IMG/VR virus record: IMGVR_UViG_3300020222_000094
Span: 1-34,861 of that record
Direction: 5' to 3' (one strand)
Length of the DNA: 34,861 nucleotides
Source of the DNA: a virus
In this document: piece by piece, positions 1 to 34,861 of the stretch
Layout of the letters: every line of letters starts with the position of its first letter
Position numbering within the stretch: the first letter of the stretch is position 1
Notes under the pieces: generated by a model
The model's input: only the letters and a program-made list of their open reading frames with translations
What the model was told of the DNA's origin: nothing
Databases searched by the model: none
Position numbers and translations under genes: made by a program

Positions 1-135
1 CTTTAGCTGCTCGCCGTACTCACAGTTCCCGCACTTCTTGGTTCCATCGCTTGGGCCATAGTTTGCGGTGAGAATAGCTTTCTGCTTGTTGCCCTTGTTG
101 ATGATCTCGTCTTCAGTAGCAAGCGGACACTCAGA
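1..135. repeat. Left copy of terminal direct repeat
   Basis: The first 135 bases recur as the last 135 bases of the window. The only difference is at position 9 (G here, T at 34735), so 126 consecutive bases are identical. The coding frame of a Cys-rich gene crosses the repeat without interruption. The simplest reading is that the contig is circular and the repeat is assembly overlap. A true short terminal redundancy of the virion DNA is possible but less likely. Confidence 0.9.
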
Positions 136-204
136 ATAATCACCATCTAAGAGAGCCTCGCCCTTCTTGCCCATTTCCTTACCTGGGCCGAGAAGACCGA
201 TCAT
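1..204 (-). CDS. Cys-rich small protein, N-terminal part (gene continues at right end)
   Basis: The ATG is at 202-204 and the frame is open to the window edge. It continues in frame in the right-end copy to a TAA at 34634-34636, giving a 98-residue protein on the circular map. The N-terminal part begins MIGLLGPGKEMGKKGEALL. A Cys cluster follows, with CGNC near the repeat and four further Cys in the right-end part, consistent with a small metal-binding fold. The terminal-repeat mismatch changes one codon: Gln in this copy, Lys in the right copy. It sits between a Lys-rich peptide and a DUF3008-like gene. Its function is unknown. Confidence 0.75.
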   Translation of the reverse strand, partial: MIGLLGPGKEMGKKGEALLDGDYSECPLATEDEIINKGNKQKAILTANYGPSDGTKKCGNCEYGEQLK

Positions 205-218
205 AATTGTTGGGCCTT

Positions 219-275
219 TCACTTCTTGCCCTTTTTGGCAGGCATCTTGCCCTTTTTAGGCATTTTTCCGTACAT
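219..275 (-). CDS. Lys-rich 18-residue peptide
   Basis: This short frame starts with ATG at 273-275, six bases after a GGAGAT ribosome-binding site. It encodes MYGKMPKKGKMPAKKGKK and stops at 219-221. Half of its residues are Lys or Arg. It lies between the Q-like gene and the Cys-rich gene in a leftward chain where nearly every gap is filled by a small gene. The good ribosome-binding site is the main support. The product could bind nucleic acid through charge, or the frame could be only a leader for the next gene. Confidence 0.5.
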   Translation of the reverse strand: MYGKMPKKGKMPAKKGKK

Positions 276-308
276 GGTTATCTCCAGTGACAATTACCCA
301 CCCCGAGT

Positions 309-668
309 TTAACCCTTTTTGTAAAACTCCGCAATAGCCTCCTGCGCCCTCCTCAGTTGTAGCTCGTAGCGCTCGGTGGAAATCTTCAGCCTCTGGGCTA
401 TGGAGTGGGGCCGATGGTACGGGTACTGGATGTAAGTAGCCTTCAGGATGCCCCTTTGTATGGTTGGAAGGGTTCTGACTATGTTTTCTACCTGTTCCCC
501 CGCAATAAAATCTGGCTCGTACCTGGGTTCTTCCCCCTCCCAAACCTCGGTACTCTGATAATTACCCTCTGCGGAGGCGGCTTGAGTCTGTACGGGAGGG
601 CCAACAGGCCCATACGCGCACCAGAAAGCCCAGTTTCTCAGGAGGTCTTCTGTTTGTCGGGAAACCAT
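309..668 (-). CDS. Q-type antitermination protein
   Basis: This 119-residue protein resembles the P22/PS34 Q family (Phage_antitermQ). It has a conserved N-terminal LLRNWAFW segment, an acidic middle, then a C-terminal helical region with a sigma region 4-like helix-turn-helix (about residues 80-118, containing HSIAQRLKIS). Family members bind RNA polymerase at late promoters and let it pass terminators. Here it is encoded inside the leftward late unit, downstream of an intrinsic terminator at 2132-2159. It could therefore act in positive feedback, but that is inference. Its start overlaps the end of the upstream glycosyltransferase by 31 bases. Confidence 0.75.
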   Translation of the reverse strand: MVSRQTEDLLRNWAFWCAYGPVGPPVQTQAASAEGNYQSTEVWEGEEPRYEPDFIAGEQVENIVRTLPTIQRGILKATYIQYPYHRPHSIAQRLKISTERYELQLRRAQEAIAEFYKKG

Positions 669-1330
669 GCCGCCGCGAGTTCTGGTCTGTTTTGGGAAAT
701 CCAGGGATACGCCTCGTCTCTCAGATACCGCCAGTCTCTTCCTGTCGTAGCCCCGCCGACATGGTGGACATACGCACGACTAATGTAGTTCCTGAGACCC
801 TTTTGCCGCATATCTATGCACTGCACATCGTCCGAATAGTTGTTTAGCGGAGGGAAGTCTATCCAGGCATCTCGGTGTATATACGCCGCATAAGGCGCGA
901 TTACGTCCACCTCACAGATAAAGTTTTCAGAGTCATGCTTGTTTTGGTTGTTCTTGTCGCCTTCGTGCCGGTAGCGAATGTTTTGCAAGCCCCTGGCAAA
1001 ATCTGACCTACAAGCCACCCAGCCACGATTCTCCTCTGGAATTATGCTCAAGTCTTGCGTGAGGGTTTCCCAAAAAGTCGGGTTGAGAACCACATCATCG
1101 TTCAGAATCAGCAGGTCTTCGTGTTCCTGCATCGCAACATGGGCAGCAGCGTTATACGCATCCCCAAAGTTTTGGGCGGTATTAAGTAGGTTTATGGTTC
1201 TGTGCTTGGGTAGAACAATGTTGGAACCAGATAGGTAGACTGTCCAGAAGGTCGGCAGGTAGAAGGTTATGCTCGCGCAGAGAACCGGCAGGCACTTGCC
1301 TGAGGTAGTACAGATTACGACTGCGGACAT
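638..1330 (-). CDS. Glycosyltransferase, GT-A/GT2-like
   Basis: The 230-residue protein has a GT-A organisation. A nucleotide-binding half precedes a metal-binding NDD motif at residues 77-79 (LLILNDDVVLNP). It is followed by an acidic YSDD at 165-168 that could hold the catalytic base, and a late His-rich YVHHVGGATTG motif. No signal peptide is evident, so it should act in the cytoplasm. It overlaps the upstream DUF616-like gene by 16 bases and the Q gene by 31. Together with the neighbour it forms a two-gene sugar-transfer pair. Acceptor and sugar are not known; virion protein, phage DNA and host surface glycan are all possible. Confidence 0.75.
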   Translation of the reverse strand: MSAVVICTTSGKCLPVLCASITFYLPTFWTVYLSGSNIVLPKHRTINLLNTAQNFGDAYNAAAHVAMQEHEDLLILNDDVVLNPTFWETLTQDLSIIPEENRGWVACRSDFARGLQNIRYRHEGDKNNQNKHDSENFICEVDVIAPYAAYIHRDAWIDFPPLNNYSDDVQCIDMRQKGLRNYISRAYVHHVGGATTGRDWRYLRDEAYPWISQNRPELAAAWFPDKQKTS

Positions 1331-1938
1331 TTTTCGTACTCCCCTACCCTGTGTCCTGCTTCAACCTTTAACAGTGGATTAGCCATAAGCGGCAGGTCAC
1401 AGGTAAAAAACCGTAGCTTGTACTTCCACAACACATAAGAAAGGCTTATCTGGTCTTGCACCGACCATTTCTGATGCTCACCCCACCAGAAGGCGTTTAG
1501 ATCGTCTCCCCAGTCCTTTGCTCTACAGATGACACCGGAGGCCCACAGACCCCAATCCGCAGGCATACCGCCCTTTTTATAGGCTTTGGCTTGGGCCATT
1601 ATCGGTTCACCGTGATATTTCCGCATATCGTGAGACTCTTCTGCCTCGTCGTAGAGACAATTGCGCCAAGGATGCTTAAACATTGCCCAACGGTCTCTGG
1701 CCTGGTCAACCATGTATTCCGCAAAGAACCTGCTTGTAACCCGAATAGAGCCGTCTATCCAGATTGTGTGGTCGTAGCCAGGTGGAGGGTTTAGCTTGTA
1801 GAACCGCGACTCCATTCTGGGAGACTTCTGGCCTGTCGGTTCTGTAAATAACTTGAACTCGCAAGGAATAGACTGTTTGGGAAAGTCTTTTACGGGATCG
1901 TAATTCCCAAATATCGCGCTATAGACTAGGACGCGCAT
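1315..1938 (-). CDS. DUF616/TOD1-MUCI70-like glycosyltransferase
   Basis: I place the start at the ATG at 1936-1938, giving about 207 residues, because the family-like sequence begins at RVLVYSAIFGNYDPV. A longer in-frame form from 2025 would lie mostly inside the preceding gene. The opening YSAIFGNYD, the central HTIWIDGSI (a DxD-like metal site) and the later DQISL segment match the DUF616 hypothetical glycosyltransferase fold. It overlaps the HTH gene upstream by 20 bases and the second glycosyltransferase downstream by 16. Its acceptor is unknown. Confidence 0.7.
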   Translation of the reverse strand: MRVLVYSAIFGNYDPVKDFPKQSIPCEFKLFTEPTGQKSPRMESRFYKLNPPPGYDHTIWIDGSIRVTSRFFAEYMVDQARDRWAMFKHPWRNCLYDEAEESHDMRKYHGEPIMAQAKAYKKGGMPADWGLWASGVICRAKDWGDDLNAFWWGEHQKWSVQDQISLSYVLWKYKLRFFTCDLPLMANPLLKVEAGHRVGEYEKCPQS

Positions 1939-2122
1939 AGACGTATTCTTGCTTTGGGCCTTTTCCGGTGCGGTCTCGTTTCTCCCTGGTAAGTCTGCCG
2001 CGTTTACACATTGTATAAACCGCAATCTTTATGGTGCTTACTGGTAGCAGTAACGCCATTGAAATTTCATGCGCGGTTTTAGGTTCTATCAAAATTTCGG
2101 TAATTTTGTTATAAATCGTCAT
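1919..2122 (-). CDS. Small winged-helix/HTH protein
   Basis: The frame encodes 67 residues from an ATG at 2120-2122, preceded by a GGAG ribosome-binding site. The segment AHEISMALLLPVSTIKIAVY reads as a helix-turn-helix, followed by a basic hairpin (CKRGRLTREKRDRTGK) that fits the wing of a winged-helix domain. It is the first gene after the terminator and promoter block at 2132-2288, so it heads the late unit and may regulate it. No close family name is claimed. Confidence 0.65.
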   Translation of the reverse strand: MTIYNKITEILIEPKTAHEISMALLLPVSTIKIAVYTMCKRGRLTREKRDRTGKGPKQEYVYARPSL

Positions 2123-2131
2123 CGTTTCTCC

Positions 2132-2159
2132 AAAAAAAAGCCCCGTTCTTGGCGAGGCT
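2132..2159 (-). terminator. Intrinsic terminator/attenuator before late genes
   Basis: On the leftward transcript, AGCCUCG (2159-2153) pairs with CGGGGCU (2145-2139) around a 7-base loop, with one G-U pair. A run of seven further U (2138-2132) follows. It lies directly upstream of the ribosome-binding site of the HTH gene. It can therefore end early transcription or act as an attenuator that the Q-like protein overcomes. Confidence 0.8.
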
Positions 2160-2197
2160 TAACCCCTGTGGGGGGAGGGAGGAAACTAAGCATCGCC

Positions 2198-2226
2198 AGT
2201 ATAGGTCGGATGGCAGCACGGCGCAA
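2198..2226 (-). promoter_or_regulatory. Candidate leftward sigma-70 promoter (proximal)
   Basis: The -10 is TATACT at 2203-2198 and the -35 is TTGCGC at 2226-2221, separated by 17 bases. The -10 matches at 5 of 6 positions and the -35 only at 3 of 6. It lies in the 149-base gap between the nuclease gene and the late unit, upstream of the terminator. Confidence 0.4.
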
Positions 2227-2259
2227 GATGCCCGTTAGGAGGCCACCACCCTTAAAAGC

Positions 2260-2288
2260 AGTATAACAGACTTATGAACAGTCAACAA
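2260..2288 (-). promoter_or_regulatory. Candidate leftward extended -10 promoter (distal)
   Basis: TATACT at 2265-2260 is preceded by TGT, making an extended -10. TTGTTG at 2288-2283 lies 17 bases further upstream. It overlaps the last codons of the nuclease gene. A transcript from here would carry a leader of roughly 120 bases, including the 2132-2159 terminator, before the HTH gene. This is the best late-promoter candidate in the window. Confidence 0.5.
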
Positions 2289-2586
2289 TCTTGTGTACCC
2301 AGCGGTTATTTTGCTTTCGCCAACCTATAACCCATATTTGCCAAGAGCATTTCCGAACTTCCGACAACAATTCTGCGCTTTCTATTTTCTTTACTCGGGT
2401 TGAGATGTTGCTGTAGCTGGTCGCCTGTACCGCCAGAACCCTCCCCGATCTTAGGGCTATCAGGTCTATGAACCCAAACAAGTCCTTCCGAATGTTCACG
2501 CCTGGTATCCACCGTTCCACTACTTCTACCGTCCAGCCCTCGTCCCGCAGAAACTTTAGTGTTAGTTGTGTTGGGCTTGCAGCCAT
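2272..2586 (-). CDS. PDDEXK-like nuclease (resolvase-like)
   Basis: The start is the ATG at 2584-2586, which follows an AAGAGG ribosome-binding site. This gives 104 residues. The core NIRKDLFGFIDLIAL then GRVLAVQATS matches the PDDEXK fold found in small phage nucleases related to Holliday-junction resolvases. Asp41 and Gln54 sit where Asp and Glu usually stand, and Thr follows where Lys is usual, so the metal site is non-canonical. It is the last gene of the early unit and would fit recombination-intermediate processing. A zinc-ribbon-like frame overlaps its 5' part. Confidence 0.65.
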   Translation of the reverse strand: MAASPTQLTLKFLRDEGWTVEVVERWIPGVNIRKDLFGFIDLIALRSGRVLAVQATSYSNISTRVKKIESAELLSEVRKCSWQIWVIGWRKQNNRWVHKIVDCS

Positions 2587-2674
2587 GTCGCCTCTTAAAA
2601 CAGGAGTTGCAAAATAGTTTGTTGGGTACAACCTTCATTTTTCCGCAACAGTCTGGGCATTTTTTGTATCTCAC
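2306..2674 (-). CDS. Putative zinc-ribbon ORF overlapping the nuclease gene
   Basis: A GTG at 2672-2674 overlaps the stop of the DUF1364 gene (GTGA). The first ~33 residues have the look of a zinc ribbon, KKCPDCCGKMKVV then FCNSCFKRRHGC. The frame then stays open to 2306, but beyond about 2586 it overlaps the nuclease gene in another frame and its composition looks like a shadow. Only the N-terminal part is credible. A short real gene, a frameshifted link to the nuclease, or chance are all possible. Confidence 0.3.
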   Translation of the reverse strand: MRYKKCPDCCGKMKVVPNKLFCNSCFKRRHGCKPNTTNTKVSAGRGLDGRSSGTVDTRREHSEGLVWVHRPDSPKIGEGSGGTGDQLQQHLNPSKENRKRRIVVGSSEMLLANMGYRLAKAK

Positions 2675-2955
2675 CTTACCTTTATCAGGTCGCGTTTCCA
2701 CAGTTCCAGAATCGTCTTTTTCCAGGCATTTGTCCATAACTCTTCCCTCTCGTCTTTTGACATATCTTTGCCTTGATCTGTGTTTTGATGGCAGGACGCG
2801 CACAGAGCCGCCGTAAAGCAGTCGTGTGCCTTTAGCCCCATGCCCTTGCCCGACCATGCCCAGTTCGCGTGTGCGGCCTGTGTAGAGCCTTCTAGACCGC
2901 AGTGCTGGCATGGCAGGGAAGCCACCATTTTTAAGAGTTCTTTACTTCTGAACAT
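2671..2955 (-). CDS. DUF1364/YbcO-like HNH-type protein
   Basis: The start chosen is the ATG at 2953-2955 (MFRSKELLK), giving 94 residues and a 14-base overlap with the gene upstream. The pattern CQHCG, then AAHANWAWSGKGMGLKAHDC, then LCASCHQNTDQG is typical of DUF1364 proteins such as lambdoid YbcO, which are considered putative HNH-like nucleases. It carries paired Cys motifs and several conserved His. It lies next to the PDDEXK nuclease in a small DNA-processing group. Confidence 0.75.
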   Translation of the reverse strand: MFRSKELLKMVASLPCQHCGLEGSTQAAHANWAWSGKGMGLKAHDCFTAALCASCHQNTDQGKDMSKDEREELWTNAWKKTILELWKRDLIKVR

Positions 2956-3118
2956 CGGTATCAAACCATTCGTAGATTTCGTTTGTGATCTCAAGCATCA
3001 GCGCGTTTTCTATCTCTTGCGAACTAGGTTCGTCCGTATGCTTGTAGGCTCGAGCCAGACCGCGCTTGATACCGTTCTCTAGGCACATTTCGAGTAGGTG
3101 CATAAATTTAGGAGTCAT
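2942..3118 (-). CDS. Small hypothetical protein, 58 aa
   Basis: The ATG at 3116-3118 overlaps the stop of the preceding gene (ATGA), and the frame ends with TAA at 2942-2944. The product is 58 residues, begins MTPKFMHLLEMCLENG and is predicted mostly helical and acidic. Its support is the overlap at both ends within the coupled early chain. Function unknown. Confidence 0.65.
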   Translation of the reverse strand: MTPKFMHLLEMCLENGIKRGLARAYKHTDEPSSQEIENALMLEITNEIYEWFDTDVQK

Positions 3119-3369
3119 GAGTTTTTCTCTCGCAGTTTGGCCTCAATAAATTCGACACCGGCCAAGCCAAGATCCTTAAACCACTGTTTTTCCTCATCAG
3201 AAAGCCCAACCCATTCACGCTTTGGCTCCCTTAGTGCTTGACGCAATGCTTGGATTGCAACAATGCTTTTGTACTCCCAAACATTAGGCTCAACTTCCAC
3301 CATGGCATCTTCTAGCGTAGTCTGCATTAAAGCCTCCAACGCCTGCTCTGCTGCTTGTCGTAAGTTCAT
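3115..3369 (-). CDS. Small hypothetical phage protein, 84 aa
   Basis: The 84-residue product starts MNLRQAAEQALEALMQ and includes a second helical stretch IVAIQALRQAL. This two-part layout recurs in small phage proteins of unknown role. It overlaps the genes on both sides by four bases (ATGA). No catalytic motif is visible. Confidence 0.7.
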   Translation of the reverse strand: MNLRQAAEQALEALMQTTLEDAMVEVEPNVWEYKSIVAIQALRQALREPKREWVGLSDEEKQWFKDLGLAGVEFIEAKLREKNS

Positions 3370-3602
3370 TTCTCACCCCTTATTTTCACGGCACACAATT
3401 CAGCCGCCATACTCCCAATCAAGTTTTGGTCAGCATTCAATGTCGTGTTTGTTTTGTACTGCTGCATAATTCCATCACACACCTTCGCACAAGCCTCACG
3501 CTCTCGGTCTACCGCCCAATTGACCAGCCTGTGTATAAACTCGTCAGCATCTAATCCCTGCGGGAGTGCTGCGACCAGCTCCCCGATCTCGTCTCTAGTC
3601 AT
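3366..3602 (-). CDS. Small hypothetical protein, 78 aa
   Basis: The 78-residue product has a helical centre with DREREACAKVCDGI, a pattern common in small phage proteins that also carry the QAL-type helices of the next gene. It is coupled by ATGA overlaps to both neighbours. Function unknown. Confidence 0.65.
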   Translation of the reverse strand: MTRDEIGELVAALPQGLDADEFIHRLVNWAVDREREACAKVCDGIMQQYKTNTTLNADQNLIGSMAAELCAVKIRGEK

Positions 3603-3808
3603 AGCCGCATCTCCGAATAGTAAGCCTCCAGTTCTTCGTTTGCGGCATTTATCTCGCGGCGGCGCTGGTCTACCAACTCGCAGTGAATTTTAGAGCGCAG
3701 CCAGAAGTCGGTGACTTCCTCTTTCCCCGCATAAAGCCTGAACACAGGACTGTCGTCTACCCAATCTCGTACAAAAACCTTGTAACCCAATATGCTAACT
3801 ATTTTCAT
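3599..3808 (-). CDS. Small hypothetical protein, 69 aa
   Basis: The start at 3806-3808 is preferred over the longer frame from 3838 because it overlaps the upstream stop (ATGA) and follows GGAGAGG. The 69-residue product begins MKIVSILGYKVFVRDW and ends in a charged helix. No family is recognised. Confidence 0.6.
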   Translation of the reverse strand: MKIVSILGYKVFVRDWVDDSPVFRLYAGKEEVTDFWLRSKIHCELVDQRRREINAANEELEAYYSEMRL

Positions 3809-4053
3809 GTTCCTCTCCGATTTAGTAGTCTTAGACACAACGCTTTACAACCACAATGCGGCTCAGCCTTCCAGTCTTTTACCTCGCCCCAATTTCTTTC
3901 CATCGCCTCCACCATCGACTTGCGGATTAACTTGCAGGATTCAGACATTGCAAGAGCCGTTCTGCACTCCGCACACCTGATGTCAAAGACCCCAGGAAAG
4001 CCCTCAGACCGACTATAACAGTCTGGGCAGGAAGATGCAACAGTCTCTGTCAT
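3805..4053 (-). CDS. Small Cys-rich (zinc-binding) protein, 82 aa
   Basis: CPDC at residues 9-12, CAEC at 27-30, then a third group CGCKALC near the C-terminus suggest one or two structural zinc sites. It is coupled by ATGA to the replication gene upstream and to the gene downstream. A role in DNA or RNA binding during replication is plausible from its position but unproven. Confidence 0.6.
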   Translation of the reverse strand: MTETVASSCPDCYSRSEGFPGVFDIRCAECRTALAMSESCKLIRKSMVEAMERNWGEVKDWKAEPHCGCKALCLRLLNRRGT

Positions 4054-4364
4054 ATTTTCTCCGCGAAAACTTTTCTAAACGCGGCTATCTTCTCTGAGTT
4101 CGGTTGTGGTCTATAGGTTAACTGTTGTTGCTCGAAATACTTGGGAGACCTCGAGCAAAGATCCTTGAACTGTATAAGATTTGGTGCGCGTTCCGGCAAA
4201 ATCGTAAGCGCGTATTTGATCTGGTCAATCGTAAATCCGCGCAACTCATCAGCCCAGGCTCCCTTTACCTCGTCTAGCGGCATACCGGAAAACTTTTTGT
4301 CCCATTCGGAACCGTAGACCACAAGCAATTTGTTCCACAAAGCGTCTATAGCCTTCAAGTTCAT
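4050..4364 (-). CDS. Replication P-like (helicase-loader type) protein
   Basis: I prefer the ATG at 4362-4364, which overlaps the stop of the DUF1376 gene (ATGA), over the longer frame from 4430. The 104-residue protein contains LWNKLLVVYGSEWDKKF and RAPNLIQFKDLCSRSP. These patterns occur in phage P-like proteins, which recruit the host replicative helicase. Its place directly after an initiator-like DUF1376 gene mirrors the O-P order of lambdoid phages. Confidence 0.6.
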   Translation of the reverse strand: MNLKAIDALWNKLLVVYGSEWDKKFSGMPLDEVKGAWADELRGFTIDQIKYALTILPERAPNLIQFKDLCSRSPKYFEQQQLTYRPQPNSEKIAAFRKVFAEKI

Positions 4365-5110
4365 AGTATCTTCAACCTTTCCGATTTTTGACCAGGCTCG
4401 GGCCACTTGCGACCCGTCATTTCTTCCCACCGCTTGCGTTTAGCAAGTTCGTCTTTCTCCGCAAACGATAGAGCCTTATCAGACTGTTTGTCTTTTACCC
4501 ACTCAGCCTTAAACCCTCGCCAACCTCGCAGCACACATTCCCGCAAAGTAGCCTCTAAAGACCACCCAGCCTTTTTTGCTTCTCGGTATATGCCATCAAT
4601 TGCGGTCTGGGTTATTGCTGCTCTCACAGACTTTCTGTGCTGGCAAAAGTCTTTCCACAAGTCTTCAGGAATCCCCTGTGGACAACTAACCGCCTTTAGG
4701 CGCGTAATGTCTTTTATTGGTTCTTGGTTTATGGTTCTTGGTTTATGGTTAGCATTGCCTTCGGATTGCGTTTGCAATGCGTTCGCATGGGATTGGCTCC
4801 ATCTGGCGTTTGCGGAGTCTGTTGCACTCTTAGACTTCTTGCGAAATGCCGCAATAACCTTGTCACATCCCCTGTGGATAAGTAAGCCACCATCCTGCTC
4901 GAAGAAGTCTTTAATCACATTTTCATACGCCCGCTTTTCTTCCGCAGTCCGAACGCAATGCGTTCGCATAAGCTGGTCGTGATCCGACTTTAGTGGGCCA
5001 CCGTTGAGGTAGTAGGTGTCTATAAGTTGACGATAGATTCCATGCTCAAGCAACCCAAGATGTTGAGCATCCCTGCGATAGTCGCCAATGTTGAACTGAT
5101 AGTAGTGCAA
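4361..5110 (-). CDS. DUF1376 replication-initiator-like protein
   Basis: The 249-residue protein starts with TTG at 5108-5110, six bases after a perfect AAGGAG. Residues 1-95 match DUF1376 (YYQFNIGDYRRDAQHLGLLEHGIYRQLID), a winged-helix-like domain found in phage replication proteins. A linker of about 30 polar residues leads to a C-terminal helical domain with LWKDFCQHRKS and LRGWRGFKAEW. It is followed by the P-like gene, so it probably binds the origin. The gene is preceded by an extended -10 promoter and a structured ~136-base leader, which may control it. Confidence 0.7.
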   Translation of the reverse strand: MHYYQFNIGDYRRDAQHLGLLEHGIYRQLIDTYYLNGGPLKSDHDQLMRTHCVRTAEEKRAYENVIKDFFEQDGGLLIHRGCDKVIAAFRKKSKSATDSANARWSQSHANALQTQSEGNANHKPRTINQEPIKDITRLKAVSCPQGIPEDLWKDFCQHRKSVRAAITQTAIDGIYREAKKAGWSLEATLRECVLRGWRGFKAEWVKDKQSDKALSFAEKDELAKRKRWEEMTGRKWPEPGQKSERLKIL

Positions 5111-5246
5111 GCCAATCTCCTTCGGCGCTATCCCCTATCCGGTGGCATTCCGGCTGGTCAGCACCCTGACGGGTTTAAGATTCGGTCAGATAAGGGACAG
5201 CCCGAAAGGGACTGGCTATCTGCCCAGCTATGCGCCGCCACAGCGC
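5111..5246 (-). ncRNA. Structured leader RNA of the replication gene
   Basis: The untranslated leader (leftward transcript) has several perfect stems. CAGAUA (5222-5217) pairs with UAUCUG (5192-5187) around an inner 6-bp hairpin CAGUCC/GGGCUG (5214-5209 with 5203-5198). CGGCGC (5237-5232) can pair with GCGCCG (5128-5123), which sits just before the ribosome-binding site. GUCAG (5170-5166) can pair either with CUGAC upstream (5189-5185) or with CUGAC downstream (5161-5157). No known riboswitch class is recognised. Confidence 0.5.
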
Positions 5247-5253
5247 AAAAAAA

Positions 5254-5262
5254 ATTATAACA
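5254..5262 (-). promoter_or_regulatory. Extended -10 promoter for the replication operon
   Basis: TGTTATAAT (5262-5254) is a perfect extended -10 element. No good -35 is visible at the usual spacing, as is common for extended -10 promoters. It overlaps nothing coding except being about 15 bases beyond the metallophosphoesterase stop, and would start the structured leader near 5247. Confidence 0.6.
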
Positions 5263-5277
5263 CAAAAAATAGTTTAA

Positions 5278-6219
5278 CTAAACAGGTTTGCCTCGGAAAT
5301 AGGCCGTTTCGCCGATTACCTCTACCAATTCTGGCGGTAGTAACATTCCATCCTCGTCGAACGTCAGCACCGCAAACCCACTTGCCCAGGGAACAGGGTT
5401 GCCCTCAAGGTAGGCAAACTGCTCGCCATAAGGCTCCGCAAGCGTTCCGGTATCTACCCCATACCTTCTCCCGTTGTAATCCCCAAAAGGCGTAACCTGC
5501 AACTTATGTAGGTGTCCGGTCACAATATTTCGCCCTGATTTCAAAACATTGTTCCAAGTCGCGTGAATGCCGTTATGCCACCTGTGCTTGATAACAGTGT
5601 TGCCATTTACGTGCATCACATATCCGAGATGCCAGCCTGGGAAGTAGTCGAACAAGTCTGCACCAAAAGCCCCTTCAACCTCTGGGGCATTTATCTTCAT
5701 ATAACGCCACAGCCTGGTGTCGTGGTTGCCATACAGCCAGAATAAAGTCGCATTGTGTGCGGCCTTCTCGATCTCTCCGAGTCTGTCCTGACAAACCTCA
5801 AGTTCCTGTCGAACCGTGGGCGTGTCGTTTTTGTAAAGAGGGTCGTGGCGGCTTACTCTAGCCCCATCGAAAACATCCCCGTTTAAGACTACCGCGTGAG
5901 GCTTGAGCTGCTTGCACAACTTGATAAAGGCTTTGTGTGCTGTAGTAGCCTCTCCAGGCCAGTAGTGTGCGTCTGAGGCCACGAGGATCGTCTGTTTCTT
6001 TGCCTCGTAACTTATTTCATTTTTCCGAACATATGAAACAACAACGCTGTTCTGTTTTGCCGCATAACTCTCTAGTGTGATGCCTAGTCGGTGTTCCAGC
6101 CTGCGGCGGCGGTTGTAGACCACCTTTTCCGAGCAATCCAGTATTTCCGCAACCCGTGCCGGACTGCCTGTTTCGCGGAACAGTTGGATAAATTCCTGAT
6201 CGGTACACTTGGCTTTCAT
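5278..6219 (-). CDS. HTH-fused metallophosphoesterase
   Basis: The 313-residue protein has an N-terminal helix-turn-helix (about residues 5-45, with ARVAEILDCSEKVVYNRRRR). It is followed by a calcineurin-like phosphoesterase domain from about residue 76. The five blocks are present: SDAH 82-85, GDVFDG 114-119, GNHD 164-167, KHRWHNG 211-217 and GHLHK 235-239. The site should bind two metals and cleave phosphoesters; the natural substrate is unknown. The HTH-phosphoesterase pairing occurs in several phages and suggests action on DNA or on a nucleotide. Its start overlaps the SprT stop by one base. Confidence 0.8.
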   Translation of the reverse strand: MKAKCTDQEFIQLFRETGSPARVAEILDCSEKVVYNRRRRLEHRLGITLESYAAKQNSVVVSYVRKNEISYEAKKQTILVASDAHYWPGEATTAHKAFIKLCKQLKPHAVVLNGDVFDGARVSRHDPLYKNDTPTVRQELEVCQDRLGEIEKAAHNATLFWLYGNHDTRLWRYMKINAPEVEGAFGADLFDYFPGWHLGYVMHVNGNTVIKHRWHNGIHATWNNVLKSGRNIVTGHLHKLQVTPFGDYNGRRYGVDTGTLAEPYGEQFAYLEGNPVPWASGFAVLTFDEDGMLLPPELVEVIGETAYFRGKPV

Positions 6220-6554
6220 TACAACTCCTTTGGGTCGAACCCCAGTTCTTTAGCCACCGCATGAGCCAGCTCGAGGAATCGCTCGTCGTGCTGATCCCAG
6301 TCTGGGTAGTTAGAGAGATGGAGTTTTTGGTGGATCATTTCGTGCGCCATCGTCCGCAGCAGGGTATCCAGATGCCCGTGCTTTGCGGTGGATATTGTGA
6401 TGATGCCGCGCTCGTCGTACTCACCGAAATGGCTAGTCCAAGCACGGACGCGAAACTCTACCTCTTGCGAAGGTGGGAGCTTCCAGGCTTTTATCGGTGG
6501 CAGGCTTAATAGGAACTCATAACTTGCCACGCAAGCGGCGCGAGTTATCTTCAC
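6219..6554 (-). CDS. SprT-like zinc metallopeptidase
   Basis: This 111-residue protein starts with GTG at 6552-6554. It carries the zinc-peptidase motif HEMIH at residues 71-75 (TMAHEMIHQKLH), with a conserved downstream HDERFLELA region. SprT-like phage proteins are shorter than Spartan-type proteases and lack a DNA-binding tail. Cleavage of DNA-bound proteins is the family's best-known role, but this small form has no proven substrate. It is the first gene of the leftward early unit, divergent from the recombination genes. Confidence 0.75.
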   Translation of the reverse strand: MKITRAACVASYEFLLSLPPIKAWKLPPSQEVEFRVRAWTSHFGEYDERGIITISTAKHGHLDTLLRTMAHEMIHQKLHLSNYPDWDQHDERFLELAHAVAKELGFDPKEL

Positions 6555-6573
6555 AAGGCGAACCTATCACAAA

Positions 6574-6588
6574 ATGATTGCAAATCAT
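6574..6588. promoter_or_regulatory. Operator-like palindrome in the divergent gap
   Basis: ATGATT-GCA-AATCAT is a perfect 6-bp inverted repeat with a 3-base centre. It lies between the SprT gene and the rightward promoter, where a repressor could act on both units. No cognate regulator can be assigned. The rest of the 158-base gap (6555-6712) holds the promoter at 6638-6666 and no further structure I can support. Confidence 0.35.
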
Positions 6589-6637
6589 AGACTTACCAAT
6601 ACAACCCCAATAGTTAAGAAAGTTTGACCGATACTGT

Positions 6638-6666
6638 TTGACATCTCCCAAAAAGACTGTTATATT
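6638..6666 (+). promoter_or_regulatory. Sigma-70 promoter of the recombination unit
   Basis: TTGACA (6638-6643), a 17-base spacer and TATATT (6661-6666) give 6 of 6 and 5 of 6 matches to consensus. The start site would be near 6673, about 40 bases before the first gene. This is the strongest promoter sequence I see in the window and is likely an early promoter read by host polymerase. Confidence 0.85.
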
Positions 6667-6712
6667 TCTCTCACGGTCGATGTCTCCAGACCGGATGAAA
6701 AAGGAGAAAGTC

Positions 6713-6856
6713 ATGGAAGACCTGCAATACCTTCACTACCAACAGCAACTAGAGGAGCAAGAGTATGAGGAATTTCTTGCGAATGGTGGGCTATTACCGC
6801 AGGTGCGGACACAGCCTCAAGACAGCAATCAAACTAGCATGGGAGAGAAAGAATGA
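6713..6856 (+). CDS. Small acidic protein, 47 aa
   Basis: The ATG at 6713 follows a perfect AAGGAG eight bases upstream, so it is preferred over the longer frame from 6638, which lies across the promoter. The product begins MEDLQYLHYQQQLEEQEYEE and is Glu/Gln-rich and probably helical. It overlaps the Erf gene by four bases (ATGA). Function unknown. Confidence 0.7.
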   Translation: MEDLQYLHYQQQLEEQEYEEFLANGGLLPQVRTQPQDSNQTSMGEKE

Positions 6857-7404
6857 GTTCAGAAATCGCAAGCCTCGCTAAAGCGATGGCAAAAGCATTT
6901 GCCGTGATTGAGTCCGCAAAGAAAGACAAGCAGAACCCGCACTTTAAGAGTTGGTACGCTGACCTGGCCTCTGTGGTCGAGGTCATAAAACCAGCCCTAC
7001 AGCCTAACGGTTTGTGGTTCTCACAGATCAGCCACAACATTGCAGATCACGCGGCGATAGAAACAGTCATCATCCATGAGTCCGGCGAAACAATGTCTAC
7101 AGGAATCGTCGCGGTTCCGGTATCCAAGCGTGACGCGCAAGGCTTTGGCTCTGCTCTCACCTACGCTCGGCGCTACTCTTTGTCGGCAGCGTTTGGGGTT
7201 TGCGGGGAAGATGACGATGGCAATGCAGCTACCAAAGCACCTCCAAAGCTGCAACAGACTCATCCAAAACGCGGGGCTTTAGAGGTTGCATTTAGGGCTG
7301 TGGATAGCATGGCAAGCCTGCAAGCATTGTGGGGCAACCTGAGTGCGGAAGACAAGAAGATTGCCGAAGACCTAAAAGATCAAGCCAAGGAGAGAGTCAA
7401 ATGA
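6853..7404 (+). CDS. erf: ERF-family single-strand annealing protein
   Basis: The 183-residue protein matches the ERF superfamily: MAKAFAVIESAKKDKQNPHFKSWYADLASV at the start, then PALQPNGLWFSQ and the conserved GSALTYARRYSLSAAFGV block around residues 97-114. ERF proteins coat single-stranded DNA and anneal complementary strands, as in P22 circularisation. A poorly conserved helical C-terminal tail follows. With the YqaJ exonuclease and the SSB-tailed protein downstream it forms a complete annealing-type recombination set. Confidence 0.9.
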   Translation: MSSEIASLAKAMAKAFAVIESAKKDKQNPHFKSWYADLASVVEVIKPALQPNGLWFSQISHNIADHAAIETVIIHESGETMSTGIVAVPVSKRDAQGFGSALTYARRYSLSAAFGVCGEDDDGNAATKAPPKLQQTHPKRGALEVAFRAVDSMASLQALWGNLSAEDKKIAEDLKDQAKERVK

Positions 7405-7622
7405 ACCAGGGAGAAATCGTTAACAATATGCGGCACATCCTCGGGCAGATCGAGGAACAGACGCGCTCAAGCCTGAACCTCGACACAAAGCGAATCCGTG
7501 AGTTGTGTACCGCAATTCAACAAGAGGCAGACTATTTGTCTGACTGGGCCTGGAAGAAAGAGGAAAGTATGCCGATGGAAGAGTGGAAGGCGATGTACTA
7601 CAGACGAAAGGAGACGATATGA
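7401..7622 (+). CDS. Small hypothetical protein, 73 aa
   Basis: The start at 7401 overlaps the Erf stop (ATGA). The 73-residue product is helical, with a heptad-like QIEEQTRSSLNLDTKRIREL segment and a Trp-rich end. It overlaps the next gene by four bases. No family recognised. Confidence 0.65.
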   Translation: MNQGEIVNNMRHILGQIEEQTRSSLNLDTKRIRELCTAIQQEADYLSDWAWKKEESMPMEEWKAMYYRRKETI

Positions 7623-7804
7623 ACTACTCAAACCGCGAAGAAGTGAAAGCCTACGTTGACAAGATGATTGGCAGTGATAGCCAGCACCTTGCAGACTGGA
7701 TTGCCAGCGAACTTTATTATGCATACCAGCGCGGCAACTCAGAAGCCTGGTCTGGTTGTTTGACTGAGGTACACAAAACACTTAAGAAATTGGAGGCAGC
7801 ATGA
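7619..7804 (+). CDS. Small hypothetical protein, 61 aa
   Basis: The start at 7619 overlaps the preceding stop (ATGA). The 61-residue product begins MNYSNREEVKAYVDK and is probably helical. It overlaps the following 28-residue frame by four bases. Function unknown. Confidence 0.6.
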   Translation: MNYSNREEVKAYVDKMIGSDSQHLADWIASELYYAYQRGNSEAWSGCLTEVHKTLKKLEAA

Positions 7805-7887
7805 ACGAATACTGGGACGGTGCTGGTGTCGCAATCTTTCTTGCGGCTCTCTTTCTTCTCCTTAACTTTCTGCCGGAGATGCTATGA
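7801..7887 (+). CDS. Single-pass membrane peptide, 28 aa
   Basis: The ATG at 7801 overlaps the preceding stop (ATGA) and the frame ends in TGA at 7885-7887, itself overlapping the next ATG. It encodes MNEYWDGAGVAIFLAALFLL and a few more residues, essentially one transmembrane helix. The double overlap supports real translation. Its role is unknown; it is far from the lysis genes. Confidence 0.5.
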   Translation: MNEYWDGAGVAIFLAALFLLLNFLPEML

Positions 7888-8186
7888 AAACCTGCTGCGA
7901 TGGGAATTGCGAACAAGGGCGAGACTGCCCATTTCGAGGAGCGATAACTATGAGTGAGGGAAACAAACAGTGGGCTTTGGGCTTAGTTGTGGGGATAACC
8001 CTAACCACCTTGATTGCCATAAGCATAAACAAGATGCAGGCAACCTCGCCTGCGGTGGATATGCCACGAGATGTTATAGAGGCATACAACATGGGGTTAA
8101 GAGATGCTCTAAAAACAAACCCACCGAGCATGGATTTGGAGCAAGTCTGTGTGAATATGTGGGCCAACAAACAATTTGTGAGGTGA
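7884..8186 (+). CDS. Cys-rich N-terminus fused to a membrane protein, 100 aa
   Basis: Residues 1-22 hold a compact Cys cluster (CCDGNCEQGRDC). Residues 29-47 form a transmembrane helix (WALGLVVGITLTTLIAISI), followed by a soluble tail. The ATG overlaps the preceding stop. An internal ATG at 7950 would give a 78-residue membrane protein alone, so this may be a fusion of two small genes or one gene with a dual start. Function unknown. Confidence 0.55.
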   Translation: MKTCCDGNCEQGRDCPFRGAITMSEGNKQWALGLVVGITLTTLIAISINKMQATSPAVDMPRDVIEAYNMGLRDALKTNPPSMDLEQVCVNMWANKQFVR

Positions 8187-8188
8187 TT

Positions 8189-8443
8189 ATGGCTGACTTA
8201 CAGCGTATGGGAAAAGATAACGTAGAGTGTTTCACCGCAACGGTGAAATACACCGACGGTTATTTAGAAGTTCTTTTTGTTCCACGTTTCGGTAAGAAGC
8301 CTGGATGGGTTGGGCCTGGATTCTGGGAGCCTAATCTTCTCAGCACTTTGCCACCAAAGAAATACAACAACAAAGTTTACTCGCGTGAAGAGTTGATACA
8401 GGCCGGTGCTAAACCAAAGATGGAACACTTGTGGGTTCGATGA
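8189..8443 (+). CDS. Small hypothetical protein, 84 aa
   Basis: The ATG at 8189 follows a GAGGTG ribosome-binding site and is preferred to the longer frame from 7970, which lies in the preceding gene. The 84-residue product begins MADLQRMGKDNVECFTATV and contains a Gly/Pro/Trp-rich middle. No family recognised. Confidence 0.6.
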   Translation: MADLQRMGKDNVECFTATVKYTDGYLEVLFVPRFGKKPGWVGPGFWEPNLLSTLPPKKYNNKVYSREELIQAGAKPKMEHLWVR

Positions 8444-8454
8444 GGAGAAAGAGA

Positions 8455-9090
8455 ATGACTAGGCAAGAAAACAGTTTACAAGGCACGGGGGAGTGGTTTA
8501 ACGCCCGAACAGGGAAGTTGACTGCCTCGCGTATGCGGTCTGCGGTCAAGCGTCTTAAAAACGGGGAGGATAGCGCGGAGCGAAAGAATCTCAAGATCGA
8601 AATTCTCTGCGAGAGGATGACTGGCGACATCCTGGATAAGTTTGTCAGTACCGCGATGCAATGGGGAATAGAGAAGGAACCCGAGGCCAAGGCAGCGTAT
8701 GAGGCCAAGACCGGACGCATCATCACCGATGTTGGGTTTATAGACCACCCGCGCATAGAGTTTTGCGGCGCATCACCGGACGGGTTTGTAGATGACGGGC
8801 TAATAGAGATTAAATGCCCAAATACCGCAACCCATGTCGGCTGGATTCTGGACGGAGGCATACCAGAGGAACATCGGGCGCAGATGACCCTGCAAGCCGC
8901 CGTAACGGGTCGTGGCTGGGTTGATTTCGTTTCCTATGACCCTCGTATGCCAGAACCGCAACAACTGCTTGTAAGGCGTTTTTACCCCACTGCTGGGGAA
9001 ATAGCAGAAATAGAGGCCGAAGCGGAGAAGTTTCTTGCGGAGGTAGATGGTTTGTTTGAAACAATAACCAGAAGGGAAATGACCGAATGA
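8455..9090 (+). CDS. YqaJ-like viral recombinase/exonuclease
   Basis: The ATG at 8455 follows GGAG and gives about 211 residues; an ATG at 8440 overlapping the previous stop is an alternative. The sequence shows the YqaJ/lambda-exonuclease layout. WFNARTGKLTASRM comes near the N-terminus and a GIEKEPEAKAAYE helix follows. The catalytic block SPDGFVDDGLIEIKCP supplies Asp, Glu and Lys. A final HRAQMTLQAAVTG helix then closes the core. The family degrades one strand of double-stranded DNA to feed an annealing protein. Here the partner is Erf. Confidence 0.9.
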   Translation: MTRQENSLQGTGEWFNARTGKLTASRMRSAVKRLKNGEDSAERKNLKIEILCERMTGDILDKFVSTAMQWGIEKEPEAKAAYEAKTGRIITDVGFIDHPRIEFCGASPDGFVDDGLIEIKCPNTATHVGWILDGGIPEEHRAQMTLQAAVTGRGWVDFVSYDPRMPEPQQLLVRRFYPTAGEIAEIEAEAEKFLAEVDGLFETITRREMTE

Positions 9091-9341
9091 GTTACGATAA
9101 CAATATGCGGGGAATAATTAGCAAAAATGATAAGAAAACCGAGGATAAGCACCCAGACATTCGCGGAAACTGCGAAATTGACGGTGTGGAGTATAAGATT
9201 TCTGGCTGGCTGAAGGAGAGGAAAGATGGCACAGGGAAGTTCTACAGCTTAGTCTTCCAGCCGCGGGAAAGTGTAGGAAATGCGCCAGTTAAGCCGCAGA
9301 AAAGTGCGCTAGACGGACTGGATGACGACCTGCCGTTTTAG
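9087..9341 (+). CDS. Small protein with SSB-like acidic C-terminus
   Basis: The 84-residue protein overlaps the exonuclease stop (ATGA). It has a short beta-rich core (GNCEIDGVEYKISGWLKE, then FYSLVFQP). It ends in LDGLDDDLPF, very close to the acidic tip with which bacterial SSB docks repair and replication proteins. It may be a minimal SSB or a mimic of the SSB tail that recruits host partners. The core is shorter than a usual SSB OB fold. Its stop overlaps the holin stop on the other strand. Confidence 0.6.
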   Translation: MSYDNNMRGIISKNDKKTEDKHPDIRGNCEIDGVEYKISGWLKERKDGTGKFYSLVFQPRESVGNAPVKPQKSALDGLDDDLPF

Positions 9342-9532
9342 TCCTGTTCCTGGGGTGGCTTTTTACCGAGCCATCCTTGGACGGTATCTGTTTCGTATAT
9401 GCGGAAACCCGTCCAGACAATCGTAAACAACGCAGCAATGGAAGGCAATACTTGAGCGAGGGTTCCCACAGTAGTCGCAACCGCAGCAACATCTGCGACT
9501 GTTTTTGCGGTGTCTAGATCGTGGTGCGCCAT
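9338..9532 (-). CDS. Putative holin, 64 aa
   Basis: The 64-residue product has one clear hydrophobic segment (LAQVLPSIAALFTIVWTGF) and a short charged C-terminus. It sits next to the endolysin, as expected for a holin that forms membrane lesions to release it. A weaker N-terminal Ala/Val helix could give a second crossing. It is the last late gene, and its stop overlaps that of the rightward unit. Confidence 0.65.
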   Translation of the reverse strand: MAHHDLDTAKTVADVAAVATTVGTLAQVLPSIAALFTIVWTGFRIYETDTVQGWLGKKPPQEQD

Positions 9533-9536
9533 TCTC

Positions 9537-9986
9537 TTATCCTATCTCGAAGTGTGGGGCATCAATAAACGGCCTGCGGTTTTGTCTGCGGCGCTCATCA
9601 ATATAATAACTCATCGCAGACTCCATGTTTCCATCCCAACGTCTGATGTCTGGAATGTTCCACGCAGCTCCCCAGCGTAAAGGTAAGTCGTGTTCTAAAG
9701 CACCAATCCTCATAGCTTCAGCGATCTCGTCGTAAAGGTTTAGCTCCCAGGATACCGCGCCGTTGACGAAGGCCATCAGGTCTACCGCATCGCCCGTAAG
9801 GTGTTTGGAGTTCATTGTCTGAGACTTACCTGCCTTGACATACGCCTCCTGGGTTGCCATCGTGCGTAGCCCTTCCACAACACCAAAGTCCACCTTGGTG
9901 ATACCAATAGCAGAGTTGACTACCGCAACTAGTCTGGGATTTACACCAAACAAACGGTCATGGGAGCGCTTACTTAGCCTGAACAT
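9537..9986 (-). CDS. Endolysin, M15 (VanY/T5-like) peptidase
   Basis: The 149-residue protein carries the peptidase M15 zinc signature SKHLTGDAVDL (His62, Asp69) and a C-terminal DAPHFEIG that supplies the third zinc ligand (His146). Enzymes of this kind cut L-Ala-D-Glu or D-Ala bonds in peptidoglycan. It has no signal peptide, so it needs the holin. It overlaps the Rz gene by 17 bases. Confidence 0.85.
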   Translation of the reverse strand: MFRLSKRSHDRLFGVNPRLVAVVNSAIGITKVDFGVVEGLRTMATQEAYVKAGKSQTMNSKHLTGDAVDLMAFVNGAVSWELNLYDEIAEAMRIGALEHDLPLRWGAAWNIPDIRRWDGNMESAMSYYIDERRRQNRRPFIDAPHFEIG

Positions 9987-10440
9987 CTTTTATCCACTGA
10001 TAGCAGGTCTGGGCGTAGAGGGCTGCTTCGTCGGCTCTGCGGGACTCGGAAAGAAGTAGTTGCGTAAGTTCTGCTGAAAGGTCGGCTCCGGCGGCTTGGT
10101 TTTTAGGCTCTCCGGCGGCTGGGGGGTCGGGCATGGGGCAACTACGGGCATTGGGGTCGCGCAGCCTGACAGTAGCAAGCTCGCTGCTAAGCCGGTCAAT
10201 ATCCTTCTTACCCTGCCTGTACGCACTGTCTAGCTCCTTTGCCAGCATCTGGTTCTTCAGTTCGATTTCTAATGTCTTGGCCTGCGCCTGTGCATAAGCA
10301 GCATCTGCCGCAGACTTAAACGCTTCAAACTTAGCGTTTTTGTACTTCGCTGTCATCACCCCCGCTGTCGTAGCCCCGATCATAAATGCGGCCCCTGCTG
10401 TGATGAGAGTGGTCTTTATGCTCCATAACATTCTTGTCAT
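9970..10440 (-). CDS. Rz: Inner-membrane spanin (Rz-like)
   Basis: The 156-residue protein has an N-terminal transmembrane helix (about residues 9-29, TTLITAGAAFMIGATTAG). A long Ala/Lys/Gln-rich periplasmic coiled coil follows, typical of Rz. A complete Rz1-type lipoprotein gene is nested inside in another frame. Its first 110 bases overlap the end of the small membrane-protein gene. Spanins fuse inner and outer membranes at the end of lysis. Confidence 0.85.
   Translation of the reverse strand: MTRMLWSIKTTLITAGAAFMIGATTAGVMTAKYKNAKFEAFKSAADAAYAQAQAKTLEIELKNQMLAKELDSAYRQGKKDIDRLSSELATVRLRDPNARSCPMPDPPAAGEPKNQAAGADLSAELTQLLLSESRRADEAALYAQTCYQWIKDVQAK
9990..10226 (-). CDS. Rz1: Outer-membrane spanin lipoprotein (Rz1-like), nested in Rz
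   Basis: The 78-residue frame lies wholly within Rz. It starts with a basic segment and a hydrophobic signal ending in the lipobox LLLSGC (Cys22). A Pro-rich stretch (PMPVVAPCPTPQPP) follows, as is classical for Rz1. The processed lipoprotein should sit in the outer membrane and pair with Rz. This nesting and composition are hard to explain by chance. Confidence 0.85.
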   Translation of the reverse strand: MRTGRVRRILTGLAASLLLSGCATPMPVVAPCPTPQPPESLKTKPPEPTFQQNLRNYFFPSPAEPTKQPSTPRPAISG

Positions 10441-10621
10441 CCCATGCGGTAAAGCCGATATACGCCCCTACAACCGCCCCTATGAAGATGTAAAATGGCC
10501 CTGCTATTGCACCCAGTTGCGGTGACTCTGTGACCAACAGAAGCAAAGGAAACCCGATACCAGCCAGCATCGAGATCCACGCCATCTTGCGTCTGTTTTT
10601 CCACCGGTCAACCTCGTTCAT
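10331..10621 (-). CDS. Two-helix membrane protein, 96 aa
   Basis: Two hydrophobic segments lie at about residues 13-31 and 36-59, followed by a hydrophilic His/Asp/Gly/Arg-rich tail. The gene overlaps the chaperone stop by four bases and Rz by 110. Its position in the lysis block suggests a holin, antiholin or pinholin, but small membrane proteins are hard to assign. The tail lies in the Rz overlap and may be constrained by it. Confidence 0.6.
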   Translation of the reverse strand: MNEVDRWKNRRKMAWISMLAGIGFPLLLLVTESPQLGAIAGPFYIFIGAVVGAYIGFTAWDDKNVMEHKDHSHHSRGRIYDRGYDSGGDDSEVQKR

Positions 10622-11043
10622 TCGGGCGCATCAGGCCAACTTACATTCCAAGGGAACCCTTCTTGATCGGGCATATCTCTCAGAGCCTGCCGATATGCTG
10701 CCCAGGCTTCTTTGTCTACAGGTGCATCTGCTAACTGCGTCCAGTCGCTTGCCTGAAGTCTCAGCGTTCTATTGACACGCACTCGATGTGCCTGGGCATC
10801 TATCTCGGCCTGCTGCTCAAGTGCAAACTCTTGGTCATCTAAAGTTTTTAAGAACCCGTCGATCTGCTCTGCGTCATCGTCACATTCCCCGATAAACTCT
10901 GGCACTTCCGTTGGGTATTTGCGCTCAAGAGCAAACAGATATTGCAATCCCTTGATCTTTGGGAAATGCGGCCCATGCTTGGCAGGCTCTTTTGCTACCG
11001 ATACCTGGGTAACTGAGTCTACATAAGTAAATTTAATCTTCAT
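10618..11043 (-). CDS. Tail-fibre assembly chaperone
   Basis: The 141-residue protein ends with a clear Phage_tail_APC signature: ASDWTQLADAPVDKEAWAAY, then RQALRDMPDQEGFPWNVSWP. The N-terminal part is beta-rich and specific to this phage. Family members help fold or trimerise tail-fibre tips. Its ATG overlaps the reverse-transcriptase stop (ATGA), so it is co-translated with the DGR. It is separated from its presumed client, the fibre, only by avd, the template and the RT. Confidence 0.8.
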   Translation of the reverse strand: MKIKFTYVDSVTQVSVAKEPAKHGPHFPKIKGLQYLFALERKYPTEVPEFIGECDDDAEQIDGFLKTLDDQEFALEQQAEIDAQAHRVRVNRTLRLQASDWTQLADAPVDKEAWAAYRQALRDMPDQEGFPWNVSWPDAPE

Positions 11044-12152
11044 GCGTAACCCTTCCTTAGAATCACTTTATCAAGTTTCGGTGTAAACCACCATCCAAAA
11101 CGGCTTAACAATATTGCTATTTTCTCGCGCTCTGCCCAGGTCTTAGCCTGCCTAAATATCCCTAGATAACTGTTCGCCACCGCACGAATGTCTTTTTTAG
11201 GCTCTTGCTTTTCTGACATCTGCAATAGTTTGTTTTTTGCCCTGCGTACCGTTTCTTGCCGTATGTACCTTGCTCTTGGCCTAACCACAAACCCAAGCAT
11301 CTTAAAGCCTTTATCTAAGCTGTTTATTTCTACCTTGTTAGGGTGGAAGTGTATATGTAAGTTCTCTCGTATGAAGTCATCCATTGGCTTGATATACGAG
11401 TACAGCTTTTGCGGGTCTTTATCAAAAATTACAATGTCATCGACATACCGCACCATGTACTTAATTCCTAGCTGGTGCTTCGCAAACTGATCTAGCTCGT
11501 TCAAATAAATGTTCGCAAAGAACTGGCTCGATAAGTTACCTATCGGCAATCCATGCCCTTTAGCTGCAAACAAACTCTTGTGCGGCGGTATCAGTTCTAA
11601 TAGCTTAGGATCGCTCTTAACATAAACGTTCACCGTTGGATCGTGGAACAAAATCTGATTAGCCAAAGCCATCCATTCCGGTTCTGATACTTTGTTTGCG
11701 ATCAAACGAGACAAAATGTCTTTTCGGATACTGACAAAATAATTAGCAACATCCAGCTTTAGAAAGTAACCTTTCTCACTGTAGTCTTTAGTCATGCTTC
11801 GGCATAACTGCTCGGCCCGATCTACTGCTCTATGCGTTCCTTTCTTCGGAATACAGGCGTACGAATCATAAATAAAACTATTGTGAAACCTATCTCTGAT
11901 CTTGTTGTACAAAAGATGATGCACAATTCGATCTCTAAAATTCGCTGCCCAGATTTCTCTAATCTTAGGTTTTTCAACAAGGAAACAGATTGATCTTCCT
12001 ATTACGTAGGTTTCTTCTTTCAGGTCGTAATACAAGTTCATCAAATTCTTTTCGAGTCTTTCCTCAAATATCCTGGCGTTCCATGTATTGCGCTTTGTCT
12101 TGCGGCAATCATAGTAAGACTGGAAAAGATTAAAAACCGTAAAATCAAGCAC
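11040..12152 (-). CDS. DGR reverse transcriptase
   Basis: The 370-residue RT has motif A LKLDVANYF (131-139), the DGR-type motif GLPIGNLSSQ (201-210) and the catalytic YVDD (236-239). A later thumb region contains FKMLGFVV. The [ILV]GNxxSQ form distinguishes DGR enzymes from group II intron and retron RTs. It should copy the template RNA at 12169-12270 with errors at adenines. The start is GTG at 12150-12152, nine bases after a GGAGG that directly abuts the template repeat. The stop overlaps the chaperone start. No maturase or endonuclease domain is visible. Confidence 0.95.
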   Translation of the reverse strand: MLDFTVFNLFQSYYDCRKTKRNTWNARIFEERLEKNLMNLYYDLKEETYVIGRSICFLVEKPKIREIWAANFRDRIVHHLLYNKIRDRFHNSFIYDSYACIPKKGTHRAVDRAEQLCRSMTKDYSEKGYFLKLDVANYFVSIRKDILSRLIANKVSEPEWMALANQILFHDPTVNVYVKSDPKLLELIPPHKSLFAAKGHGLPIGNLSSQFFANIYLNELDQFAKHQLGIKYMVRYVDDIVIFDKDPQKLYSYIKPMDDFIRENLHIHFHPNKVEINSLDKGFKMLGFVVRPRARYIRQETVRRAKNKLLQMSEKQEPKKDIRAVANSYLGIFRQAKTWAEREKIAILLSRFGWWFTPKLDKVILRKGYA

Positions 12153-12392
12153 AGGACATCGCCTCCGGTCGCCTTACTGCCCTAACGTAGTTGTTATTGT
12201 TCTTATTGTTGTTGTTCTGGTTGCCAGGGTTGCTCGTGTTGTAGTTCTGGTTCCAAGCGTTCGTGGTGCTATGCCGTACACTCACACATCGGTCAGCAGA
12301 ATCCTCCGCTGACAAACTGGCTATAAAGCCCTTTCGGTGGTTTCCCAACGGGTACGGCCCGATCAGATGGACGCTCTTAGACACCTTGGCCT
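12153..12392 (-). ncRNA. DGR template RNA region
   Basis: The 240 bases between avd and the RT contain the template repeat and about 120 bases of upstream sequence. In DGRs such a transcript, with avd and RT, is the substrate for mutagenic cDNA synthesis. A frame beginning GTG at 12384 stays open through the whole segment into the RT start, but it lacks coding support outside the template. I treat the region as RNA, not as a gene. Confidence 0.75.
12169..12279 (-). repeat. DGR template repeat (TR)
   Basis: On the leftward strand the TR is rich in AAC and AAT codons, which would read NQNNNNKNNNNY before the constant YVRAVRR end. It aligns to the 3' end of the fibre gene. The 22 bases 12169-12190 are identical to 12779-12800, and the strong match runs to 12270, with weaker similarity to about 12279. 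Sixteen of the 17 substitutions I count fall at TR adenines; the exception is a C to G at 12228. AAY codons cannot mutate into stops by adenine changes, though the single AAG can. Confidence 0.95.
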
Positions 12393-12752
12393 CTAAGATT
12401 CTGCCAACGATGCTGTGTGCTTAATCCAACCTTGTGCTTGCCGACCAAGGCTATCCGTCAAAAACACGATTTCTGAAAACTGCTTGACGTTAATGATTCG
12501 CAAATCTTTTGTTAGCCTGACTAGCAGATCAATAACCTCTATTCTTTCAAGTATTCGCCCTGCGTGTTCGATCCTTTCTTTTTTTGTTGCGTTGGCCTTG
12601 AAGATAAAAACAACAAGATCAATGACCTCATTCCTAATCTTTTCCCCAAGGCTGTACTTAAAATCTCTAGGGAATCCTTTTGTCACACGCACGACAATTT
12701 CCAACAGTTCGTAAGCTGTTTTGTAAATTGGTAAGTGCTTTATCTGCGCCAT
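12393..12752 (-). CDS. avd: DGR accessory variability determinant (Avd)
   Basis: The 119-residue protein is all-helical and belongs to the four-helix-bundle/Avd family, with LPIYKTAYELLEIVVRV at the start, then FKYSLGEKIRNEVIDLVVFI and a final VKQFSEIVFLTDSLG. Avd forms a basic pentamer that binds the RT and template RNA. It sits between the variable repeat and the template. There is no ordinary ribosome-binding site; the 14 bases upstream are part of an 8-bp tandem repeat, so coupling to fibre translation is likely. Confidence 0.9.
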   Translation of the reverse strand: MAQIKHLPIYKTAYELLEIVVRVTKGFPRDFKYSLGEKIRNEVIDLVVFIFKANATKKERIEHAGRILERIEVIDLLVRLTKDLRIINVKQFSEIVFLTDSLGRQAQGWIKHTASLAES

Positions 12753-12776
12753 AAAGGATTAAAGGATTAAATGATT
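12753..12776. repeat. 8-bp tandem repeat at the VR-avd junction
   Basis: Three consecutive 8-mers, AAAGGATT, AAAGGATT and AAATGATT on the plus strand, span the fibre stop and the avd upstream region. On the coding strand they read TTTAATCC-like. They replace any visible ribosome-binding site for avd and lie just past the constant 3' end of the variable repeat. Confidence 0.7.
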
Positions 12777-14458
12777 GATCGCCTTACTGCCCTAACGTAG
12801 TAGCTATCGTTCTTAACGCCGGGGTGGGAGTTCTGGTAGCCAGCGAAGCTCGTGTAGTAGTACTGGAACCAAGCGCTCGTGGTGCTGTATTCCGTACTCG
12901 ACCAATAAGCATCAGAGCCAAAGGTCATGGCCTCTGCGCCGCCAGACTGGAAAGCCGCTACGGAGGTTTGTGCAGGCGACCCAGAGGTATAGGCGACACC
13001 TTGAGGATCGGAGTTGTAATTAAGACCATGTTGTGTACCACCTGTTCCAATACTGCCTAAATTTGTGTAATTGGGCGTTGGACTGTTGGGCCTATCTGCA
13101 GTGGTGTAATTGTTACTCGTAACCGGCTTAAGGTTTCGGTAAATCAGCTCTAGCTCATCCCTTGCAGGTAGATACCAGTCAGAGTAACCGCCGATGGTTA
13201 AGCCATCGCAGTAGTGCGCCGCAGGGTAGACGGTAGAGTTTCCATCAGCGACCATAGCCGCAGTTGCTTTCAGCCCCTCAGTAAGCGTGCCAGTAGCTGC
13301 TGGAGCCGCCGTGTTAGCGTTTTTGTACTGTTTGCTTGAGTTTTCACCCGAGGATTTAGGCGCAACAATGACACGGTACTTTGCCATCACAGACCAGTCT
13401 GTAAGCGTTCCAGACCCGTTTACCGAGGTGACGTTTACAGTAAGCGAGGTTCCGGTAGAAGCCGTTACAGTACCGATCATGCGGTTGGTAGAAGGGTTGG
13501 CTCGACTTCTAACCTCAACGGCCTGACCCGCGTAAAACAATGGCGCAGCATCTGTAACCGTAAAAGTCTTAGACCCTGTTCCTATCGTTGTTGAAGTAGC
13601 AGACTGCGTGACCTGATTCCAAATAAGGCCAGTGTAGAAGCCGCCTTCAAATGAATTTCCGATGCTTGGAGTTGCCGCAGGCGTAGCAATAAAATTGTTA
13701 AACGCTGCTGCGGTATCAAACTCTGTTGGTGCGGAATACTCCGAATAGGTATCGTCAATATCACGATACCGAACCCGCCAATAATACGTTGTAGAAACTT
13801 GAAGATTTCCAGAAGGAACAACTTGAGTTACACCAATTCCCAAAACCTCACCAGAGTCGTAAACGGTAGTTCCAAAACCGGAAGAGGTACTTATCTGCCA
13901 TTGACTTGATTTTTGAGTCTTTCCATAAAGACTGTAATAAGTTGATCCAGTAAGTGTTGGCGTTTCTAAAATCCCCGTAGCTTCATCCGCAGGGGATACA
14001 TTTGTTGGAGTTAGAATTTCTGCATTACCCGCAGTCTGCCAAGACAGTGTTCCAGAGCCGTTTGTAGACAGCGCCTGACCGTTCGTACCATCCGCAGCAG
14101 GTAGTGTCCAGGTGACGTTAGCCGCGACTGTTGCGGGAGACTGGAAAGCCACATAATGCGACGAATCAGAGTCTGCAAACCGCAGATCACTTTGTGCGCG
14201 GAGAGTAACATCTGAAGACATAATCACCGCACCGCCAAAGGTCGCAGTGCTATTTATCTGCGCCGTGGTAGCGACAATCTTTGCGGAGGTAAGCGTATCT
14301 CCAGATGATCCGTCTAGGAACTCTTTTAGCTGCGCCATCTGCTCGCGGATAGCGTTGTTTACATCACTCGGGGCCATGCCCTCCGCTATGTTTATACCGC
14401 CTATGTCTGTATTGTTGCCGGCGGTCGAGCTGTACTCTGAAATCTTGTTTTTTGACAT
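12767..14458 (-). CDS. Tail fibre/receptor-binding protein, DGR target
   Basis: The 563-residue protein starts with a fibre-anchor-like segment (SEYSSTAGNNTDIGGINIAE, then NNAIREQMAQLKEF). A beta-repeat stalk follows, with FADSDSSHYVAFQSP and TWTLPAADGTNGQ. Next is a fibronectin-III-like domain (about residues 150-250, ending TYYWRVRYRD). A DUF1566/Lcl domain closes it from about residue 360, with GGYSDWYLPARDELELIYR and YWSSTEYSTTSAW. The last 38 residues include the variable repeat, in a C-type-lectin-like context as in other DGR targets. It is the presumed adhesin. It follows the last ejection protein by 11 bases. Confidence 0.9.
   Translation of the reverse strand: MSKNKISEYSSTAGNNTDIGGINIAEGMAPSDVNNAIREQMAQLKEFLDGSSGDTLTSAKIVATTAQINSTATFGGAVIMSSDVTLRAQSDLRFADSDSSHYVAFQSPATVAANVTWTLPAADGTNGQALSTNGSGTLSWQTAGNAEILTPTNVSPADEATGILETPTLTGSTYYSLYGKTQKSSQWQISTSSGFGTTVYDSGEVLGIGVTQVVPSGNLQVSTTYYWRVRYRDIDDTYSEYSAPTEFDTAAAFNNFIATPAATPSIGNSFEGGFYTGLIWNQVTQSATSTTIGTGSKTFTVTDAAPLFYAGQAVEVRSRANPSTNRMIGTVTASTGTSLTVNVTSVNGSGTLTDWSVMAKYRVIVAPKSSGENSSKQYKNANTAAPAATGTLTEGLKATAAMVADGNSTVYPAAHYCDGLTIGGYSDWYLPARDELELIYRNLKPVTSNNYTTADRPNSPTPNYTNLGSIGTGGTQHGLNYNSDPQGVAYTSGSPAQTSVAAFQSGGAEAMTFGSDAYWSSTEYSTTSAWFQYYYTSFAGYQNSHPGVKNDSYYVRAVRRSII
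12779..12886 (-). repeat. DGR variable repeat (VR)
   Basis: This segment encodes TTSAWFQYYYTSFAGYQN and onwards to YVRAVRR at the fibre C-terminus. It is 6 bases longer than the TR. The extra codons CCC and GGC lie in a run TCC CAC CCC GGC GTT opposite TR codons AAC AAC AAT. All of these keep the third base expected of AAC or AAT. The constant 3' end (12779-12800) is the likely initiation-of-mutagenic-homing site. Confidence 0.95.
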
Positions 14459-14469
14459 TTATTGCTCCG

Positions 14470-16107
14470 TTAGTCTAAAAGTGATGGTGCAACAATCGGC
14501 GCAGTAGACCTTAAACCTGGGCCTAATTGACTTAATGATCTTATGGTAGCAAGACCTGGCCTTGAATACATGGCGGCAAGACCACCGCCAGCCGCAAGTG
14601 CAGGCGCAATATAACCAGAAGAAACACCGGCAGCCCCCAACCCTGTAGCAGCCAACCCACTACCAGCCAGTTGGGTCATCATTCGTGGTGTTGTTCCTGA
14701 CTCTGGAACGGTTGTTCCTAAAACACCTCTTGCAGCTTCTGCGGTTTCTTGCATCCTTGCCTGCCCTCTAGCAAAAGCACCTTTACGCTTAGTGGCATCT
14801 AAAGATTTCACCGCAGCCATCAACTGCTCTGGTGTAAATATCTGGTCTGGCCTTGTTGACCTTGCCGCAGCTTCTTGAATCCTTAAAAAATCTGCATAAG
14901 CCGCGTTTGTAGCTTTTATTTTTCCCGTTGGGTCTTGATTGGCTATTTTGTCTCGCAGCAAAGTTTGAATGTCTTTTAGAGCATTAGAAATTGACCTATC
15001 TTCTGGGCCACCTTTCCCATAACTAGAAATTAAAGTGCCAAGTTTTTCGTCAATTCGTTTTGCTGTGGTTCCAGGCAATAGCTTTCCTTCTGGAATCCAT
15101 TTGGTAACATTTTTTTCTACTAGGCTTGAAAGTTTTGCAAAATCATCTGGGCTTACAAGATCATCAGCATAACTGTTTACAGTTGTCGAAATGTCGTCAT
15201 AAAAATCTTTTGTCGGAGTGATTCGCATTTTTGACAGCGTTTCTTTGTATGACTTCCCAAGCTCTTTGTATGCCGTGTTTAGTGCCTGCCTTGTTTGCAT
15301 AGTCGCAGGAATCTTTAGTTCAGGATTTACCTGATCTATAACTCGCTGAATCATCCCGCGATTAAACTCTTGAAACGCACGAATCTCTGCTTGTTTTATA
15401 AACTCTCCAGCAACAGGAACGCTCTTTAAGGCTTCCTCTGTGCTTTTGAACGCGCCGCCAAGCTGCTGTCCAGGGGTAAACTGCTGAACATCAATTCCCT
15501 GTCTTTGCAAAACACTTAGCTCTGGCCTAGACGAAGGCGTAGCAAGTCGCGCAAGGGGTGCAGCCGCAATGTCTACAACTGGGCCTAGAACTGCTCCTAA
15601 TCCAGCTTTCTGTGCTTGTTCTGTTAGAACATCTTCGCCAACAGCAGGAGAAAGCAAAGGCGCACCAACGCCCCCAGTCACTGCCGCCTGCGTAGCACGA
15701 TACCCACCAATTTTCGGAATGAGAGATGCTGCGCGTGGTACTTGTTGGGCTAATACGCTTGTCGCAGGGCTTAAGATATTTCCTGCAAGCCTAGTAAGTG
15801 CGCCGCCTGGTGCTTCTTGTGATCTTTGCTCTCTAGCCGCAACAGCCTCTCTTACGCTTTGCCTACCCAATCCCGTAGCCTCAGAGACCAACTGCCCGAC
15901 TGCTAACGCTGGGTCTACAAACATTCCTTCTGCAATTTCTTGCGAAAACGGCTCAAGCCTAAATTGTCGCGCTAACTGTTGCGTAAAAGAGGGTTGTTGT
16001 CTTTCACTGTACAACCGAGCCGCAGCAGCATTTATCTCCTGCTCAGACATAGAGGCAGGAAAAGCGACCTGCCCCACCCCTGGGATTTCTACAATAACGT
16101 CATCCAT
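14470..16107 (-). CDS. Putative ejection/internal virion protein, 545 aa
   Basis: The N-terminus VIVEIPGVGQVAFPASMSEQ followed by EINAAAARLY is a pattern seen at the start of many phage internal virion proteins. The body is Ala-rich and helical, with membrane-active-looking Ala/Gly segments near residues 125-190 and at the C-terminus. It overlaps its upstream neighbour by one base (TAATG). Location between the nozzle/tail genes and the fibre, and composition, suggest a protein ejected with DNA. No enzymatic motif is seen. Confidence 0.55.
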   Translation of the reverse strand: MDDVIVEIPGVGQVAFPASMSEQEINAAAARLYSERQQPSFTQQLARQFRLEPFSQEIAEGMFVDPALAVGQLVSEATGLGRQSVREAVAAREQRSQEAPGGALTRLAGNILSPATSVLAQQVPRAASLIPKIGGYRATQAAVTGGVGAPLLSPAVGEDVLTEQAQKAGLGAVLGPVVDIAAAPLARLATPSSRPELSVLQRQGIDVQQFTPGQQLGGAFKSTEEALKSVPVAGEFIKQAEIRAFQEFNRGMIQRVIDQVNPELKIPATMQTRQALNTAYKELGKSYKETLSKMRITPTKDFYDDISTTVNSYADDLVSPDDFAKLSSLVEKNVTKWIPEGKLLPGTTAKRIDEKLGTLISSYGKGGPEDRSISNALKDIQTLLRDKIANQDPTGKIKATNAAYADFLRIQEAAARSTRPDQIFTPEQLMAAVKSLDATKRKGAFARGQARMQETAEAARGVLGTTVPESGTTPRMMTQLAGSGLAATGLGAAGVSSGYIAPALAAGGGLAAMYSRPGLATIRSLSQLGPGLRSTAPIVAPSLLD

Positions 16108-17270
16108 TATTCGACTCGTCCTGTAGCTGGGTTGTATCGTTTTACTCCAGTTCTTGCTGGCTGCGCGGCCCCACCGCCCTCCATAGCGTTCTCAAAGTCG
16201 CGCACAGTTGGCATCTTGCCTTGGAACCCGACTAGCGTTCCATTCTGGTTAAAGTAGTCTGCCATTGCCTGCTTTTGTTCTGCTGCGGTTTCCATCTGCT
16301 TAAGCAGCTTGCGAACACGCCTTGCATTTTCCTCTGGAGGAAGTCTTGTGTTAAACGCCCTAGAAATAAGACGCTCACCCTCTTTCTCTGTGAACTGTGC
16401 GCCAAGGATAACTCGCAGGTTTCTTTGCACAACCTCTTCTACCGCTTCTCTTGCGCCCACGGCTTTAGGATTGGTAAGAGCCAGTAAAAGGTCTGGCTGA
16501 ATCGCGGTGCGAATACCAGTTATCGGTTCTCCGGCCTCTAGTGCTGCAATTACAGGTTTTAACTGTGCAATCTGCGACACCATATCTTGACCGCCGCCAG
16601 ATTCCCATTGGAAAATGTCTTCCGCAGCTTTTTCGTCACGCTTTTTCTGCCCTGGAGTTAAATCCCTGCCAGGACCAGCCGTTGCAGTTGCTGTGACCTG
16701 AGTTCTACCTGCTCGCTTTAGCATTACTTGGTAGTCTGTAAAAGACCCCGTAAATGGTCTTATTGGGTCTTTTGTGGCGAGTAAATAGTCTTGATAAACT
16801 TGGCTTTGAGCGACCTCTGGGGGAACTGCCGCAATTTCTGACGTTCCCTTGAATCGCCTTTGTCCTGGGGCAAGTGTGTACGCCTCTTCTTGCGGGAACA
16901 GCACACTTTCCGCAGACCCAGGGAAAGCCTCCACCCTTAACTGCTCCTCTAGTGATCTGCCCCGCATAATGTTTTGCAGTGCGGTCTGCTGCCTCTGCTT
17001 TGCTTGCTGCTCTGCAACCATCTGCTCGGCCTGTTTGCGTCTGAGAAGGTTTTGCAGCACTTCGTCCATACTAGCCTGCTGTCCCGCACCATACGCAGGA
17101 AGGGCCTGTGCGATCCCCGCAAGGGTTCCCCGCCTCGGGCCTTGTCTGGGGGCGCCTGCCTGTATCAGAGCCTGTCCTAGAGACCCTAGACCAGCCATTG
17201 CGGACTGTTGCCGATACTGTGCTATTTGTTCTGGAGTTAAGCCTAAAAGTCCTAAGATTTCTTCGTTCAT
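16107..17270 (-). CDS. Putative ejection/internal virion protein, 387 aa
   Basis: The protein is helical, Gln/Ala/Arg-rich, with a coiled-coil-like stretch (RRKQAEQMVAEQQAKQRQQ) around residues 77-95 and a C-terminal helical domain. No domain is recognised. It lies in a block of four Ala/Gly-rich genes that occupy the place of ejection proteins in short-tailed phages. Assignment is by context. Confidence 0.5.
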   Translation of the reverse strand: MNEEILGLLGLTPEQIAQYRQQSAMAGLGSLGQALIQAGAPRQGPRRGTLAGIAQALPAYGAGQQASMDEVLQNLLRRKQAEQMVAEQQAKQRQQTALQNIMRGRSLEEQLRVEAFPGSAESVLFPQEEAYTLAPGQRRFKGTSEIAAVPPEVAQSQVYQDYLLATKDPIRPFTGSFTDYQVMLKRAGRTQVTATATAGPGRDLTPGQKKRDEKAAEDIFQWESGGGQDMVSQIAQLKPVIAALEAGEPITGIRTAIQPDLLLALTNPKAVGAREAVEEVVQRNLRVILGAQFTEKEGERLISRAFNTRLPPEENARRVRKLLKQMETAAEQKQAMADYFNQNGTLVGFQGKMPTVRDFENAMEGGGAAQPARTGVKRYNPATGRVE

Positions 17271-17272
17271 AG

Positions 17273-18373
17273 TTACCCCAGCAAAGATGGTCGTCTGTAT
17301 AGTTCCGCGATTGGTAGTAAGCCAACCGGCAGATTAAGTGGATTGTAAAGTGTGGATAAATCTACACCCCTAGCAGGCGCACTAGCACCGGCCTGTGGTT
17401 GAAATGGCATACTTGCTGCCGCAGTCTGTGGGCCAAACAAATTGGCAACTCGGCTTGCTGTTTTTGCGGCATCTAACAGTGAAGTTCCAGCGCCAGTCCC
17501 AGATAACAACCCAGGAAGTGCTGCTTGGAAAGACCCTGGAGCCGCAGTAAATGGCGCAGTGGTCGCCGCAGTCTGTACGCCTAATTCTGGTAATGCAGCC
17601 TGCAAAGAACCAGGCGCTACAGAGTAATTAGCAAGAGAAGCCGCTTCTGGTGCGGAAGAAGCAAGCAGCCCAGCGCCGGCAGCACCAGCCCCAACAGTAG
17701 GCGCAATTGGCGTTACCGTTCCAGCCCATCCCGCTACAGGGTATACAGTAGATACCCCAGCCGTACCACCTACAGCAGCGCCCGTACCAGCGCCAGTTCC
17801 AGCAGCAGTTCCAGCAGCAGCACCAGATCCCAGGCTTCCAAGAACGTATTGCCCACCAAAATATAGTGCCGCTACTGCCAGCGCAGCCTTAATCGGGTTC
17901 TTGTACCACTTCTTTTCGGGTTCTTTGTAAAACGCATTAGGCTGAACATTTACCCCTAAAACAGTATTGTCAGGCTGAAGATTAGTCCCGAACCTTTGGT
18001 TGTAATCCTGTATCTCTGCAAGATAAGCCTGGTCTAACGCTTCCTTTTGCGCTTTAGCATCCGCGTCTGCGTTCCAAGGTCTGTCTAGCAACTCAGAACC
18101 AAACTGCTCTTTGTAAAGGTTGCTCCACGCAGAGTAAACATCCGTCCATTCCGGTGGAGGGTTCTCCTTTATTATCTTGCCCTCTGGGGTATCGCCATAC
18201 AAAGAATCCCACTCTTGCTGAAGTCTGAGTGTGGTTTCCTCTAACTCTTTTGCCTGACGGTCTACATCCTCCTTAGAAGCTGTAGCCGTGTTTAGATACG
18301 AGCCAAACACATTTTTGTGCTGCTCGTTCCAGTTGGCAAAAACTGAGTTAAATGTAGGACGGAGAGGGGTCAT
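17273..18373 (-). CDS. Putative ejection protein with Gly/Ala-rich membrane segment, 366 aa
   Basis: An N-terminal acidic helical part (NWNEQHKNVFGSYLN) leads to a hydrophobic helix at about residues 165-182 (IKAALAVAALYFGGQYVLG). A low-complexity Gly/Ala/Thr run (AAAGTAAGTGAGTGAAVGG) follows. The second half has spaced APGSLQAALPEL / APGSFQAALPGL repeats. It overlaps the upstream gene by four bases. Such a segment could insert into the host membrane during DNA entry; that is inference. Confidence 0.5.
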   Translation of the reverse strand: MTPLRPTFNSVFANWNEQHKNVFGSYLNTATASKEDVDRQAKELEETTLRLQQEWDSLYGDTPEGKIIKENPPPEWTDVYSAWSNLYKEQFGSELLDRPWNADADAKAQKEALDQAYLAEIQDYNQRFGTNLQPDNTVLGVNVQPNAFYKEPEKKWYKNPIKAALAVAALYFGGQYVLGSLGSGAAAGTAAGTGAGTGAAVGGTAGVSTVYPVAGWAGTVTPIAPTVGAGAAGAGLLASSAPEAASLANYSVAPGSLQAALPELGVQTAATTAPFTAAPGSFQAALPGLLSGTGAGTSLLDAAKTASRVANLFGPQTAAASMPFQPQAGASAPARGVDLSTLYNPLNLPVGLLPIAELYRRPSLLG

Positions 18374-19794
18374 GGAATAATCCCAGAGATAAACTCATAA
18401 CCTTTTTTTGCCCCCTCCACCGCAGAAGGAACACCACTGAGGAACGATAAGGCGGTTCCTATGTTTTGTAGCGATCTGTTAGAGGTGACCTCTGGAGCCG
18501 CGCCCCTAGAAGATAACGGAGACCCGTAAATAGAACCCAAGAACCCTGATAGCTGCTCGTATGGTTGTCTCTGCCCAAACTCGAACCTCTGCATGGATTC
18601 CGCGAGCGGTTGTGCAGAGATAGCCTCTCGCATACCGCCAACCCTTGCCAAAGTCTCGCTAGGCGCAAGGAACCCCTGATAAAGACTAGGCAGTGTCCTA
18701 GCGTAAGTACCGACATCGCGCTTAGCAGCCTCTTGGAAGCCGCGCTCTCTTGCGTAGTCCTGTGCTGTGATCGTAGCCGATACATCCCCTAAAGCTCGCG
18801 TATAGCCCTCTGTAGCCCTTTCCTGCGCCCTTTGCATTGCTCCTGATCCATAACGACCAGCCGCAGAGTATTGCGAGGAAATCCCTGGGAGAACCTGCTC
18901 ACCAAACTGTTGGGTAAGCGGACGGGTTGCCGCGCTTATCATCGCGTCACGGTATGGGCTACCAGACAAGAAATCACCTTTTGCGGTTTTTTCTAAGCCA
19001 CGCAGCCCTGTCATAAATGCACCACCGGCCTCTTCGAGGAACGGGGTCGCCCCTCTAGCATACTTAGTGAGGTTTGAAAGCGCCTCTAAAGTCTCTGCAG
19101 AAGGAGGTACATAAGTTCTTTCTGGGAAAAACTCTGGCCCTGGGCCTAAGAACAAACTCCGCGCTCTGCCCAGTGCTTCTTCGAGATAAGGCGCAATAAT
19201 TGGGTCTATGTTAGAGGTTCCTTGTCCAGCAGGTAGTGGGCCACCAGTGGGAGCCGTATAAGCACCGCCAGACATTCCCGCAAGCTGTTGTTGAGTAAGC
19301 CCTGACAAAGCAGGAACCCTAGAGATTTCAGCAAGGGTAATCCCCAGCTTCCGCAGTTCGCTACCGGCCTGCTCTGTAGAAAGTCCCGCAGATGTCGCCG
19401 CTTTTAGAAAGTTCTCAATTGACTGAATACGATTATCACCCGTAGACAACGCAACAGCACTTCTTGCCGCAGCTAGTGGGTTTGTAGCACTAGGTGCTGG
19501 TGCAGCAGGAGCAGGAGCAGCAGCAGGAGCAGCAGCAGGAGGAGCAGGGGCGGGTGCAGGGGCAGGTGCAGGAGTAGTTCCAGTTAAAAATGACGGAGCC
19601 TGGGCAAGTTCTACAACATTTGCCCCACTCATTTGGAAACCCGAAGGAAGCCCTAAACCAGCAGCATTGGCGTTCACATAAGCCGCGATAGTATCTGGCG
19701 AGGCTCCTGCGCTTATCCCATATCTTGCGGCCTCCTCAAACCTTCCAGAAGCAACTAGGTTTATGAAGTCGTTTAACTGTTGTTCGGTTACCAT
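18370..19794 (-). CDS. Putative ejection/internal virion protein with Pro-Ala linker, 474 aa
   Basis: An N-terminal helical domain (about residues 1-70) is joined by a Pro/Ala linker (TTPAPAPAPAPAPPAAAP, residues about 74-105) to a long helical region with ARG/QER-rich segments. The linker is encoded by a GCA/GCT/CCT-rich repeat at about 19,500-19,580. It follows the jelly-roll-like protein by two bases and is coupled to the next ejection-type gene. No catalytic motif is seen. Confidence 0.5.
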   Translation of the reverse strand: MVTEQQLNDFINLVASGRFEEAARYGISAGASPDTIAAYVNANAAGLGLPSGFQMSGANVVELAQAPSFLTGTTPAPAPAPAPAPPAAAPAAAPAPAAPAPSATNPLAAARSAVALSTGDNRIQSIENFLKAATSAGLSTEQAGSELRKLGITLAEISRVPALSGLTQQQLAGMSGGAYTAPTGGPLPAGQGTSNIDPIIAPYLEEALGRARSLFLGPGPEFFPERTYVPPSAETLEALSNLTKYARGATPFLEEAGGAFMTGLRGLEKTAKGDFLSGSPYRDAMISAATRPLTQQFGEQVLPGISSQYSAAGRYGSGAMQRAQERATEGYTRALGDVSATITAQDYARERGFQEAAKRDVGTYARTLPSLYQGFLAPSETLARVGGMREAISAQPLAESMQRFEFGQRQPYEQLSGFLGSIYGSPLSSRGAAPEVTSNRSLQNIGTALSFLSGVPSAVEGAKKGYEFISGIIP

Positions 19795-19796
19795 AA

Positions 19797-20597
19797 TTAC
19801 CCCACCAAAATATAAGCGTAAGTTTTGTTTGCGGTGTTATTGCTGAAGTGCGAAATAACCGCGCTACCTTTTGTCTGCGAACTGACATACACATTACTAT
19901 AAGCATACGGCGCTATAAACTGCACCGTTATAAAACACGTTGGCGTTTCCGGTATCGCAGGAGTTACCCCAGCAGAAGCAGACACCGCAGGGAAATGCTC
20001 GAAAGAAACATCTGTGCTTGTTGGCCTCCAGGCGATCTGGATATAGTCGTCAGAATCCACATCAAAAAACACCATCGTAGCCGCAATAAGCTGAGACGGT
20101 TGCCCACTAGACTTTCTGGGCTTGATGCCAAACTTACTGTTTGACTTGTTTATATTAGAACCGTTCTTCTTAAACCAAATGTCAATACTATGCACATCGT
20201 TTGCAGTGTTGACCACTTGGATCGAGAACTGAATCGCATACTTTCCAGGGTTGCGGAAATTTATCTTGCTTCCGTCTGTAAGATAAACCCCATTGCTTAA
20301 GTCTGTGGTATCTAAACCCAGAATACTCTCTAAGCCAATCGTGGTCGCCGCCTGATCGTTGTAGTCCGAGAACTGTGCATAAGGCGCTGAGTCATCCTCT
20401 GCAGCATCCGAGAACGGAATCAGCACGATCTTAGTATCTACAGAGATACGCTCGTCAAACAATGTTGTACTTGTAACATTTCCGGTATCAAACGTGACCA
20501 AGCCGGTATTGTTGGTTTTTCCATCCAGCACCAGATTTAGAATCTCCGCAACTGCTCGCGGATCACCACCAAACGGAGGCAGTTTGCGAAACTGCAT
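19797..20597 (-). CDS. Virion protein with C1q-like beta fold, 266 aa
   Basis: The central and C-terminal parts are beta-rich, and PGKYAIQFSIQVVN followed by IDIWFKKNGSNI resembles C1q/TNF-like jelly rolls found in phage tail and decoration proteins. The N-terminus FRKLPPFGGDPRAVAEILN could anchor it. It lies next to the nozzle gene. A tail accessory or decoration role is likely. Confidence 0.5.
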   Translation of the reverse strand: MQFRKLPPFGGDPRAVAEILNLVLDGKTNNTGLVTFDTGNVTSTTLFDERISVDTKIVLIPFSDAAEDDSAPYAQFSDYNDQAATTIGLESILGLDTTDLSNGVYLTDGSKINFRNPGKYAIQFSIQVVNTANDVHSIDIWFKKNGSNINKSNSKFGIKPRKSSGQPSQLIAATMVFFDVDSDDYIQIAWRPTSTDVSFEHFPAVSASAGVTPAIPETPTCFITVQFIAPYAYSNVYVSSQTKGSAVISHFSNNTANKTYAYILVG

Positions 20598-22021
20598 TAG
20601 CGCATCCCCGCAGACTGTATATCCACCTCAACACCGATTGCCGTAGTCCAGTCACCGTTAGGCTCTGTCTGCAACCTGTGATACCTGCCCAAAGACCGCA
20701 AGCCCACTCGGTTCTCAGAATCCGCAGCTACTAGAGAGCCAAAGTTTACTTCCGCAGCTAAGTTCATACGGGAAGCCACCGCAACACTCGCAAGTCCGTT
20801 ATCCACAATTGGCCTAGCAAGAGTCACCATGCTCATATTCTGCTCTGTAGATATGTCACCAGTGGTAATCCTTGCTACCTTGTTAGGGCCAGAGAACGAA
20901 ATAATCTTGCCGTTCTTTACCCCACCTAAGAACATCTTCCCACCTAGCCATACCCGCGCGTCTAGGGAGGTCTGTAAGTCATCTAACGATGCTGAGAACT
21001 GATTTAACTGCTCTTGTGTTACACCAGGCGCAGCAATGTTAGAAATAGCGTCTACGGTTGTCTCCGCAAAACTCCACTTCTTTGTCAGCCAATGGTAAAT
21101 AATTAGCCTGTAGGTGTTGTCTATGCTCGGATAACCCCAAATCACCAAAGATCTAAACGGGTCTATAGAGGCAGACATCTCCTCAATTACCGACTCCTCT
21201 AAAGTGGAGAAAAAATGTCGGTTTATTTTTTCCGCACCGATAGGCTCTAATCTTTGCCCATCGCACGACCAGAAACCATCGTCCGCAAGGAAGTAAGTTA
21301 TCCCCTGCCACTGAACCACAGAGTTGCTTTCAAAACAGCCTATATTGCTGGCGATCTTGTCAAACTGGAATACAAAAGGACTTCCCGCGTAAGACATCCG
21401 CACAATAGCTTTTTCTAACAGCACTAAGCCAAACTCGCCACCAGTCAACCCAACAACTCTGCCACCATCAGGGACGACCTGCGTGTCTGATTGTGTAACC
21501 GCAGACTCTAACCACGTCTGTGGGTTGTTTATTCCAGACCACTGCACACCATTTGACTCTGTGCTGGTATTTCCCACTACAACAAAATCCCGAACCACCG
21601 TAAGCAGCTTTGCGGTAGGCGCAGAAGCGTCTAAGTCTTCAAAGGTTGTTGTAGTCGCTAAGTCTACATATTGCAACTTGTTTAGCCCGTTAGCCGCAAT
21701 TAGGAAATTACCAAACTGGGTAAAACGCCACTTTTCCGTCTGCGAATATGTAGCACCAGCATTTTCTAGGTTGTTGTTTGCAGAGTTAAACAAGAACAGT
21801 TTTGTCTCGCCACCCGCATATAACCGAATGTTCCCGCTAGGGTCTACTGCCTGCACCGCATTGTTTAACTGCTCTGGCGCAGCGTTAGAATAGTCCTCTT
21901 CTTCTGGAAATGGCCCATACCCTACAGCTTTGGGAAATACATTGCGAGCGTTAGAAAGAGCGCCTACTACCCCAGGCTGGTCTGGTAGCCACTCCGAAAA
22001 CTCAACTTTTGTTATTGCCAT
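20597..22021 (-). CDS. Tail nozzle / P22 gp10-like stabilisation protein
   Basis: The 474-residue protein has the start pattern of gp10-like proteins, EWLPDQPGVVGALSNARNVFP. Repeated beta blades follow (LYAGGETKLFLF, RFTQFGNFLIAANG, KLLTVVRDFVVVGN, ITYFLADDGFWSCDG), as in a propeller. In P22 and SU10 such proteins plug and extend the portal-adaptor channel. Its order after adaptor and before ejection genes fits. It overlaps the upstream gene by ten bases. Confidence 0.75.
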   Translation of the reverse strand: MAITKVEFSEWLPDQPGVVGALSNARNVFPKAVGYGPFPEEEDYSNAAPEQLNNAVQAVDPSGNIRLYAGGETKLFLFNSANNNLENAGATYSQTEKWRFTQFGNFLIAANGLNKLQYVDLATTTTFEDLDASAPTAKLLTVVRDFVVVGNTSTESNGVQWSGINNPQTWLESAVTQSDTQVVPDGGRVVGLTGGEFGLVLLEKAIVRMSYAGSPFVFQFDKIASNIGCFESNSVVQWQGITYFLADDGFWSCDGQRLEPIGAEKINRHFFSTLEESVIEEMSASIDPFRSLVIWGYPSIDNTYRLIIYHWLTKKWSFAETTVDAISNIAAPGVTQEQLNQFSASLDDLQTSLDARVWLGGKMFLGGVKNGKIISFSGPNKVARITTGDISTEQNMSMVTLARPIVDNGLASVAVASRMNLAAEVNFGSLVAADSENRVGLRSLGRYHRLQTEPNGDWTTAIGVEVDIQSAGMR

Positions 22022-22791
22022 GTATTTTGCCCTGGTTGAATCTCAGTCCAAACATTGCCATCCGTGGGAACCGGAACCCAAGTGTTAACCTCGTCTGCAA
22101 CTGGCCCCCACTCTTCCCCGAACTTATACGGAATCGCACTTAAAGAACCATTTGCAGTCACTACCGCACGCAGAGCCATAGTATTTATAACATTAGCCGC
22201 CAACTGCCCCTCACCAAATATGTGAGCAACAGCCTCTAAATTCATCCCCGCAAGGGCAGATAACTCACCGAATCCTGTGATAGAACCGGATACCGTCCTA
22301 GTCCTATCTGAACCCGCTACAAGCGTTCCTGTGCCTGTTATGACACCCTCTACAAGCCTTACCCTTATGCCATCCGCAGAAAGGCTACCAGTGCCGTTTA
22401 TCACGGCCTCTGCGCCCATTACCTTGTTCAGAGAACCGTTAAGCTCCCCAAACCCAGCAATATCTGCCTGAATTTCTCGCACCCTGACAATGCTCGCCGT
22501 CAGGGTTCCTTCCCCGAAAAAAGAGGCTTGCGCGTCTATCGGGAGTCTAAAGTCTAGGTCTGCAAAGAGATTGCCTATGCCCTGCACTTGCCCCGCACCA
22601 AGTTTGGCACAGGCTGTGTTCCAAATATCTGAATCTAGCGAAAACTGGAGAGAGTCTAAGTCTCCAAAAATGTCCAGCCCTTCAAGCGTAAAAGGCCCAC
22701 AAACACCCTCTGGTGTCCAGTTGTTATCGAGACTGAAGGGTAAGGAATCTAGCGCCCCAAACTGGTCTAGCTCCTCCAGCGTTAAGAACAT
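22012..22791 (-). CDS. Repeat-rich virion protein, 259 aa
   Basis: The N-terminus contains two similar ~30-residue units (LEELDQFGALDSLPFSLD and LEGLDIFGDLDSLQFSLD). The rest has about five repeats of the form I-x-G-x-G-x-L spaced by roughly 20 residues (INGTGSLSA, ITGTGTLVA, ITGFGELSA, IFGEGQLAA, VTANGSLSA), suggesting a beta-solenoid. It lies between two virion genes with one- and ten-base overlaps. It could be a fibre or tail decoration. Confidence 0.55.
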   Translation of the reverse strand: MFLTLEELDQFGALDSLPFSLDNNWTPEGVCGPFTLEGLDIFGDLDSLQFSLDSDIWNTACAKLGAGQVQGIGNLFADLDFRLPIDAQASFFGEGTLTASIVRVREIQADIAGFGELNGSLNKVMGAEAVINGTGSLSADGIRVRLVEGVITGTGTLVAGSDRTRTVSGSITGFGELSALAGMNLEAVAHIFGEGQLAANVINTMALRAVVTANGSLSAIPYKFGEEWGPVADEVNTWVPVPTDGNVWTEIQPGQNTWQ

Positions 22792-23177
22792 TAGTCAAGG
22801 CTTGCGGTCAAACTGCCGGTTGCGATCTTTAGAACGTCACCAACCTCCACAGCCCTTGAAGTCGTAAGAGGCGTGTGCATAAGCAGATTCCCGCTTGATA
22901 GCGCATCCAAAAGACCGATATGGGAGATCGTTCCCCACTGTGCCGTAGCCTGGGGGAAGGTGACATCCGCAGAAGAAGTGACAATGCCCGCCGTAGCGGT
23001 AGTGACATTCAGAATCTGGCGAACATAAGAGCCACCAGAAACCTCTGTGCCAGAGTTGTCGTCGCCAGGATTGGACGTATACAGACCGACATAAACAGTG
23101 GTCGGAGAGGTGAAAGACTCGTTGCGGAGAACGTGGTCTAACAGTTTGTTTTCGAGATAGTTCGATAGTTCAGCCAT
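22791..23177 (-). CDS. Conserved phage virion protein, 128 aa
   Basis: The 128-residue protein starts with a helix (LSNYLENKLLDHVLRNESF) followed by beta strands (TTVYVGLYTSNPGDDNSG). This layout is common beside adaptor genes in short-tailed phages. A head-tail or tail accessory role is likely. It lies two bases after the adaptor gene. No precise family is claimed. Confidence 0.6.
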   Translation of the reverse strand: MAELSNYLENKLLDHVLRNESFTSPTTVYVGLYTSNPGDDNSGTEVSGGSYVRQILNVTTATAGIVTSSADVTFPQATAQWGTISHIGLLDALSSGNLLMHTPLTTSRAVEVGDVLKIATGSLTASLD

Positions 23178-23179
23178 AA

Positions 23180-23794
23180 TTACCCCACACTCATAGAAAT
23201 AGGAACACCGGCATATTCTGCCGCATTGTCAGACTCAGCCAAGGCTTGAGCCGCACTACCGTACAGATTCAACCACGTCTGTAGCCGCGCATCGTTCATA
23301 AGATAAGGCTCTGCCTCTAGCAAAGAGCCATACAGAAGCGCATCTGGACAGACCGCCATAAATACATTGCTAGGATTGCTGTCCGACAACGCAGGCGGTT
23401 TAGCGTAATACAACATCACTACAGAATAAGTCGTATCTGGGACTGGAGATAAAACAAACTCCAGCCCTGCCTGCGTGTAGAACAGAGGCTTTCTTACTTC
23501 GTGTGACATTGTGTCACGGGTTAGCGCAGACGGTGAAACATAAGAAAGAGGCGTTTTCGGGGTCGTGTCTAAGTAGAGATCACGAATCCCGATAAAGTCG
23601 CTGGGAAGCCCGATTGTCTTGTCGCCGCCAGTAGTGGTGGTCGTTACTGTCTTTAGCATCTGCCGAATCCGCAACTGCCTTGCAAGACGGACTTCAGCCA
23701 GGGTAATGAACGTGGGAATCTGTGCTGTTAAGTCACTTCTTCCGAGGTAGTTTGCGACCGTTGTCTTTAGGTCGCTGTAGTTTGTTAGGCTCAT
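23180..23794 (-). CDS. Portal adaptor (gp4-like head-tail connector)
   Basis: The 204-residue protein begins SLTNYSDLKTTVANYLGRSD, then has FITLAEVRLARQLR and a beta-rich centre, as in phage adaptor/tail accessory factor proteins that ring the portal. The start is supported by the family's usual N-terminus, and this creates a 62-base overlap with the glycosyltransferase gene upstream. It is followed by other tail genes. Confidence 0.75.
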   Translation of the reverse strand: MSLTNYSDLKTTVANYLGRSDLTAQIPTFITLAEVRLARQLRIRQMLKTVTTTTTGGDKTIGLPSDFIGIRDLYLDTTPKTPLSYVSPSALTRDTMSHEVRKPLFYTQAGLEFVLSPVPDTTYSVVMLYYAKPPALSDSNPSNVFMAVCPDALLYGSLLEAEPYLMNDARLQTWLNLYGSAAQALAESDNAAEYAGVPISMSVG

Positions 23795-24419
23795 GTTTTA
23801 CGTCATCCCAGCTAAATGTGTATTGTCCGATATGCCCGATTGTCTTGCTTAGATCGTGGTCTACCCAAGTCTCAAAACCAGCGTCATGCGCCGCAACGCA
23901 GAAATGCACATCTTCCCCAAGAATCTTGCCGCCAGGTAGCTCGTAAAAGTAAAACCAAGGTTTCGGTGTACGCTCGAAAACCTTGCGCTTTACTAACATT
24001 ACACCGCAGCCAATCGCGGTAACTCTCTCGATTCCTGTCTTGTTCTTGCTATCTACGGGAGTCCAGTGGTTTTCTTTCTTCTCGTAGTCAATCGTCAGAT
24101 TCTTAGCTGTTGGCCCTACAGGGTGCGTCCTCGTTGTGGCATTTACCCCAACAATGTCCTTGTCTAAGGAAAGCAGCCGTTCTATCGTGTTCTTAGGGAA
24201 CCGCATATCTGCATCTACCCAGAGAACATAATCCGCACCTTCTTCTAGCGCGGCCTCTGCTAACTTGTTCCTCTGGTCAAAGATAAGCGTCCCAGCAACC
24301 GTGTAGATCGCCTGTGAACCGTCTCTAAACCTGCTGTCGTACCCGCACATTGTTGCGAGATCGAAAGCAGTTCCAATCATCATATCCCCGCGTGAAGGGA
24401 TACAGATCGCAACCTTCAT
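23733..24419 (-). CDS. Glycosyltransferase (GT-A) within the structural module
   Basis: The 228-residue protein has a GT-A start (VAICIPSRGDMMIG), a DAD motif at residues 69-71 (YVLWVDADMRFP), a VTAIGCGVMLV segment, and LGEDVHFC that supplies an acidic catalytic residue. It ends in a basic tail. It lies between the capsid-proximal gene and the adaptor, an unusual place for an enzyme, so it may modify a virion protein. It overlaps the adaptor by 62 bases. Confidence 0.75.
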   Translation of the reverse strand: MKVAICIPSRGDMMIGTAFDLATMCGYDSRFRDGSQAIYTVAGTLIFDQRNKLAEAALEEGADYVLWVDADMRFPKNTIERLLSLDKDIVGVNATTRTHPVGPTAKNLTIDYEKKENHWTPVDSKNKTGIERVTAIGCGVMLVKRKVFERTPKPWFYFYELPGGKILGEDVHFCVAAHDAGFETWVDHDLSKTIGHIGQYTFSWDDVKHEPNKLQRPKDNGRKLPRKK

Positions 24420-24733
24420 TAAATCCTCCCTGGTCTGCTCCTAAAATGCCTGTTGTCTGGATGGTTTAACCAATCCTTAAACTTCTTCTGGTCTACAACG
24501 TGGAAGCCACGCATTAGACCCTTTGCATTTAGGTCGTGTATCACAGCCATTGGGAGTTCACCGATATGCGACCACTCGCCCCATCTGGCGCGTTCGTCGG
24601 TTTGTGCATACCTAGCTTTGTTTCGTTCGACTATCTCTGTTACATCCTGAGATGTCTCTATGAGAATCCCACCGTTGCCATCATCCGCAACAACCTGGGT
24701 CAGTATTCCATTGTCAGAAAGTGTTGCTTTCAA
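24419..24733 (-). CDS. Capsid-proximal hypothetical protein, 104 aa
   Basis: It starts with TTG at 24731-24733, five bases after GGAG. The product contains ERNKARYAQTDERARWGEW and ends HPDNRHFRSRPGRI, both of which I associate with small conserved genes next to capsid genes in short-tailed phages. It lies after the capsid gene and its hairpin. Its role is unknown, possibly assembly. Confidence 0.6.
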   Translation of the reverse strand: MKATLSDNGILTQVVADDGNGGILIETSQDVTEIVERNKARYAQTDERARWGEWSHIGELPMAVIHDLNAKGLMRGFHVVDQKKFKDWLNHPDNRHFRSRPGRI

Positions 24734-24745
24734 GCAAGCTCCGAG

Positions 24746-24771
24746 ATAGGGGGCAGTTACCCACCCCCTAT
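24746..24771 (-). promoter_or_regulatory. Hairpin downstream of the capsid gene
   Basis: A perfect 8-bp stem, ATAGGGGG (24746-24753) with CCCCCTAT (24764-24771), encloses a 10-base loop, starting nine bases after the capsid stop. No U-run follows, so it is unlikely to be a classic terminator. A 3' stabiliser for abundant capsid mRNA or an RNase processing site is more likely. Confidence 0.6.
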
Positions 24772-24779
24772 TCTACAGT

Positions 24780-25724
24780 TTACAGCGCAAAGTTCAAGTC
24801 AGCCACGATACCGTGTGCGGCCTCGTTCTTCACTTCCAGAGTCAGTTCAGCAAGAATCTGGGTCTTTTCGGCATCGCCGACTTTTGCCAGGTCGTTGGTC
24901 TGGAACGGACGCAGGTAGTTCATGCTTGCGTACTCGGGATCGAGAACCAAAGCATCGCGAGTTCTCATAAAGCGAGATGGGATGACCTGAAGTACCCCAA
25001 AATCTGACTGATATAAATCAGCCCCGGCGAGGATTGTGACCTTGCCGGTTCCCTGAGTGTTGATACGATGCTGGGCAATTCCCGTAAATTCCGAAACCTT
25101 CTGCTTACCAGCAGGCGAGACAACCAGAACCGAAGGAGTGCCGCCAGCAGTAAACACTTTCTGGACAACATCTTTCAGCAGAGTCTCGGTAAAGGTGCGG
25201 GTAGTGCCGTCGGTACGAACAGACACGCCGATTGTGGTGGGATCGCCACCGTCACCAGCCTTGTTCGTGTTGGTCTTGATCCAAGACAAAAGAGCAGCCA
25301 TCTTGCGAGCAGTAGAACTGTCGCCAGCCGCACGAGCCTGGTTAGCCGTGATAGTTGCCTCTATGTCCCTCTTTATTTCTGAGGATGCTTTAGCAAGTTG
25401 ATAGGCTTTTTCAGATTTTCTGCCTGCCTTATTTACAGCATCCAGCGTGCCAGAAACCATAACGGTCTTCTGAACAATCTGAGTGTTGTTGCCAAGACGG
25501 GTTGTGGGAGCCAGGGTAGCTTCCGTAGCGGTAGCACCTTCTACAGCAGCGTTACCAGTGGTAGCCGCGGCGAGAGAGTCGGTCTGCCACTCATGGAAGG
25601 TAGCCGAAGCCTTGCCCTTGCCGATAGACGACATAATAGGCGTGTCAGTGGGGGAAATATCATAAATGATATCGGTGAGGTCTTCACGCAGTCCTTGCGC
25701 GGCATAAGTTTTGTACTGAGACAT
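24780..25724 (-). CDS. Major capsid protein (SU10-like, HK97 fold)
   Basis: The 314-residue protein matches the SU10/DUF5309 capsid family. Typical blocks are REDLTDIIYDISPTDTPIMS near the N-terminus, FHEWQTDSLA, a spine-helix-like segment KAYQLAKASSEIKRDIEATI, PSVLVVSPAGKQKV, and a late VIPSRFMRTRDALVLDPEY. It follows the scaffold by 12 bases and is followed by a stable hairpin. Such proteins form T=7-type or prolate shells; the geometry cannot be read here. Confidence 0.9.
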   Translation of the reverse strand: MSQYKTYAAQGLREDLTDIIYDISPTDTPIMSSIGKGKASATFHEWQTDSLAAATTGNAAVEGATATEATLAPTTRLGNNTQIVQKTVMVSGTLDAVNKAGRKSEKAYQLAKASSEIKRDIEATITANQARAAGDSSTARKMAALLSWIKTNTNKAGDGGDPTTIGVSVRTDGTTRTFTETLLKDVVQKVFTAGGTPSVLVVSPAGKQKVSEFTGIAQHRINTQGTGKVTILAGADLYQSDFGVLQVIPSRFMRTRDALVLDPEYASMNYLRPFQTNDLAKVGDAEKTQILAELTLEVKNEAAHGIVADLNFAL

Positions 25725-25736
25725 GATTTAATTCCT

Positions 25737-26660
25737 TTACAGTAAGCGTTCAAATAGTCGCGCCGCATCGTCTTTTCTACCAGACTTCCGCAGCGCATCT
25801 CTGGTTTTCTTTACTTCCTGACTCTCTCTAGCCTCTGGCGTAAAGGAGCCTGGTCGCATCATTCTCGGAGCCTGCACAACCTTTTTGGTTGCCTCGGTCT
25901 TATTCGCTACTAGCTTGTCGTACTGTGCCGCCTTATACAGCGCCAGCACCGCCCGTGAGTCATAGACCTGTGCAAGTTCCTCGTCAGTAAATCCAATCTG
26001 CTTGGCGTAGTTCCGCACATCGTTTTTAATGACTTCACGCTTTGCAGGGTCTGCGAACTCAGGTATCGCGCTTTGCAACTTTTCAGCCTCTCCAGCGAGG
26101 TGGGCCTTTAGCCTCTCGGACTGTTCGGACTGTTGTTGCTGTGCAATACGCTGCTGCTCTGCTCTTACCGCCGCAAGCTGTTTATCTTTCTCTGACTGTT
26201 CAGCAACCCGTACCGCATAACCGATTGGGTCGTTTTCCTTCAGAGAAGCCAAGTCTTCCGCTTTCTCAGGCTGGGAGAGCATCTGCTCTATAACCTGCAA
26301 CCTTTGGGCGTAGACATCTCGGAGTCTGTTGGCTTCCTCTATCCGTTGCCGTTCAGCCTCTACAAACTTGCGCTGTTCCGCAACTTCCTGAGTCTTCCTA
26401 GTATAGTCAGCAGTCCGCGAATATCCTTTGAGTAGCTCGTCAAGCGGAACCTCAACCTCGTCCTTGCCTACCTTTACGCGGTAGGTGGGGGTCTGCTCCT
26501 GCTCTTCTTCTTCCCCGTACTCTTCCTGCTCTTCGCTTTCGATCTCCTGTTCTTCCGCAACCTCTGGTTCGCCTTGCGGCTCCTCTGGTTCCATTAGACT
26601 CAGGAAAGCTCCGGCTGCATCGCCGACTGTCTTAACACTCCCCTCTGGGTTGGTGTCCAT
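25737..26660 (-). CDS. Scaffolding protein
   Basis: The 307-residue protein is very acidic at the N-terminus (EEEEQEQ runs at about residues 30-55). It has a short beta part (YRVKVGKDEVEVPLDELLKG), then long charged helices rich in Glu, Arg and Gln, and a basic C-terminus. This matches phage scaffolds and fits its place between portal and capsid genes. The basic end is where scaffolds usually contact capsid protein. Confidence 0.85.
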   Translation of the reverse strand: MDTNPEGSVKTVGDAAGAFLSLMEPEEPQGEPEVAEEQEIESEEQEEYGEEEEQEQTPTYRVKVGKDEVEVPLDELLKGYSRTADYTRKTQEVAEQRKFVEAERQRIEEANRLRDVYAQRLQVIEQMLSQPEKAEDLASLKENDPIGYAVRVAEQSEKDKQLAAVRAEQQRIAQQQQSEQSERLKAHLAGEAEKLQSAIPEFADPAKREVIKNDVRNYAKQIGFTDEELAQVYDSRAVLALYKAAQYDKLVANKTEATKKVVQAPRMMRPGSFTPEARESQEVKKTRDALRKSGRKDDAARLFERLL

Positions 26661-26669
26661 ACTTTCTCC

Positions 26670-26900
26670 TTAAAAAATCTTCCAGCGCTTCTTGTCTATT
26701 TCGGTCTGTGCCGCTATAGATTCGAGTGACGCTATAAATTCTGCTATTGCCCTGTGCTTCATAAGACTGCGTTCCCGCAGGTCTACATCCGTCTCAGGAC
26801 TGTTGATAATGTTGTAAATATACAACTCTTGTTGTTCTTTTACAAGTTCTTGGAAAAACTCGTCGTTCAGTAGGGTTCTAGCCCTCTCTGCTTTGTTCAA
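26670..26900 (-). CDS. Hypothetical protein between portal and scaffold, 76 aa
   Basis: The 76-residue helical protein begins MNKAERARTLLNDEFFQEL and overlaps the portal stop by four bases. Small helical genes in this position are frequent in short-tailed phages and may assist procapsid assembly. No motif is recognised. Confidence 0.65.
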   Translation of the reverse strand: MNKAERARTLLNDEFFQELVKEQQELYIYNIINSPETDVDLRERSLMKHRAIAEFIASLESIAAQTEIDKKRWKIF

Positions 26901-29011
26901 ATGCGTCGCTCTCCTGGGATTTCCACATTGCCTGTGATTTCGGCCCCGACCTTGGCTGCTTTCATTTGAGACTCAGCTTGGAACTCCGCAATCTTTAACT
27001 GTAGGTTGGCCTCTGCCTTCTCTCGGGCTAACTGTATCTCTGCCGCAGCCTTTTCCCTAGCCAACTGTATGTCTGCCTGGGCTTTCATTTGCTGGACTTG
27101 TATGTCGGCCTGCGCCTTGGCCTGCGCCGCTTGAACCTGGGCCATTACTACTTGAACTTCTGGGCTTGCCTGCGGCTGCTGCGCCTGCGCTGCCATCTGC
27201 TGTTCTGTTTCTGGAGTGATGTCCTTAAAGAACTCTGCGGAATCAACAAAACCAGCAGCTTCGACAAACCTGCCAAGCGCGGATCTATATTGAGAGAGGC
27301 CAACCAACGGGCCACTAACTCCTTGCGTTCCAAGTAGCTGCTCCTGTTTTTGTAGCACCGCAGACAGCATGGTCAACTGTTGCTCACGGGTTCCAGTTCC
27401 AAGGCCGACATTTATGTGAATATCGTATTGGTTCTTCCACTCCCTTGGATCTACAGATACATACTTGTTCCGCATCCGCACAACCCTGGGCTTGTCCTGA
27501 TACTTACAAAGCAGGTGGAGAATCTTAATAAACATCTCCCGCACACCTGTTTCTGCAAATACTCGGGCGATTAGCTCGATCCTGCCTGCTGCGACATTTT
27601 GCATTGCCGCAACTGCTGCTGCCGTGGTGTTTTGCAGAATGTTGGCATCCAGTCCTTGACTGTTTTGATTTATGCCAGTGCGCTTCTGTTGTACCTGATC
27701 CATATACTCCAGCATGGGAAAACTCTGGTTTGCTACCGGAGCCACCGCAAGCTGAGTAACCGCCTGGGGATTCTTAACACGAACTACCCCGCCAGGTGTG
27801 ACAGTTAGCAGGTCGTCTAAGTTCACCTGACCATCTACCGCAATTACTCGGGCATTGTTTGTCAGATACAGGTTATCCAAAATCTGACGGGTAATCGTGG
27901 ACTTAATCAACTGTAAGTCCATCGTCCTATCAGCCAAGGAATGTCCGAAAAACTTGTGCGGCATCGGAATGGGGCAAATAGAACAGAATGGGTTGTAGTC
28001 TATCTCTTCGTCTTCCAGAATCTCGTTGCCTGCGTAGTAGACCTTCCGCAGTTCTGCGATGCCATCGCCGTCTGTGTCCACCCGAATGTAGCACTCGAAT
28101 GTCTCTATCTCCTGCATGGCGGTGTTTATCGTCTCGCGGTCTAAAGGCTGCTCGCCCTCGCTATACCGCGCAACCCTCTCAGGCGTGAAGGTCAAATCCT
28201 CGTATGTCGGCAGGTTTTCCACCACATCCGCAGCGAAACCCATCGCTACCAGTTCTGAACGGCTTACCAGGCGACGATGGGCGCAGAAAGGTGTATCCCC
28301 TATCGTTCTAGCCTTCTTGCTGATAATGAACTCTTCTGGAGGCACGTTTTCTACCCGCACCTGCCCGTACTTTTGTACTTTCTTGACCTTGACGTTGTAG
28401 GCAAAGACAGGCTGCATCTGCACCGCAGGCTGGCCCATCTCGTCTAACATAGGTTGCCCCATCATATCCATCGCAGGAGTCGGAACCTCGCCGATCTGGA
28501 TAGCTTCCTGCTCGACGATCTCTACAGACTCGTCTGCAAGCATGAGGGCGATTTCTTCCTCGTTTAGGTTCTCGTATTCCTCGGTCGTAATGTCTTTCTG
28601 GTTATCCCACCAGACCTTTACAATCCCGTTCTTCTGTAACAGTGCGTCTTTGAACCAAATGTTTAAGACGGAGAAACCTGGGTTGTCACGGTAGAACACC
28701 CAGTTTAGGTAGTCTGTTACCTGTTTGGCGACTTCCTCGTCTCCTGGGCCTTGTGGCTCCGCACGGACAATCTCGTCTCCTTGGGTAAACACCCGCAGCA
28801 AGGGAGGCAGCGCACCGTCTACAGCCTCCGCAACCTCGCCGGTAACGATCTGTGACCGCCCCTCTACCTCGTTGCCGTAAGGGTCACGGTTATAAAACTG
28901 CAAGGCTTTCCTGCGCTGCTCTGTAGTTTCGGTTTCGAGATACCCAAGAGCATTGTCAATTTCTGACTCAATGATCGCTTTTAGTTCGATTTCGGTCATC
29001 ACACTATCCAT
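26897..29011 (-). CDS. Portal protein (podovirus P22/SU10-type)
   Basis: The 704-residue protein has the portal start (DNALGYLETETTEQRRKAL then FYNRDPYGNE), a long wing and stem region, and the conserved late block ANILQNTTAAAVAAMQN. The C-terminal ~90 residues form a repeated coiled coil with QLAREKA units (about 605-680), as in P22-like portal barrels. The repeat is visible in the DNA at about 26,990-27,120. It overlaps the terminase by 13 bases. Confidence 0.9.
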   Translation of the reverse strand: MDSVMTEIELKAIIESEIDNALGYLETETTEQRRKALQFYNRDPYGNEVEGRSQIVTGEVAEAVDGALPPLLRVFTQGDEIVRAEPQGPGDEEVAKQVTDYLNWVFYRDNPGFSVLNIWFKDALLQKNGIVKVWWDNQKDITTEEYENLNEEEIALMLADESVEIVEQEAIQIGEVPTPAMDMMGQPMLDEMGQPAVQMQPVFAYNVKVKKVQKYGQVRVENVPPEEFIISKKARTIGDTPFCAHRRLVSRSELVAMGFAADVVENLPTYEDLTFTPERVARYSEGEQPLDRETINTAMQEIETFECYIRVDTDGDGIAELRKVYYAGNEILEDEEIDYNPFCSICPIPMPHKFFGHSLADRTMDLQLIKSTITRQILDNLYLTNNARVIAVDGQVNLDDLLTVTPGGVVRVKNPQAVTQLAVAPVANQSFPMLEYMDQVQQKRTGINQNSQGLDANILQNTTAAAVAAMQNVAAGRIELIARVFAETGVREMFIKILHLLCKYQDKPRVVRMRNKYVSVDPREWKNQYDIHINVGLGTGTREQQLTMLSAVLQKQEQLLGTQGVSGPLVGLSQYRSALGRFVEAAGFVDSAEFFKDITPETEQQMAAQAQQPQASPEVQVVMAQVQAAQAKAQADIQVQQMKAQADIQLAREKAAAEIQLAREKAEANLQLKIAEFQAESQMKAAKVGAEITGNVEIPGERRI

Positions 29012-30258
29012 TTAGTCGTAACGGTAAGAGGCTTTGCCCAGTTGCTATTTGTATCCATGCCGCAAGCCAAATAGCGGAAACTGTCGCTGCCGTGAGAAGC
29101 CCAGTCATGTAAAGGCTTGTCATAAAAAACATTTCGCTTCTCGTCATATTCCCGCCTGTAGTTTCTGAGACAATCCAAACCCTGTTTTACCTGCGGCATA
29201 TTAAACCAGCACCTCGGGAGCAGCCTTCTCACGGCCTGTATGCCGTCATCCACTCCCAAGCGGGGTACTACTGTGCAATCCAATCCAGCCTCTCTGAGAA
29301 CCTCTAGGCGGCTTCTACCAGTGCCTAGTTCTCTGACTTCCACATCGTGAGGCAGGAGCATCTGGGCCTTGTGCCAGTTCCTGTTTGTCAGTTCCCGCAC
29401 ATACCAGTCTAAACCTTGACCGTGGTTCTCGATATAGTCTAGAAGCCTGACTTCCTGGCCTGCGGCTTGAGCAATCCATATTGCCGTACTGTCGCCCACC
29501 CCCAAATCCCACGCCGCAAAGGTTTTACAGAGGTCGTCCCTTGGGATTTCCGCAAAATGGTTATCAGGGAGTTCGTTAAGAATTTCCCCGTAATAAGAGC
29601 CTTCCACCGGACTGTCGAAAGAACACTCAAACTCCTGAAAATACTTTTGATCCCCCATTTCTTTTCTTGCAGCCGCAAGCTCGGCTTCAGGCACGATGCT
29701 TGTTTCACTAGCCTTAAACTGTAGTAGCGCCCAGTTATCCTCCGTCTCAGCGCGGTCTCGTAGGTCTTTGAAATGGTTTGCTCCTTTGGGAGTTCCGATA
29801 AACATTGCCCAGCCCAAGCGATCCGTAAGAGCAGGACGAATAATCTCGTTCCAGACTTTAGGGTTCATATCCCCAACCTCATCCAGAACTACACCGTCTA
29901 GGTATATTCCTCTGAGACTGTCTGGGTTGTCCGCACCGTACAGGCTAACCCTTCTTCCGAAGAAGTCCACCCGCAACTCTGCAATGTTTGCGACCGCGTT
30001 TAACGGTCTCGTAAAGTGGGTCAAATAGTCGAAAGCGACTCTTTTGGCCTGGGTAAATGTCGGCGCGATATAGGCATAACGTGGAGACTCCCGTTCGCAT
30101 TGCAGCGCACCTTTAATGAGGTGGTTGATTGCCGCAACAGTCTTGCCGAGACGACGATGGGCCACGCAGACAACAAATCGAGTTCTATCAGCAACCTCGT
30201 GAATTTCAAGCTGCGCCTCTCGTGGTTTGTACGGTATAACTATTTGTTGGACTGCCAT
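28999..30258 (-). CDS. terL: Terminase large subunit
   Basis: The 419-residue protein shows a Walker A-type HRRLGKT (34-40), Walker B VVLDEVGD (123-130) and FIGTPKG (153-159). A nuclease domain beginning FAAWDLGVGDSTAIW carries the catalytic Asp251, and HDWASHGSDSFRY lies near the C-terminus. It packages DNA into the procapsid. It overlaps TerS by 19 bases and the portal by 13. Confidence 0.95.
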   Translation of the reverse strand: MAVQQIVIPYKPREAQLEIHEVADRTRFVVCVAHRRLGKTVAAINHLIKGALQCERESPRYAYIAPTFTQAKRVAFDYLTHFTRPLNAVANIAELRVDFFGRRVSLYGADNPDSLRGIYLDGVVLDEVGDMNPKVWNEIIRPALTDRLGWAMFIGTPKGANHFKDLRDRAETEDNWALLQFKASETSIVPEAELAAARKEMGDQKYFQEFECSFDSPVEGSYYGEILNELPDNHFAEIPRDDLCKTFAAWDLGVGDSTAIWIAQAAGQEVRLLDYIENHGQGLDWYVRELTNRNWHKAQMLLPHDVEVRELGTGRSRLEVLREAGLDCTVVPRLGVDDGIQAVRRLLPRCWFNMPQVKQGLDCLRNYRREYDEKRNVFYDKPLHDWASHGSDSFRYLACGMDTNSNWAKPLTVTTKWIV

Positions 30259-30533
30259 CCGACCGCAATCTGTAGCGGGTTCTCCGCATCGCCGACAATC
30301 TTCTGTTCTATCGGAGCCAGCCTAGCGTAGAAACGGTAAAACTCGGTCTGGTTTCTGGGATCAGACTTGGCCCAATCAACCATAGCCTCTAAGCCGCCAA
30401 GTTCCTCGAACACCTCTACGATGTTCTCTTTCACCTGCTTGGGTATCTTGTTGGTAGCGCCTTTAGGTCTGCCTGCGCCTGCCCGAGAACCGCCCCAGGA
30501 TGATTTTTGTTCCTCTAAATTTTCAAGTTCCAT
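30240..30533 (-). CDS. terS: Terminase small subunit
   Basis: The 97-residue protein has a basic Gly-rich start (GGSRAGAGRPKGATNK), a helical DNA-binding-type part (KENIVEVFEELGGLEAMVDW) and RFYARLAPIEQKI. This is typical of small terminases of this type and fits the location directly before TerL. Confidence 0.8.
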   Translation of the reverse strand: MELENLEEQKSSWGGSRAGAGRPKGATNKIPKQVKENIVEVFEELGGLEAMVDWAKSDPRNQTEFYRFYARLAPIEQKIVGDAENPLQIAVGWQSNK

Positions 30534-30582
30534 CTGTCCGAATCCTTCTCTGGTTGTTCGGTTGTTGCTATTTTACAACAGT

Positions 30583-32598
30583 TTAGAACTGTTCGTCTTC
30601 TTGCATCATTCCCGCACCAAGTAATCCTGTTCCTATCGCGGGTATTGCAAATAGTGGCTGGCCTTTAGTCGTGACTGATTCCCGCATCTGCGGAGTAATG
30701 TCCATCTGCCAGACTTCTACGCCGTCCATCTCGGTCTTGCCTACTTTAGCGTCAAACTTCTTGCCGAGTTTCTCTAGTGACTTGGGAAGGATGTTGTCGT
30801 AAAAGCCTTTCATTCCTTCACCGCCAATCCGCAAATCATCCCCAGAAAGGCGTTGCGTTTTACCTTGCTGGACGGTCATGACTTTTTCTGCGATTTCTTT
30901 ACCAACCACATCCTCTAAAGCCTTGCCAGCAAACTCATCGTTTCTGACGATGCCATTCTCAACTTCAAGATTGAGTGTTTTGCCGCCAGCCACATCTACA
31001 TCTACAAAGTATAGGTTTGGCACTTCCTCAACAGCCTCAACATCAATCTTGTTCACCTGCTTACTCAGGTCATACCGTTCTGCCTGTGTCTTGCCGGTAG
31101 TAAATGCGATCTTGTCATATCCCTTTTCTGAGGCTTCTTGTATTGCTCTCTTTAGGGTTAGTTCGTGCCAGGATGTCTTAAAGGGTGCGTTAGGCACTCC
31201 AGTTTGAAACTGGTTTGCAGACATAATTGCATCACGCATAGCCTGTTCACGGTTTAAGAAGCCGCTATGACGGCCTAAAAACTGTCCGGTATTTTTGTCA
31301 AATGCTTCGTAATACCCTGGGTAAACGCTTGGGTCTGCACCAGGTGGAATTTTTGACTCAATAAATTTAAGGTCAATTTGTTCAGGAGTTAAATCTTTTC
31401 CTCTTTGATACCCCTTCTTCCGCCCTGCCTGATGCCAGTCTGACTGTATTTCTTCTATGAACAGAGTCTTCTTCCCGTCTACTACTCTGTCGTTTACCCT
31501 CATGTGGGCTAGGATGTTTGGTTGGTCAAAGTGGGAAGAACGATATTCTGGGGTAGTTTCACCACGCAAACTTGCGTCATAACGACTTGCCAAGGCACGA
31601 TATTCTGCGGTTTCTGCATCTGTTCTTGTCTTGTTAGACAACTCTGTAAGCCTACTTAAATCGGCTGGGTCAAATTCTGGATTTTTAGCTGGCAACGTCA
31701 GAAGAATCTCTCGGTAGTTCTCTCCACCTGGCAATTGCCAATTTGCGTATTTGGGCAAATTAGGCAAATTACCAAATGTTCCAGTTACATCATTCAAAAC
31801 AACTTCTGCCCAGTCAGGGTTGTCTCCTAATTCTGGAAACCTTGTCGTAATTTCTTTATAAGCAGCATAATCATTGTCTAACGCTAATAGCGTAGCATTG
31901 TCAGCCATTCCTGCGTTTTGAGTAACAATTCTCATTACTTCTGGAGTTGCGTATTTACTCTGCGTGTTAATTGTTTCTGGTCTTCCTAGCCTCACCTCCC
32001 GCACATCTACTCTGTTGGCATTGAGGTAGTCTTGTATGTCAGCTTTGGTTACGGACTGTTTGCCGCGCAGAAAGGTGTCCAAACCAGTCCATTGGATTTC
32101 TTCTGGCTTTACTCCCGCAGACTTCTGAATCTGAGCCAAATACTGTTGGCCTGTTCCTTTGTTCTGCAAAGGCTGTACCGCAGCTTCTAACTGACTGTAA
32201 AAGCCTATGTCCGACCTTGGAACACTTGGAGTGGGGGCCAGATTAACCGCACCCACCGGCTGCGTTGTCTGTATCTCTCTTACTAAGTCCTGTATAGCCC
32301 GCGCAGAAGGTCTAGCCGCAGGTGCGGTAAACGGAACCATACCCGCAATGTCTGCTAGGTATTGCTTATCTGTTGTGATAGGAATACGGGACTGTTGTGG
32401 CATCCTGAACAGAGGATCACCGTAGGACATTTTCTCTACTGTTTCCGCAGAGGGAAGCATTAGCTGCCTGACCAGATTCATAACATTTAACTGTGGCGGG
32501 AGGAACTCTGGGGCAGCAGCCTGGCCCTCGGTCATGCGGAGCATATCCGCAAGCCTGCCTAACAGTCTGTTTTGCTCTGGTGCGCGTAGATCAGCCAT
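30583..32598 (-). CDS. Large conserved phage protein of unknown function, 671 aa
   Basis: The N-terminal ~140 residues are low in conserved motifs. From about residue 290 there are strong motifs: LPGGENYREILLTLP, HFDQPNILAHMRVNDR, then FIEEIQSDWHQAGRKKGYQ, later WHELTLKRAIQEA and IAFTTGKTQAERYDLSK, then GFYDNILPKSLEKLGKK. These occur in big phage polyvalent-type and internal virion proteins, where they look like an enzyme core of unknown chemistry. It lies upstream of the terminases and ends with a hydrophobic Gly/Met segment. Confidence 0.65.
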   Translation of the reverse strand: MADLRAPEQNRLLGRLADMLRMTEGQAAAPEFLPPQLNVMNLVRQLMLPSAETVEKMSYGDPLFRMPQQSRIPITTDKQYLADIAGMVPFTAPAARPSARAIQDLVREIQTTQPVGAVNLAPTPSVPRSDIGFYSQLEAAVQPLQNKGTGQQYLAQIQKSAGVKPEEIQWTGLDTFLRGKQSVTKADIQDYLNANRVDVREVRLGRPETINTQSKYATPEVMRIVTQNAGMADNATLLALDNDYAAYKEITTRFPELGDNPDWAEVVLNDVTGTFGNLPNLPKYANWQLPGGENYREILLTLPAKNPEFDPADLSRLTELSNKTRTDAETAEYRALASRYDASLRGETTPEYRSSHFDQPNILAHMRVNDRVVDGKKTLFIEEIQSDWHQAGRKKGYQRGKDLTPEQIDLKFIESKIPPGADPSVYPGYYEAFDKNTGQFLGRHSGFLNREQAMRDAIMSANQFQTGVPNAPFKTSWHELTLKRAIQEASEKGYDKIAFTTGKTQAERYDLSKQVNKIDVEAVEEVPNLYFVDVDVAGGKTLNLEVENGIVRNDEFAGKALEDVVGKEIAEKVMTVQQGKTQRLSGDDLRIGGEGMKGFYDNILPKSLEKLGKKFDAKVGKTEMDGVEVWQMDITPQMRESVTTKGQPLFAIPAIGTGLLGAGMMQEDEQF

Positions 32599-32710
32599 TT
32601 ACTTTGTCGCCTTGAGAATGAACAGACCGTTTGCCCACTTGTTTAGCAGAGGTCTTTTGTTTTCCTGTCATATCTGCAATCTCTACTTGCTCAGATACTT
32701 TTAAGCCCAT
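32591..32710 (-). CDS. Small hypothetical protein, 39 aa
   Basis: The ATG at 32708-32710 follows AAGG and overlaps the methyltransferase end by 20 bases; the stop overlaps the next gene start by 8. The product is basic, MGLKVSEQVEIADMTGKQKT and 19 more residues. An internal ATG at 32671 would give 26 residues. It fills the only gap between two large genes, which is its main support. Confidence 0.4.
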   Translation of the reverse strand: MGLKVSEQVEIADMTGKQKTSAKQVGKRSVHSQGDKVNG

Positions 32711-33194
32711 AAAACCTTAAATCCGTATTAAGCGTAGAAAACTCACCCGCAATCCCTGTTGTGTCTAAATCCCCCGCTACTAGGTTCCTGTAATAGTCTC
32801 CGCAGAAGGGTGCATCCTGCGGGTTCGTGCGTGTCGTACCGTGTTCTGGCCTTCCTGTGGTCGCGCAGGTAAAGAATAACAACCCACCAGGCTTGAGCAT
32901 CCGCACCATGTTTCTAAGCGTCTCTTGGTACGCAGGGTTATGCTCGAAACACTCGCAACTTAGAACTACATCGAAACTGTTATCAGGAAAGTCTAGGTCT
33001 TGCCCCGCACAAACTATGTCTACGCTTTCCCCTTCCCCTAGATCGCACCCCGCATAGTCGCAATCTGTGAAGAAGTCCCTAACAGTCCCGTTTATGTTTA
33101 GACTGCCTACTTCCAGCACCCTCTTGCCCGTGAAGAACGCGGGATGCTTTTCCTTTACCGCGGCAACAAAGTCTAGTTGTTCCCGATGACTCAT
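32691..33194 (-). CDS. Class I SAM-dependent methyltransferase
   Basis: The 167-residue protein has motif I VLEVGSLNING (26-36), an acidic end of strand 2 (YAGCDLGEGESVDIV), FDVVLSCECFEHN (74-86) and the MLKPGGLLFFT block. This matches the Methyltransf_11 group. Target is unknown. With the 2OG oxygenase and glycosyltransferases it suggests sugar or small-molecule chemistry rather than DNA methylation: no DPPY-type motif is present. Confidence 0.8.
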   Translation of the reverse strand: MSHREQLDFVAAVKEKHPAFFTGKRVLEVGSLNINGTVRDFFTDCDYAGCDLGEGESVDIVCAGQDLDFPDNSFDVVLSCECFEHNPAYQETLRNMVRMLKPGGLLFFTCATTGRPEHGTTRTNPQDAPFCGDYYRNLVAGDLDTTGIAGEFSTLNTDLRFYGLKSI

Positions 33195-33485
33195 CTACCA
33201 TTTCGTCTTTAAGGCCCAAAACGCTGCGCTCATCTTGCCCTTGGCAATGTTAGCCGCGTGTCTGGCCTTAAATGACTTCCTGCGGGCCTTGTCTGCTTCT
33301 GACTCACCCTTCTTAGGTGGTGAGCCAGAAACGCCCTGTTGCCCGAAACGGATGGTTTTAACCTTATCGCCTTCTTTTGCTACAACAACATGGCTTTTAG
33401 TAGGATGGTTCGGAGTGCGTTTGGGTTTGTTATACCCCGCAACGCCTAGCCTCTCGAACAGTTTAGCTGCATCCCGTACCTTCAT
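33195..33485 (-). CDS. DUF6321-like small basic protein, 96 aa
   Basis: The 96-residue protein contains IRFGQQGVSGSP and ends with RRKSFKARHAANIAKGKMSA, a combination seen in a conserved family of small phage proteins, with high Lys and Arg. It is coupled by ATGA to the upstream gene and directly abuts the methyltransferase. The basic character suggests nucleic-acid contact; function is not known. Confidence 0.7.
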   Translation of the reverse strand: MKVRDAAKLFERLGVAGYNKPKRTPNHPTKSHVVVAKEGDKVKTIRFGQQGVSGSPPKKGESEADKARRKSFKARHAANIAKGKMSAAFWALKTKW

Positions 33486-33640
33486 TTCTTCGCCCTGGCT
33501 CCAGCCATGTTTGCCACCAGGGAGGGGTAAGCACTGCCTGACTTTTTCGCAAAAGCCTTTGCCGCACGTTTCTGGTTTGGACTAAGTTCTTTCGGCTTAC
33601 CTAATCCCTTGGGTCTGGGCTTTTCGTAGACTGGTTTCAT
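33482..33640 (-). CDS. Small basic protein, 52 aa
   Basis: The ATG at 33638-33640 and the stop at 33482-33484 overlap both neighbours by four bases (ATGA). The product is Lys/Ala/Pro-rich and begins MKPVYEKPRPKGLGKPKELS. The double coupling makes translation likely. It resembles small DNA-binding or virion-associated phage proteins only by composition. Confidence 0.65.
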   Translation of the reverse strand: MKPVYEKPRPKGLGKPKELSPNQKRAAKAFAKKSGSAYPSLVANMAGARAKK

Positions 33641-34299
33641 TTGTACACGCTCCTGGCTAAGTTGTTGTCCGCACGCTTACGAATTAACTCCGCAATCTCA
33701 GGGTCGCCCTTTTGTTCCTCGGTCGGGAGGAATAGCGCCCGCTTTCTGTCTAGGCTCCCGTCTGGTTCTACGAGATAGTAGACCGCGATGCTGTTTCTCG
33801 TTACCCCCTCTGGGCAGGTTATGGGTTTTGGAAGTCCGTGCCATTGTCCCTTTGTCTCAAACAATACCGCACGATTGAACTTGCACCAGACCGACTCGGT
33901 AAACTGTTCTGGGTTCTCCCAGAATCCTAGTTCGCCGCCCCACTCTTGCTTCCAATTCGGGGTGAGATAGACGATTAGGTTTAGATACCTCTGGAGTTCT
34001 AGCTTGGGGTGAATGTCGTAGTCTAGGTGGACGTTTAACCGACCGCCCCGCGCATGACTGTGTAAGCCACCACCGTGCAGGCCATAATCTGCCCGTACAC
34101 TTCCAAGTTCTGCACAAAACTCTGGGGCAAGTAGGTTAGAAATCGCTCTGTAAGTGGCTGGGCCAAATGCGTTCCAGTTGTTACAAGTCTTTTTAACCTC
34201 GATTGGATTGTTGTATTCATGCCAGACATCCGAGTTGAAATCTGGGAACTCCGCAGCGATCTCTTCCGCATTGGGAAAGAAGTTGTCTATAACAATCAC
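33637..34299 (-). CDS. 2OG-Fe(II) oxygenase
   Basis: The 220-residue protein starts with GTG at 34297-34299. The iron triad is visible as H91-x-D93 (NVHLDYD) and His154 (GQWHGLP), with Arg168 placed to bind 2-oxoglutarate. The strand pattern RYLNLIVYLTPNW then EWGGELGFW is typical of prolyl-4-hydroxylase-like enzymes. Substrate is unknown; hydroxylation of a protein or sugar are both possible. It is coupled to small basic genes downstream. Confidence 0.85.
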   Translation of the reverse strand: MIVIDNFFPNAEEIAAEFPDFNSDVWHEYNNPIEVKKTCNNWNAFGPATYRAISNLLAPEFCAELGSVRADYGLHGGGLHSHARGGRLNVHLDYDIHPKLELQRYLNLIVYLTPNWKQEWGGELGFWENPEQFTESVWCKFNRAVLFETKGQWHGLPKPITCPEGVTRNSIAVYYLVEPDGSLDRKRALFLPTEEQKGDPEIAELIRKRADNNLARSVYK

Positions 34300-34482
34300 T
34301 TATGTGTTTACAACCTTTATGTCTAAACAAACCCCCGCAGCTTCTTTGCCGTTTCTTTCTAAAATGTCCATTGCTTTGTGGAGGCTGGCCTCACACTTTT
34401 TTTTATTGGTAAACAGTTCATCTGCCTTCCAGAAAGCACACTCAGCCGCGCAGAAAAACACGACCGCGACCCAGAAACTCAT
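34300..34482 (-). CDS. Small protein with N-terminal membrane helix, 60 aa
   Basis: Residues 2-17 form a hydrophobic helix (SFWVAVVFFCAAECAF), followed by a charged soluble part with three further Cys. The start overlaps the DUF3008-like stop (ATGA). It could be a membrane-anchored or exported small protein. No family recognised. Confidence 0.6.
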   Translation of the reverse strand: MSFWVAVVFFCAAECAFWKADELFTNKKKCEASLHKAMDILERNGKEAAGVCLDIKVVNT

Positions 34483-34631
34483 TTCTTTTTCTCTGGTTTG
34501 CCTTTCATAGAACCTGTCTCTTTGACAAATTCCTTGGCAACCTTTTGCGGGATTCCGAGTTTCTGAGCCATTTTCCCGCTTGAAGCTGCGGCCTGCATAA
34601 ACCTGTTCTGGGCTTTAGACACACTAGGCAT
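34479..34631 (-). CDS. DUF3008-like small protein, 50 aa
   Basis: The ATG at 34629-34631 lies three bases after the stop of the Cys-rich gene. The product begins MPSVSKAQNRFMQAAASSGK and contains GIPQKVAKEFVKE, the layout of DUF3008 proteins, short helical phage proteins of unknown function. It ends in a Lys-rich tail. Confidence 0.7.
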   Translation of the reverse strand: MPSVSKAQNRFMQAAASSGKMAQKLGIPQKVAKEFVKETGSMKGKPEKKK

Positions 34632-34633
34632 TT

Positions 34634-34861
34634 TTACTCCTCTTCCCAAGCATCGCAGACGTTCTCTTTAGCGCACTTGAACTCGAACACACCGCAGAAA
34701 ACCTCGTCTTTACCCAGGCCGCAGCCCTTTAGCTTCTCGCCGTACTCACAGTTCCCGCACTTCTTGGTTCCATCGCTTGGGCCATAGTTTGCGGTGAGAA
34801 TAGCTTTCTGCTTGTTGCCCTTGTTGATGATCTCGTCTTCAGTAGCAAGCGGACACTCAGA
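34634..34861 (-). CDS. Cys-rich small protein, C-terminal part (starts at left end)
   Basis: This is the right-hand part of the gene that begins at 204 in the left end. Reading from the terminal repeat into unique sequence, it gives KGCGLGKDEVFCGVFEFKC then KENVCDAWEEE and a TAA at 34634-34636. The CxxC of the repeat plus four Cys here suggest a metal-binding fold. The gene proves in-frame continuity across the map origin. Confidence 0.75.
   Translation of the reverse strand, partial: SECPLATEDEIINKGNKQKAILTANYGPSDGTKKCGNCEYGEKLKGCGLGKDEVFCGVFEFKCAKENVCDAWEEE
34727..34861. repeat. Right copy of terminal direct repeat
   Basis: Identical to bases 1-135 except for T at 34735 where the left copy has G. 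The mismatch lies nine bases from the edge of the left copy, where read support is often weakest, or it may reflect a population variant. Confidence 0.9.

Follow-up and report, generated by a model that had tools for sequence, protein, structure and literature searches.

The DGR locus

The DNA analysed here is the IMG/VR virus record IMGVR_UViG_3300020222_000094, and we refer to its whole length of 34,861 nt as the window, or W when loci are compared. On the minus strand at 11040-12886 there is a complete diversity-generating retroelement (DGR), made up of the variable repeat (VR) in the Lcl_C/DUF1566 tip of a fibre gene, avd, the template repeat (TR) and a reverse transcriptase (RT) of DGR type. 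An earlier note, made from the sequence alone, had reported all parts of a DGR in this order, and each is indeed on the minus strand where the note had placed it (Table 1).

Table 1. Features of the DGR locus in the window, by descending position
Feature	Position	Strand	Basis
DGR target, fibre protein of 563 aa	12767..14458	-	Pfam Lcl_C, Ig_Rha78A_N
VR, 108 nt, 3' end of target gene	12779..12886	-	Alignment to TR
Sole non-A substitution, TR C / VR G, CCT to GCT	12844	-	Codon alignment
6-nt insertion in VR, CCC GGC	12818..12823	-	Codon third base C
Invariant 3' end of VR (IMH-like), identical to TR 12169-12189	12779..12799	-	Exact match
avd, accessory variability determinant of 119 aa	12393..12752	-	Pfam bAvd, phrog_3206
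Leader strand A1, GCATCGT, pairs with TR 3' flank (weaker in family)	12407..12413	-	Pairing analysis
Structured RNA leader, 5' of and abutting TR, overlaps final 17 nt of avd	12267..12409	-	Rfam RT-15 (RF03018), covariance
Leader strand A2, CTGATCG, pairs with TR 3' border	12360..12366	-	Pairing analysis
TR, 102 nt, with AAC/AAT tract	12169..12270	-	Alignment to VR
Strand B2, CGACCGG, final 3 nt of TR and flank, partner of A2	12165..12171	-	Pairing analysis
Strand B1, GCGATGT, pairs with A1, immediately upstream of RT start	12156..12162	-	Pairing analysis
DGR RT, 370 aa, motifs GLPIGNLSSQ and RYVDD, start 16 nt past TR	11040..12152	-	RVT_1, phrog_1423
Tail-fibre assembly chaperone	10618..11043	-	Pfam Phage_tail_APC, E=5e-22

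The 21-nt IMH-like 3' end common to VR and TR has exactly two exact matches in the window, with none expected by chance, and since it occurs nowhere else there is one TR and one VR; a search of the whole window for additional VRs found none. The chaperone gene adjoins the RT gene in the related IMG/VR phages L004 and L005 also, and travels with the DGR module. More than 120 related loci have the identical layout, and as a DGR the locus is ordinary, being of a known kind with the expected target.

The RT matches RVT_1 (E=2.5e-17) and phrog_1423 (E=1e-102), and the YVDD and GNLSSQ motifs read by the earlier note are intact. In 10 aligned sequences the catalytic residues are invariant except for S/T in GNL[ST]SQ, and the DGR-type GxxxSQ motif is present. 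The best PDB match is 8ub7, named by its depositors only "Reverse transcriptase", which we take to be the DGR enzyme of Bordetella phage BPP-1. A scan with the RT of locus L167 found nothing. In the case of Avd there are matches to Pfam bAvd (E=2.5e-14), to phrog_3206, "Avd protein of DGR" (E=9e-27), and to NCBIfam DivGenRetAVD (E=1.6e-14, under the cut-off of that model), and a search by sequence for a solved structure gave no match. The RVT_1, bAvd, phrog_3206 and Lcl_C assignments, the nearest structures and the adenine bias described below together bear out the claim of a complete DGR.

The target fibre and the type of phage

The N-terminal 70 or so residues of the target are common to SU10-like phages with different fibre ends, and are followed by an Ig-like domain (Ig_Rha78A_N) and the Lcl_C/DUF1566 tip. 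The Lcl_C match (E=7e-9) is above the Pfam cut-off, and by both sequence and fold the best match is the C-terminal domain of Legionella Lcl (PDB 8q4e), in agreement with the DUF1566/C-type-lectin-like target proposed earlier. The AF2 model of the C-terminal 317 aa has a pLDDT of 81. Foldseek also puts Lcl_C first with this model, but at E=0.013 and with many chance V-ATPase matches, so that the fold match taken alone is modest, perhaps owing to an extra beta domain in the model.

The window also encodes an SU10-type capsid protein (SU10_MCP, E=5e-101), portal (SU10_portal, E=2e-219) and a DNA-ejection-like protein, as one would expect of the short-tailed phage named in the earlier note. Judged by these genes and the family in which they place it, the virion would be short-tailed. 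The DGR may provide for switching of host range, as the earlier note proposed.

Substitutions at template adenines

An independent codon alignment of VR with TR gave exactly the count of the earlier note, 17 substitutions with 16 at template adenines (Fisher p=2.6e-6). All 16 are in AAC or AAT codons, which lend themselves to diversification and in which 16 of the 28 adenines are mutated, against 0 of 16 template adenines outside such codons (p=7e-5), and the single other change is the C>G of Table 1. Among 262 TR-VR pairs, nearly all from relatives, 3505 of the 3564 mismatches are at template adenines, a share somewhat favoured by the aligner, which tolerates mismatches at A.

The earlier note concluded that mutagenic homing has occurred, and proposed that VRs be compared among relatives of the RT. 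Concerted evolution of TR and VR now adds to the case, as in W, L004 and L005 the VRs track the TRs of their own genomes. VR and own TR are equal at 30 of the 33 diagnostic cells across the three, and homing has thus taken place after these lineages split. The transfer is one-way from TR to VR, its direction being read from the adenine bias, and synonymous changes are few in the fixed VR codons, at 1-2 out of 12-16, when elsewhere they affect about half.

The VR is longer than the TR by the 6-nt insertion, a feature absent from the earlier note. The codons of the insertion and its neighbours retain C as third base, as AAC does, and the insertion fits two extra AAC units, gained by template slippage and later mutagenised at A. 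That AAC repeats may slip by multiples of three has been proposed previously (PMC12875486), and we do not put forward whole-unit AAC indels as a novelty for that reason.

Other histories of the two repeats can be considered. Ordinary gene duplication with positive selection, and no reverse transcription, has nothing in its favour beyond the bare possibility, and is hardly credible given that changes are limited to template adenines while other sites track between the copies, that RT and avd genes adjoin, and that this A-confined pattern recurs in independent loci, more than 120 of them. The DGR could be old and now inactive in the W lineage, with a frozen VR. The only other assemblies that span the DGR, L002 and L003, have the same VR as W, no VR polymorphism was found in other assemblies (other contigs of the species, at 99.7-99.95%, end before the DGR), and the length difference and the one non-A change could be read in the same way. 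However W, L002 and L003 do not differ at any of the 11,110 bp compared and may therefore be one strain, the RT and avd genes are intact with the catalytic motif kept, and the VR has kept in step with the TR of its genome after W parted from L004 and L005, and we regard loss of activity as improbable. With regard to the longer VR, a TR shortened by two AAC units, or a second TR allele as the donor in homing, would yield sequences identical to those from slippage, and the TR tract is a simple repeat. Against this, the TR tract is of equal length in W, L004 and L005, the VRs of L004 and L005 share that length, and a one-way gain of whole AAC/AAT units is also seen in L006, L022, L108, L154, L167 and L169; we think a shortened TR or a second allele less likely than not.

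A structured RNA between avd and TR

Between avd and TR is a structured RNA that was absent from the earlier note. It matches Rfam RT-15 (RF03018) over the full length at 54 bits (E=1e-10), a divergent match under the gathering threshold of 82, while relatives L007, L008, L010, L012, L035 and L036 score above that threshold. All 20 DGR-bearing genomes searched had RT-15 over its threshold, at 21 places in total, as against none of the 14 control genomes. The helices are the same and in the same place as in the Rfam RNA, although the W leader is without an inner arm of that model, and joint alignment and a joint model show that the two share covarying structure. Our purpose-built covariance model R1 gives the W leader 133 bits and matches 86 of 95 sources, once each and on the RT strand.

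Folding of the W leader as a single sequence is only moderately stable (z=-2.1), and the case for the leader rests on covariation. Compensatory changes are present at 31 of 34 pairs in 24 sequences, and the covariation of 0.770 compares with 0.256 for shuffled and at most 0.16 for slid alignments. In this RT clade the leader is about 145-190 nt and ends at the start of TR, the distance having a median of -1 nt and being from -7 to +7 in 79 of 80 loci. A scan for promoters gave no candidate site, and one for terminators had no excess of candidates over shuffles. A literature search on RT-15, or on any DGR with a structured RNA, found no DGR-leader paper, in a coverage that did not extend to the presumed defining paper of RT-15.

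In the comparison of loci the leader also pairs with the 3' border of TR. A2-B2 is 87% paired in register and no more than 40% on sliding, over 39 loci, whereas the outer helix A1-B1, at 57% in register and 31-46% slid, is weak when the whole family is considered. Pairing of leaders with the TR border of their own locus exceeds that across loci (9.22 v 7.50, p<1e-4 in a permutation that leaves relatedness in).

Comparison with BPP-1 and other DGRs

BPP-1 is the system in which the DGR mechanism has been worked out. Its DGR (mtd, avd, TR, brt) is like W in gene order, RT family, Avd and A-specific TR-VR differences, and in having one TR and one VR, the latter C-terminal in a phage receptor-binding protein, but the target is Mtd and not of Lcl_C/DUF1566 type. 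The spacing also differs, with a TR-RT gap of 159 nt by our own mapping (144 nt by the record annotation) against 16 nt in W, and an avd-TR gap of 0 against 122 nt. In BPP-1 a structured 3' spacer of about 140 nt between TR and RT recruits RT-Avd and holds the priming adenine (PMC12875486). W has only its 16 nt there and no such spacer, and we found no covarying 5' leader in BPP-1. Synonymous change is not slowed over RT codons 1-25, and so gives no sign of a 3' spacer within the RT gene, a weak test with three sequences only. Nor was there a stable hairpin like the BPP-1 DNA stem-loop just past the VR in W, L004, L005 or L178.

Burkholderia phage Magia, Pseudomonas phages Haboob, Cruim01, phPA-G and LPPA56 and Shewanella phage vB_Sb_QDWS have RTs 43-47% identical to that of W, and share with it avd, a TR by the RT, A-specific VRs and a leader between avd and TR. 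They differ in having at least two VRs, and in those of their records with annotation the DGR has recombination, integrase or methylase genes around it and is not part of a fibre module.

The template RNA

We infer that the template RNA includes the leader, and put at about 0.8 the probability that this DGR rewrites the C-type-lectin-like fibre tip of an SU10-like phage, with leader and TR forming one template RNA. By analogy with the BPP-1 pathway the RT-Avd complex would copy the TR RNA into cDNA mutagenised at A, which would replace the VR and give progeny with differing receptor-binding tips, and slippage on the AAC tract would have added two codons to the tip as well. TR would be a loop between the leader helices and the leader/TR-3' helix, and the leader could present the TR 3' end to RT-Avd and bound the copied stretch, tasks that in BPP-1 fall to the 3' spacer together with the 3' end of avd. 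Our guess is that the adenine of the conserved leader motif AUC(G/U)GG, at the leader/TR-3' junction, could prime the cDNA. We lean, somewhat cautiously, to the broader proposal that a clade of DGRs (at least 80 loci) has a mirror-image template RNA, in which a 5' leader, the RT-15 RNA, and not a 3' spacer, folds onto the TR 3' border, limits the mutagenised stretch at either end and contains the priming site.

It could be argued that the DGR is real but the leader a translational regulator of RT, hiding the ribosome-binding site by pairing before the RT start, as B2 and B1 are directly upstream of that start and in the window span a Shine-Dalgarno-like GGAGG. However the leader end coincides with the TR boundary in nearly all loci, and the best-conserved pairing is at the final TR bases and not at a consistent Shine-Dalgarno, and we think regulation an unlikely explanation of the leader, although template and translation roles may coexist.

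The point of interest is thus the template RNA, as a large clade is without the 3' spacer and has a covarying RNA on the opposite side that ends at the template. If the mirror-image reading is true, the BPP-1 mechanism stands beside at least one other design, a family of structured RNAs known by the name of its neighbour gains a function, and the questions of boundary and priming become testable in a second system.

Exchange of the fibre module

L004 and L005 (RT 83 and 82% identical to W) and L178 are homologous to W over the whole module of target C-terminus, avd, leader, TR and RT, at 75% nucleotide identity for L004 and L005. All three differ from W in the target N-terminus, and L004 is a tape-measure (long-tailed) phage, with L005 and L178 looking alike in this. 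The fibre module shows exchange of the DGR together with the tip between short-tailed and long-tailed phages.

The element and its variable repeat

The earlier note read this stretch as carrying a complete diversity-generating retroelement (DGR), and both its reading of the sequence and the kind of element were right, with all of the named parts found on the minus strand.

Features of the DGR locus
Feature	Position	Strand	Remark
Target (fibre gene)	12767-14458	minus	DGR target, carries VR
Variable repeat (VR)	12779-12886	minus	inside target
avd	12393-12752	minus	
Leader RNA	12267-12409	minus	Rfam RT-15 (RF03018) match, E=1e-10, below curated threshold
Template repeat (TR)	12169-12270	minus	
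Reverse transcriptase (RT)	11040-12152	minus	

Independent codon alignment gave the same count as reported earlier, 17 substitutions, of which 16 hit a template A (Fisher p=2.6e-6), and the changed adenines are indeed confined to AAC or AAT codons (16/28 there, 0/16 for other A's). TR and VR have a common 21-nt 3' end, present nowhere else in an exact search of the window. In the PDB comparison the neighbour of the RT is 8ub7, deposited as "Reverse transcriptase", which we take to be the BPP-1 DGR enzyme. Judged as a DGR the element is ordinary, and it is the layout of the template RNA in this clade that is worth following.

One feature absent from the earlier account is that VR exceeds TR by 6 nt. 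Between fixed codons TR has AAC AAC AAC AAT and VR has AAC TCC CAC CCC GGC GTT. As the third-place C (or T) is kept in every VR codon of this stretch, we read the extra bases as two added AAC units later mutagenised at A. One-way gain of whole AAC/AAT units is also seen in six other loci (L006, L022, L108, L154, L167 and L169), with three units gained in L167. That AAC repeats slip in steps of three is an idea already published (PMC12875486).

Relatives and concerted evolution

Two contigs from other metagenomes match the window at 100% identity over 11,110 bp, VR included. The related loci L004 and L005 (RT identity 83% and 82%), with scans of viral and genome contigs, led to about 150 loci, and among 262 TR-VR pairs a template A underlies 3505 of the 3564 mismatches. 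The comparison of VRs among relatives, proposed earlier, shows that homing has occurred: at sites where the TRs of the window, L004 and L005 differ, VR matches the TR of its own genome in 30 of 33 cells. Synonymous change is almost nil in the fixed VR codons, yet present in the rest of the gene. The pattern is one of concerted evolution, and copying therefore postdates the split of the three lineages. The second and later VRs of L052, L083, L097, L120 and L157 have frame-shifting indels of 1-2 nt relative to TR, and are possibly decaying targets.

The leader RNA and the template layout

RT-15 has clear matches at the corresponding place in known phages. With a leader model built from 13 sequences, 86 of 95 sources were found to have one copy each, and in the 80 loci with TR mapped independently the leader ends a median of -1 nt from the TR start (7 nt or less in 79). 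In an alignment of 24 sequences there are compensatory changes in 31 of 34 leader pairs, and covariation is 0.770 as against 0.256 shuffled and at most 0.16 slid, the score being favoured by fitting of the alignment to the model, with 7 of the 24 also among its 13 sequences. Between L004 and L005, synonymous change is scarce (1/16) in the last 19 avd codons (12393-12449), as expected where the leader overlaps avd.

Joint folding of leader, TR and RT start predicts that the leader pairs with the 3' border of TR. In 39 other loci, pairing of the inner helix, of leader strand A2 with TR border B2, reaches 87% in register, and slid registers give no more than 40%; the outer helix, A1-B1, is weaker. 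Pairing within a locus exceeds that between loci (9.22 vs 7.50, p<1e-4, n=49).

The simplest reading is that leader and TR would form one template RNA, with TR as a loop between the leader helices. The sequences themselves show the parts, the A bias, the concerted evolution, and the covariation and position of the leader; we infer that the leader may recruit RT-Avd, set boundaries and take part in priming. The main rival is that the leader acts as a brake on RT translation, and its 3' partner strands do precede the RT start. The layout differs from that of BPP-1, where the 3' spacer recruits RT-Avd and provides the priming adenine, and synthesis is halted by the 3' end of avd (PMC12875486). 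In the window the only conserved RNA found is 5' of TR, reaching to its 3' end. The avd-TR gap is 122 nt as against none in BPP-1, and the TR-RT gap 16 nt as against 144-159 nt.

The leader model had no match in BPP-1 or five other DGR phages. Nor did it match L265 (Bacteroides phage F2), which has window-like gaps (avd-TR 128 nt, TR-RT 33 nt) and perhaps a 5' leader unrelated to that of the window. L170 (Candidatus Taylorbacteria), also with no leader match, has a different DGR layout, in which VR is upstream of the RT start and a TR-like repeat follows that start at a distance of about 1.3 kb.

The phage and its fibre module

The first 70 or so residues of the target are common to the SU10-like phages L181, L182 and L183, relatives of the window phage, whose fibre C-termini differ and in whose loci (~6001-6700) the DGR leader was not found. 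Within 10618-13720, the target C-terminus, avd, leader, TR and RT are homologous in L004, L005 and L178, and the tail chaperone in L004 and L005; L004 has a clear tape-measure protein, L005 and L178 have similar long tail genes, and the fibre N-terminus in all three differs from that of the window. Since the fibre N-terminus and the DGR, tip and chaperone thus match different sets of phages, the DGR and target tip seem, from these homologies, to be exchanged as a module among phages whose tails differ. L180 has the Lcl_C fibre tip of the window at 3659-4657, with VRAVRRSII as its last residues; neither avd nor leader nor RT was found on this 8.1 kb contig, which is either a target without adjoining DGR or a fragment.

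The window phage encodes an SU10-type capsid, portal and scaffold and a DNA-ejection-like protein. Its genome is probably complete at about 34.7 kb, because the ends share a 135 bp repeat (1-135 and 34727-34861) with a single mismatch, and the junction is bridged by two further contigs, L186 and L260.
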